64,000 bases of DNA from Daphnia pulex (Eukaryota; Arthropoda; Branchiopoda; Diplostraca; Daphniidae). The stretch is taken from contig NC_060019.1 of the NCBI RefSeq assembly GCF_021134715.1, positions 13,096,001-13,160,000 of the forward strand, given 5' to 3'. Each line of letters begins with the position of its first letter. The first letter of the stretch is position 1. Position numbers and translations under genes: made by a program. The notes beneath the pieces are model-generated. The model searched no databases. It saw nothing but the letters and a program-made list of their open reading frames with translations, and was not told where the DNA came from. Positions 1-64,000 of this stretch are shown in pieces.

Positions 1-2897
1 GCTACTGCTGAAAGTTGACTGATGATTAATCGAGACTTTCCTGGGCTATTTATTTCATCTAGAAGCGGGTACTTCGTAGACTGTTTCAATAGTATATTGT
101 CCTTTAATCCCAATTATTAGAAAACTTTCGCCCTCATTATGACCACGCCACAGTACCATAAAGTAAACAAAATCGCAAAGTCACTGACAGCTATTGATGA
201 CACGGAATAAAAAAAATTAAATCAGTTCAGATAGAGAGACTAGTACCCTTTACATTGAATCGGACGAACTCACACCTATAAAGGACAAACAATGGCGGCA
301 ACGCCCACGACGGTCGGGTAAAAATCAATCTTCCGCACCGTGAGTCTAACTCTCTCTCTCTCTATCTATCGGTACGTAATTATACAGTAACCAGTCTATA
401 TCTCATTTTATTGTGACTAAAATTCCAAGCCTTAACTTTTTCCTACTTTCACGCATGAGTCCATATTGTCTATGGCTATATATACTGCCACGCATAACGA
501 TATGGTCACTTTATTTGCAGCATTCAATTAGAGATAGCCATTCATGCACGGGGTAGAACTGTTTAAATTGTCTCTTGACATTACTCCACGGGTTGAACGT
601 TTGTTGTGTAAAGAATGCCAATACTGCTAATTTCTCTTCTCTCCATTGTGACAAATCGTAATCCTTGAAATCGACATGGCCATAACCCTATGATATTTAA
701 AAATTACCAACTCCACTCACTCGGCGGTTTCGCTTTCAAATCGGGTTTTACTTTTATACGCACCAGCAATTCCTTAGCATTTGACATTTTGAGCCGTTTA
801 GATATTTTTGTTGCGACATTATGTTACGCCACAATTTATTTTATTTATTTTTTGTTTTATTTTGTGAAGTTGTTGATGAACGTGACAGATGTCATTTCTG
901 ATTGAAATCTAGCTGGCGCTTATTACCTACAAAATGTCAAATTTATTCAGAAGGAAAATGTTCGCTATCACAACCTTATCAAATGTCGAATAGCTATTTC
1001 CAAAGCCAAGTTGCCTGCTGATAGCACTTTCGATGAGTAATATTACTGAGGCTCACATTTAATAAATCACAATACATTAAAATAACTTAAAATAATCCGA
1101 ATCTCTTTTTCGTAATATTTTTTATTTTTATTTTTTACTTTAGAATTTTTGTTCTGTGCACTGTTTACGCAATATGAACTGAAACCATAGTCTGAAACTT
1201 AAAAAAAAAATAATAATAAAATAAAACAAAAATAGAAACAAAACAAACAAAGTTGGGTTTTCCGTCGGCTATCTAAACAAATATTTTTTAAGACTTTTGT
1301 TCGTGTTGTCTTCTACTCTCTTCTTTTTTCAATCTTCGTACGTGTTGGATATTACGATTTTCATTTGTAAAAATGACGCAACAGTATGCAGTCTTTTCGA
1401 TCGAGTTAGTAATACGTCTACTACTTAGCTATGTTGGTTGAGCTCCCACAGGCTACAGGTGTTGTACTACTGCCATTGTTGATCTGCCTACATCTTATAT
1501 AGGTGTTATGCAATAATCAGTGGCGCAAATGAAACAGCTACAATTAGAACCGAAGAACCTAATCAATGATTCTTCGGTGTCGGAAATGCGGACAAATTAA
1601 GCAAACTTTTCTTGCATTATTTGTCTCCAACTCACTACCTGATTTACTCGAAGCCCCGAAGTTCGATACTCGTAAACTCCAAACCTTTTAGAAATTAAAT
1701 ACTTCATTCTCCAAATTCCACATCCAATATTATGTGAGTAAAATGCAAATTAAACGTGAAAACTTCATTTCTTAATCCTAACGATCCTTACATCTTGTAT
1801 CCAGAAAACCATCTGTTTTCTGAAACTCTCTCTTAGATATTTCAGTTAGCGTTTTCTTTTCTGTAGCTTTCTTTAGAATTCGAATCACATGTGATCCTTT
1901 CGACGTGATGCCTTTCAGTCCCGACAGTGTTATCATTCATTGACGGAAAGCCACCTGTACTAGACTATGAATAATCCACCTAGTAACATGGACACAACCA
2001 GCGCCAACCGCCAACCGGTTTGCACACGTCACGGAGGTAACGATCATTTTTAAATATTTAATTTTTATACAGTTACAAATTTACATGTTATAACTACTTG
2101 ATTGAAAAATGTGTGTGCTCAGTGAACTCTTTAATTTTCCAGAACCAATAAGTGACTGAAGTGAAAAGTTACGTAGTATGAACAAAGGCCCTGGTAATTA
2201 AACCGCCCTATCATTAGTGCACATTAGTGACAGATATATATCCCGATTGATTCTAGTAGGTACGTTATGTGATTCTTTTGCTACTTTTAACACGGGTGTT
2301 CAGGTACATTACGGGGTCTTTCGTAGCTGAATTAGCTGAACCGAACTGAGTCATACTTTCTAATCTATTAACAAGATTCCCCGAATGGTTTTCCTTGCCA
2401 TAGTCTCGCCGTGGCCCATAATTTGACCAAACTTCCTAAAGACTGAAAAACCGGTGTGCAAATAATGGCAAGGAAATGGGCTAGGAATTCAAATGACTAT
2501 TTCATTACCCAAATTCGCAAAGAGGCCCATTTTACCTATTGTAACTTTGCAATGTGATGGCAAGTTTATAATAGATACGCAATTGCGAGGTAAGCCGTAA
2601 GTGCGGTGTGAATCACAATACAAAGTCATTGGTTAATTTACAGATAATATTTAGATTTAATTTTATATTTTACAGACAAATATTTTGAGAGCCAAATATT
2701 TATAAGAATTTGAATTGGCGCAACCAAATGGACGACACGGATCACTTGGCAACCCCTTGCTCCGAACGGCGCAATACAGATTACTTTTTTGGGCTTTCTG
2801 CCAGGTGTGTACAGACGAATCTGTTTACTTTTCCTTGAGAGCAGTTAATTGAGTAATTTTATTCATTTATTTTTTAAAAGACGAATATCATACCAAA
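1..2897. other. Intergenic region without a recognised gene
   Basis: I see no convincing coding exon on either strand. The only open frame of any length (690-905) is a hydrophobic, AT-rich stretch without flanking splice sites or family resemblance. A short CT-rich microsatellite lies near 349-366. The last few hundred bases before 2898 presumably hold the promoter and 5' UTR of the ECI1 gene, but no TATA box or initiator stands out. Confidence 0.5.
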
Positions 2898-4311
2898 ATG
2901 ATGTCGGTTACAAGCATCGCTCGTAATAAAGTATTACCCCTTCTTCGAAAATCAACCAAAATTCAATCAACCGCATCACTTTCATCTTTAGTTAAACTAG
3001 AAGAAAAACAAGGTTCGTCTTTACTGCACTATTTTAAGCACTGTTATAAATATTTAATCTATAAACTCTCATGGAACAGGCTATGCTGTTGTGTCAATGC
3101 AGAAACCCCCAGTTAATTCCTTGAGCCTTGAAATGATTCAAGCATTGTCCCAGTCCTTGATTGAATTGGAGAAAAACAAATGTAAAGGAATCATCCTAAC
3201 TTCGGTATTGCCAGTTGCCAATCATATTAACACTTAACATTGTTGTACTAAATGGTATTTGTAAAAAAAATAGGCTTGCCCTGGTATTTTCAGTGCTGGC
3301 CTGGACATTCGTGAAATGTACCAGCCTACTGATGACAGATTAAATCAATTTTGGTCTTCGCTTCAAACTTTGTGGCTTCAATTGTATGGTTCCAAAATGG
3401 CAACTGTTGCCCTTATTAATGTAAGAAATTCATTAAAAGATCCTCTACTAAATCAAATTAATCATTTTTTAAAATTACTTTTTTGCAGGGTATGAGCTGA
3501 AGAAAATTAGCATGTGCTTCCTTAATTATTGAGAAATTAATTTGCATTTTACACAACGGTATTAGGGCATGCTCCTGCTGGTGGATGTTTACTAGCAATG
3601 TGTTGTGATTCCAGAATTATGTTAAATGGAAAATCCAGAATTGGCCTTAATGAAACAAAACTTGGAATAGTTGCGCCTTCATGGTAATAAAACGACAAAA
3701 TACTCAAAAAATTAGATGAAGCGGGAAATAATAACGTTATGTTGATTTAGGTTCAAGGATACATTTGTAAATACCATTGGTAAACAGTTATTACTTTAAT
3801 ACTTATTATTTTACTTTTTTATTTTCACAATTAAATTAATTTTCTCCCCTTGGCAGGTGTGCGACAATCCGGTAAGAATTTATAAATATTTACTTTTTGA
3901 ATTATAAAAACCGTGTTTAAACATTTTTGTTTAATTTACTAGAACGTGCGCTTCAATTGGGAAGTCTATTTAGTCCCGAGGAAGCGCTTAAAATAGGTTT
4001 GGTTGACAAATTAGTTCCCGATATGGAAACTGCCACTGCTGTTGCCGAAGCAGAATTGAAAGAATTCCTCCAGATTCCAGGTACATTAAATGAAATTTAT
4101 AACAGTCTATTCAGATGTTTTCTACAGTTGAAGATTTTGGAAAATAGGTATGGCTCGCTATTTGTCCAAGATGAAGATCAGAGAAGCAGCAATTAAAGAT
4201 CTTTCAGAGACCCGTGAAGCAGACTTGAACCAATTTGTAAATTTTGCTAAAACTGATGCAGTTCAAAAGGGTTTAGGATTGTATTTGCAGAGTCTGGCAA
4301 AGAAGAATTAG
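2898..4311 (+). CDS. ECI1: Mitochondrial enoyl-CoA delta-isomerase 1 (crotonase family), 9 exons
   Basis: Shifts cis-3 or trans-3 double bonds to trans-2 during beta-oxidation of unsaturated fatty acids in the mitochondrial matrix. Exons: 2898-3012, 3080-3204, 3274-3420, a single base at 3489, 3566-3683, 3751-3779, 3857-3871, 3943-4080, 4148-4311; about 283 residues (human about 302). The N-terminus is basic and Ser/Thr-rich without acidic residues until about residue 34, as expected for a mitochondrial presequence. Family landmarks read through the splices: QKPPVNSL, FSAGLDIREMY, then the oxyanion-hole segment GHAPAGGC, GLNETKLGI and SPEEALKIGLVD; the C-terminus QKGLGLYLQSL matches the family. 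Joining exon 3 directly to the APAGGC exon breaks the frame; one extra G restores it. Exon 7 is only 15 nt. An AATAAA at 4365-4370 probably ends the transcript, immediately beside the convergent KGD4 gene. Confidence 0.93.
3489..3489 (+). other. ECI1: Predicted one-nucleotide exon of ECI1
   Basis: Exon 3 ends in phase 0 at 3420 (donor gtaaga). The next clear acceptor (attag, ending 3565) begins GGCATGCT, which is out of frame for the conserved NGHAPAGGC by one base. At 3481-3495 a strong acceptor (ttttgcag) is followed by one G and a good donor (gtatga). Inserting that G gives AAT-GGG-CAT-GCT and restores the frame to the stop codon. Non-canonical splicing, a base error or an allele difference would be alternatives. 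Confidence 0.55.
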
Positions 4312-4370
4312 CACAAAGTTTATTCAATACTCTAAAATACAACAATAGAAACTAATGCCTTGTAAATAAA

Positions 4371-4833
4371 TCACTGGGGACCTCCTCTCTGTTAAAACAT
4401 AAAGATTTTGTTACAGAAATAGTAGTACTATACATATAATGAAAGAAGTTTACATTGATGAAGTCTATTTCCTCCTGAGAAATTGCCCTTCTCTTGTACT
4501 TTCCAGATAGCTGCCAATCTTCAATAATGATTGAAGCAGCAGGTTTGTTACTGGCAGTCTTGGACAATGTCACAGGTTGGACATTGTCAACAGCTTGCAC
4601 AGTTGATCCTGTAATGAAGGAAATGGACAATTGAATAGTTTTATGAAATTTAGGAGGCGAATCCTTAAAGAAAACTAACCGTGCATACCTCCAGCAGATG
4701 TTTTCCGAAATTTAATCATAGGGATATGTTTATTAACCATCTAAAATATTGAAGATACATCTTGATCCCTATTGAAATTAAATATTTTCTTATTATCAGT
4801 ACTTACTGCCCAAGTTCTGGTGGCGCTGGCCAT
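4371..4833 (-). CDS. MRPS36: 2-oxoglutarate dehydrogenase complex subunit 4 (KGD4/MRPS36)
   Basis: Small adaptor that recruits the E3 dihydrolipoamide dehydrogenase to the E1-E2 core of the mitochondrial 2-oxoglutarate dehydrogenase complex; formerly listed as ribosomal protein S36. Exons on the minus strand: 4833-4807 (MASATRTWA), 4740-4689, 4608-4454 and 4388-4371; total 83 residues. The conserved N-terminal block HIPMIKFRK and the C-terminal block YKRRAISQEEIDFIN followed by RGGPQ and stop match the family, which ends in an RGGPE-type tail. That tail comes from a separate 18-nt last exon; reading through the preceding donor instead would replace it with an unrelated extension. The gene converges on ECI1 (60 bp between stop codons) and is divergent from the GCP gene. 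Confidence 0.9.
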
Positions 4834-5099
4834 TTTCGTTGTTGCTATTGACATAAATAAAAAGTGAAATCTAATCTGATTTCTTTTTTCTTGTAGACAA
4901 GAAAACTTGTAGCCGTCTGCTAACTCGCTGTCTGCTGCTCTGCTTGTTGCCAGTTTTTTGTATATTTGTTTAACGAATTACGAGTTGAAATTTCGAAACT
5001 TGGCAGCGTAGACCCTTCTTAAACTAGCAGACAAAAAAAAACAATCACCCCAAAATGGCGGTAAATGTCAGTTAAAAAATGGTGTAAAATATTTTGAAA
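4834..5099. promoter_or_regulatory. Shared divergent promoter region, KGD4 / GCP6-like
   Basis: Start codons of the two divergent genes lie 266 bp apart, so both promoters and 5' UTRs must fit here unless upstream non-coding exons exist. No TATA box is obvious, in keeping with housekeeping promoters. Placement is by gene geometry only. Confidence 0.5.
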
Positions 5100-8000
5100 A
5101 TGGATATAGAAAATAGTTTGTAAGTATTGTGTGAATCAATGTAGGTGTTATTTGTTGTTAAATTTTGTATTTTCATTAATAGGTATGGTAGTTTGTGTAA
5201 GTTTTTCACTTTGGTGTCAAAACCAAAGACCAGTGGGCAAACACAAACCTATTCCCGCTGCATCGTCCCTGAAATTGAGCATGAAGCGAAAGAAAAAAAA
5301 CGTGTGAAGCGTGATGGATTCAGTACGTTGTTCACAGCTCACGCCAGTGAAGAAGAAACACTACCAGATGAATTTCAATTGTCAGCATGGATTTTTAAAT
5401 TGAGAACATTAATTCCTTGTTCAGAAGGAAACGCTGTTGAAAATACCATATCTGATCTCGAGAAAGTTGCAGCTGGAAAATTGCACAGTATTTTACCAGT
5501 GCTGAAATTCCTGTCGTACATCAAGCCTGTCAATAATGAAGACGTACCTACCTTGAGAAGCATTGAAAGTTTCCAGAGGCAAAATGCCGAAATCCAACCT
5601 GATGATATGAAGAAGCAGTGTGTACCCTATCCAGTAATTCAACAAAATTTGTTTGATGTTCCACCCTTAAATTTTCACATTGGAGAGCTTTATACCACAA
5701 CTGTCATAGAGAAACTTGAATCCACTCGTCAGTTGGATGAGCTTGATGTTGTTCACAGGAACCTGTTTGGTGCCTTGGAAAATCCGCCAAAAAATCTGAA
5801 TTACCTTGGAATTTCCAAATGCAGCAAACTGACTCTCTGGATGAATACCAACAAATCTGATTATAAACCAGTCGTCCCTGATGAAGGATATGAATCACCA
5901 ACTTCTAATGCCATACCGTTTCCGCCCAATGGAGTTTCCAATTATTGGGAAAATTTAGAAGATCTTTGTGACTCGTCTAGCATTCCTCGAACCTGGGAAG
6001 CAAAATTATCCAATCAAGCATACCCAGTCAAAGAATTACCTTACTTAACTCACGCTCCATTGCAAGTCATGCAAGTACTCTGCCATCACTTTGACAAAAA
6101 TTTGAGTTTGGTCGACGAAACGTTACCAGCACGAGACTCTTTCCTGATGGATGAATCAGAATTCCGAAAAAACTTACTTTACTTGATGTTGGGAATCGAG
6201 TCGAGAGTATTTTCCTGCGTTGACGACGAATTTCAATTCAACGGCTATCCTTTTATCGACGGCATTAGCTCCGATTGTTTATTTGATCTCGCACGACCTC
6301 TGCTACAATGCGGCCGACTGGTTCGACGTCTGAAAAGTGTAGTTTGGAACCCCGAATTCGGCCCTGTACGCAATACACTCGGCGACCAACTGCTCACCAG
6401 CTTACAATACTACCAGGAAATGGTGGAGGAGGTGATCAAGTCCCCGTCGCTAATAGCTGTCGTTCAACAGCTGAAAACACTTTCGTCTTCCCTTCAATTA
6501 ATGGATCGACTTTGGCATTGGCCTGGCTGGGAAGATGGCAACGGACGTGGAGTCGCCTTCCTACAACACCTGGTTGATCTCTCTACCGTGACAGTTAATG
6601 AACAAGAACGAAACCTCTTGACGGCCTATTTTGCTGCTTGTGTTGGACCACTGCTTTCGTAATTACCAACACTTTGATTCAATAGGAGGTTTATTATTAA
6701 ATGTTGTTGTTTTTCTTTCAATTCGTCTAGGTACGTGGAGCATTGGATATACCGCGGGCGCTGCAGCGATCCGCATAATGAATTTTTCATCCGTCCTGAC
6801 AACGTTCAACTGGAAAAACGCGATAGAAACTATTGGATCAATGGCTTTGCTTTTCAGCCCATTAATCGTCCCGTGGGGGCGGGACCCTTCATCAATTCGA
6901 CTGCAGAGGATGACGCAATCACTGGTCTCCTGAACGACGTTTATCTTTGTGGCAAAACGGTCCATCTTTTACAGCTGTGCCAAGCAAAAGTAAGCATTCG
7001 TTTCTAATCAAAAAATGACTGCTGTTTTAAAAAAAGTCAATTGTGTGCTGAGCAGGAACTCGAACACAGGGAGCCGTCGTTGCGAATCGGGCTCAGCCTA
7101 TCCGAATTGAACGATATTCGAGTCGAATGTGCAGCGTACGCACTAAAATTTCCGGCTGTCGTTGACTTCGTACGTCCCATAAAAGATTTGGGCCAACAGG
7201 CTCGCAAGATTCGCGATGCCAAATTGGCTGAACTTGTAGCCGAAAAGGCAGCCAAACAGTTGGACCGTGCCGTGAAGCGCAATGCCCGTCTTGCCTTAGC
7301 CAAGGCCGAGTTGGACGAGCAGCTGGATCTCAAACGGGCAGAGGAAACCAAAAAAGCGAATCAAGAAAGGCTCCTCGATGAAGATATTCAACGATACCAA
7401 GATTCCATCGACCAACGCGAAGCTGATGAAAAACGAAGATTACTCATCAAATACGCCAACTTGCTCGATGACAAGGATTCAACCGATGGACCTTTTGAAG
7501 ATGAGTTGAATGCCAATGATCCAATAAGAGGAATGGATGAAGAAAACAATATCGTTTCTCAAATTCAACCTGACATTGTGACTGTTGAAAAATCGGCCAT
7601 CACTTCAGCTCCAATCCCTGCAACATCTTCAACTACGGTTGCATCATCGAAAAAGTTAAAGCCGACTCAGTCGAAAAAGAAAATTCTAACACGAGAAGAG
7701 ATCAAAACCAAAGTCTTGTGGGAAGAATTTGGAGTGGATCCACGTTACACTAAAGAGAACAATGGAGAATCCACTCCCGAAGAGTCGTGTCGTGTCGTCA
7801 TCAGCCCGTATGTCCCGAAAGACTGGAGTAATCCTGCTTCAGTTTCTTACCCTTTCCAATTTAATTTCGATGCCGAACCCGAGCCAACCATGTTGATCGG
7901 TCAGGAGAAGCGTGACTGGCTACAAGATGCCGAACCTTGTGAGGAGGAAATCCGTGACTTGTCACTTTCTTTCTTTGTCCAGCGGAGTTTACTCTTGCCC

Positions 8001-9039
8001 ATCAGAACCCAGTGTCAAATGGTCAACCGCTCTCTCATGACTCTGCTGACAGGTCCCGACCATCGCTTTATGCAACATCTTGAAGCATTGCGCCAATATT
8101 TGTTCCTGGACAACGGCGCCTTTAGCCACAGTCTCGTGAGCAACATTGGACGCAGATTGGGGCAAATTACTCGAATCCAACAGTTGATTAACGTTCCGTC
8201 AATGAACTTTATCCTGCAAAGTGCACTCAATTCCGTCCAAGCCAACGAGTACTACGCGTCCCGCTTGAGCTTCTACACCAAGGAAGCAACGGGGTCCGTT
8301 TCCAATTCGCAACTGGAGGCTTTGGAATGTTTTACTCTGCGATATAGAGTCCGCTGGCCGCTCAATCTCATTCTGACCGAAGAAGTTATGGACGATTACA
8401 GTCAAATATTCTCTTTCGTCCTGCAATTGCGATTGGCCGCTTGGGCGCTTGAAGACGTCCATGTCAATTTAATGAGAGACCTCCCGAGTCGTTGGCACGC
8501 CGTTCACATCGCGCGTCATTCGATTTATCATTTCGTGCAGACGTTACAAAACTACGTCATGAGCCAGCTGTTGACTCTGGCCTGGAGCGAATTTCTGGCC
8601 GAATTGAAGAAATACGGTGCTCGTTCACTCGATGATTTATACGAATTACATTCCAATTACATCCATCGAGCCAAATCCCGTTTACTACTCACGCCGAAAA
8701 GCGCTTCCCTTTTGAAAATCATTCGTGATGCGCTCAACTTGGCACTCAAATTCCGCGGTCTACTCCTGGCCGCCAATTATACCTATTCGGATGCCCTTCA
8801 ATCGCAAATCAACTCGGTCAGCGCCAAAGCCAAAGAATACGCCAAATTTATCAGGCTAAGTATGTATTTTCAAGATTTAAAAAAGTCTAAAAATTAAATA
8901 GCTCGAAATTGTTATTCATTTTTCTCTTTTCCAATCATTTTCTTTTTTAGTTCTCGAAAAGGTGAATGATCGAAGCCATCAGTCTCATTTCAACGAACTT
9001 TTGGTGAAACTCAACTTCAATGAATATTACAGTAACTAG
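5100..9039 (+). CDS. TUBGCP6: Gamma-tubulin complex component, GCP6-like (Grip1/Grip2 protein)
   Basis: Subunit of the gamma-tubulin ring complex that nucleates microtubules at centrosomes and spindles. Five exons: 5100-5119, 5183-6658, 6731-6989, 7056-8859, 8951-9039; about 1215 residues. The ATG at 5100 fits because its seven-codon exon splices in phase to the main exon. The N-terminal Grip1 half includes HFDKNLSL, LLYLMLGIESRVF and FAACVGPLLSYVEHWIYRG, the last typical of GCPs just before the NEFFIRPD motif. An acidic/basic coiled-coil insert (about residues 610-740) separates it from the Grip2 half (FFVQRSLLLPIRTQ to the end), which in the family binds gamma-tubulin. The long insert favours GCP6 over GCP5; length is between the usual sizes of the two, so the subtype is not certain. 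A poly(A) signal AATAAA lies at 9104-9109. Confidence 0.85.
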
Positions 9040-9103
9040 ATGGCCGCCCCAATGGCTTTCCCCCATTGATTGTTCAGATTGTACATGCCGGATGATGAAG
9101 GTA

Positions 9104-9109
9104 AATAAA
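9104..9109 (+). terminator. Polyadenylation signal AATAAA after the GCP6-like gene
   Basis: A canonical AATAAA lies 65 bp beyond the stop codon of the GCP6-like gene and is the first such hexamer downstream. It is followed within about 70 bp by T-rich sequence. Confidence 0.55.
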
Positions 9110-11062
9110 AGTTTCACGTTGATATTCCACATTTTTCCTCTACCGAAAGGGACTTTCCCTAATTCATTTTATTACGTTTTTTTTTTCTTTGTCATGCTCA
9201 GGATGTTATTTTAGCTATTTTAACAAAAGATTGTAACTATTGAAAGAACGGAGAATTTGTGGAATTTAGTTTCCGGGCCGGTTAGCCGAATGGGGGGGGG
9301 GGCGGCAGATATTTAGACAAATGTTGACAACCATTTTGTGAAACCATATGTCTATTTGGTACTATCCTTAGCACCCAGGACAAGGTGACATTTTCAGGGG
9401 AAAAAAAGAAACACTAGAAAAAGTAAATATTTGTCCAAAACCCCCCAAGTTCCGATTTTATAAAAAAATTCCCGTTTCCATTTTTTAGAGCCGGAATTCC
9501 CCGTTTTTACAGTGAGAAAAAAAAGGAACTTTTAATATTAAATTTAATAAATTTAGCAGGGAGCTTTTCTTTATTGGTAGTGTAAATAGCACGTGTACAC
9601 ACCATGGTGATGGCCCTGCAGCCAATCAGCGGTACTCTACGTTCAGTCTTTGGAACACTACGGTCAATAGGGATTGGTGCCTTGTTGAATTATGATACCC
9701 TTTGGCGAGAAGAAAAAAACTAAGGTCTATTGGATGTGTTTCCTCTTGCTAAAAATACCTCGTTTAAGAGAAGGAAAGTTTTTTCACGTAGCGGACAAAA
9801 GGTTTTACACGTGGCGACAAAGGGTTTTTCCCCCCCGTATGCCGTGAAACTAGACCGAATCTATATTTACCATTGAAGAATCTCTCTCTCAAAAGGTCTA
9901 GCTTAGAAAAGTAGCGCAGTTATTAAAAAAAAAATCATTTTAGACGAGGTTAAAGACGAAATTTGTCATTGTTTAAATTCCAATTTAACTTTAGTAAAAT
10001 TAGCAATTTTAATTGAAAAATAACTGTACTAAAAAAAAGTAAGAAATGTCAAAGAAAATTATTGCGTACGGTACGTCCGTGAGTCTGTCGTGGCGCTGTC
10101 ATACAAGGATCGCTATGTCGTAAATGTTTTTACCCCTGGGCGATAAACATGCAAACAACAGCCAGGTTTTTTTTTTCATTCCCTGCTGATAGGCAACAAA
10201 AACCAACAAAGAAAGTTTTTTCCATAAAAGATATTCCCCTTGAATCTCGCCAAATTGTTGACACTGAAAGTTTTTGATTACAACTGATGTCATCGACCGG
10301 TTTATCTTGAATTCAAAACATCATAACTTGTTTCAAATCATTTGATCCACCTTCTCCTTCCAGCATTCAAATTGTTTTCACTTTCGAACCTCATTTCTTT
10401 CGACTTATCCGGTTATTTTAACCAGCGAACGTTTGATAGTTACGCGACCATTTAGCCATATAGAGCGGGATCGTTTGTAATTGAGTTGCTTTTATCCCGA
10501 TGTACGCATCGAACCCACACCCACTTGCAAACTCCAGTTAGGAGAAAGGAACACTCGGCTATTTTGGTGCGATGAGCAAATATGTAGTTGTATTATATCA
10601 ACAGTCCACACGGGGTGTTGATCGTATACCAACTATGGCACAGCTGGTTTTTCCTCGCCGCGATAGTAACAACCTTGGATAAGCGGATTCCACCTCTCAC
10701 AAGACGGATGTCTCCTTTTTTCTTTCACTCTTTTTTAATGCCTTCCTCATCATGTTCGTCTTTAATAGCACTTGCCTGAAGCACAGCCGGCCGGCCAACT
10801 ACTTAACGGCCAATGCATTCTACAGATTGAAATCATCCTTCCCCCTTGGCTTAGCTTAGTATATTGAAATTAGCATTGGGTGACGTCTTCCGCGCGGATT
10901 TAATGCATTTAAATCGAATCAACCTTGGCGTGTCTTTTCCTGGCATCGATTGTGGTCAAAAGGAGGCGGATAGTCGACGAATTCGGGTAATGGCTTGATA
11001 GAGTCGCATCGAGTTCCTACTTGTTCACGCTTCATAGCCTTGGTTGAAAACCGAGGGGAACT

Positions 11063-11318
11063 GGAAATTCCCGGAGTAAAAAAACAAAACAAAGAAAACT
11101 TTATTTTACCGAGGTGCAAAATAGAGTTATTTTCCTTTTTCCCCCCTCCACTCATTTGTATTATTTGTGCCGTTCTCTTCTGGCATTCTTGTTTTGTTCG
11201 GTTTTCATTAACTTGTATAGCGCCGGAGGAATGTCTTGGAAGACCGACGTAAACTGGTAGCGATAGTAGCGGTAGTTGCTTCTTTTCTTCTTTTAATATT
11301 TCGTGATAGGGAATCCCC
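11063..11318. promoter_or_regulatory. Two perfect NF-kB consensus sites upstream of the IkB gene
   Basis: GGAAATTCCC at 11063-11072 (reverse complement GGGAATTTCC) and GGGAATCCCC at 11309-11318 both fit GGGRNWYYCC exactly. They lie about 2.5 kb upstream of the inferred first exon of the Cactus/IkB gene. Function is inferred from the consensus only. Confidence 0.35.
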
Positions 11319-13420
11319 AACTTTTCAATTAAAGCCGGCTGTCTTCTCCTTCAGAAATGATTCATTAGCGACCGAAAAAAAAAATTCACTGCACGATTTT
11401 TCAAAGCCAATTAGTATCTAGCAAGCATTTTTTCCTTGGCTATCATATAATCCGTGACCAAATTTTTTTTGGGGGGGCTTTTTACACGTGACCACGGAAA
11501 AATAAGGACAGTATCAAATGCTTTAATTTTTCGTTGCGATTCCAAATTGCGTTTTCAAATGTTATGTTCGCCAAAATTAATAAGAGTGAGCTATTTTTTA
11601 AAATAAATGTCTGAAGAGAATCGTGAAATGATTTTGCCCTGGAGAATAGCCGGACTTTTGAATTGCTAAAAGCAGCAGAAGGGGCAGTTGGTTGATACTT
11701 GATTGTGAAAATAACGTATTCGTAATAGAGGTCGATGGCACAATAGTTGGGGATTTTTTGTTTCATCAGTGCAACCAAAGAGTGACTCGAAAACAGTCGC
11801 CGTCATTACGGTTGAGCTTCCAACATTTTTCTGAGAGAGCTCGCTCGCCTGTGGCTAAAGAGCAAAGTACTGTATAGCGCATCAGCGACCACACATCAGC
11901 TATAATTAACATAAGAACAAAAAGCAGCTTTCACTCGACTGTCAGCAATAAATAAAATAGGAATTTTTTCGAAAATCGGTGGGTTTATTTTAATGTGATC
12001 GTTGGACTGTGAAACCAACTAGCACAACTCAGATAGAAACCAATGATAACGTTCAATCCATCTAGACGAATGTCAATTGCACAGTCCCGGACACAAAAAA
12101 AACTTGATTGTTTGTTATTTCTCATGTTTGATCGGCGATAATAAACTGGATATGTCTAGAAATGTCTGGAAAATGAACAGGTTTCAACCGATTCATCTAT
12201 TTAACCTAGATAATACTTTTGAAAAATTATCTTTGGCAAACAAGACCAGATATAAGAACAAGAGACCAGACCAATTTCGCTAGGAAAAACCCAACACTGC
12301 CATCCTGTCAGAGTGTATTGAACTCACGAAACCTTCACCTTTTGAAGGAGAACATATTTTCCCAAACCGAAAAACATTTTTTTCCCCTAAAAAAAAGTTT
12401 GTTTTGCTCCGGAAATCGCCTCATCATATGGAATTCACGCATACGTGTGACACCAACGTGAATCCCCATGAAGTATATATCTAATACTTGACGCAACAGC
12501 TCGAGCAATATAGTATATTAAGGTTAGTATAGATAAAGCAACTTCCGTTTTGTCTCTATCATCGGGCGACGGAAAAACCATTAGTCAGGGGGAAACATGT
12601 AACCCTCGAGTTCAATGCACAGTCCAACTACATTTCATATTTTCCCAACAGATAACAAAGTAGTAATCGAAACATATTGGTCCCTTTCTAATTGTCCCCA
12701 ATTTTTCAGAAGGTCAAAAGTCCGTCAGATATTGCCGCGATCAGCCTCATTACACCGACTGCCGATTGATTACGAGTGAACTCAACACAGGAAAAACCAC
12801 GTTGACTCGTCTGTCAAGGTCTGTTGTTACAAGAGAAAGAAAGAGAAAGAAAAAGAGGAAAGACCCAACGGAAATAACGTGGACCTTCGGGTGGGTTATT
12901 ATGAAATGTGCCAGAATTCCTTGGTGAGTAGCACGCAGGCCATATATGGTGTCGCCTATATGCGATGCGGGATATTTCTTCAGCCTCTACCGAGAAAAAA
13001 GGGATCCTGAACGACCTACTATTTCAGTACTTCCTCCGTAGACAAACAACAGAGTATTACGTGTGATGCGGGCAGCTAGCGCAATCGAAACCTGTGAAGA
13101 AGAAAGACGATTATTGGAGCCCCCATTGAAATTGGAAACAATTGATGACGAGCACTTTGCTGCTCATAACAACAACAATCTGTTTTCTTTTGCTTTTTAG
13201 CAATTGATGTAATTTCCACCTTTGCTCGGTGTGTGTGAAAGGTATGTGACTGAATACGTGATGATCCTTGAACTGTCGGAATAAAACGACGATCGATTTT
13301 AAATCGAACAAAAAAGGTGTCCAAGTACTACTAGATTCTGCTGTGTAATCAACAGCACACAGCACCGGGGAAACAAAACGTCCAGAAGATAACCGTAATG
13401 CAGAAAGAAACAAAAAGGTG

Positions 13421-13427
13421 TATAAAG
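13421..13427 (+). promoter_or_regulatory. Possible TATA box of the IkB gene
   Basis: TATAAAG lies about 340 bp upstream of the first-exon donor at 13766. A near-match kB site (GGGAAATACC, 13447-13456, one mismatch) follows it. No strong initiator is seen at the expected distance, so the call is tentative. Confidence 0.3.
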
Positions 13428-13973
13428 TGGGGGGGCCATTGAATCGGGGAAATACCAAAATCCCAAGTCCTGCCCTTTCGTCGTCGTATCAGCCGGTCCC
13501 AACTCTCCCAAGGCCGGATAGCCAAAATTGCCTCCTGGGCGCAGCGAGAGAGAGAGGGCGCCACCACATAAAGAGCTACAGCAGACGGATGCCAATAGAC
13601 ACAATCAACTTGGCTGTTGTGAGAGAAAGAGTCTGACTAGTGCGTCGTCGTGTTTTTCCAACTCCGTCTCATCCATCTACACAAATCCTAAAAATAGCAT
13701 CGGTCCCCAACAGATCGAAATCAATTCTTTGCTAGGCAAGATCAGAGGATCGTGAGCAATTGAAAGGTAAATTGAGTGTGCTTCAGAGTGAATTTAAAGT
13801 CATGTTTGGGCAACGGTATACATTACGGGACCTACAACGCGAGAAAGTTTTTACTTTGTTACCAACGCGTACTGGCGTTAGTTCACTTAAAATGAAAAAC
13901 CATTTGGTTTAGCATTTTTCAGTAGTTGATCTAATGGTCTTTTTTTTTCTCTGCTCTTTTTTTCGTGTCAGGT

Positions 13974-16900
13974 ATGTGGCATTCAGAAGATTTCATGATA
14001 GCTGATGAAGTGGTTGCTGACGGAGCTCAGTGCCACCGAAGGGTATCATTCCCCCATCAATCAACATTTGAAGAATCCACCAAATTTTGTGAAAATAACT
14101 ACTCTGGAAAGCTAAATTCCGATTCTGGCTTTCTATCTGGAGTCAACATCAATGAGGATTCTGCTGTGATAACCTCCAGCTCCATAAATCTTTCAGACGA
14201 ACAAGACAGCATGAAGCTCAAAAGTGCTGCACAGTTCAGTGTCAACGAGATCAACTTGGATTACAAATCTGGGAAAATAAATAATTTGAGCAGTCCGGTA
14301 AAACCCCAGAAAGAACTTCCAAGAAGGATAACCCTGCGTGACCTACTTAGACAGGATGAGGATGGAGATACGTAAGTCCAAATTGTGCAAGCAATACTGA
14401 CCCACACCAAATAGTAAGATAATAATATTTATTTCTGTAGACCGTTGCATTTGGCCGTGCTCCAGGGGTTTATCGAAGTGGTTTTCAGCCTGGTTAGGAT
14501 TCTACCCGACCCTCGTCTGCTAGAAATCCCCAACAAATATTTGCAGGTGTGTAGTAAAAAAAAAAAAAAAACCCTGCAAAATGACGTGACGTTTATACAT
14601 CTTGTAACTTTTATCATCACAGACGCCACTTCATTTGGCAGTTTTAACGAATCAGGCGCCTTTGGTTCGCCGGCTAGTGGTCGGGGGCGCATCGGTCCTG
14701 CTGCGAGATCGTTTAGGCAATACACCACTACATTTGGCCTGTCGTGATGGGCATGTTGATTGTGCCCACGCCTTGCTCCTACCCGTCAGTCACGAAGAAC
14801 GCCAATCCGCTTTGTTACCGTTGCACATTGTCCCACAACCTCTGCCACAGGACTTGGAACAGAAAAATTACGATGGTAAGTCGCATACGTAATTTTTGTT
14901 TGCAGAAAAGAACAAGGATTTCTAAGGAATTTTGGGGGAGAAGGCAGTAGCTTCGGGGGGTTGGTTCTTGTATGGTAGTGACAACTTCCTCCTTTGGCGC
15001 CATCAGATTGTCCTTGAGAAATTTGATTCGACCTCCTCTGTTCACTTTGGTACCACTTGAATTTTGGCAGGCTCAGACCCCCTTGATGAGTGGGATTTTC
15101 CCATATTCCCTTTCCTATGGAGAAGAACGCCGTGAGTCGTGTTTGTTATCTTGCCGTTGCGTGAGTGCACATGTGATGAGAGTATTTTGGAATTTCCCGA
15201 TTTCTACATGGATCAGACTACGCCAAGGAGGGGTAGATGGGTGGGTGATGAGGTGTGAGTCCCTTATTCAACTTCTGTTTTCCTATTGCATTCAGATAAA
15301 GTCTGGAAATACCCAGAGTAATTTTTTTTGTAATGGCCTCGAGCAGATTTTCATCACGCGATAATCACATCTCTCTCTCTATACGCATTGTATCCACTTT
15401 CATTGTAGTGTTACCTTTCAGTCGCTAAAATGACCCCCCGCTGGTTTAAATGCCTCGAATAATAATTTGAATCTTTCAGCATCCACAAACAACGACAGGA
15501 AATAATTTGTCACACAAAAGTGATGAATCTAGTTTTAAGTTGAGGAAAAGGGAAGTTGAAGTATCGAGGTCACGTGACGTGCGCAGAATGACTTGGGGTT
15601 TTCCAACTCTCAGTTGATTACGTGACGGGGTGAGGCCCTTGTGTCGAGCCAAATGCGCAGGGACTCGTCAAGTTCAAAAAAGAAACAAAACAGAACCCCC
15701 TTGCGACCTGGTTTTTTCGTGTTACTGTCGATACGGTCACGTTTAGTGTAAAAACCCACCCGCCTCCTTCTTTCAGCCACCCACCCACCACCTTCCTCGT
15801 TTCCATACTTGGGATTTCCCAAATTTTCTCCTGGAGCGTTGGCTGAACTGGTTGGTACCGATGTACTGGTAAACCTTGGTTGGTTTTTCCCCAGCATGTT
15901 TCGTTTCTCTTTCAAATGGCTGCATTCTTTTTCCAGCTGCCGCAGGGAAGCGTCACGTACGCTTCGAAATTCACAGCTGTCATGTTGGTCGGGTATTTTT
16001 TAATACCTTTACGTTGTTATGAAATTAAAAATCTGGGGAGATTAGAAAGAAAATATGCTGCAAACATCCGTGAGCGCCGTACAGTTAACCGACCGAGCTC
16101 CAAAATGATAATCTCCGATAAGGAAAAACCAATGGCCATTGGTAAACCTACAATCACATGTTTGGGCCGCGCTGGTTTTCTAGTTTGTTATTCAAGTTCG
16201 TTGACTGGCTTTATTTACTCTCAAGTCTCATAAACTGATGTAATTTGAAAGTTCAGTCGTGATAAAACTGACTGATGACGAATTTGAATTTGTTTGCGCT
16301 ACCTACCTACGTGCCCTCACTTTTCATGTCCTTCGGATAGGCCAGAATGCATTCTAGACATGTGATATCACCACCTTTGGCTTATTATATGATCCCCAGA
16401 ATTGCACCAAATTCTGTTTACTCTCCACGAAAGGGAAGTTGGGAATACCCATGACCCACCTGGATTACGAGTCCTTCGTAGCATAACTTAAGAATTGAAA
16501 GGCGGTGCAGACTTTGACGGGCATAGGGGAGAAGGGAATTTCCCCTAGTTCAAGCGTGATCAGCTATTTATATCCTCGTGCATTTCATGCTCCTTTCTCT
16601 CAAGGAAAAATAGGAGGAAAAAAAAACAGCAGCTGAATTTGAAAACGACGCTTCAGTTCGAATTCAATGTTTTATTTCAATATTCTGCTACGTAAATGTC
16701 AATCACGAACTTCATTGTTACACGACGAGTTGATTTAATTTGTGTTTTCTATTTTTTAATCAACAGGTCAGATGCCGCTCCACCTTGCGGCCATGAACGG
16801 ACATGTTTCTATAGCGAAATTACTTTGCTGCTTCGGAGCTAACGTCAACGCCATGGTAAATAATATTTCGCACATTTCAATTTGGAAAAGAGGATATTTC

Positions 16901-17322
16901 ATGATTGTTTTTCAATTTATTATAGGAAGGCAAATATGGACGAACAGCACTGCACTATTCAGTTGAACGCCGGCATCCAGCGATGCTGCACTTCCTAGTG
17001 TCCCAGTGTGGCGCACAAACCGAAGCCGAAACCTACTCTGGTTATACAGCTCATCAAATCGCTTCAGTTTCCGAGCCGGTTTTAGCTGCCTTATTGGCCG
17101 ACTTGGGCGCGCAAATTAGGCCTTGCCCACTTGAGAAATTCTCGAGTGACGAAGAAGATTTCTCTGACAGCAAAATGTCGTTGACCGCATCATGGAGGCC
17201 CCGTTCTGACAAAGTATAATTCAACATTTAATAAGCAACTTGTTTGAACAAAAGGCTAACGGTTTTGTTTTCCATTGCAGAATATGTCCTTGACGAGTGA
17301 AGCCCTTCATTTGGTAGCCTAA
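13974..17322 (+). CDS. cact: NF-kB inhibitor Cactus/IkB with six ankyrin repeats
   Basis: Cytoplasmic inhibitor that holds Dorsal/NF-kB dimers until signal-dependent destruction. Coding exons: 13974-14371, 14441-14546, 14623-14875, 16767-16855, 16926-17213, 17281-17322; 391 residues. The N-terminus carries a textbook phosphodegron, DSGFLS at residues 50-55, the DSGxxS form used by IKK-type kinases and beta-TrCP ligases. Six ankyrin repeats follow (TPLHLAVLQG, TPLHLAVLTN, TPLHLACRDG, MPLHLAAMNG, TALHYSVERR and a degenerate last one, TAHQIAS). The C-terminus has an acidic SSDEEDFSD stretch, like the PEST region of vertebrate IkBs. The third intron is 1.9 kb, much longer than the others, and holds four perfect kB sites, which suggests induction by the factor the protein inhibits. 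Poly(A) signal at 17471-17476. Bcl-3 or a Relish C-terminus is less likely given the degron and the lack of a Rel domain. Confidence 0.92.
15092..16545. promoter_or_regulatory. Intronic cluster of NF-kB/Dorsal binding sites
   Basis: Inside intron 14876-16766 there are four exact matches to GGGRNWYYCC: GGGATTTTCC at 15092-15101, GGAATTTCCC (reverse) at 15189-15198, GGGATTTCCC at 15811-15820 and GGGAATTTCC at 16534-16543. A Dorsal-type GGTTTTTCCC (GGGAAAAACC in reverse) is at 15882-15891. By base composition alone about 0.2 exact matches would be expected in 1.9 kb. Confidence 0.6.
15569..15578. promoter_or_regulatory. GTCACGTGAC E-box (CLEAR-type) in the IkB intron
   Basis: A perfect ten-base palindrome matching the site bound by MiT/TFE bHLH-zip factors, lying among the kB sites. 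Only sequence match supports it. Confidence 0.35.
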
Positions 17323-17470
17323 AATAGCATCTATTATCGTTACACTAATGTATGTGTCACTTTACAACTTGTGTAATTATGAAAATATTTTTTTTTGTTT
17401 GGAAAAAGAAACTATTATGGGTTGTAGTCGTTTCGTGACATCATTACTGTACGGCGTACTGTACAGAATC

Positions 17471-17476
17471 AATAAA
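17471..17476 (+). terminator. Polyadenylation signal of the IkB gene
   Basis: AATAAA lies about 150 bp after the IkB stop codon and about 80 bp before the FCF1 stop codon on the opposite strand, so the two transcripts end tail to tail. Confidence 0.5.
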
Positions 17477-17552
17477 AATTATCACGTTTTTACGGCTTTA
17501 CCAATTCGTGTCACGGTGTATTATTATTCAAATTTCAAAAACAATTCAATTT

Positions 17553-18494
17553 TTACTTTGGAGCCCCGTAAGCGTCGGGCATGCGCTCTACTGTGTACCG
17601 ATGCTGAGAAAGGAACATAAGTGGCACGCCTGGAATTTTTCTAATTCGTCGCTTTAAGTCACGATCGCATGTACCGACGATATAACACTTGTGCTAGTTA
17701 GGACAAACGAAAAAAAAATTACTATTTCATGTAATAAACAAAGATGAATATATGTAAAATAAGTACCTGAGTTACTCTTTGCACAATGCAGTCATCAGCA
17801 TAGGTGCCTTTATGGGTGCAGGTAAGTCTTTCAAATCTTGGATCTTTAATGATCTTGAGAGCAATACGGTATTTGGGTCCAAGCTTCTCAAGCTCAGCCA
17901 TGACACAGTCAGTGATGTAAGGTATACCTGTTACATTGATGAATTTATCATAAAATAGTTCAAATACTTAAAATATTGTTTAGTCACATTAACTCACACT
18001 TTGCGTAAAGACAATCCATTAGAGACTGCACAATGTCCATTTTGTTTTTAACCGAAAAGTTGATGAAATTGGTGTCCATTAAAATGTGGTATGGTGGACC
18101 AAGTTGTGTATTGTATTGAAAAAACAGTGCTGACGAAGCTTGAGTGCTGTAATAAAAACATAATTATGTAAGATTGAGTATTAAGGGTCTTCTTGAAACC
18201 AACTACTTACACTTGATGGACATTCAGTTCATGTGGATCAATTTTCTTCTCTTTTGGTTTTACAATCTTGTTCTTTTCTTTTCTATGATTTTTAAAGCTT
18301 GTTTTAAATCACAATAAAATAAAAGGTAAAATAAACTATGGACTTACATTCTAGGATCGTTAGCAGATATCATTCGCTTCATTGTTGCAAACTTTTTGGT
18401 GCGCTTGTCTTTTGGCTAATACAAAAGAATTGAAGTAAATTTGACGGAAAAATTGGTGAAGTATAATTTTCATAAAGAAAAACAAACTTACCAT
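17553..18494 (-). CDS. FCF1: rRNA-processing protein FCF1/UTP24 (PIN-domain nuclease)
   Basis: Component of the nucleolar small-subunit processome; its PIN domain makes early pre-rRNA cuts around 18S rRNA. Minus-strand exons: 18494-18492 (the ATG alone), 18415-18348, 18282-18211, 18146-17998, 17927-17767, 17693-17553; 197 residues, against 198 in human. Highly conserved runs include [60 protein letters not shown] and [15 protein letters not shown]. The PIN acidic residues are visible in MDTNF (about 70), [14 protein letters not shown] and CDRDL. The first coding exon is just the three-base start codon, with its donor immediately after ATG. It is convergent with the IkB gene and divergent from WARS1. 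Confidence 0.96.
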
Positions 18495-18793
18495 GATGAA
18501 AAATGTGTTATAACTTCTGTTTTTCTGTATTCTTCCGTAATTAAATGATTAATACAAAATTTTCAGACAAGTGACATTTACACGTGCTGTTTAACGTCGA
18601 CTGAATTGAAAATAGTTGCCAGATCTCATTATTATGTTGATTTTTTTCTAGCAGACAAGACATTTTTTCAGACCAGGAAGTCGTGCGAAAAGTTAACCAC
18701 GAAACTGCCGCTAGTTACATCAGCAAAGTAATAGCTTATGAAAACATTTATCAATTTCAAATTATTTCAATTTTGTTGAATTTCATAGTCGTA
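18495..18793. promoter_or_regulatory. Shared divergent promoter region, FCF1 / WARS1
   Basis: 299 bp separate the two divergent start codons. A TTTCATAG acceptor-like sequence just before the WARS1 ATG hints that WARS1 may have a small 5' UTR intron here. No TATA box was found. Confidence 0.45.
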
Positions 18794-20366
18794 ATGACAG
18801 AAACATTAGCAGACACGATGGAAGCTTTGGACCTTACAAAGAAACCAACAGTTGATGGAGAGGAAGACTTTGTGGACCCCTGGAATGTCGTTGGGAGTTC
18901 AGTTAAAGGCATTGATTACGAAAAGTTGATAAGTAAGAGAAAATAACATATTTCCCAAGCCAACATTTCAAATTGATTTATTGCTGACAGAGAGATTTGG
19001 ATGTACCAGAATAGATTCAGCTTTAATAGAGCGCTTTGAAAAGGTTACCGGCAAGCCAGCCCACCACCTGCTGAAAAGAGGAGTTTTTTTCTCTCATCGT
19101 GATTTACACACTATACTTACCCTTCATGAGCAAGGGAAGCCGTTTTACCTCTATACTGGAAGAGGACCGTCTTCTTCTTCAATTCATATGGGTCATTTGA
19201 TCCCATTTGTGTTCACAAAGTGAGATTGTAAACAATATAATATTACAGAATTGTTTTTTAAATATTCCTCATCATTTATAAAACAGGTACCTACAAGAAG
19301 TGTTTAATGTTCCTTTGGTGATTCAGTTGACAGACGATGAAAAATACCTCTGGAAAGATCTTACATTGGAGGAGACTCAAAAGCTTGCAGTAGAGAATGC
19401 TAAAGACATTATAGCACTGGGTTTTGATGTAGAAAAAACCTTTATATTTTCCGACTTTACGTTCATCGGGTAAGAGTTCAAATCATCGTGTAATATGCTA
19501 ATTTGATTAATTTAATTCCAATCCTGGTGGAATTTTTATTCTGTATGTAGACAGTGCCCGGAGTTCTATCAAAACATGATTAGAATCCAAAAACGTGTCA
19601 CTGTTAATCAGATTAAAGGTAACTTTGGATTTGGGGATAGCGACTGTATCGGGAAAATAAGCTTCCCAGCGACCCAGGCTGCTCCTGCATTTTCGAACTC
19701 TTTTCCGTTTATTTTCGGCAATCGCAAGGATATCCCCTGTTTAATTCCCTGCGCTATTGACCAAGTGAGTTCATTCTAATACCATGTTGTAATAGACTGA
19801 TGGTTCTATCTAATGAGGTTGTCTTCTTTTTCGTAGGATACCTATTTCAGGATGACAAGGGATGTCGCGCCGCGTCTGGGTTGCCCCAAACCGGCTTTAA
19901 TCCATAGCACTTTTTTCCCTGCGTTACAAGGCGCTCAGACTAAAATGTCCGCGAGTGATGCAAATTCGTCTATTTTTTTAACTGATACACCTAAAGCATT
20001 GAAAACTAAGGTAACATTCCGAGAAATACTTGTGGTAGCATTTGACTCATCACGTGCCCTTACCAGGTGAATAAGTACGCCTTTTCGGGTGGCCAGACTT
20101 CGGTTGAGGAGCATCGACGACTTGGTGGAAATTGTGAAGTTGATATTTCCTACAAATACTTGACCTTCTTTTTGGAAGATGATGCTCGGCTTGAGAAAAT
20201 TCGTGAAGATTATACCAGCGGGGCAATGTTGACTGGCGAAATTAAAGCTGAACTAATTGCTGTGCTTACACCGATCGTTACCAGTCATCAAGAAAGTAGG
20301 AAAAAGATAACTGATGAAATTGTAAAACAATTTATGACTCCGCGTCCAATGAAGTGTGGTCTTTAA
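18794..20366 (+). CDS. WARS1: Cytosolic tryptophanyl-tRNA synthetase without WHEP domain
   Basis: Class I aminoacyl-tRNA synthetase that charges tRNA-Trp. Exons: 18794-18932, 18991-19219, 19287-19469, 19551-19764, 19837-20010, 20067-20366; 412 residues. The ATG at 18794 is the first in this open frame. Conserved marks: [27 protein letters not shown], the HIGH-type HMGH at 112-115, [26 protein letters not shown], the KMSKS-type KMSAS at 291-295, and the C-terminal KYAFSGG and [12 protein letters not shown]. The N-terminus before KGIDYEKL is about 40 residues and carries no WHEP helix-turn-helix, so it is shorter than the 471-residue human enzyme. This is the eukaryotic cytosolic type, not the bacterial-like mitochondrial enzyme. 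Confidence 0.97.
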
Positions 20367-21491
20367 GTTGTCGTTTTGGGTTGAAAGGGCATCAATTGCA
20401 ACTATATGGTTAACTTATCCAACATGTATCCATATAATTTGAATGAATACATATCCTGGTGGAATGTACTATGATATTAAACCGTTAATGTTAATTATAG
20501 TGGACTGGTAATTCTTGAAATGGCCGATTCCAGGATTTCTATCATCTATTTTGCCATCATTTCAACCGCTTAAGATCGAAATAATTTCCCGAATGACGTG
20601 GGTTGATGTTAGATTTCCATAGGGTTCGACGAAGCTGTCCTAGTGTCCTACTCCAACGCACCATCTTTTGGTTGAGATGGCGCTGTTCTTTCAGAGTGAT
20701 GAGTAATCGAGTCACTAAAGACACAGACACAATTAGGATATGAATAAATTTGAGTTTCTATTAAAATTAGCAAAAGGGACGGTATTTTGGAGCGGTATTC
20801 TACCTGGCTAGTACACACTCATACTTCACTGCGCCTGACTAAACGAACGACCAAACGGTCAAGAAAAGAAACAAATTGTCGTGATTCGTTATCAGAGCTA
20901 TAGTCTCCGGAGTCTATAGCTCTGGTTCTGCTCTGGTTAATCAGAGTCTATAGCTCTGGGTTAATATGGAATTCTTTTTTTTGGGGAATTAAAAATTTTT
21001 GAATATGTGTGTCGACGTTCGTAAAAAAATATTACTGTTGGCTGATCACATTTTTAACTTTTTGTGATTTTGTTTTGTTGCTTGCAAATGCAACTGGGCG
21101 AGGGCGAACCGCGAACTGGCAACTGCAAGCCGCGCTCAAATATTATTAGCTGTTTGGCAACGGTGTGTTTTAGACAAACTCAGTTTTTAAATTTGGCGGT
21201 GAGTGAGACAGTCGTCGGCCCTTCACGAAAACGGTTGGGCTTTTTTGGCAATCGTAAAAACTCACGAATCACATTTTGTCCACAAGTTTTGGGTTACTTA
21301 TACTTTCGCATCGAGACTCCTTAGCTTCACTTTACTTTTGTTAGTATTACCTCGTTTTTATACCAATTCTTAAAGTAAGTAATTGTACAACAGTTTCACT
21401 TAAATGAATGTTAAATTTTTGCAACTATTTTCATCTTCAACCTTTTGTCACTTTTGTCATTACAAGTTTTATTTATTATTGTGAAAAACAG
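20367..21491. other. Gap between WARS1 and the kinesin gene
   Basis: Contains the WARS1 3' UTR and the presumed promoter of the kinesin gene. The only structure noted is the compact palindrome and direct-repeat cluster at 20893-20959. A C/A-rich unclassified open stretch at 21064-21324 has no family resemblance. Confidence 0.45.
20893..20959. repeat. Near-perfect 32-bp palindrome with an adjacent direct repeat
   Basis: 20893-20924 is a palindrome with arms CAGAGCTATAG and CTATAGCTCTG around CTCCGGAG, broken only by a T-T pair at 20904/20913. The right-hand 16 nt GAGTCTATAGCTCTGG (20910-20925) recurs exactly at 20944-20959, a 34-bp period. It could be a foldback remnant, a replication-slippage product or a dyad binding site. 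Confidence 0.75.
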
Positions 21492-24400
21492 ATGGCGGAT
21501 AGAACAAGCCTAACTGCTATTGAGTATGCTGTTCGCATACCAGCAAGCTTTGTTACTAGCATGAGAGACTCTTCTATTGCACATCCAACTCCACTTCGTA
21601 ACCTGCACAAAGATTTTATGGATCTGCATGATGAAATGCAAGTCTATGTCAGAATAAAGCCATGTGATGAGAAAAAGGGCACTTTATCTATCACCGGAAA
21701 TCACATTATTGTCACTCCACCAAAAGATTCTGTTTCCTTCAAGAACAGGAACAACTCTGGAACAAAAACTTTGCAGAAATTTAAATTCAACAAGATTTAT
21801 GATGCAACAGTGAAACAGGAACATCTTTTCAAAGACTCTGCACTTAATTTAGTACAAGATTTCTTGATGGGCAAAAATGCACTGCTTTTCACTTATGGAG
21901 CGACTAGTGCAGGCAAAACCTACACCATGTTGGGCAATATCAGAGATGCAGGTTTAATTCCTCGCTCTTTGGATGTTGTATTCAACAGCCTGGAAGATAG
22001 ACTACTTAAGAATCCTGTCCTAAAGCCACTTGCTCTTAATGAAGTCATGAAACTGAATCTTAACCAAATTGAAGCAGAAGAGTTGGAGAGGTAGTATTTT
22101 CTCCTTTTGCAAAGTTGTTAAAAATAGCAAATTTGAAAAAAAAAAAAAATCTTAATGCTGTTACTTTCAGGACAATTTTGATGAGGGGATTCGATCTCGA
22201 CTCATCCGACACCAAGGACAGCATTTCCTCAGTATCTAGTGGATCGCTGAAGGACTGGAATATTCGAGCTCGAGATGAGACAGTTTGCGCTCTTCAACAC
22301 CCTCAAGATTATTTTTCAGTTTGGGTATCGTACTGCGAAATTTATAATGAACAAGCCTTTGATCTACTGGATGGATGTGACAAAAAGAAGAAACGAGTAG
22401 CCTTGCGTATTACTGAAGATCGCAAGGGGAAATTCTTTGTTAAAGGTATCGTGTGCTATTTAATATTGTGTAAATCATTTTTTAAATAATTTATTGTTTA
22501 CTAGGCCTTAAAGAGATTTGCGTCCGTACTGCTGATGAAGCTGTCCGAGTTTTGCTTTTTGGAAAAGAGAACTTACACTTCGCTGCTACCAAGTTGAACC
22601 ACAATTCCAGTCGATCTCATTGCATCTTTACGGTTAAGCTAATTCGAACAAACCATTGCGACGAGCCAAGTGAAGCTGCCATCCACATGATGTCCTTTGT
22701 CGATCTTGCTGGAATGGAACGAACAACAAAGACTCAAAGTAAAGGTGAACGGCTAAAAGAAGCCGGAAACATCAATACTTCACTCTTGATACTTGGTCGT
22801 TGCATCGACGCTATGAGAAGTAATCAACAAAACTCCAGCAATAAAACAACAATGATTCCGTATCGAGAGTCTAAATTGACGCGAATCCTGCAACACTTTT
22901 TTTCTGGTGAGATATTAACTAAACTATCCCTCATGCTGAGATTTTTATCTCTACATCTTTTGTAGGTCAGGGTAGAGCCGCCATGTTTGTGAATGTCAGT
23001 CCCTCTGCAAACTTGTGTGACGAAACTCTTCATGTTCTCAAATTTGGCGCCTTAGCTCAAGAAATAATCATTCAGCCGGATCGTGACGCTTCAGTTGCTG
23101 ATATATCCAGTAGCCAATTCGCTCCACCTTTGCGTCCATCAAAGTTTCAACAGTACGTTCGCAAATCAATCAGTATTTTAAGTGCCAGGGCGTCAGTGCT
23201 AGAGACGTCGACGTTCCAGGCCATTGGTGAAGAAGATGACTCTCAAGAGCGGATTCAAGAATTAGAAGAAGAACTTGCTCTGCTTAAAGCTGACTGGGAA
23301 GAAAACGAACAGAAGGTATGATGCTACTCCGCGATAATCACTCAGTGGCTAGTTTGGGTTTTTTCATAAGTTTCTTTTTAATCCATAGTTTTCTACGTTT
23401 CTTTTTTACTTAGGTTCGTGATGAATGTTGCAACGAATGGATAGAAATTGTCACTAAGATGGAAAAGTCGTGGAATCAGCGATATGAAGACACAAAGGCG
23501 CGCTACGAAGAGTTTTGCGAAAACCGAGTGGACCTTATGGCTACGCTTATAAACAGCAACGTGAAAAATAAAAAGCGCAAGAAAACTAATGAAGAAGACC
23601 TTGAACACATGGCTTTGAAATTCAAAGACAAAGACGATGAAATAGAAATTCTACAAGATTCAAATCAACATCTACAAGAGCAGCTCGAAAAGCTTAAAGA
23701 TAGTCTTAAGGTAAATAGAGTTATGAAAGTATTATAGATAAGTTTTCAAAACAGTTTTTTTTTCTGTTGTCAATTAGGCAAGTGAAGAAAGTAAAGGAAA
23801 TTTGCAGAAGGAGATGACTCGACTCCAGTTTGAAGTGGCGGCGGCTTCTAAACCAAAAATCAACTTTTGTGGCCCTGAGGTTGAGGATGAAGAAGACGTT
23901 GACGAACCGCACGTTAATAATTTGGCTAAACTGAAAGAACAGTTATCTTCGAAAGATGAAATGCTCAATGAAGCCGTATTGGAATACCACACTAAATGTG
24001 AGGAGATGACTATAGTTCAGCAAGAAAATGAACGTTTGTTGAAAGAACTCGAGCAGACTAAGGAAACGTTATCAGATGTCCAGGTATTTACCGTTTGAAA
24101 TATCAAATTTCGTTTTCTAAATATCTCGTTACTACGTAATAGGCGGAATTGGAACAAAGCAATCTACTTTTGACTAATGCAAATGAGAGACTTGACGTCA
24201 GGGAAGAGGAACTCGTGAATCTAGAAGAAAAGTTAATGAAAGCGAATGGCCAGTTCGGGCATCTTAACACAGAATTACGTGAAGCAAAGAGACGAATTCG
24301 AGATCTCGAATCGCATATTAAGGATCAAACTAATGCAAGTATGGTATCCACTATGTGTGAAGAACTGCAGAAGCAACTGCTTGAGGCTGAAGCTAAACTG

Positions 24401-26704
24401 GAAAAGCGCCAAGACGAAATCGAGTGCCTCAAAAGGGAGTTGAGTCGCAAAGATTGCATCGAAGTCAAAGGTGATGCGATTCAAGAGGAACTGAAAAATT
24501 TGCGCGACCGATTTTCGAAAGTTCAGATTCAACTCAGTATTTCTAAAGAAGAAATAACAACTCTTAAGGTAATTTATTATTGGTTGTCTTGGTAAACAAG
24601 TATTTACGTAATGTGTATCGAAATATATTAGGAAGCCAACGAAGAAATGAGATCTCGAAGAGAAAGCCTTCTTGATCAGATATCTCATTTGAAAAAGGAC
24701 ATTGAAATTTCCAGTACTGAACGGAAACACGACGAAGGTAGTCAATCTCACTTATTGGAAGAAAACGAAAGGATGCACAAAAATTTGAGCGATATGAAAG
24801 ACGCCAAGGTACATTTTCATTTTAAATTTAAATTGTTGTTCAAATAAATGATTCTATTAATTTTGCAGGCTAAACTTACTAAAGAGAATGCCGAATTCCG
24901 GAAAACCATGGCGGAATACGAGTATACAATTGAAGAGCTAACAATTCAGATTGGTCAGCTAAAAACAATCAAACGTGAACGAGGTTTACTGGAGGAAGAG
25001 CTTAAAACTTTAGCCGCTACTCTTGCTCGGGTTCAACTGGGGAAGTCTCAAATGGAAAAGGAAGTAGACCAGATCCGGAATGAGTGTCAGGTTTCAGATG
25101 TAATTATTGTGTAAAGCATTCCGGGAGGAAACACTCTTTTTAATTATTATTTTTCTTTTAAGGAACAATACGAAAAGTTACAAATCCAGTTGGAAGAAAG
25201 TCGCAGTCGAGAAGCAGCGTTAAAAGAAGAGCTCAAACGTTTGAAGGAAGATTTGAAATGTGCTTCGAATAGTACTGCTGGATCCGTTTCAGAAATTTCC
25301 AGTAAAGAAGCTGAGCTGCTGGAATTGAAAGAAAAATTGGTAGCCATGAAACGGTTGAAAGAAGACGATAAACTCGCACTGGAAAAAGAGTTCAATGAAA
25401 AGCGTGATCAACTTGAAAAAAACAATGAGAAGCTCACAAAAGAAATGTTGAAGCACATGAGACGTGCGGACGAGTTGAGCGAAACCATTCAATCAGTAAT
25501 TATTGTTTTGCATATCATTATCACTTTTTTCAAATAATTTTGTTTTAATAGGTTGAAGAGAAGTTGAAACTAAAATCGCAAAAATGTGATTCTCTTTCCA
25601 AGCGAATTGTCGAACTTGAAAATCAGACTTTGAGTTTAACAGATATTCAGAATCGACTGGTCGATCATGTAACTGCTTGTAACACACGAGTTTTGATTTT
25701 GATTTTAATTCTGTTTTTTCTCAGGAAATTGCCCTAAAGGAAAAGGAAAATGAAACCCAATCCGTAATCAAAGAACTAGAAAAGAAGAATCTTATTATAG
25801 AAGACATGAAACAGCAAAACGAGCGCGTGTTGATGGAGAAAAATGGAGACATAAATCGCTTGGAAAATGGTAGGATATTCAATTTTGTTTGTGAGATTGT
25901 CTAACATACAGCACGTTTACGTATGCCCTTTTAGAGCTGAAGTCCATACTGAGCGGTCATGTCAACTATAAAGGGCCTATCATAAAAGTAGAAGGTCCGG
26001 CCGATGATGAACTGGTAAGGCGTATATGGATTTGAGTCTTTTCATGTTTATCTGACACTAAAAGTTTCTTTTTATTTTCAGCATCAGGACGACGGCTCGC
26101 TGATGGTTACACCAACTCCAGCTAAATCTAGACGAGGTCGTCCCAAGAAAATTGCTTCACCTGTAAGTTACTATTCAAAATCGAATGCAGAGGTCGTCAC
26201 ATTAACATTATTATTGCAGGATTCTATGCAAAAGGAAGTGGAAGAGAACAAATCTGAAACAGGTAGCCAATGCGGTAGTACACGAAGTAGACGAACACTT
26301 AAAACGGAGTTTGCCGCACTACCAAGCTCCACAAAGTATGTTCAATTAATTGTTTGGCTTACATTTAAATTGAATTTTAAAATGTTTTTCCTTCTTTAGG
26401 ACCTCCACTAGAAAACCACGCAAGCCCAAGTCTGATTGTGAAGATGTGGCGCATCCAGCTCATTTTTCTGCCCCACATCTTGAGGAAGATCCTAGCTTGG
26501 AAGCCAGTACTCTGGGATCAAGCAAGAGAAGACTGTACAATGCAAAATGCCCTGATATTCTCCTGCCGTCGTCAACGAAGGTAAAGTTAATTAATATTGA
26601 AACGAGTGTTCTTATTACTTACCTTAAATTTTGTTTTGAAGGAGGAAGCTGCTGATGGATTGGATTTTCCGAAGCGCATGGCCACGCGTAGCCGTAAGCC
26701 GTAA
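21492..26704 (+). CDS. KIF20: Kinesin-6 family motor (KIF20-like), 17 exons
   Basis: Plus-end microtubule motor of the mitotic/cytokinesis class. Exons start at 21492, 22171, 22505, 22966, 23414, 23778, 24143, 24632, 24869, 25163, 25552, 25725, 25935, 26082, 26220, 26400 and 26642; all join in frame to 1389 residues. The motor has a P-loop GATSAGKT (136-143, unlike the usual GQTGSGKT), switch I NHNSSRSH (323-330), switch II DLAGME (358-363) and the NVSPSANLCDETLHVLKF end. A large insertion between the P-loop region and the WVSYCEIYNE strand is the kinesin-6 signature. A long coiled coil fills about residues 500-1230. The tail is basic, with an AT-hook-like RRGRPKK at 1260-1266 and RKPRKPK. 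Length lies between KIF20A (about 890) and KIF20B (about 1820); the SSKRRLYNAK tail motif leans to KIF20B. An in-frame ATG at 21408 would add 28 residues but has weaker context. Poly(A) signal AATAAA at 26833-26838. Confidence 0.9.
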
Positions 26705-26832
26705 CTCGTGCTCAAAGTGGATTTTAAACTAAAAATATCCAATTTATTATATTCACGTTTTGTTTTGGTACACTGTTATGTATGATATAATTTCTGCTAA
26801 TAAGTGTCGAATCTAGATTTCATTGTCTCAGT

Positions 26833-26838
26833 AATAAA
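26833..26838 (+). terminator. Polyadenylation signal of the kinesin gene
   Basis: AATAAA lies about 130 bp after the kinesin stop codon. RPA3 on the other strand has its own signal (TTTATT, 27026-27031), so the two transcripts end tail to tail about 190 bp apart. Confidence 0.5.
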
Positions 26839-27086
26839 CAACTAATTGAGTTGTATATATATATGAAATCTTATAACTAAAAGTAAAACCAAACTATTAG
26901 CGTGTTGATGAGGTTCAAAATACTATATTGGATGGTCTAAATGGCTGGGTCATCTGTGGCTCTTTCCATTAAGAAATATTACACAAAAAGGTAAAATTAT
27001 GACATTAGGAATAGTTTTCACAAGGTTTATTTCTTCAGCAGTTGACACAATTACAATCTCACAGAGTCACACGTAGTTCCCATAAA

Positions 27087-27653
27087 TCACTTACTCAGGA
27101 ATTTGACAGCTTCATTGTAGGTGTTATCATCTATAAAAAAAAAGAAAAAAAGAGCAAAATAAATAAATAATGTTCTGTCAATAAGTTTAAAATATTTAGC
27201 TCACCAAAATCCCGAGTCAGTTCTGGTAAAAGCAAATTGTAACTTTCAGCTTGGATCCGCTGTCCATCAAACTTCCCTCTGATTTGCACCATGCCATCAA
27301 GATGCTCCCCTAACTGAAGAGAACATAACATGTATAGTATAATACTAATGTTTAAAATCTATTTGAGATATTTCTCACTGGCTGCGACAAAACCACTGGG
27401 ATATTTTTCTGATCAGTAGTTTTCAACATGAACTGGCGACCATTACTTGCAACCTGTGACAAACACAATTATAGAATATAAGATTACAATGTCACAAGGA
27501 AAAGAAAGTTAAAAATAAATAATTTCAAATACAATTGAACATAAAATTTACCTCTTGAGGATAACCCATGATACAGACATCTTCGTTATCGTATTCACGA
27601 GCCAAGAGCATCGTTCCGATAACTCGGATTGAAGATTTGACAGGATACTGCAT
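27087..27653 (-). CDS. RPA3: Replication protein A small subunit (RPA3/RPA14)
   Basis: OB-fold subunit of the single-stranded DNA binding complex RPA, needed for replication and repair. Minus-strand exons: 27653-27552, 27453-27379, 27313-27205, 27130-27087; 109 residues, against 121 in human. Recognition rests on the OB-fold pattern NGRQFMLKTTDQKNIPVVL, the GMVQIRGKF strand (compare the IVEVVGRV strand of vertebrate RPA3) and the C-terminal helix DDNTYNEAVKFLSK, the trimerisation helix that packs with RPA1 and RPA2. The start is less certain: an acceptor-like TTTTAG directly precedes the ATG, so a short upstream coding exon is possible. The family is small and diverged, but order and length fit well. 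Confidence 0.8.
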
Positions 27654-27973
27654 GACTAAAATTGAAATTTTGAGTATTGCCTGTTAAAAGTTTTGTTTTC
27701 AAAGAAGTATAATAACGAATGAAGTATGAAGATCAAACTACCTTGAGGGAACTAAATCACTTCCGGAGATGCAGACAACGAAACGTTTTGGCGCGTTTAG
27801 TAAAACGACTATTGCTAAGGATGAAGAAGTAGTTCTATTTGTTTTCCCGCTGTTTTCCCTCGGAAGTTGAAATAGCAGACTACGATAACCATGCAGATTC
27901 ATAACTGCAGTCGTCGCAAAAGGATTCAAGGTGATCGCAGGTGCGGCGTAATTCTCAATCCAGATCATACATT
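27654..27973. promoter_or_regulatory. Shared divergent promoter region, RPA3 / OXCT1
   Basis: 320 bp separate the two start codons. An open frame on the minus strand (27738-27968) has no family resemblance and is treated as chance. No TATA box is obvious. Confidence 0.45.
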
Positions 27974-30383
27974 ATGGCGCTCTTTCGCAGTATTTCGTTT
28001 TCTAAGAAAATTTCTATTAATTCTGTAGCACTCCTATCTCTGAACCAACATAAACTTGTAAGTGTTCACAGAATTTTATATGATCAGGTTAGAATTCTAG
28101 TTGATAAACTTGTTTTTTAAGAAACATCACGTAGGCCTACACTGGTTCACACGATTTTTATTTTGGTTGTTTGCTCCTTTAGGCGAATTCCTTTAGTACC
28201 AGTAATAAAAAAAGAGCTCAGTTTTATGAGAACTCTTTAGAAGCAGTGAAAGATATTCCATCTGGATCAAAGCTCTTAGTTGGAGGTAAACTATTGATAC
28301 CGACTCATTTTCCAATCATGAACTAACCAACATTCTGTGCCAGGATTTGGATTGTGTGGTATACCTGAGAATCTGATTTCTGGTCTTTTGGAGTCCCAAG
28401 TCAATAACCTAACTGTGGTCAGTAACAACTGTGGTGTGGACAACTTTGGCCTGGGTCTCCTTCTAAAGCAGCGACAGATTTGCCATGTGATTGCCTCGTA
28501 TGTTGGTGAGAATGCAGAATTCGAGAGACAATATCTTTCAGGAGAGATTCTCTTGGAGCTGACACCACAAGGAACTTTGGCAGAACGAATCAGAGCTGGT
28601 AATCACAGAAGAAAATTCAAATAATGAGTAATAGACTTAACATGTCTTCCTTTTGCAACATTTCAGGAGGTGCAGGAATTCCAGCATTTTTCACACCAAC
28701 CGGATATGGTACACTAGTGCACGAAGGTACAATTCATTTTTTAATTTGATGTTAGTGGTTAAGTAATAATAAATTAAATTCATTTAGGTGGGTCACCCAT
28801 TCGATATGGTCCTGGTGGCAAGGTTGTACAGCAGAGCGCCCCGAGGGAGAGTCGGAACTTTAATGGATCAGATTATATTATGGAGGAAGCAATTACAGGA
28901 GATTTTGCCTTAGTTAAGGCATGGAAAGCTGACAAAGCAGGAAACTTGGTTTTCAGGTAATAATTGGAAAGTTGAATTATATATTACAATAAACCCCACA
29001 TTTTCGTTTACCTACCGCTAATTGGAACTGTCAAATTTTATCTGCAGGAAGTCTGCTCGCAATTTCAACCCAACAATGTGCAAGGCAGCAAAAATAACAA
29101 TTGCCGAGGTTGAAGAAATTGTTGAGAACGGTACCATTCCACCAGAAGATGTTCATGTTCCATCTATCTATGTTCAAAGGGTTCTCTTGGGCTCGAAATT
29201 CGAGAAACGCATCGAGGTAATCAAAAATGTTTCCTTTATGAGTTTGGGCCATACTAACCCCTCACTGATTTTGAAAATAGAAAGTCACGGTGAAGAAAAC
29301 CTCCGGTGGTAAGTCTGCCGCTGCAACTAGTCCTGCACATTTGATGAGAGAACGAATTGTGCGGCGAGCAGCCTTGGAATTCAAAGACGGAATGTTCGGT
29401 GTGTAAGATATCTTTCTTTCTATTTGCATCTTTAACATGGTCTTAATTAGCCTTCTTTTTTTCCCCCCTGTCTCAGCCAATTTGGGGATTGGCATGCCGA
29501 TGTTGGCAAGCAACTACATTCCACCTGGCATGAGTGTAGTTTTGCAGAGCGAAAACGGCATCTTAGGCCTAGGCCCCTTCCCCAATGCCGGAGAACAGGA
29601 CCCTGATTTGATTAACGCTGGCAAAGAGACTGTGACCGTCTTGCCTGGCGGAGCTTATTTCTCCAGCGATGAGAGCTTCGCCATGATTCGGGGCGGACAC
29701 GTCCAACTCACCATTTTGGGCGCTATGCAAGTCTCCAGTAACGGAGATCTCGCCAACTGGATGATTCCAGTAAATCAGTTGATTAATCCTATAACAATTT
29801 CGAAAAACTAATCCCATGTGTTATTTGTTTCAAGGGACGCCTAGTGAAAGGAATGGGTACGCGATAAACAACGATACTCTCTCTTAAATTTTTGTGTTGA
29901 CGTGTGCCGCCTAACGGACCGAGAAACGAGCGAGAAAACCCACCAAGCCCATTTTCTTTTATGCTAAAATTTTCCTTGTTTCACGTGTTTACTGTTTTCC
30001 ACTTCCAAAGGTGGTGCTATGGATTTGGTTGCTGCACCTGGAACGAAAGTCGTCATCGCCATGGAACACACTGCCAAAGGAGGTGCTCACAAGATTCTCG
30101 AAGAGTGCACATTACCGTTGACTGGAAAGGAGTGCGTCGACATGATTATCACAGAGAAGGTGGGTCTTTTGGGGAAATTTCTGCAATTCCAAATGTTTGT
30201 TACTTACACAGCCGAAACGTTTATGCTCCATTCCAGGCTGTTTTCGAAGTAGCCAAGGGCCGAGGACTTGTCCTCACTGAATTAGCCGAAGGTGTCACCG
30301 TCCAAGAAGTTGTTGACGCTACCGGTTGCATGTTCGAGGTCTCCCCCGACTTGAAACCCATGGGCCAAATCAGTGTCGACTAA
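27974..30383 (+). CDS. OXCT1: Mitochondrial succinyl-CoA:3-ketoacid CoA transferase (SCOT)
   Basis: Transfers CoA from succinyl-CoA to acetoacetate, the key step of ketone-body use in the mitochondrial matrix. Exons: 27974-28087, 28183-28285, 28344-28598, 28667-28726, 28788-28956, 29048-29216, 29281-29398, 29477-29769, 29835-29856, 30011-30159, 30237-30383; 532 residues (human 520). The N-terminus has an Arg/Lys/Ser-rich amphipathic presequence. The alpha half contains [13 protein letters not shown] and [16 protein letters not shown]; the beta half begins [13 protein letters not shown] and has GIGMPML. The catalytic glutamate is E355 in QSENGILG, the residue that forms the enzyme-CoA thioester in this family. 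[14 protein letters not shown] and GGAMDLV are also conserved. Exon 9 is a 22-nt micro-exon encoding GRLVKGM. The two halves are fused, as in animals. Confidence 0.97.
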
Positions 30384-31712
30384 GATTTTTTTAATTTTCA
30401 CTAATGAAATGAATCCCAACAAAAGACAAAAAAAAAGACACAAACAAAACCCCAATGAAGTCGCCAGTTTTATCTTCAGTTACAACTCATTATCTCCAAA
30501 TGCTCTTATGTTAAAAAAACACAAATAATAATAATACAGCAGTTGTTTAGGTTGATCCCCACTAGCCGCAGTGGATTTATTTGGCAGCCGAGGGTATTAC
30601 ACCTTTGGCTTCGCTCCGGGAGACGATTATTGTGGGTACTCTCAAGGCCAGGCTGTTGCTCCATCATCGTCAAAACGTAAAACGGTCGCGATTTTAGATT
30701 TACTTCTTCCTAAGCAGTAGTTGTTGATTAACTCATAACTGCCATTCACTTCCAAATGTTTTTCCTTTCGTTTCTTTCTCTTTTTGGTTTTTCGAATTAA
30801 TTTCGCTTGGCTTTTTTTACTGCTCGTCGATGAAACGTCATCCACGCCCAGTGAAACCGCCCAGTGAAATCGGACACTCTTCATCATGAGGCATATTAGC
30901 GCTAAGCACTTAATATTTATTTTACTTTTTTTTTTGTTTAACTTAGAACTGAGTCTATATCTATTTGGATGGCTGTGGTTTCGCTTCGAGAGTCTATACT
31001 ATAAGAAGGATGAAAAGCAAACTAGGTCAGAAAAAGAAAAACGAAATGAAATAAATAACTTGTAGTAAGGCAACTTGCATCGCTTCGGATGGACCCTCCA
31101 ACCGGCGAGAACTCTTGAAACCAGCGCCAGTCCTCCTTTTGTTGAGCGTGAGTGTGCAACCCCCTCCCATCCTCCTCCTATCCCTTCTCGTGATATAAAA
31201 CGACCAGCAGGTCTGGATGAGAAGCTCAGTTGCCTCCGGTCGAGCGGTGCGTGTCGAGCGCTCCAGCCAAAACACGATTCCCCCTTCTTTTTCTTTTTTT
31301 TTGGTTTCTCTTCATTTTTATTTTGAACGAATCACCACACCACACACACACACTCTCGCTTCGTTAAATCCCCTCTGGCTGTCGTTCTCTCTCTGGTTAT
31401 TTCCCTCATATCCATTGAAGAAGAAGAAGAGTTTCCTCGCCCTCTGTCATCCTTTGGCCAGACGACTGGCGGCCGAGGAATAGCAGCCCAAACAATTTAA
31501 ATCATCAACCGGTCAACAAAACGGATCCATCTTACTACGTGACGGTCTCACTCTCTCTCACCTTGGTATGTCCTTATTTTGATTCAGTTGGCCATGACGG
31601 GCCCCTTTTTGTTTTGGTTGTTTTGTTTTTCTGTCGGTGGAATGTCTGCCCCTTTTTTTTATTGATGATTTGTTTTGGCAACATTCGATCAGATAAAGAG
31701 TAGGACGTCGCC
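30384..31712. other. OXCT1 3' UTR and 5' region of the Limpet gene
   Basis: No coding exon. A TATA box and initiator at 31194-31231 mark a probable start for the upstream Limpet transcript. A 5' UTR exon appears to run to about 31566 (CCTTG/gtatgt). An acceptor-like gatcag near 31692 precedes the first coding ATG at 31713. Confidence 0.45.
31194..31231 (+). promoter_or_regulatory. Core promoter of the upstream Limpet transcript
   Basis: TATAAAA at 31194-31200 is followed by an arthropod-type initiator TCAGTT at 31226-31231, with the initiator A at 31228, 34 bp downstream. The spacing is close to the usual -30 position. It lies about 480 bp before the first coding exon, separated by a likely 5' UTR intron. 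Confidence 0.55.
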
Positions 31713-34700
31713 ATGGAGACGATGCAGAACATCAATAGCGTGTCGGTAGTGATGGACGATTCGAGTACAAGAATCAGTGTCACTCAACAAGACAATCAAT
31801 TGCTGTTGGTAACCAACGGCCAGTCTCGTGACATCATCGGATCATTGAATCAGCACCCGCCGATGAAAATGCCCGACCCGCTGGAAGTCTTCAAGCAAAC
31901 GGTAAACATCATTTTTTGTTTTTAAATTCATTTCCCCCCTCGTATCCCTGTCCATATTTTTCTCGTCTTGTTTGCGCGCCCCCCTGTTATCACACGCGCG
32001 ACTTGAATGCCGGAAGGTGATTCAACCGCAGGGAAACTGAAGCCGCAAAGTTCCCGGATTTTGTTTCCCCTCGCTTTCCATCGGGAATTTTCTTTTTATT
32101 TAAATCTTCATTCGGAAAGTGGGAAGAAGAAGAAGAAACCGAATGTTACACGCCGAACTTGGGTGTAGTAGTAAAAAATCAGACAGACATGACGGTTTTT
32201 TCTTCTTCCTGCTTCTTCCTGCGCGCTATTATAACCGACTTGTTGTCTGTATATGGCGATGATGTCACCTTGCAAGAAGTTTGGCCCGTCCTGTGTACAA
32301 GTCTCTCTTAATGCATTGCACAAAGAAGACGCGTTGCACGGCGTTGCACAAGGGAGCGGGGCAGGGGGGAAAAAATTTCACTCGTTTTGTTTTCTCGAAC
32401 GGTGGAAGTAAAGCAAAGAGTCACGCTCCATTTCCGTCGTCAGCCTGCGACCCTGGGTGGTGTGGGTTTCGTGGCACGCCAAAAACCCGTCAAGTCGATT
32501 TGGGCGGTGAGGTTAGACAATCGACAACCGAAAAGAAAGAAATGTGGAAAAAAAGAAAAAGGAAAAAGAGGATTTGGTTGCTAATCGCCAGAGCGGGAAA
32601 GTTGAAATTTATTTTTGTTTTGTTTTTTTCTGGTCTTGCGTGCGAGAGAGAATTTATTGCACATGTTGTGTGTGTGTGCGAAGATGACGGAGAATCTGTG
32701 GTGGCCGGTTGAAGAGGAAAGGCAACGAATGAAATGCACATAAAAGCCGACTAAACAGTCAAGTGAGGCAAGGCAGTCAGGCAGGCTATAAAATGTTTTG
32801 TACCAACGGAAAAGTAGTGACCGAAACTCTGGAGAGAAAGAAAGAAAGAAAAAAACACGAAGAAAGAACGGGGGACCCAACCCAAATGGTTTTCGATGCA
32901 GTCATGGCCGCTCCTTGTACGGTCATGGTCTCTTACTTTACAAAACAAAAAACAGCTCCTCTTTTTTTATTTTTTTTTTATTTTACTGGATACCCCCAGT
33001 GTGTCTCCGCGCAGTTTTTCTTGTTTTCAATTCCAATTCGTCTGGGCAAAAAAAAACAAAAATGATCCACCGGCGATTTGGCGTTCAATTTGGATTGGAG
33101 CAGCGGAATTTATTTGTTGTTTCCATGTGACTGGTGAAAACTTCCGCTTCGCTGTCAACCGTCATTTGTTAGTGTAGCAATCACGCGGGGGGGATTGTAT
33201 TGTAAAAAGATTGTGGAAAACTTGTTTGCCGTTCGTCTTTTTTACAGCTACTCGTTTTTTTCTGTCTGTCGTTTTCGCTGTTCGTCGTTTTTCAACGCTG
33301 TGGAATGCAGCCGCTCTCCCCTCGCAAGAATCTTGACGTTGCAACCAAAAGGCTACCGGTAATTCAGGAAATCAAATGCCACGATAACAGGTGAGCGCAA
33401 GTTAAAAGAGGGAGGCAGCCGGAATGCGTCATCTGCTTTCCCTGCCTATATTTTGAATAAATATTTCCTGAAATGTTGGCCGGAGTATCCGTCGCGTGTT
33501 TGAACCCTGTAGAAACAGATACGCATCCCTCCGGTGTAGGTTGTAGGAGTCGATTTCTTGTTCGCCCCTCTCGGTGTCTTATTAGCCACGCTAAGGTTTC
33601 CCGACCGCTAGCAACGGGCGGACCAGACGGTTCCTCGCAGGTAGAAAAAAAAGAGATGAAAATGGGCTAGCAGACTTGGCTTTCAAAGTCTGGCCGAGAG
33701 ATAGAGAATCCCTTAAGTTGCCGTCCGCCGTAAAAGGCCAACACCACCACATTCATGGGAGGGGGTAGCCAAAGCCAAACAACAAAACAAAAAATGCTTG
33801 CGAGAGTCGATTCCGTCACGCGGCAAAAGGTTCTGGACGGCCACCAGATTTCGTCTTGTTCTGGCTCACGATTTTCTTCCGAGAATCGAGAGCCTCGCAA
33901 ATGAAATCGCAGGTAAACAAGGAGTAGGAGGAGGTGGTGGTGCAGTTGGCATCCGCCAATAGTCACGACAATGGCATTTTTTTCTCTCTCTCGCGATTAT
34001 TCCCCCCTTGACGCTTTTCCGGCGACTAGACTATAGAACCGGGCGAGCGACCAGCTGACGCGATTCCATCACAATATGATCCTTTGCTTCCTCCCTTTCT
34101 CCATTGGCTCGTCCGTATTTGGCAGGGCCCAGTGACGTCAACAATCCTATCCATTACCCGCAGCTCTTTTTGCCCGTCGTGTAGTCGTAAGTCCATATTG
34201 GAACGAAACAAACGATCAATTTCAAAAGGCACCCAAAGAGCTTTCTCTCTCTCCGTGTGGATTAAAAACGAAACGTGATAGCCCATTTTTCGACTCATCG
34301 GGTCAGTTTGAGTTGGGAAATGACTTGTTACCCCACTCGCTCACATTTGAGGTGAAATGGCATCATCATCAGAGCCCATTTTGAAAAAAAGCAGCAACCT
34401 TTTTGGCCTCGTCTCGCACACTGCAATAACGGATGCATTTCAAATGAGACGGGAACCACCCAGCTGAAACGCAACCCAAAAAAATTGATTGGTGCTTGAT
34501 GAATTTTTTTACTCCTGCAGTTCCTTTTGTGGTTTTTCTTTCTCTCGTGCGTCTGCAGCGTTTTCTACAGTAGTTTTATGGGTTGAGACATTGTGCGTGA
34601 AGGGTTCGTGATTGAATGTGCGAGCCCGAGCAGTTACGGGAGGTGGCCTCTTTTTATTTTTTCGGGTTTATTTTTGTTGTTTTTTCTTTCGTTCGATTAT

Positions 34701-37700
34701 CTAATCAGTTGAACAGCCGAATTTCTCATTCTCCACTCATCCATCTTTTGATTATGATTCATTCTCACTGTTCTTTCTACCAAAACGGGGAGTCGGCGCA
34801 GAGAGGAGACGTGGGCCCAGCTGCGTGCCAATGACCAGTTTCGTTTCCTCGAAGGTAAAAAAAGATTCTTGTGAATGAACACAAAAGGGCGGGGGACTCG
34901 ATTGGCAAACGGCAACTCCCGCAAATCTCCTTGTTTCTTCTCCAATGTATATAATTTTGTGGCCGAGCCAATGAAGTGATGACGGACATGTTGTCCATGT
35001 TCCGTTACTTTTCTCGCTCGTTTTGTTTGCCACTTTTCATCCATCCCAGAAAAATGTCCGAATTTTGTTTTTCTAATTTTCCAACGATGGAAAGAGAAAG
35101 GGACGCACTGAAAACAGACACCAATTTCCTTCCACATCCCGCTGGTTAATTTAATTTTTTGGGTGTTTTTTGTTTCACCGTAGCGGCTTGGATTCGATCC
35201 AGCGGTCTCGCGTGTCGAATTATGAGCGACGGGACGCGCAATAGACAATTTCTTTTGGCAATTCTTGACTACCAGACGGACTAGACTTTTGCGCAGAGTT
35301 CGCAGTCTGGCTGTCTGCACGAACGCGAATTGATTTTTCGTCGACCTTTTTGTCTGTTTGCTTTTTCATTTTCAAAAAAAGAAACAGCAGCGCAATTTTC
35401 CTTTTGATTAGCCTTTCTTACCTGCCGCTAGATGGGCAGTTCGCCCTGCAACTCTAGACTCTCCTTCCGTCTATTTCTCCCATCACCAGCGCGCGTGTTT
35501 TCGAATTTTTTCAAACAGGCAACAAACAAATAAAAACAAACAAACGATCGGGAAAAAGTGGCACGGAAATAGTGGCCGAACACAACCATTTTTCTTTTTT
35601 TTCTGGCACGACGACAACCTGACAGATGGATAGAATCGTAAACGGTACACGTACTTTGCCCAGAGGGACATGGCGATCATATCAAGTACGGCCATCAACA
35701 CCCTCAAACAATCAACAATAACTCCAAAAAGCACAAAAGAAGAAGAAGATTCCCCCCACCCCATTTTTGGTATCGCTGATGATGGCATTATTCCTAGTTA
35801 ACAAGCACCTCCTCCTCTCCACCGTTGGTCCCTCGTACACACTCCGGCAGAGTAGGAAGATGATTGTTTCGTGATGAGTTCCACATCTGCGTTCGCAGCG
35901 ACACAAAGACGGGCTTTGCTTCTTCTTTTCTAGTTCGTTATTTGTTTTCCTTTCTCTTTTTTTCCCCCAGTTCTTCTTTTTTGTGTGTGTGTGTGTCTTG
36001 TTATTCCGTCCTCCTTGAACGGAGCAAGACTTGAGAATCGATGGATGGATGGATGGATTTCCCATGAAGTCGTCACTCGGATAGCTTCAACAACACGACG
36101 GAGTTGCGCGCGTCTGCGCCGCCAACGTTTCGTGTGTGGTTTTCTTCTTCTTTGGGTCTCTGGAGCCTCTCGATTGCCCATTTAAGGGTCAGCATTTTCC
36201 GTCGTCCTCAGAGACGGCCAACAGCTCGAGAAAGGCGCAACGCACCCGAATTCATTCAGAGACTCGCTCGCATCCAGCGCCACGACGACCTCTTCTTCTT
36301 TTTTCCGATTCAACCACATAATCGGACCGAAAGATCTCGCCGGTAATACATCACATTCCCCCCGCTGTCGACTCTGAAGAAGAAGAAAAAAACAACCGTT
36401 GGAGAGAAGAGAGAAGATGGCCAAGTATGGCGAGTGCATCTCGGGCCGTCCCAGCTATCAAACCCACCGGCAAACTTATTATCCAGCCCTGGCCGCCGCT
36501 GCTGCTGCTGCTGCCGCATCGTTGAATGGCGAAGCCGAGGCCGTCGACGCCTCGAGCGGTGGTGCTGAGAAGAACAGCCGGAGCGGCGGCGGCGGTGGCG
36601 GCGGAGGAGTCGGGCAAGGTGGCGCGAGATTTCCCAGCAGCACCAACAACAAGCCGACGGGAACAGCGTCGGTTACGACGGGCACCATCAGTCAGCGTGA
36701 TCCCGTCTACCCGCGCAGTTTGGCCGAAGAAGTGGTGTGGCGTCAGAGGAGGTTCGCCTGGTGGGGCACGACATATCTGGTGGATCCGCTTAGTGCAGTG
36801 CATCCACCGCCGTCCAAGATCCATCCCAATCCGGCCCAGCTTAAAGTGCAACAAATCCTACAGCAATTACGCAACAAGGACGTAAGTTTGCCCATTACCC
36901 CGCCACCGGACGTATTTTCTTCTCTCCCCCTCCGCAGAGTCACGGCCACTAATAAGTATTACCACTTTCGGCTCCCGCTACGTAGTGAACTATTAGGTTG
37001 GTCCAGCAGGGCAAACAAAACAAAAAAAGAAGTAAAAGAAAAAGCGTGACGGAACCACTCCTTGACTGGCCACCTCCAATTTTTTTGTGTTCCCCCCCAG
37101 TTTCTCGTTTGGCTTTTCTTGGATTCTTTTGTATTCTTTTATTATGTTTATGATTGTATTCCATTTGGTTGTGCATTGAGCTGGCGCATGTCTCGGAAAA
37201 CATTAAATATTCATAGAGAGAGAGAGAGAACCCTACGTGTACTACAACGGGGTCACATCATCGCAGGGAGAGAGAGAGGCTGTGAACGTATTGGCGCTGG
37301 ATGGATATGCGCCTGTATTTTTTGTGTGTGGCCATATTTAGCGCGTGAATGAGAAATTCACCTCCGGGGCTCTTTGCCGACTGTTTGTTGGATTTTATTT
37401 TTCTTATTTTTTCGGTTTATAATTCCCGATTTTTTTTTTCCTTTTTTTATTTCCATGTACGTTCAAAAAGAATTGAAGAATGAGGGGAATGGCATCGTAA
37501 AAAAAGAATAAAAGGAAAACGAGAAGAATTTATACGGGAGAATTTAAAGAGCGCGCCAACAAGTGTTTCCTTCTTCTCCTCTGGTCAAAGCTGATTTGCT
37601 TTTATGATTCGGCGGCGGGACAGTTTAAGCAGCTTTTAAAAAAAGGCCGTAGAAAGAGAAGAATAAGAATTACATCATATCTAGGGGTGAACTCGGTTGT

Positions 37701-40700
37701 CGAATGACTGGGCAAATGTTTGATTTTCTTGGCTGATTTGCCCGCCCAATTGGTTGCGTTTCTCTCTCTCCTCTATCCGGCAGCTATTCTCGAACGAGTC
37801 ACGGACGATGATTCATCTTCCCGTTTCGACCGTTTCCATTATCTTGAGCCGTTGTACAGCTGTGACCGAGTGCAAACAACAACAACAGCAAGAGATATTG
37901 TTGTGGCCCCATGGCTGGCCTCGTTTTCAAGTGAAATACTTGCCCGTTTGCATCATCTTCTCATCATCTTCTTTTTCTCTTTTTTTTCCAGGGGATTCTG
38001 GTGCAGGAGATCGACGAGGGTCGTCCGTGCCTGTCGTGCGGCGACAACTGCTCCGGATTCCGGCCTCACCAGTGGAGGTAAGTCCTTTTTAAAAAAAAAA
38101 ACAATGTCGTTTGAACCACTTTATTTCCCTACGCTCGTTATCGTCGTCGTCAAACATCTCACGCGTAACACACACGAAAGAAAGTTTCCCCCTTTTTCTT
38201 TTTTGTTTTTCTTTTGGTCAAAAACACATTTGGCCGGTCGTCAAACGATCGCACGGCCAAAACAACAACACAAATGGCGATTGCCGTGGTGGCCTATCCC
38301 TTATGCGCGCACGTATTCCAACTGACGTAATGTGTAGCATTCAGGATGGGGGAACGATGCTCACATTGGCTGGTTGAATTGAAAAGCAAACGAAAAAGTT
38401 CAACTCTTCACGAAAGTCTGAGCCAAAAAAGAAATTCCTGATTGTTTAGACGATGTCAACTCACCTGCCTCTTCTTTTTTCCCCCGACTATCTCTCGCTC
38501 GTCGTTTTCTGCTGGGCCATTTTCAATTCACCTGACAGCTGGGAATTAAAAAAAGAAGAGAATCGAAAAATGGCAGGGCCTGGCCCGGCGGTAGTCAGCC
38601 GCCGACTCGGGATATTGAAATATGAATATAATCAGAATGCAGAAGGAAGGGAAATGGCGTTTCTTGCCTATCGCCGCATACTGCACTGCTGAGCGGTGGC
38701 CAATCAGATTGGCTGTCGTCCGGGTCGGGGTTGTTGGTAAGAGGCGAGAGCAACAGTGTGAGGCTCGAGGTGGATGGATGGATGGATGGAAGCTATCATT
38801 TTTTCCGTTTCATTGTTGGCCTCGCTTGCCAAGACATTCAGGAAGAAGAAGAAGAAGAAGAGACATTCAGAAAGAGATAAAAAGTGACAACAATAGCAAA
38901 CATTTCTACCACCTCCCGTGACTTTCTCTCGTTCTTTTTGCTTTTTGCACGCGAGCGACGATTGACATTTGACGGGCTCTCCCCGAGTCTCTTTTTCTTT
39001 TATATATTTTTCTTTTTGGTCTTATGTCCCCCTCCTTGGTCGTGATGATCTCGTTGACACGTTCAACAGTCCAGTTCTATATGCTCACTCGCACTCTGGC
39101 AGACATGGTCCACTCCTTGTTGCTGCCACATCTCCTAACCGACAATGATGATACCGAACGTCAGGACTTTTTTTTTTTCCTTTTCCCTTTCTTTTCTTGT
39201 TTTTCGTTTTGCATTTCATCGGTTGCTGGACGACGACGACGACGTCACTGGGCGTGAAAGAAAGGCAAAGAGAAAAAGACCCCCGGCCGTCACGACACGT
39301 TGGCTCGTGTAGGCCAAAAATGAAAATGACGGACAGTTTGGAACTAGGAATAACAGGGGAGTGGGGCTGTGCGCAGACGACCTCCTGAATCCCGAAGAAG
39401 AAGAAGAAGAACTTGGGAGTCGACCGTTTTTCCCGAGGAAACGATGATGGAAAACGGGCACGAAACAACCACAGTGTCTTGTATGTGTGTGTGTGTGTCG
39501 GGCTCGGTGCCAGTGAGGCAGAGACTACCTAGGACGGTTCCAGAAACGACCGTCTCTCCCGTCTTACTCGTAGATAACTTATCCACGCACGCAACGCACG
39601 AACCAACCCTCTACTCTCTTTTCTACTTCCCAATCCGCCCGGAGTTGGGAGAAGGGATTTTTTTTACTTTCCCCTCCGAGTTGTTCAGCGATTTCTTGCC
39701 GCAAGAAAAACAGAAGAAAAAAGATCAGGCCGGTATATCCTCGTCTCGTCTTCCTTTTTCTTTTTTTACTATACTATTACTACTAGCTATTTATAAATAG
39801 AGCGGCGGCGGCGGCGGCTGTCCAATGATGAAACTTGTCACGCTGATCCAGCAGTTTCAAAATGGGAAAAAGACAAAACAAAACCAAAAGGCGAATGGAT
39901 TAAACAGGGCCGTTTCTTTCCTTTTTCCCTTTTTTTCATATTGTGACGTTCAATCAAATTCGGATCGTTTGCTTGGTTTTCGAATTTTCCCGCTTTTCCA
40001 ACTTCACAAGCTGTTGGGCTATTTTTGATGACTTTCCGCCATATGTAAATATATATCACTGGTGTTTCTTTTCATAAACGTGATATAAATACAGTTGGCG
40101 GGACAGTCGAGAGAGGAACTTGGTGGGGGGTGATCACGTCACACGGGATGGTGGAGACACCCCCTCTCTGTTCCACCACCGCACACACGCACAACAAAAT
40201 AAAAAAAAATAAAAATAGTGGGAGGTTTTTTTCTTTTCTTTTCTTTTTCGGAGAAACGTCGTCGTCGTCGGCGCGGTCAACGTGGCACCGTCGCCAGAAA
40301 AAAGCGACGTCGTCTGTGAATCGGCGACGACGGCCAGGGCCAGTCGAGATTCGGCAGTCATCCCTACCTGAAACTTTTGAAATCATTTTTTAAATTTATT
40401 TTTTCTCCCTTTTTTCAAAAAGAATCAAAGTTGCAACAGTTTCATCGCCACCATTTGTTATTCATCAGTGACTCGAGTGACAAATCATCTGGAATGAAAT
40501 CGTTTCGCAATCTGGTTGTCCGTTGATGTTTGGTGGATGTTGTTTACTTTACGTTAGTGCTTCAGTGTCGACCAGTGTCCATCAACCGATTTCTGAATTT
40601 TTCTCCAACCGTTTCATTTTGCAACCCGTTTGATTAACCCCCCAAAAAAAGCGGAACCTATGGGTCTGGATCGTTATGCTCTTACCCGACGGGTAAGCCA

Positions 40701-43700
40701 TATGATATTGTCCACACCTAAGTAGCTTTTAACCGGTTGGTTCATTCCCGTCTTGCGCAAACAAAGTGACTAACATTTTGAAATAACCTCTCGCGTTTGG
40801 GCGGGGAAAAAAGAAAAGAGACAGACGGGGACAGGGTTACTTCGGTCGCTATACAAGAAACTCTGATTGTTTCTTGCGTGTTTGGTTTCCGTCTCTTTCT
40901 CTTTTTTGTCGTGGGAGGAGGGATAAGGGATTTCGCTTGGCCAGCGCAGCAATTGCCACAGCTGTTGCATGATCTGTCTGTCTGTCTCCGTGTAGACACT
41001 GTAGACAAGCAAAAGAAGACTCTTGTGCTATTCTTTCTAGTAGTAGGGGTGGGTACATCTTTTATTTGCGCCAAAAAAAGAGGAAGAAGTTTGCTCAAAC
41101 TGCTGACTGGGCACGTTTTCCGCATGCCGTCGCTCCCCCCACCGAAAATGTCGATGATGAGTTTTCACAAAAGAAGTGTTTCCCCTTTTGTCTTTTACCG
41201 AGTCCTCCTCCGTATGTATGACGAGGACAATCCTCCGTTTTGGCGTCTTTTGTTTGCCCCCCTCCACACTCATTGACTCTTTTCGGTTTTCACGCAGCTA
41301 TTTCGATGGCCACACATACCCCCAAACAAAAAACAAAAAAGAGGGGATTCTTCACGGCCAACGCTGCCAGATGTGTGGCTGCCTACCAACTTTTTTGTAT
41401 AGCAATGTCTTGTGTGTCTTGGTTTGGCTTTTTGTCGAACGCCGGTTATTCTTATTCTTCTTCCCCCCTTTTTTTTTGTCTTGTGTGCGCATCATTTTCG
41501 CTCTCTTGCGCTGGTAATTGCATTGACTGCCAGGGCAGCTCTGAGTGGCTCCGCCCCTGCCCGAGATGGATCTATTAGGGACCCCCCATTTTCATTTGGC
41601 TCTGCTTCTCGTTAATCACCAAACAAAAAGTGTTTGCCTTTCTGCTTCTAGTCGACCGATTACTTCGATCGTGATTAATGAATGACGGTCTCCTTAAATA
41701 AAAAAATCAACTTCAAGTGGACAGAACAAAAACCGGTTTCTAATCGGTCCAAAAAAACGTCTGCTTTTTTCTTCGGGAGTGCGTTTTAGATAATTTTTAA
41801 GTGTATTCGTAATTAAAGATGCCTTGTGAAGTGAGCGTAGAAAAGCTACCGACTTACCCCGTATCCATTCGGGAGATCTTTTTCTTTTTTATTTCAGAAA
41901 AAAAAAGAAAAAGAATGAGACTCCCGAAAATAAAAGGCGAGACGGTAGAGAGAGATGACTTGTTTTCCCTCGCGTCTTCTGCCCGCAGAACAAACAAACA
42001 ACAGATGTTGTTTCAGCAAGCTCAAAACTGTTGCAGTCTGGTAGCTCCTTCTACTTCTTCTTCTTCTTCTTTCTCAACTCGTGTTGAAGTCGATATTATG
42101 TACGGGGTGTCGTCATCCTTTTTTTCTTTCTCTCGCCCCCATTTGATGATGGCAGCCATTTGGGTCCGTTTTTTACCTTTTTTTCTTGACAATTTGGTGA
42201 AATTTTCCACCGAGCTCATAATCATCCGGCAGAAGTGAGAGATGATTGATTTTGATTAACTCGCGATGACGGACACGCAGATGATGTGTACTAGTTGGCC
42301 GTCGGGTGGCTGCCGATCAGTTTGATTGCATTTGACTGATCTACTATTAGAAATGGTAGACACGAGGGTTAGCGGGTCCGGTCGGCCGTAATGGATTTCC
42401 TCCCGCCAGAGAAAGAGACCAGAGTGGATGATGGTATAGAGGGAAAACAAAAAAGTAAACGATCCTTGTGTTTATTCGCAAGAGAAAAGAAGAAGAAGAA
42501 GATAGAAGAAAAAAAAACGTTTTGTTTTTTATTCGTCGTCATCAGATCCCATCATTGGCGCTGCCACATTTCCGACGCGGGTCCCGTTCCGCCGGAACTG
42601 AACAGCCTCGCTCCCGGTGATCGGATATCCGGAGCAGCCCAACTCCCCTAGACACGAAACAGCTGTTTCAACCGTGTTCTTTTCGTGTTTGTGAGAGTCA
42701 ATATTGATCGTTACTCTCGGCCTTCGATCGTTTGGCCACACCACACCGTTTCGAGTGCAAACGGCCTTCTGTCTCAGTCCCCCCCGATCCGGTTGCAATT
42801 TCAACCAAACAGCAACCGAACGCCCTTTCACGAGTCATATCAGACGTCAGTCGTTGAACAAACAAAATTTCTAACGTAACCCAACCAATTCGGATCTCGC
42901 CGATAAGAACATTTTTTGGTGGTTTTGTCGTTGTTTCCTTCCAAAAGGACACGATTCAAATAATCTTTGGAAACGTCTTGTTGATCAGCTGATGGCGACA
43001 CACTCTGGCCAGCGCATTCCAACCCACACAACACGGACACGGGTCCGTATTTATTTCGACGACGATTGACACGACGGGCTGAACTGTAAAACACGGCGGG
43101 AAAAAAGCGGAGCTATTTCGGTTTTTTCTCTTCCAGGAAATCTCAGTTGAACAAAAGAATAACACGAAAGAAACAAAAAAGCGAATTGGACACTTACAAA
43201 TACAGGGAGCGTGCCGTTATCTTGTCTATATCCCACCTCATCCCCCTCCTTCCTCCCTTGATATGATGTTATGAAATGCGGCTCACGCTACCAGGTCTTT
43301 TTAAAAATATGTCATAAAATCAACTTTGCACTCGGCCCGGCAGAGATAAAAAGGGGAACAAAGAGATAAGTCGGCAGATTGTAATCAGCCATTGTGAAAT
43401 GTGTGATGATTACAACGTCGAAAAAGAAAAAAAGGGTCTGCAGTCGTTCGTGTCTGTCGTCGTCGTCGTCCAATTGTGTGTACATTCTCGAGTGTCTTGT
43501 GATGAACGAGAAAGACGTCCGGGCCACTGTGGCCCTTTTAGGGGGCAGTATGGCCACCACGGCCGTGGCCGGACCCTTGACAACTGTGGCGCCATTGAGG
43601 GCAATCGACCCGGAGCAGGTGAAAATGAGAAAGGCCAGTCGATCCAAAACGTTTTCCCGCAAAGACGAAAAGAGAAACAGCGCCCTGGGATTTCTCAGCC

Positions 43701-46700
43701 TGTTTGGCCGCAAAACGAGCGAGAAGACGCGGTCGGCCGTGTTCCATTTGTCGGATGATTCGCTGGACGACGACACCAAGTCCATCACGGCCTCGAATCC
43801 CTACCTGGCCAGCATCGGGTTGCCTTACACAATGCGTCCGCCCGTGTCGAAATCCTCGTCGTCCAGTTCGCTCCTCCTCACTCCCACCACGCCCATGAGT
43901 CCCTTGGTCCCCTTGGTCTTTTTCTACGCCCTTGAGCTGTCGTGGGCCGATGAGGTGCACGAGACGGCCGAATTGGACGACCAAGTGGCGCCAGCTCGGT
44001 ACGACGACGACGACGTCGATTACAACAACGACGAACTTGGCTGCGCCGAGACGGGATATTCGACGACGACGCCATCTTCGCCCGAGATATCGCCCCGAAA
44101 GCCTTCGCTCTTCCGGCGCCAGGGCATCCGCCGCAAAGACACTGGTTCCGGCAAATCGATTGGCAAAAATCGGCGCTTCACTCACGCCGGCGTCGTTTCG
44201 ACTGCCAACAGCCAATCTGGAAGCTCACCACCACCGGATCCGGCCATTGGATCGGTTGGGGGCTTGGGAGCCTTGAACAAGAAGGTCTTGCGAGGCATTT
44301 CGGCTCCGGTTACGTCATCCGCAGCGGAAACCTCGTCCGATTCCGACGGCGACGATAATTCTGCAGCGATTGCATCCAACGCAAAGGATGTGGTAGACCA
44401 TCACCGAGGAGAAAATGCGATTAACAAAACGATTCCGGCGGCACCTTGCCTCATCCACCGACACATGAGCCAGTACATATACAACAGCATAAAACAGCTG
44501 TTCATTTCTTTTTTATTCTTAAATCATTTTAAAAAAAAAATCTGTCGACATCCAAAATAATTTGTAAATTGGTTCTAGTTAGTCGAGACCAGCCCAGCTG
44601 GCCGTAAAAACAATTTGATTTTGTGCCTTTGAAACGAAAAAAGAAAAAGCGGAAACTTGTCTGCAAAATTCGGATGTTTACAAACTCTGGTGAACTGCGT
44701 TCATCCATTGATTGTTGAGCGTTGGATGAACGTCTAGCAACACAGCAGGTCCCTTTTCTTTTCTTTCCTATTTTTTGTTTTCTAGAAAAGAAAAAGCAGC
44801 GGGATCCGTTTCTTGACTTGTTTACTATTACGTTACCGGTCCTCCCCTTTTCCTTTTGCTCCCGCGTGGATACAAAACACAAACAACACTGCTGGTGGAT
44901 CATCCATGGAAGACGGCACAGTTTGTTCCCGTGCCAAGTGGAAAATAAGCCAATAGATGGGCAGGGGTGCCCCCAAACCAAATAAAAACAAGAGGAAAAA
45001 AAAGAAAGAAAAAGGACGGGCCGGCGCAGCTCAAACTGGGTTTTTCACGGCACCACCGCACATCTATCTACCCTCGGTAGTATCTACAGTGGTGGCGGTG
45101 GTGGTAGTGGCAGTGCTACCGGGAAACGGACGCAACCATAGCTCGCGTATGTTCACTGTGTGTGTAGGACTCTACGGTTCTAAATCTAAAAGGCATCAGT
45201 TTACCAACAACCGGCCTGCCAGTGAGTTGCCGGCGACGGCCATGCAAGACGAGAGAATTTGACAAGTCAATTTGAAAAATCGCGCCCAAAAAATTAATTT
45301 TGTCAAATTGATTTGACACCCCACCCATCTGTGGACGACATTATTATATACGCTTGGTGTGACTGAGTGAAAGCGACGGACAAAAAGTTTCTTGATTTTA
45401 TTTTTTTTTTTTGTTTGGTTGACGACACTTGGCCGGCTGCTCCCGCCATCGGTCTCTGTTCAGTTCCGGTCGTTGGGCTCACTACAGCGGCCCGTCCCGT
45501 TGGACCGCTGCTAGTGCTGGTGCTAGTGGTGCCTGTCATTTGGCGTTTTGCGCCCTAGATGTTGAGGGTCCGGCCCGGTTGATTCCCTTTGGTTTTGCGC
45601 CCCCCAAACGACAACATCTGTTTGGCAGTGCCAGCAGCTTGTGGATCTATAATTGGATCCAGGGGAGGAGTGGTGTGCCTGTGTGGTGGTGGTGGTGGTG
45701 TGTGATGTAGTGCGGAGGCGAAATAGAAAAGAAAAGAAAGAGTTTTGATATAATCCGATTGGAATTCTCGTCGTCATCCCGTGTCATTCCGTCGTCACAT
45801 ATCCCTCCCCTCCCTCTCTTCTTTCCAGCGTTTCCAGCTGCCGGTTATTTGCCCGTTTTCTTTTGTTAAAAACAACAACAACAAGGCCATTCGAGAGAGA
45901 AGAGAGAAACAACCGCCGACGCCGGCGCTCTTTTCCTTTTTTTCGGCTGGGGTGGGGGGTTTGTTGTTTGGCTTATTTTTCATCTCATTTTGGCGGCGCT
46001 TATTGTGTTTGGATATCACGACGAGTTAGAGACGGTCCCAGGTGTCGACGTCGCCGCCGCCTTTGACGTCGTCCATACATCACCCGAGTCTCTCGTCTCG
46101 GGACCTCGGGCGCTTAATTCAATCTAGTCGGAGCTGGTCGGCCGGACGGACGGACAGACGGACGGTTGGAAGGAAAACCCAATCAAACGGATCAGCTCCA
46201 CAATGCGCTACGCTTGTCGAAGTGTCCGACACGTTTACCAGATCCGATTGGACGACCACCTCTTTCACGTTCTATTCCCGCCGTCGACGTCTGCCGAGTG
46301 TTGCCCCACTTGCTCCGCCAGTTGCAGCAGGTCTCGATTGACTGGCCCGGCCTATTCCCAACTCCCTCAATGATTATTTCCAAATGACAATGAAGAAAAC
46401 AAATAACAAACCTGTTGCTATTATTTTTGGAATGCCGTTGATTGATTCTTATTGCGTTTTCTTTTTAATTGTTTTTTCTGCTCAAAATAGGAAGCACTGC
46501 GCCATCTGCAAGTGTCCGCGTGATGTCCACGACGTCACCCACAAGGAGTCGGTCAACGTCCACGACCGATTGGGATTGAACAAGGAGGGAGAAGAGGAGC
46601 ATCAGCATCGCCACCAGCATCAGCAGCAGCAGCACCCGCAGCTGCCGGCCAGCAGCAGCAGGGTCATGCCTCTCAACAAGGGTGCCCGGCCGACGTCGTC

Positions 46701-49700
46701 CGACGTCTATTCATGGATACCCGCCGGACTGACTCCCGATCAAGTAAAGTATTCCCCGACGACTGGGGGGAGAAAAAAAATACAAATATTTCTTTTTCCC
46801 CTCCTCTTTCCTCCCTCCATACCGGCGGCCAGGGAAGGGGGTGGAGGATTGTGTTGGCTCCCGCCGATCCGGCCGGCATGAGAAATGGTGGAATAAATCC
46901 CGACACCTTGAACGGGTGTCGTCGTCGCCTTTTTCTATATTTACATTGACGGATGGTGTCACACTTGCAACTTTTTCGAACCGAGGGCTAGCAAACGAGA
47001 CTGAGATGGAGACTGGGGGCTGGAAGGTATGCGGGCCGTCTCTCCTGCGAGGGATCCATCCGGTCGTTAATCCGTCATTGGAACCATCAATCAGCCCATT
47101 AGCTGGCGGTTCATAGCCTCTCCACATCCATACCGTTCCCTCCTTTTTTCTTCTATTTTTCTTTTTCTTTTTTTGGTTTGTTGGACTCACGGAAAAGTCT
47201 GCAGGAACTTTGTGTGTCGGGTTATTTCGTCGGGATTTCGACTGTGGAATTCGCCTTGATCAAAGGTGACATTGGGAAATTCGGTCCCAATGAATTACAA
47301 GCGAATAGAGACTGACTGAGCTAGCATTGCAACAGCAGATTGAATAATAATGCGCCATTGAATCCCTCGTCATGTTTCATTCAAGACAACAGCCGGAAGT
47401 TGGTTGGAATTTCATCGCATTTATTCCATTCAAGGTTCCCGCCCCACCCTCCGTATTGGCAACTCAACAACTCCTAGTGTCTAATCCCCAAAAGTGCTAT
47501 TTGTTTAACTTGTGTGTCTATAGCGAGTAGTCTGAGGGACTAGCGGCAGAGGGAACAAGTCAACAACGACTGACGGAGGGAGATCTTTTGATGTGCGGCA
47601 CAGAATGTTGTAAACTATTAAGTATTTGTTTGTTTTTGATTCGGTAGATTGACGATTTTATGACGAGTTGGCCCAAGGACAAAGTGCCCAAGAGAAACTC
47701 ACAAGGCGACCGGTGGCGCGAGCACCAGCTGGTACGTTTCGTTTCTTTTTATTTTCTTGTTTAAAAAAAACTTGGCCCCTTTTAAAATGACACTTGATCT
47801 ATCCTCATCCATCATCAAACATTTCTACAAATTTTTTATTTTTTTTCCTTTTCTTTCATCGCAGGCGTTCCAGCTGCCCAGGCAGGACTTGGCGTTAGCC
47901 TATTGCCGTTACGTCGAGCCGCAGAATCACACTTCTTATCAGGATTTCGTGGCCGCCCGCAATGGTATAATAATCCACTGGGGAAAGAAAAAAAAAAGAT
48001 TTAATTTGGGTCCGTTTTCCTGGATGGACTATCTGAATGTATTTCTGTTTTATTACCCTAGACATTGCGCTCGACATCGCCTACGTCAAAGAAACCAGCA
48101 CTCGTGCCCAGGTTTGTGGTCGTTCCATTTTTTTAAATTTTATTTTCCCACAGTTGTCATTGCTCGTTACTATTCTGTCAAGTGTTAAAGCCACGGCTTG
48201 CGGTTATTTTCGAATGTTTCGAATGATCATTTTTCGACTGCGGGTAAGCGGGTTTCCCGTTTAGTTTCGGTTGTCAAACGTGATTGCGCCAAGGATAGAT
48301 GGCGTCGTTAAAATGTTGAAACATGTGTTCGATAGATGGCGTCTGAAAGGGCGCCAAAATTTAAAAATAGGTTGGACCCATGAATGATGGGATTGGTTTT
48401 CTTGTTTTGACGTTTTGTTTCTTTCTCTCTTTCTGCTTTAGAAGTGTTATGGTTGTGAAGGCAACATTCCGGCTGGCACGTTTGGCGTCATGGCTCCAAA
48501 GTTTGGCGAAAACGTGGCCTGGCATCCGGCCTGCTTCCAGTGCACCACCTGTGCCGAACTGCTGGTCGACTTGACTTACTGCGTCCACGAGGAGCAGCTC
48601 TACTGCGAGCGCCACTACGCCGAGCAGCTCAAGCCGCGCTGCTCCGCCTGCGACGAGGTCAGTTTTTTCCTTCCTCTTCCGACCGCTAGATGGTCTCCCA
48701 CTTTGCATTTTGGCCATGTCTTTTCGTTCGAAAGAGAAAAGGGTTTTGGCACGATTCCCGCGCCCGCACGTTTCTTTCCCGGCACCGATTTCTCACACCG
48801 ACTTTTGCTTTCCGCTTGTTATTGGATCTCGGGCCGTCTGCCGTCATCTGGGCCCCGGAGGCTTTTCTTTCTTAGCTCTCTTTGCGTCTTCTTGTTGCCA
48901 TTGTTTTTCAGCCGTCTGAGCCGGCTAGCGTCGAAAGACGTCGCGACGCGTCTCTACTCGCTCACTCGTCTGTTGTTTCTCGACGGCGGGAACAGAGCGG
49001 GTCACCATCAGGGACAAATTCACACCTTTCAGCACACGGCGGCCGACGGATGGTCGGACGCGTTTGAAGAAAAAGAGCAGCGGAGGGAGAAATTTTCTTT
49101 TCAACAAGTCTGTCGACGGGACAGGGGCCCTTGTCTGAATTTCCCGACGCCCGCCTTGTTTATTACCAACAGACCAATCACGGTGCCAGAATTTGAAATT
49201 CCCTCCTTCTTCCAGACGGATGGATTTGAACATTCCGGCCCATTTGTCTCCCCAATATGAATGAAAGAAAAAGAAGTGAAGGCAACTTTTCTCTTTGATG
49301 GTAGTGAAGATGGCGGAATCATTTTGTCGTCCCAAGTTTTGTCTGTGTGGTCACGCGCTGGTTCGAGTCGCTGGTGAGATCAAGTGAGCGAGCGACAACA
49401 CGGACGAGTATGGGGAGCTCGTCCGGCGTGTCGCTATTTTTAAAAAAGTGGCCGCGACGCGACGAAGGCGACCGGGCGTACAACATCTTGCAACTAGAGC
49501 GAACCAGCAATCTACAACACGCGCATATTATTCCTTTTTTCCTTTTTTTCCCCTCCGTTCGTCCGGCGGGGGGGCAATTTCAATTTCGTTTCTTATCATT
49601 TGTCACGGAAGGGCAAAGAAGAAAATAAAAAATTTCACTCCCGCCCACCTATACGTAATCTCCTAACTTTATGACTGTGGATGAACGATGAAGGCGGCAG

Positions 49701-52700
49701 CGGCGGCGGCTGGCATGGCAATTGCTACCGACGAAGGACAAGCTCCTTGAAAGTGGGCCACCGAACGCATTTAAATCGAGCGATCCTGGCCAGCCACGGC
49801 CTCCCCCTTTTTTTTCTTGTTTTTTTGTTTTTTGGTGCACACGGACGGACAGCGGTTCCCTGTCATAGTTGTACATATTTATACTTTAGCGGGACAAGAT
49901 GGACCGCGCTCGTTGGTGATCGTTAAGATCGTTATACCTTGTTGCAGACCTTCGCCTGGGGACTTGTTATGCAAAACAAACACATCCGCACGCGCCAAAG
50001 TGCCTTCTTCGTCTTCTTCTTTATCGAATGGCCAAAGTCGTCCACTTGCGTCGACTTGTTTACCAAAACAAAACGACACGTCACTTTATTCGTTCGATCC
50101 ATCTCCGACTTGTCTCCGATTTGCGACTCTTTTTGTCTCTTTTCGGTCTTTAATTGCGTCATCGGCAAGAGGATCAGTCACTTCCCGAGAGGACAAGAAG
50201 GTTAGGCTGATCCTATTGGTTCACGCCACCCAGCGGATGGAACCGGCCATTGGTTGCGCTAGAGCCGCTGCGCAAACTGAACCAACTCGGATCCTTCCAG
50301 TCAAAGATGTGGGGGTCCTTCTTCTGTATGTGTTTTTTAATATCTCCCATTTCTCTTGCTCGAGTCTTTTCTCCCATGCCATACACACAGGCGAGGTGCT
50401 AGGAGCCTCGACGTTCATGACCGGCTCTGTGTGTGTGTGTGTAGGGTGGAAAAAGAGGGAGGCGTAGGAGGACAGTCAAAAAGGCGAGGGAGGATTTACG
50501 GATCTTGCCGTTTGTGTGTTTGTTGTCCGGCTCCAATACTCGTCTCACACCTACACTCGCAGTAGGAGTCGCAAGTTTTATTCGAGACTCTGCTACCAGG
50601 ACGACCGGCAGCTCCCAACAGGACCGCTGCTCTCCCTCGAAGAAGAATAGAAGTGAATCTAGGGGTAGGATCAACCACAATTCAATCATCATTAGCATTA
50701 GACACTTTTTGATTAGAGCCTATTATCGCATAATCTTTCCTTTCCAATTTTTCGTTTCCTTTTTTTTATTTTTATTTTATTTTGTTTTTTGTTGAAATGT
50801 ACCTTTGGCCTCCGTTACGCAACGGAATATTTCGTTGGCGAGAAATGTCTCGTGACGGATTGGGAAAGTTTTTTTTTATTTCGAGACGTTCCCTCACGAA
50901 TATTTCAAACATTTGTGCGCTAAAAAGAATAAGAGATTTAGGTTATATCTGATAGAACGGCATGTTGCAATCGATCCTGACCCCCCTCTAGCTCGTTGAA
51001 TAGTGCATTTACAGCGGAAGTTGTCGCAATAGTTTTGTTTTTATCTTTTTTTTTTTAGTGAATTTAGTCAATTACCTTCCTCCCCCACGGCTCTCAATTC
51101 AGAGGGTCCCAGGATTTTTCAGCCATTTCCATTTTTCTTTTCCTTTTGTTTTCTTTTTTTTTGGTTAATATTTCTGTTTTTTCATTGCGCCGTTTTTCGT
51201 GTTGTTGTTTTTGCTCCCGTCACTACCGGCGACGCCGACTGTTGGCGTTGGCCTAGTCCCGAAATAGTTCCCCGTGTCACGTCACGTCCCGTTCGGTCCC
51301 CTACCGGTGCCTCCTGTTCGTCCTTCAAGAAAATCACACGCCGACTATTTTCAATTTCATTGCCTCGTTTTTCTCTCTTCAAAGCCTCTCGTTTCACCTG
51401 GTCATTATTCAATCGCTTCGGGCTAAAACAAACACAAACAAACCAACCAACCAACAGCAATGCGGTTGCTAGGCAATCACGTCGGCCTATCCATCGTGTC
51501 CTCCGCCCGACCGAATGAATGGCCCAATTCTTGGCCATTTCACTTTCGGTGAGACACAATAGATCTTAATTCATCATCTTTAATTGAGTGCCAGTTGATT
51601 TTTTCGGGTTCAATTGGTGGTATGCCGAACGGCAGACTGTCCCGGTGGCATCTCGCCATCGGGACTCTCCTCTGTCTGCGTCTTTGGCCCGTCTCCGCAT
51701 TTCTTCTCTATCCCCCCGCACTTTTGACTTTTGATGAAACAAAACCAAAAAAACACAATCTGAGACACATTTTCCCCATATTTTTTTATTATTGACGTCA
51801 CGGATTGTAGAGGTCGAGCGCCTCTTTGTCCTCAAAAGTTGCAGACAAATCCTGTTGTGGGAGTGAAAAACATTTTGAAATGAAGCGGGAAAAAGAAGAA
51901 GGAGAAAAACGGAAAAGAGATGAACGTCGAGATACGAGGGGCCAGGAGTCGGATCTAAATTTAAACCCGCCGGCCCGTGGGACGACGTCGGTGCAAAATA
52001 CGGATCCGTCTTCTTCTTCTTCGTTTAGCCCCCACACGCACACGCGATCCGTTTTAAGTGGATGTGACGTGGCGCACCAGCGACAACGGCAAAACAGTTG
52101 GAGACATGAGAGCAAAAGAAGCTCAATTAGAATCATTAAAGGGCCATCAGTTGCCAGCCCGAGAGTTGTTGCTGGATGTTAAACTCTTTTTGAGTTTAAG
52201 ACTGGACCAGAATTGATCCTGGTCCAGCGCCATAAACTGTCCAGCAACGGACACGGCTAAACTATTTGCCGTACCGTTTCCCACAGGCCACACACTTTTG
52301 TGGAAAAGAAGAAGAAGAAAGACAAAAAGATTGTTGTGTTGTAGGAGAGAGTCTATATATTATTATTATATTGCTGTTGCCCAGATGAGAAAAAGGCCAG
52401 GATCGACTTCCTGGAACGTATTTTTAGGGTTTTGCTTTGCTGGAGCGCAGCAAAAGAGAAGAGAAAAACATTTTGTCTTTTCGGCTTCATTCTTTTCACG
52501 AGAGCATGGAACGTTCTGTTTTTGACGAAGAGACGATTCCCACACGGCTAAAGTGTCTGGAAAAGGCAACAACTTCTTTCTTTCTCTTTCTTCTTTGCGT
52601 GGGCCCCGTGTGTTCCAGGAATCCGGAAATAGCTCATCGCTCTTTTCTTTTTTTCCCGAGTTTTCTTCCCATTTTCCGTCCGCTTTGATCTCTTCTTCTC

Positions 52701-55700
52701 CCCGAGTGTATATTGAGATATTGCTACAGCTACCTAGCTGCTCTCTCAGCCGGACCCCATACATCACCAACTCCCGCATCCCTGCTGCAACAAAGTAAAC
52801 GCACAGCCAAGGATCGGGAAAAAAGAGAATAGAAAACAGCTACACAGGGGCAACCTGGCGTTTATTATCGAGCGAAAAAATGGCAGCCACTTTGACGGCG
52901 GCCAGGAAACAAAAAGAAATGAAACTTTTTTGGGTGAAATTTTGGAAGGAATTCAACGCTAGCAAATTGGGGGAAAAAAGGAGCGTTGATTCACAGCTCG
53001 TTTGCACGCAGGAGCATATAGCTCCTTGGCTTGGTAAGTGGGAGGAGCTCAAAGTGTTCCAGAATAGGGTAGGAGGAGTAGGAGGGAAAAGAGCAGCAGC
53101 AGCTCCTGCTGGTTTTATTGGTAGGCAATCCCGTAGGAACTCGAAGAGAGAGAGAACCTTGTCACTCCAAGTTGACGTTGGCTCGCCCACGGTCGCTCTC
53201 CTTTTCTCTCTCACTCTCCTTCAGACTCGGGACTCTGACGTCGGGATTGACCAAGGCCATTAGTTTTAGTTAGTTGTTGGTAAATCTCTTGTCGGTTTTT
53301 TTGTTGCTGCCCAGTTGATTGAAAATGGCCGATTACGAGACGAATGTCGTCGGTGACAAGAAGGTCAAGAAGGTCAAGAAAGTGACGATGAAGAAGATTC
53401 AAACCAATTCGGACGGAACGACCCGCACCACCACGACCGTCGAGGAGAGCGAATTCTCCAACAACGACGTCGCGGGTGGCGCAGCACAACAGCCCGTCGC
53501 CGGACAGGAGACTCAGCCTCAAGAGTATACATTCAATCTCAATTAGATTCTCTATATACTCTTGAGGCTAATTGTTATCAAGGTAAACGGCGAAAGGGTG
53601 ACGCTACAAAGATGAAGGCGGGCTGATTTTTGCGTGTGTGTTTTGTAACCTCATTCCCAGAGCTCTCTTTCTTTTTTCTTCTTATTACCAATGAGTTTTA
53701 ACCCCTTGTGTGTGTGTGTGTCTTCACCTTTGTGATGTGTGTGGAATTCGGCACTTTTTTTTTATTCTAAGGCCAATGATCGGCAAGGAGTTTTGAATTT
53801 TGGCGCCTCATGGCGATCTTTCGCTGCTCCACACGGTGGGAAGTTGTGATTTGGCTGTCGGATATTCGCTAAACTTAGCAACGCTTGGCCAACTCATGAG
53901 GTCCCTCTGATAGTTCTAATTTTGGTTGATGTTTGTCTGCGTGTGCGCGCGCGCCTGTGTGTAACAGTAGCGGCCGTGTACATTTTCGCCCGTTCCCAAA
54001 AAAACTAGGTCGCCAACGCGCAACCGAAAACAACAATTTTCCAAGAGTTGTGGCTGACAAAGATTTAGGACCTGGATAACTTTTTTGCCATTTTCTTTTC
54101 AAACAAATGAGAAAATAAGAAATGGGTGTCTCCAAACACAATGGGTCGTGCTGATTTTCTTTTTGTTATTTTTCAACAACAATCTAACATTCGTAAATCC
54201 ATCTTGATTTATACCATACGCATGAATTCCTTTTCTTTTTTTGAGTTTAAGGGTGAAAAATGTTTTTTCTTGTTTCAAATCGAGTTGGGTTGGGCGGTGT
54301 TTGACATTCCCGCACCGTCTGGATGATGATGTGTCGTGCGCTCAATTCTTTTTTGTTTTTTTCCCCAACCCGAGTCTAAAATTTTCATTTACTTTTGTTG
54401 GTGTAGTTGATTTTTAGCGGCGAGTACACGAAAGCCATGTCAAAGGATTGGCACTTGGGCCACTTTAGCTGCTGGCAATGCGACGAGTCGCTGACTGGGC
54501 AGCGCTACGTTCTGCGCGACGAGCATCCGTACTGCGTCAAGTGCTACGAGACGGTCTTCGCCAACAACTGCGACGACTGCAACCGCGTCATCGGCATCGA
54601 CTCGAAGGTAAACCCACCCGCGAAATGATTTTCTTGGATTTTCTTGATTTTAGCCGACAGTGGACCATAAATCTCTCTAGCTCAGTACGCGTCTGGCACT
54701 GTCTGAAACTGTGAAGCTTATCTTTGAATTCAGTCAATTCTTTTCCAGCAGCAGCCCCTTGCTGCTGCTGCTGGGCAGCCAAAGGAGAAAGCTGGATGAC
54801 TCAACCTTCTATCTGACGCCTTTTATCTAATGATGACCTTTTTTATTTCCCCTTTTATTTCTCCTTCGTGATCCAATGGGGACGGTCCCCCCGTTGTCCG
54901 TCTAGGATTTGTCGTACAAGGATCGCCATTGGCACGAAGCCTGCTTCTTGTGCAACAAGTGCCGCCTGTCGCTGGTCGACAAGCAGTTCGGCTCCAAGGC
55001 CGACAAGATTTTCTGCGGCCCGTGCTACGACTCGATGTACGCCACGCGCTGCGACGGATGTGGCGAAATCTTCCGCGCCGGTACTTGTATTCACCTTTTT
55101 TTCTGATTACGACTACTTTTGGAGTTTTACTTTGAGTTTTTTTTCTTTCTTTTCCCGACGAAAATTGACGCAATTATGTGTCGTCGGCTGCGCACAGGAA
55201 ATGGCGTTTTTTAAAAAAAAGAAAGAAGAAAAATATAATCACACAAGTTGAGCTGTTTCTTATCGTTTGGGCCGTCTATTAAGCTTCTATCTCTTTTTGG
55301 GTTTTGGGTTTTGAGCGGGGTAGAAAGTGTAGCGGGGGCCAATTTCATCGGTCCTATTCACCAGCTTTTATCAATCGCCTTTTTCTTTCTCAGCGCCGTT
55401 AGGTCTCCTCTCTCTCTCACACACACACACACCAGTGCGAGAGTGTGTGTGTTTACCTGTGCTGTATAGATACCGCACCATATGAGGGGCGTCGGTGTTT
55501 TGACTGCTCCAATCTCTCGACTCTGCCACGTAGCGCCTGCTGTTACACTCTCTCTCTTTCTCTCACGGCGATGGGTTTCGTTGATAACGGAATATCCGTC
55601 CGTCGGATATTCCAAAAAAGAAGAGATGGATGAGTTGCGTCCCCAGTTTCATGCCCTTATATGAGTCGGGATGGAACGCGTAAGCGTAAGCGACGGCTTT

Positions 55701-57605
55701 TGTTGTCGTTTGCATTGATGGTCGTGAAAAAGGTCGGCCCTAATTGCCCGGTATTATTGCCAAAGGGGAACGACGGCCAGCGCCGGCTGTCACGCACGAG
55801 CCCCAAATTATTGAGAACAAAAAAAGTCGAAAAAACACGATGACGTCATCGTTTCACGCTCCCCTGAGGAATTCGCCGTCTACATTACAAACATGAACCG
55901 ATTTTGCAATACATTATCAACGGTTGGGAGAAAAAGAAAATCCCCGGTGGGTGGGGTGGGAGGTGCCAGGTTCTCTTTTCGGTGGTTTTAGAGACGGATC
56001 GCATCCGGCCGCTAGTCACGACCGAATCCCTTTCTCCACTCTCTCCTTCGGCTGTGCTGTGTCACTGGCGCATTTCAATTTTTCGAACTTAATTATTTTT
56101 GGACTCGGGAGACACCAAAAAGAATGAATAAAAGTTTTTTTAAGTCTTAAAGAAGAAAAGGGAAAAGGGAAAACAGTCAAAGTGTTGCCGTAAGGGAAGG
56201 AGAGAGAAGCAAAGAAGAGAAGAGAAAAAGAGGCGGGGAGTAAGTGATAAAGTCGTGGATGTGGGGCAGCGTGTAATAATGACCCGTCCGCGATAACGTC
56301 GGTGACGGCGCTGCGTGTACACTGTGTGTGTGTTGTTGCTGCTGCTGCTGCAACCAACAGTTCGAGTCCATATAGAGTAAAAAACTCACTAGCTCCAGAC
56401 GCTCGCTCCGATCCGGTCCGTCTCTTTTCGGGCGAGTTTTTTTTGTTTTTCCCCGATTGTGCCGTTCGTTCGTCATGGCAGAAAACTACGAGAAAGAAAT
56501 CGCACAGTTGGAAAAAGATTTCCGCAAAAAGTTGCCGGCGAGGAAGACGAGCGAGGCCAAATCGTCGCATTCGTCGTCCGACGACGAAGACGTCGATCGA
56601 GTCATGGCCATTCTGACGCCGGAATTCGGCGACGATTTCCTATGCACGGCCGGTTCCAATTGTCATTTCGACGATCCCAAAAGTCACCCAAAAGGTACGG
56701 CAGCGTGAGTTTAATTAGCCAGGCCCAGGCATACCGAAATGGTCGACAGATAGAAAAATGGCGTTATCAGACACCTTGGCGTTTTTGTTGTTTTCTTTTA
56801 TCGTCCCGACATTTTGAGCCGTGTGTGTGATTGTTGTTGTGATTTCATCATGTTGTTGTCTTGCCTTTGATTCTTTTGCTAAATCTCGATTCTTGGTGTT
56901 GGCGATGGTGTGTTTGTGTGTGCAGGAACCAAGAAGATGGAATACAAGAGTCGGCAGTGGCACGAAAAGTGCTTCAGCTGCTTCGTGTGCAAGACTCCGA
57001 TCGGCACCAAGTCGTTCATCCCGCGCGAGCAGGACATTTACTGCTCCGGATGCTACGAGGAAAAATTCGCCACTCGTTGCGTCAAATGCACCAAGGTAAT
57101 TTGATATTTGACTATACGTCGTCGAGAAAATAAGACTTTTTTGACGTACTTGATCCGTTCACCTTTTTGGGTTTTGTGCAGATCATCACGACTGGCGGAG
57201 TGACTTACAAGAACGACCCCTGGCATCGTGAGTGCTTTACCTGCACTCACTGCGACAAGTCTTTGGCCGGTCAGCGATTCACTTCCAAGGACGAGAAACC
57301 TTACTGCGCCGAGTGTTTCGGAGAACTTTTCGCCAAGCGCTGCACCGCTTGCACCAAGCCCATTACCGGTTTGTTTCTTTTTCAAGTTTTGATTATATCA
57401 TCATCATCATCATTTTCTCTCTTTTGTTTTTTTCTCTTCTTCCAAAGGTATTGGCGGCACGCGATTCATCTCTTTCGAGGACCGCCATTGGCACAATGAT
57501 TGCTTCCAATGCGCTAGCTGCAACGTGACTCTGGTTGGCAAGGGATTCATCACCGATGGCGCTGATATCCTCTGCCCCGAGTGCGCCAAACAGCGCGTTC
57601 TTTAA
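31713..57605 (+). CDS. Lmpt: Limpet-type PET and six-LIM domain protein, upstream isoform
   Basis: LIM scaffold protein; the fly orthologue is prominent in muscle. Coding exons: 31713-31901, 37992-38077, 46491-46743, 47648-47731, 47865-47964, 48062-48111, 48442-48657, 54407-54607, 54906-55080, 56926-57095, 57182-57368, 57448-57605; 622 residues. Order: 63-residue N-terminus; a cysteine-rich segment CLSCGDNCSGFRPHQWRK plus HCAICKCPRDVH, as before the testin PET domain; a His/Gln-rich linker; PET domain (SWIPAGLTPDQIDDFM, WPKDKVPKRNS, ALAYCRYVEP); then six LIM domains. LIM1 begins KCYGCEGN, LIM2 RCSACDEL, LIM3 NNCDDCNR, LIM4 TRCDGCGE, LIM5 TRCVKCTK, LIM6 KRCTACTK, each with the W-H-x2-C and paired CxxC zinc ligands. 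PET plus six LIMs distinguishes Limpet from testin (three LIMs) and from FHL proteins (no PET). Introns of 8.4 kb and 5.7 kb hold alternative starts. Confidence 0.92.
31902..36416. other. First large Limpet intron
   Basis: About 4.5 kb between the two upstream alternative first exons. No coding exon is supported on either strand. It contains a perfect CRE (TGACGTCA, 34133-34140) and scattered GAA/TTC-rich simple sequence. Long antisense frames such as 34697-35320 lack splice sites or domain resemblance. Confidence 0.45.
34133..34140. promoter_or_regulatory. Perfect CRE palindrome TGACGTCA (first copy)
   Basis: Exact CREB/ATF site in a Limpet intron; further copies are at 51793-51800 and 55841-55848. 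Activity is not shown by sequence alone. Confidence 0.35.
36417..36881 (+). CDS. Lmpt: Alternative first coding exon of Limpet with poly-Ala and poly-Gly tracts
   Basis: An ATG-initiated exon of 155 codons ending in phase 0 at a strong donor (GAC/gtaagt). It replaces exon 31713-31901, since both splice in phase 0 to the exon at 37992, and predicts a 714-residue isoform. The N-terminus contains a run of ten alanines (about residues 25-34) and a run of eight glycines (about 61-68), then a more ordered segment with YPRSLAEEVVWRQRRFAWWG. Codon use is GC-rich like the LIM exons. The sequence before the ATG shows no acceptor, so this is probably a transcript start with its own promoter. Confidence 0.75.
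36882..37991. other. Limpet intron before the cysteine-rich exon
   Basis: About 1.1 kb with pyrimidine-rich simple sequence and a GA run near 37217-37230. No coding exon is seen. The acceptor at 37990-37991 (tttccag) opens the CLSCGDNC exon. Confidence 0.5.
39787..39800. promoter_or_regulatory. Palindromic MEF2-type site
   Basis: CTATTTATAAATAG is a perfect 14-bp palindrome containing two overlapping matches to YTAWWWWTAR, the MEF2 consensus. A second match (TTAAAAATAG) is at 48361-48370 before the LIM1 exon. About two matches are expected by chance in the gene, so support is weak apart from the muscle role of the family. Confidence 0.3.
43406..44472 (+). CDS. Open exon inside the Limpet intron, possible alternative first exon
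   Basis: A continuous GC-rich open frame with coding-like codon use runs from ATG 43406 (or 43502) to a stop at 44561. It encodes a largely disordered Ser-, Asp- and Pro-rich protein with a basic phospho-site-like stretch (RKASRSKTFSRKDEKRNS, then FLSLFGRK) and poly-Ser. Near its end a donor CA/gtacat after 44472 leaves phase 2, exactly the phase required by the acceptor of the HCAICKC exon at 46491. The join would read SQKHCAICK and give about 886 residues, omitting the CLSCGDNC exon. The donor is not strong, so a separate nested gene ending at the in-frame stop is the alternative. I recognise no known family. Confidence 0.5.
46744..47647. other. Limpet intron inside the PET-domain coding region
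   Basis: About 900 bp splitting the PET domain between TPDQ and IDDF. No coding exon seen. Confidence 0.5.
51793..51800. promoter_or_regulatory. Perfect CRE palindrome TGACGTCA (second copy)
   Basis: Exact CREB/ATF site in the LIM1-LIM2 intron, about 1.5 kb upstream of the 73-codon ORF. Confidence 0.3.
53325..53546 (+). CDS. 73-codon ORF within the Limpet intron
   Basis: ATG (context AAAATGGCC) to TAG. The peptide is hydrophilic: a Lys/Val repeat (DKKVKKVKKVTMKKI) followed by a Thr-rich stretch and a Gln-rich C-terminus. Codon use matches the LIM exons, so it is probably translated. It is bounded by an acceptor (gctgcccag ending 53314) and a donor (CAAG/gtaaac after 53582), as if an exon of a Limpet transcript from a nearby promoter. 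The stop codon prevents fusion to the LIM exons by that donor. No known family recognised. It may be a small independent protein, an upstream ORF, or the N-terminus of a short isoform joined by a splice I cannot see. Confidence 0.5.
   Translation: MADYETNVVGDKKVKKVKKVTMKKIQTNSDGTTRTTTTVEESEFSNNDVAGGAAQQPVAGQETQPQEYTFNLN
53515..53569. repeat. Perfect 15-bp inverted repeat spanning the small ORF's stop codon
   Basis: AGCCTCAAGAGTATA (53515-53529) is matched by its exact reverse complement TATACTCTTGAGGCT (53555-53569), with a 25-nt loop that contains the stop codon. The left arm includes a potential donor CAAGA/gtatac, which would be hidden in the stem. Confidence 0.85.
55081..56474. other. 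Intron and promoter region of the short Limpet isoform
   Basis: About 1.4 kb upstream of the alternative first exon at 56475. Contains a perfect CRE (55841-55848), a CA run near 55420-55432 and GAGA-rich sequence near 56199-56232 (several GAGAG motifs), a pattern common near arthropod promoters. No TATA box is convincing. Confidence 0.45.
55841..55848. promoter_or_regulatory. Perfect CRE palindrome TGACGTCA (third copy)
   Basis: Exact CREB/ATF site about 630 bp upstream of the short-isoform ATG, where it could act as a promoter-proximal element. Confidence 0.35.
56475..56694 (+). CDS. Lmpt: Alternative first coding exon of a short, LIM-only Limpet isoform
   Basis: ATG with a good context (GTCATGGCA) opens a 73-codon frame ending in phase 1 at AAAAG/gtacgg. 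It joins the exon at 56926 in the phase that exon requires (G/GAACC), reading HPKGTKKMEYKS. The isoform would be 244 residues: an acidic, Ser-rich leader (starting AENYEKEIAQLEKDF), a TPEFGDDF segment, then LIM4 lacking its first CxxC, followed by complete LIM5 and LIM6. The exon itself supplies CTAGSNCHF, whose cysteine and histidine could partly stand in for the missing half-LIM ligands. This resembles the four-and-a-half-LIM arrangement and points to a separate promoter. Confidence 0.8.
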
Positions 57606-59358
57606 ATGAACAAAAATTCTTCTTCTTCTTTTCTTCCTTTCAAATTATTCTTTCGCAGCAGCAGACCCTGGAAGGCGGGGAGGGGGAAATTCTAATATCT
57701 TTTTTTGTTTTTTCACTGGACCGATGACCAAAAAGGAAAAAAAAGGAAAATAATTCGATCGTATTATGAAATAGCGTTGGTAGGCAAAGTGTTCATGTTT
57801 GTTTATTTCTCAATTTTTGTTGATTGGTTCGTTATTTAAACAATGAGGAAGAAAAAGTGGAGATATATTTACTAAATGGTGATGTAATCCCTCTCTCCCC
57901 TGCCCAGGAATGTGCCAAGCAGATTTATTATTATTCATTTTTTTTTTTAATTATTATTATTCCCTTCATATTATATCTCTCTAACTATTTCTTGCAGATC
58001 GGGGTAGTCTTTCTCTTTGCAACAAGACGAATGTAGGCTTGATTGGAAGCTTTTATCAAACACACATACACAAACACACACTCGTTTTCTGTTTTGTTTT
58101 AAAAACTAATCATTTTTGGTTGTTATTTTGCCACCCTCCCTTCGACTGTTGTTACGACACGCGAAGTTTTTTGCTTTTTATCATTTTTTTTTCTTTCCTG
58201 GTTTATTATTCTTTTTGTTTTCTATATACGTTCTTTCCAGCCATGAATAATCCACAGTTTATTATTTGCTCTGCAGTCGGTTGAATCGTTGTCTTTGACT
58301 TGTGCCTTTTTCAACTTTCCCACAACACCCCCCACCCCTCCACATCAGAAACAATCCGCTGGCGTGAATCCATTTATGTTTGGCCTTCCGTGCAGTGTGT
58401 TTTCTTTCTGTCTTGGTTATTTTCCGCCATTTTCCGACGACAATAATCAGCAATCAATTGACGATCAAGTATTCTGTTTCCCAATATGATATTCTCTCCT
58501 CCTCCGTCAAATCGCCTCTCCCCTTTCCTTCTTTGTGAGTGTTGCTGCACATAGACTAAGAAACGTGTTGATGATGAAAATAATAATTATAACAAAGCAA
58601 AAAGGATGTTTAACAAATACAAAATAAGGCAAATTATTTTCATCTGTCATTGGTGAGTGCTGAAAAGCTTATTTATGGAAAGGACTTGAAATCGTCGAGC
58701 ACTTTTACACCTGTAAGGCGTGAGTCTCCGAAATGACTGCAGTTTGAACATCGGCTTAAAACTTAAAAACACAAAGTAAAAAACATCGCTAACACAATTT
58801 ATAATTTGCAAACGCAAATAAAAAAAATTGTCATTGAAATATTTTTTTGGACCAAAATTCTTATTTTCATTCTTTTAGAACCATCTATTTTAAACTTTAA
58901 ACAGTTATTTACATTTTACAAATTTGAAATTTTCAAAGCTAAAAGGGTGATACCTAGAAGTATAGCAGAAGACGATATTTCGTCAACAATCTGGAATCAC
59001 TGACAGACGAGAGACACATAAGCGAATGTCAAGCTGCCTTCTCCCAAACTGAAGAAGCATCATCACCTTGGGGATTTCGTCTGTTTGTTGTGTAGTGTAT
59101 CGCTGTGGTGGTGGCTTTTTGTTTGGTGAAGACGAAACACAAATTGGTGGGGAGAATATTACGTGAGTATGAAAGCCTGATGGTGTCAAACTGTCAACGA
59201 GCTAGAGCGGACATTTTTTTCATGTTACTGTTGAACGTTTCTTTTTTCTGACGCTAGACAGCATATAGCTTTTGATCATTTTCCACTCAGTTTAAATACG
59301 CTTACTTTGCACATCTCTGAAGGAATTTTGGATGATGGCTGTCATTTTCTGTTGTAGC
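57606..59358. other. Limpet 3' UTR and downstream sequence
   Basis: A T-rich 3' UTR is expected here. No canonical AATAAA lies in the first kilobase that I could find; the one at 58816-58821 is distant. No coding exon seen. Confidence 0.4.
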
Positions 59359-59747
59359 AACAAAGCTCACTTGTTAGATTTTTAATAATGTGTTTTTTTT
59401 TCTACTTCCGGTTTTCTCTTTTCAGTCAGTAATTCAGTAAATATTCACCTGACGTACAAAATAACCAAATATTCGTGAGCCTCGTTGAATTTGTGGTAAA
59501 GTTCATGTTTTATTTTTTACGAAAGCGTACTTCCGGTTTTAAGAATTTTCCTGAACTATAGTTCAGGAAAAATCTCGATTTTGACGAAATTTTGGATTTC
59601 GTTTAAATTACACCTAATCGACCCCAAATTTCACGGAGATCACGAAAATTTTGTTTATTTTGACGACAGCTCAATGGTTAAGGCACTATCACTTACTTCC
59701 GGTATACTTCCGGAAAATTTGCATAAAACTAGCAAGTGAGCTTTGTT
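59359..59747. mobile_element. Candidate foldback (MITE-like) element
   Basis: Ends are inverted repeats: AACAAAGCTCACTTGTTAG at 59359-59377 and its complement, with one mismatch, at 59729-59747. Near the centre (59546-59571) is a 26-bp perfect palindrome with half-site TTTTCCTGAACTA. Four copies of ACTTCCGG (59404, 59529, 59695, 59706), all in one orientation, lie between the ends. No coding capacity. Target-site duplication is unclear, so the mobile nature is inferred from the structure alone. Confidence 0.45.
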
Positions 59748-61852
59748 CTTCGTAGAAATTTCAAGATTTCAAACAAATAAAAATGCACCGTTTAAGTTAT
59801 ACAAGTAGCTAAAGAACTGAATTGCTTTAAGTTACATGGCAGATACAGTCATACAGAACTGCAGCCCGATTACCAGTGCGGTGAAAACATTTTCGGTACC
59901 CTATGTATGTAATAGTTTTATTGCAAAGCAGGAATGTTTTTTACGATCTATAATATCACTAGAATTCAAAAAATCAATGTTGTGTCTCACGAAACTAAAT
60001 TGCGTTTTTTGCTTGTTGGGACTTGAAGTGTCAGAGGTGTCCAATAGATGACATAGGTGTTCTTGTTTATCATGTGATGGTGGATGGTTGTGTGGTTGTC
60101 AAAAGTTTTCCTATATTTTTCAATTTTTACATGACAATTTCCTATGAATTCATAAGTAAATTCAAGTTTATTTCTGTGCAACGTGTTTGTATGTGATTTA
60201 TTCCCTATGTGTGTTTGATTACCTTTCATATTTCTTGTTATAACGTGTAGGCTCTGCGTGTAGGAAGGAACGCGAAAGGCAACTAGCCAAGTACAAGTAG
60301 CCTACCATCAATTCTTTCATAAAAAATGGTCGTTCTACTGAATGCTTCATCCTATTAGTACAGGTAAAAACTCATAACAACTTTGTCACAATTGTGTGAA
60401 TATAGTGTATACCTCTTTACATTTATTGTAAATATTCATCGTAATTATCTGGAGTTTCTATTGATGTTGGTAGGTCACTAACCCCAGCGTGGACACACAT
60501 TGTTTTTTCCAACATGTTTCTACAAATAAAGACAAGTATTATTCTTTCTTTGTTCAATTTTTGAACTCTTTATTTAATGTCATAAAAATTATGTTTTATT
60601 TCTTAGAGAAAGCTATGGGAACATAATCGGATACCCACATAATCAAGGCCATGGGTAATAATCATCAGGTTTATTGCAGCAACTCGAAGAATTCACATGA
60701 AAAGATGCAGGGCACATACCAACATGTGTTGTATTTTTCTGAATGTTTTACTCAAGCAGTAGAAGCAATTAACTTTAGTTTATTGCATTAATGTTGGAAT
60801 GTTTATTGAAATATTTCCTTTAGATTCAACATTACTAACTGTTTGATGCCAAAGTTAGTTGGAACTCTAACTCAAACACTGGTTCTTTTCCAGTTTCCTC
60901 ACAAAATTGTAAGTTGTATTATTTGTCTTGACCCTCCATACTTGCTGTTAGTATTATAGATTGTTAATGTTAAATTAGTTAAAGAGAACGATCCGAAATT
61001 GCTAACTAAAGAATTTGTGTGTTGTGTCATAGGGAAAGCTGCTGGAGTAATCTATCTAGTGTCCATCCCCATTTGATTCATTTCGTGCCAGCCGGTTGAA
61101 AGGCGTGACGAATTCAAATTTAGCTGCTGCGTCTGCAAGCAAGCAATCCAATTGGCTGTCGCTAGGTGGCGCGACTGTCTTCAGGGGACCAAATTCGGCC
61201 ATTTTGTTCCTTGACGCAGCCGAAGTGGGATGCCGGTCGTGACGTTTCGCATGACGAAAATGCAAAGGTATTTTTTGTTCATTTCTTAGGGTTATAAATA
61301 TTTAATGTTCAATTTCGATGTGTAAATTTACAGATGATTTCAATGCCACTTTGTCAAATCATCTAACTCGGACTTGAGTGCCTGTTCATTTTGCCGAAAT
61401 GTCGTGCCTCGTGTGTCTTGCTGCCAGTACCCAGTCGTACGTCTCGTCCCATGCAAAAGCAAAAGTAATTATGTTTATCTAATTTCCTACTAAAGTACTT
61501 TGTTAATATGACTAGAGATCAATTTGCAATATGAAGACCTTGCCAATTCTAACTTCCTTGGTGAAATTTGAGATATCGCAGAGATCTGTTGGACTGCTTA
61601 TTTTGTCTTACTCCTTGTATTCTTTTGCCATGAAGAGTCCAGTGTAACTGTGGACACACTTTCTTTCCCTGATGGTAATATTTTTATTTTCTTTGATAGG
61701 TCTGCTGTTGGTTTACTTGTTGCAGCGAGATGGTGAAAGGTGTGGTGACGTCTAATTTAACCATTGTATGCAGCGTGTTGTTGCAGTGTTATCCAGAAGT
61801 AGCTGCTCAGTGTGGCAGTATCCTGAAGCCTGAAGTTGCCAGTGATATCCGG

Positions 61853-62040
61853 GTTGCTGACTTGGAAATTTTTCTGTTTTCATTTGTGTCTTTTGCTCTG
61901 CCAATGGTATCCTGAGTTGCAGACTTTAAATCTTTCTATCTGTTCTCATTTGTTCGTGTTTTTTTTTTTGCTCTACCACTGATTTCCTATGTTGCTGTTT
62001 TGAAATCGTTTCATCTGTCTTCTTTGGCGTTTTTACTTGT
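61853..62040. repeat. Diverged tandem repeat, two and a half units
   Basis: Units begin GTTGC at 61853, 61916 and 61991, with shared blocks: GTTGCTGACTT or GTTGCAGACTT, then AAATyTTTCT..TCTGTT, TCATTTGT and TTTTGCTCTrCCA. Unit lengths are about 63 and 75 bp; the third is partial. Confidence 0.5.
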
Positions 62041-62179
62041 GCACATGTGCAGTATACGATTGAGGCAACCTGTCCTATGACAGGTTTGACTAAGTCGACA
62101 ACTGCTAGATTAAATTCCGGCTTTCTGCACCAACAAAATAATAACGGCACATGTTATTATCGCGGTTGGGAAAGTCACA

Positions 62180-62255
62180 GGCCCCCCCCTCCCTGGGGGC
62201 CATAAAATATATATGTCATTGTGTTTATAAAAAATAAAAAGATAAAATATATATG
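62180..62255. repeat. GC hairpin followed by a 14-nt direct repeat
   Basis: GGCCCCC (62180-62186) and GGGGGCC (62195-62201) form a short hairpin in an AT-rich setting. Just after, ATAAAATATATATG occurs at 62202-62215 and again at 62242-62255. Confidence 0.4.
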
Positions 62256-64000
62256 AAATGATTTTTATTTTCTAAACAAAAAAAAACAAGGGATAAATGA
62301 ACATCGCCAATTTTTATCGAAAAAGACTTAGTAAAATAAATAATATGGTGGTTGTTTTTATAAAGCGGAAAAAATTAATAAAAATTTGGACAGGTAGTTT
62401 GATTATTCGTAAAGTGCAGTTTGTAAATTTTTATAATTAAAAAGGAAAAAAGAACAACATAGTTTGATTTCATATTTTATTATTTGCGAAGTAATAATAT
62501 TGTACATACACATGTAACAATTTGAACGTTATAAAGGATGAAGAGTTGATATCAAATTATAAGGGAGAATTACTTCGTGGTCAAACTAACTTTTTCTTTC
62601 TCCAAAAATACATCAGAACTTCTCATTGCTATTTCCCTTTTGACAAGCGAATAACCAACGGCGGACATGCTGTTTACTCAGGGAAAAGGGACAACAGATA
62701 TGCATTTGTAAATTGTCAAAGTCTAATTGTTTTTTTCAGTCTTGAATTTCAGCAACCTGTTTTCGGCTTGACCAATAGATCAACTCTGGAACGGCGGCGT
62801 ACCATTGAACTGAAACGAGAACAGATTAGTTGCAAGTCAATAATTAAAAAAAAAACTGTTCATCCAGTATTACCTTAATGCGAGTACAGGTAGCAAGAGA
62901 AAACACCAACAAAATGCCAGACAGCCTTCAGGAAACACCCAACTATTTTGCACAACAGCTCAACACTGCATGGACACCAACTTTGTAAATTGAAATCTGA
63001 TGTAGAACCTCCAAGTCTGCAGAAGATCCATTTCACCACATTTCCAAATAAGAAAATGACTGCCACACCACTGCACACCAGACATCACCACCATTAACAG
63101 CTCCAACACCAGACTCGCCAAGAATTCCTCCAAAACAAAAGACGTTAATAAACCAAGATTATTTTCAAACAAAAACTAAGAAGAAATTGGCTTGGGTAAG
63201 AAAAAATAATTGTTAAAAAATTACAACTTTTCACAAGCTGATGAAAATCATTTCACAAAGGATCTTATTCTAAGCAGTTTGTAGTTTTCAAATGTTTTCT
63301 AATAGTTCTAAATCAAGAATTCTAAACCCAACTCAAGTAAATTCTTAGCAAAGAACACATACATGGACTAAAATTTAAGCAAGTTGTCTTATTAATACAA
63401 GTAAATGTTACCATTTCAGATTTCCTTCCTTTTCTTCACATTTTCATCTCGCAACATGATAGAAGACTCGAGCAAAAGGCATGATCACAGAGGCATCTTG
63501 TTGACTTGGCACTGAATATTGAGAACAATTGCCACCAACCTGTCACAAAATAAATTAGATTAATAAAATGGACTTAATTTATGATTAACTGTAGTGTATG
63601 TCTTCCTAAGCTCAATTCAAGTTCATCTCTCAATTGAAACAATTTACAAAACTATCACAGAAAAAATTGGCAAATGATTTGTAAGTTAGGATTACTTATG
63701 TATGATAAATTGTAATAAAAAAATCTCATCAGAAATTAAATCACAGAATTTTAATGTGGAAACAAAATTTTATAATTATTAAGTTAATCAAAATTATTAC
63801 TTGACTGTTCTAAAGTACTTTCACATGCGACGAAACGTGCAACATGCAGCAAGAGACGACATTTTAGGCAACAAGTGTACAACAGCCATGGCCACAGCCC
63901 ACATGGAATTGGCAAGTATAAATTTAAGGCCATGTAACTCGTAAATTAACCAAAAAAAATTAACATTAAGAATGAAAGCAGGAATTACCTTTGTTTGTGA

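Follow-up and report, generated by a model that had tools for sequence, protein, structure and literature searches.

Does the Daphnia pulex gene for the NF-kB inhibitor IkB/Cactus carry the DNA for its own negative feedback, and does this DNA lie in the one long intron of the gene? The original prediction for this locus reported a cluster of exact NF-kB (kB) sites in that intron and read it as a built-in feedback enhancer. The window, that is, the whole stretch of DNA that was analysed, is 64 kb in length and corresponds to positions 13096001-13160000 of contig C3, in a genome of 133,188,837 bases on 13 contigs.

The cactus gene and its long intron

The gene and the two non-coding stretches that concern this study are as follows (window positions).

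13974..17322, plus strand: cactus/IkB coding region, 391 aa (hand-set splice model and translation)
13974-14371, 14441-14546, 14623-14875, 16767-16855, 16926-17213, 17281-17322, plus strand: cactus exons
14876..16766, plus strand: long intron with the kB-site cluster, 1891 bp, GT-AG
8898..13600, no strand assigned: upstream intergenic DNA, from the end of the gamma-tubulin-complex gene frame to cactus, with four strict and eight loosely defined kB sites

The identity of the gene was assessed from its protein. Ankyrin repeats were matched in Pfam, and the PDB matches include IkB-alpha (1ikn/1nfi, over residues 128-329), although some generic ankyrin proteins rank above it. The sequence DSGFLS at residue 50 has the form of an N-terminal degron, DSGxxS being the IkB/Cactus degron consensus. 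On the ankyrin domain and DSGFLS, the 391-aa gene is Cactus/IkB. It looks single copy. With 106 of the 178 genome candidates scored, the only near-identical copy was the present locus; 43 matches to Cactus were found, those outside the locus were of ankyrin type with at most 44% identity, and no paralogue was seen among them. A D. pulex survey counts a single gene each for Cactus, Dorsal, and Relish (PMC2685406).

The remaining four coding introns of cactus are 69, 76, 70, and 67 bp in length. The original prediction had set the long intron against neighbours of 60-80 bp and taken the contrast to suggest that it is retained for regulation; the contrast holds (1891 versus 67-76 bp), and retention for regulation is a putative explanation of it. 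What kind of DNA is this intron? Its sequence was matched at one place in the genome only, and a repeat-derived intron was set aside for this reason. Since no Rfam family reached the threshold in 8500-18600, a non-coding RNA in this region was also set aside. The open frames of the intron, up to 137 aa, are of chance length, and hidden coding frames were set aside because the four that were searched gave no Pfam match over the cut-off (one sub-threshold match to TIL_2, E 0.006). Judged by its site density, its single genomic place, and the lack of an Rfam match, the intron is dense in kB sites, unique, and apparently non-coding.

Repeats were considered as well. Tandem repeats were rejected as the source of the kB sites, since the sole array in 8500-18600 is small and lies at 9775-9830, outside the intron. 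As for internal repeats, the intron has a direct pair, which is weak, and two pairs in inverted orientation. One inverted pair (15093-15114 and 16429-16450, 22 nt, 82% complementary) shares bases with two of the intronic kB-like sites, the first and the seventh, and may be no more than two oppositely oriented kB sites.

kB sites in the intron and the upstream DNA

A scan with the strict motif GGGRNWYYCC and a few looser Rel-type motifs gave the following sites.

9149..9158, plus strand: strict kB site GGGACTTTCC (motif scan; absent from the original prediction)
9493..9502, minus strand: strict kB site GGGGAATTCC (motif scan; likewise absent)
11063..11072, minus strand: strict kB site GGGAATTTCC (motif scan)
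11309..11318, both strands: strict kB site GGGAATCCCC (motif scan)
15092..15101, plus strand: strict kB site GGGATTTTCC (motif scan)
15189..15198, minus strand: strict kB site GGGAAATTCC (motif scan)
15304..15314, minus strand: kB-like GGGTATTYCC-type site (looser motif picked after looking)
15595..15604, plus strand: strict kB site GGGGTTTTCC (motif scan; likewise absent)
15811..15820, both strands: strict kB site GGGATTTCCC (motif scan)
15881..15891, minus strand: Dorsal-type site TGGTTTTTCCC (matches the Dorsal-type consensus GGGWWWWWCCM)
16441..16450, minus strand: kB-like GGGTATTYCC-type site (looser motif picked after looking)
16534..16544, both strands: strict kB site GGGAATTTCCC (motif scan)

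Thus, the intron has five distinct strict sites, which make seven strand hits, and eight sites when the looser Rel motifs are included. All four strict intronic sites of the original prediction (15092, 15189, 15811, and 16534) were recovered, as was the Dorsal-type site that it had placed at 15882, and a fifth strict site at 15595 had been overlooked. Its two upstream sites at 11063 and 11309 were also confirmed, with a further two at 9149 and 9493 missed. As a whole, the reported cluster was correct and understated.

How far does this exceed chance? The background consisted of 20 stretches of 10 kb taken from 0.2-6.8 Mb of twelve large contigs. These 200 kb of random genome contain 13 distinct strict sites, so that about 0.12 are expected in 1891 bp, where five were observed. 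Counted over all 133.19 Mb, the genome has 8496 strand hits (4278 plus and 4218 minus), a rate that likewise predicts about 0.12 strand hits for the intron, against the seven found. The original prediction had called for a comparison of the intron with genomic density, and this came out in its favour; the random genome never had more than two strict sites per 1891 bp. The intron was also shuffled 5000 times by dinucleotides; 4043 of these shuffles had no site, 867 had one, 86 had two, four had three, and none had four or more. The excess is also specific for the motif. When the same letters were scrambled into 400 other motifs, 365 were absent from the intron, 35 occurred once, and none occurred more than once; the ratio of observed to expected sites is 41 for kB and 0.77 for the scrambles. 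GGGRNWYYCC is almost twice as common genome-wide as the reversed motif (8496 versus 4504 strand hits).

From the genome-wide rate, a Poisson model puts the probability of four plus-strand hits in the intron at 5e-7. The first 2.80 Mb of contig C1 reach a maximum of three plus-strand hits per 1891 bp, at two places, versus four in the intron. Because the sites are somewhat clumped, it is safer to rely on this empirical result than on the Poisson value; no such place occurs in 2.80 Mb, which bounds their frequency at about one per Mb. The genome may therefore contain other clusters of this kind, and the weight of the intron cluster comes from its location in the expected gene. Taken over the whole window, the excess is weaker (14 strand hits, where shuffles averaged 5.13 and one of 100 reached 14), since 12 of the 14 hits lie at cactus, between 9149 and 16544.

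The looser set of four Rel-type motifs was fixed after the sequence had been seen, so its P values are optimistic, and it is informative in setting the intron and the upstream DNA apart from the remainder of the window. With expectations based on 27 sites in 200 kb, the intron has eight sites (0.26 expected) and the upstream DNA at 8900-13600 also has eight (0.63 expected), while the 46.6 kb of the window downstream have four (6.3 expected) and positions 1-8899 have none (1.2 expected). Thus, kB sites exceed chance in both the intron and the upstream DNA of cactus, which are putative regulatory DNA. Loosely defined sites are equally numerous in the upstream DNA and in the intron, so the sites form a two-part cluster rather than an intron-encoded loop.

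A scan of the intron with spaced 3+3 words, made regardless of any known motif, ranked GGGn5CCA, GGAn4CCA, and GGAn4CCC second, fifth, and sixth of 10082 words (best P 4.1e-6), below the low-complexity word ACCnACC. These kB words are not outstanding by P alone, because P < 2e-7 was reached in each of the 12 lowest-scoring windows among 100 from the random background, several of them with simple-repeat-like words.

GATA is the usual partner of kB in insect immune enhancers. The intron has six GATA words (3.15 expected). However, HGATAA lies within 50 bp of only two of its eight sites, where 20000 random placements gave a mean of 2.05. A kB-GATA grammar of the intronic enhancer was rejected for want of excess proximity. 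The intron contains no AP-1 and no STAT word, for which 0.19 and 0.68 were expected. A single GTCACGTGAC word, a perfect palindrome of the bHLH-zip (CLEAR-like) type, lies at 15569-15578; it has no occurrence in the 200 kb random background.

One of the two C1 places deserves a separate description. Three kB palindromes lie within about 70 bp at C1:927617-927684 (4918-4985 of the extracted stretch), shortly before a TATATAAAAA word, and are surrounded by frames that were labelled by eye as gypsy-like pol and env-like. The 27-base double kB site of this stretch has three occurrences in the genome, of which one carries a mismatch. It is possibly a retroelement promoter answering to host NF-kB.

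Probable negative feedback and its alternatives

The cluster is real, is motif-specific, and lies in a gene expected to carry one, so NF-kB feedback of cactus is the best reading. I consider it likely that the kB sites of cactus are NF-kB-responsive regulatory DNA, upstream and in the intron, which gives negative feedback. That part of the original prediction stands, while the confinement of the loop to the intron does not, given the four strict and eight loosely defined sites upstream. In the proposed mechanism, a homotypic cluster of Rel/NF-kB-type sites would span the upstream DNA and the sole long intron. Toll or IMD signalling would free Dorsal or Relish, and the freed Rel dimers would probably bind the upstream and intronic sites. 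I infer an enhancer activity with a positive effect, by which Rel binding would probably raise cactus transcription from a start presumably located upstream. The new Cactus protein would then re-capture Dorsal and end the response.

Are the proteins for such a loop present? The same genome codes for Dorsal and two Relish-like genes, with DNA binding as a predicted property. The Rel homology domain (RHD) exons of Dorsal, on contig C6, score over the Pfam cut-off and include a RFRYECEGRSAG loop, which presumably contacts the DNA. On C3, one Relish-like RHD exon scores over the cut-off and a second just below it (25.8 versus 27 bits). In each case, I infer that the RHD exon and the nearby ankyrin exons form one Relish-like gene.

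The two Relish-like genes, at C3:3337307-3342901 (minus strand) and C3:4977415-4990046 (plus strand), compare with the count of one Relish given in the survey (PMC2685406). They align in blocks of 777, 549, and 81 bases with 80%, 87%, and 75% identity, and such alignable blocks make the copies look like duplicates. The 10 kb surrounding Dorsal, like those surrounding the first Relish, contain one strict kB site and no cluster. The second Relish has three strict sites in the surrounding 10 kb; two of these, separated by 74 bp, lie about 0.5 kb ahead of the first RHD frame. In both copies, the alignable block is bordered on its 5′ side by a kB-like site (extracted-stretch positions). In the first, the site is at 5025 and the block starts from 5032, and the site was read by eye as the Dorsal-type GGGTTTTCCCC; in the second, the site is at 5368, just before TATAAATT, and the block starts from 5376. 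With two copies only, these edge sites hint at a possible self-regulation of Relish.

Could the intron and its flank simply happen to hold several GGG...CC words, by chance or composition? The original prediction picked the region and the motif together, and clusters of three plus-strand hits exist at the two C1 places, one amid the retroelement frames. However, neither shuffles nor scrambled motifs nor random genome come near the count of the intron, and a chance origin of its cluster was set aside on these grounds. The GC content of the intron (0.427) is close to that of the window (0.422), and the gene is the very one with the strongest prior expectation. I therefore regard coincidence as improbable. 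A protein other than NF-kB would bind the same words in another reading, since Schnurri/HIVEP-type zinc fingers are kB-site binders and motif matching cannot separate Rel proteins from them; the sites would then serve development or BMP signalling rather than immune feedback. The Dorsal-cactus feedback known in fly and shrimp makes Rel proteins the simpler reading, and I give the zinc-finger alternative little credence.

The intron might also be an enhancer or silencer of another gene, or Rel proteins might repress cactus through it. Enhancers can act beyond their host gene, and Dorsal can repress, which counts for a repressing intron. The neighbours, however, look like housekeeping genes, none of them an obvious NF-kB target. 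Upstream lies the gamma-tubulin-complex gene; downstream lie an Fcf1 gene (Pfam E 1.2e-18), a kinesin gene, and a tRNA-synt_1b match just below the curated cut-off (19 versus 21.1 bits), which I take to be tryptophanyl-tRNA synthetase. Moreover, the upstream sites also flank cactus. A role of this kind therefore seems unlikely. A kB-driven internal promoter, in which the site at 16534 and TATTTATA at 16565 start a short transcript, is highly improbable. The kB site does lie about 30 bp before this TATA-like word, and an in-frame ATG at 16772 would give a product without the degron. However, three earlier ATGs (16587, 16667, and 16696), all leading to stops, intervene between the TATA-like word and 16772, and the protein would be without the first ankyrin repeats. 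If such a promoter did exist, it would make a degron-free Cactus fragment, a signal-resistant inhibitor made only while NF-kB is active.

Comparison with known feedback loops

The feedback circuit itself is already known from flies, shrimp, and mammals, and the intronic placement is a detail. If the feedback reading is true, the NF-kB/IkB loop would extend to the branchiopods, crustaceans that serve as a model for the evolution of hosts and parasites, with exact, testable sites for a candidate Daphnia immune enhancer. In the open-access literature searched, no title or abstract dealt with kB sites in a Daphnia cactus intron, and no report of cactus induction in Daphnia was found. In the accessible text of a parasite-exposure study of Daphnia galeata (PMC6295042), cactus is mentioned a single time, in a table of copy numbers; thus, it is not named there among the regulated genes.

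The closest parallel is Litopenaeus vannamei. According to the shrimp study (PMC3504109), the cactus promoter has five predicted kB motifs, four of which were Dorsal-bound by ChIP; LvDorsal raises LvCactus transcription, and cactus rises after LPS, poly(I:C), or bacteria but falls in white spot virus infection, against the feedback expectation. Daphnia thus resembles the shrimp as a crustacean with several kB motifs at cactus, while the Dorsal binding and the induction are the shrimp's. The placement differs; the bound regions of the shrimp gene span -1036 to +22 of the transcription start, whereas the strict sites of Daphnia, which are candidates for binding, are intronic or precede the coding start by about 2-4.5 kb.

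In Drosophila, published work describes Dorsal sites in the promoter/enhancer of cactus (PMC9252280) and transcriptional induction of cactus by wasp infection via Toll, in a loop likened to that of vertebrate IkB-alpha (PMC3009591). The fly gene is like the Daphnia gene as read here, in that NF-kB drives the expression of its own inhibitor. Vertebrate IkB-alpha (NFKBIA) has multiple kB sites that serve negative feedback. Multiple sites are common to NFKBIA and Daphnia cactus, although the vertebrate ones lie in the proximal promoter. These comparisons suggest that the position at which the loop is wired (promoter, far upstream, or intron) can shift while its logic is unchanged.

An intronic position also has a counterpart in the IkB family. 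BCL3 has NF-kB-driven intronic enhancers. A reference title cited in two papers (PMC8959985, PMC12074568) states that BCL3 is induced by IL-6 via Stat3 at the intronic enhancer HS4. BCL3 and Daphnia cactus are thus both IkB-family genes with intronic enhancers, putative in the case of cactus, although BCL3 is an atypical IkB and that title concerns Stat3.
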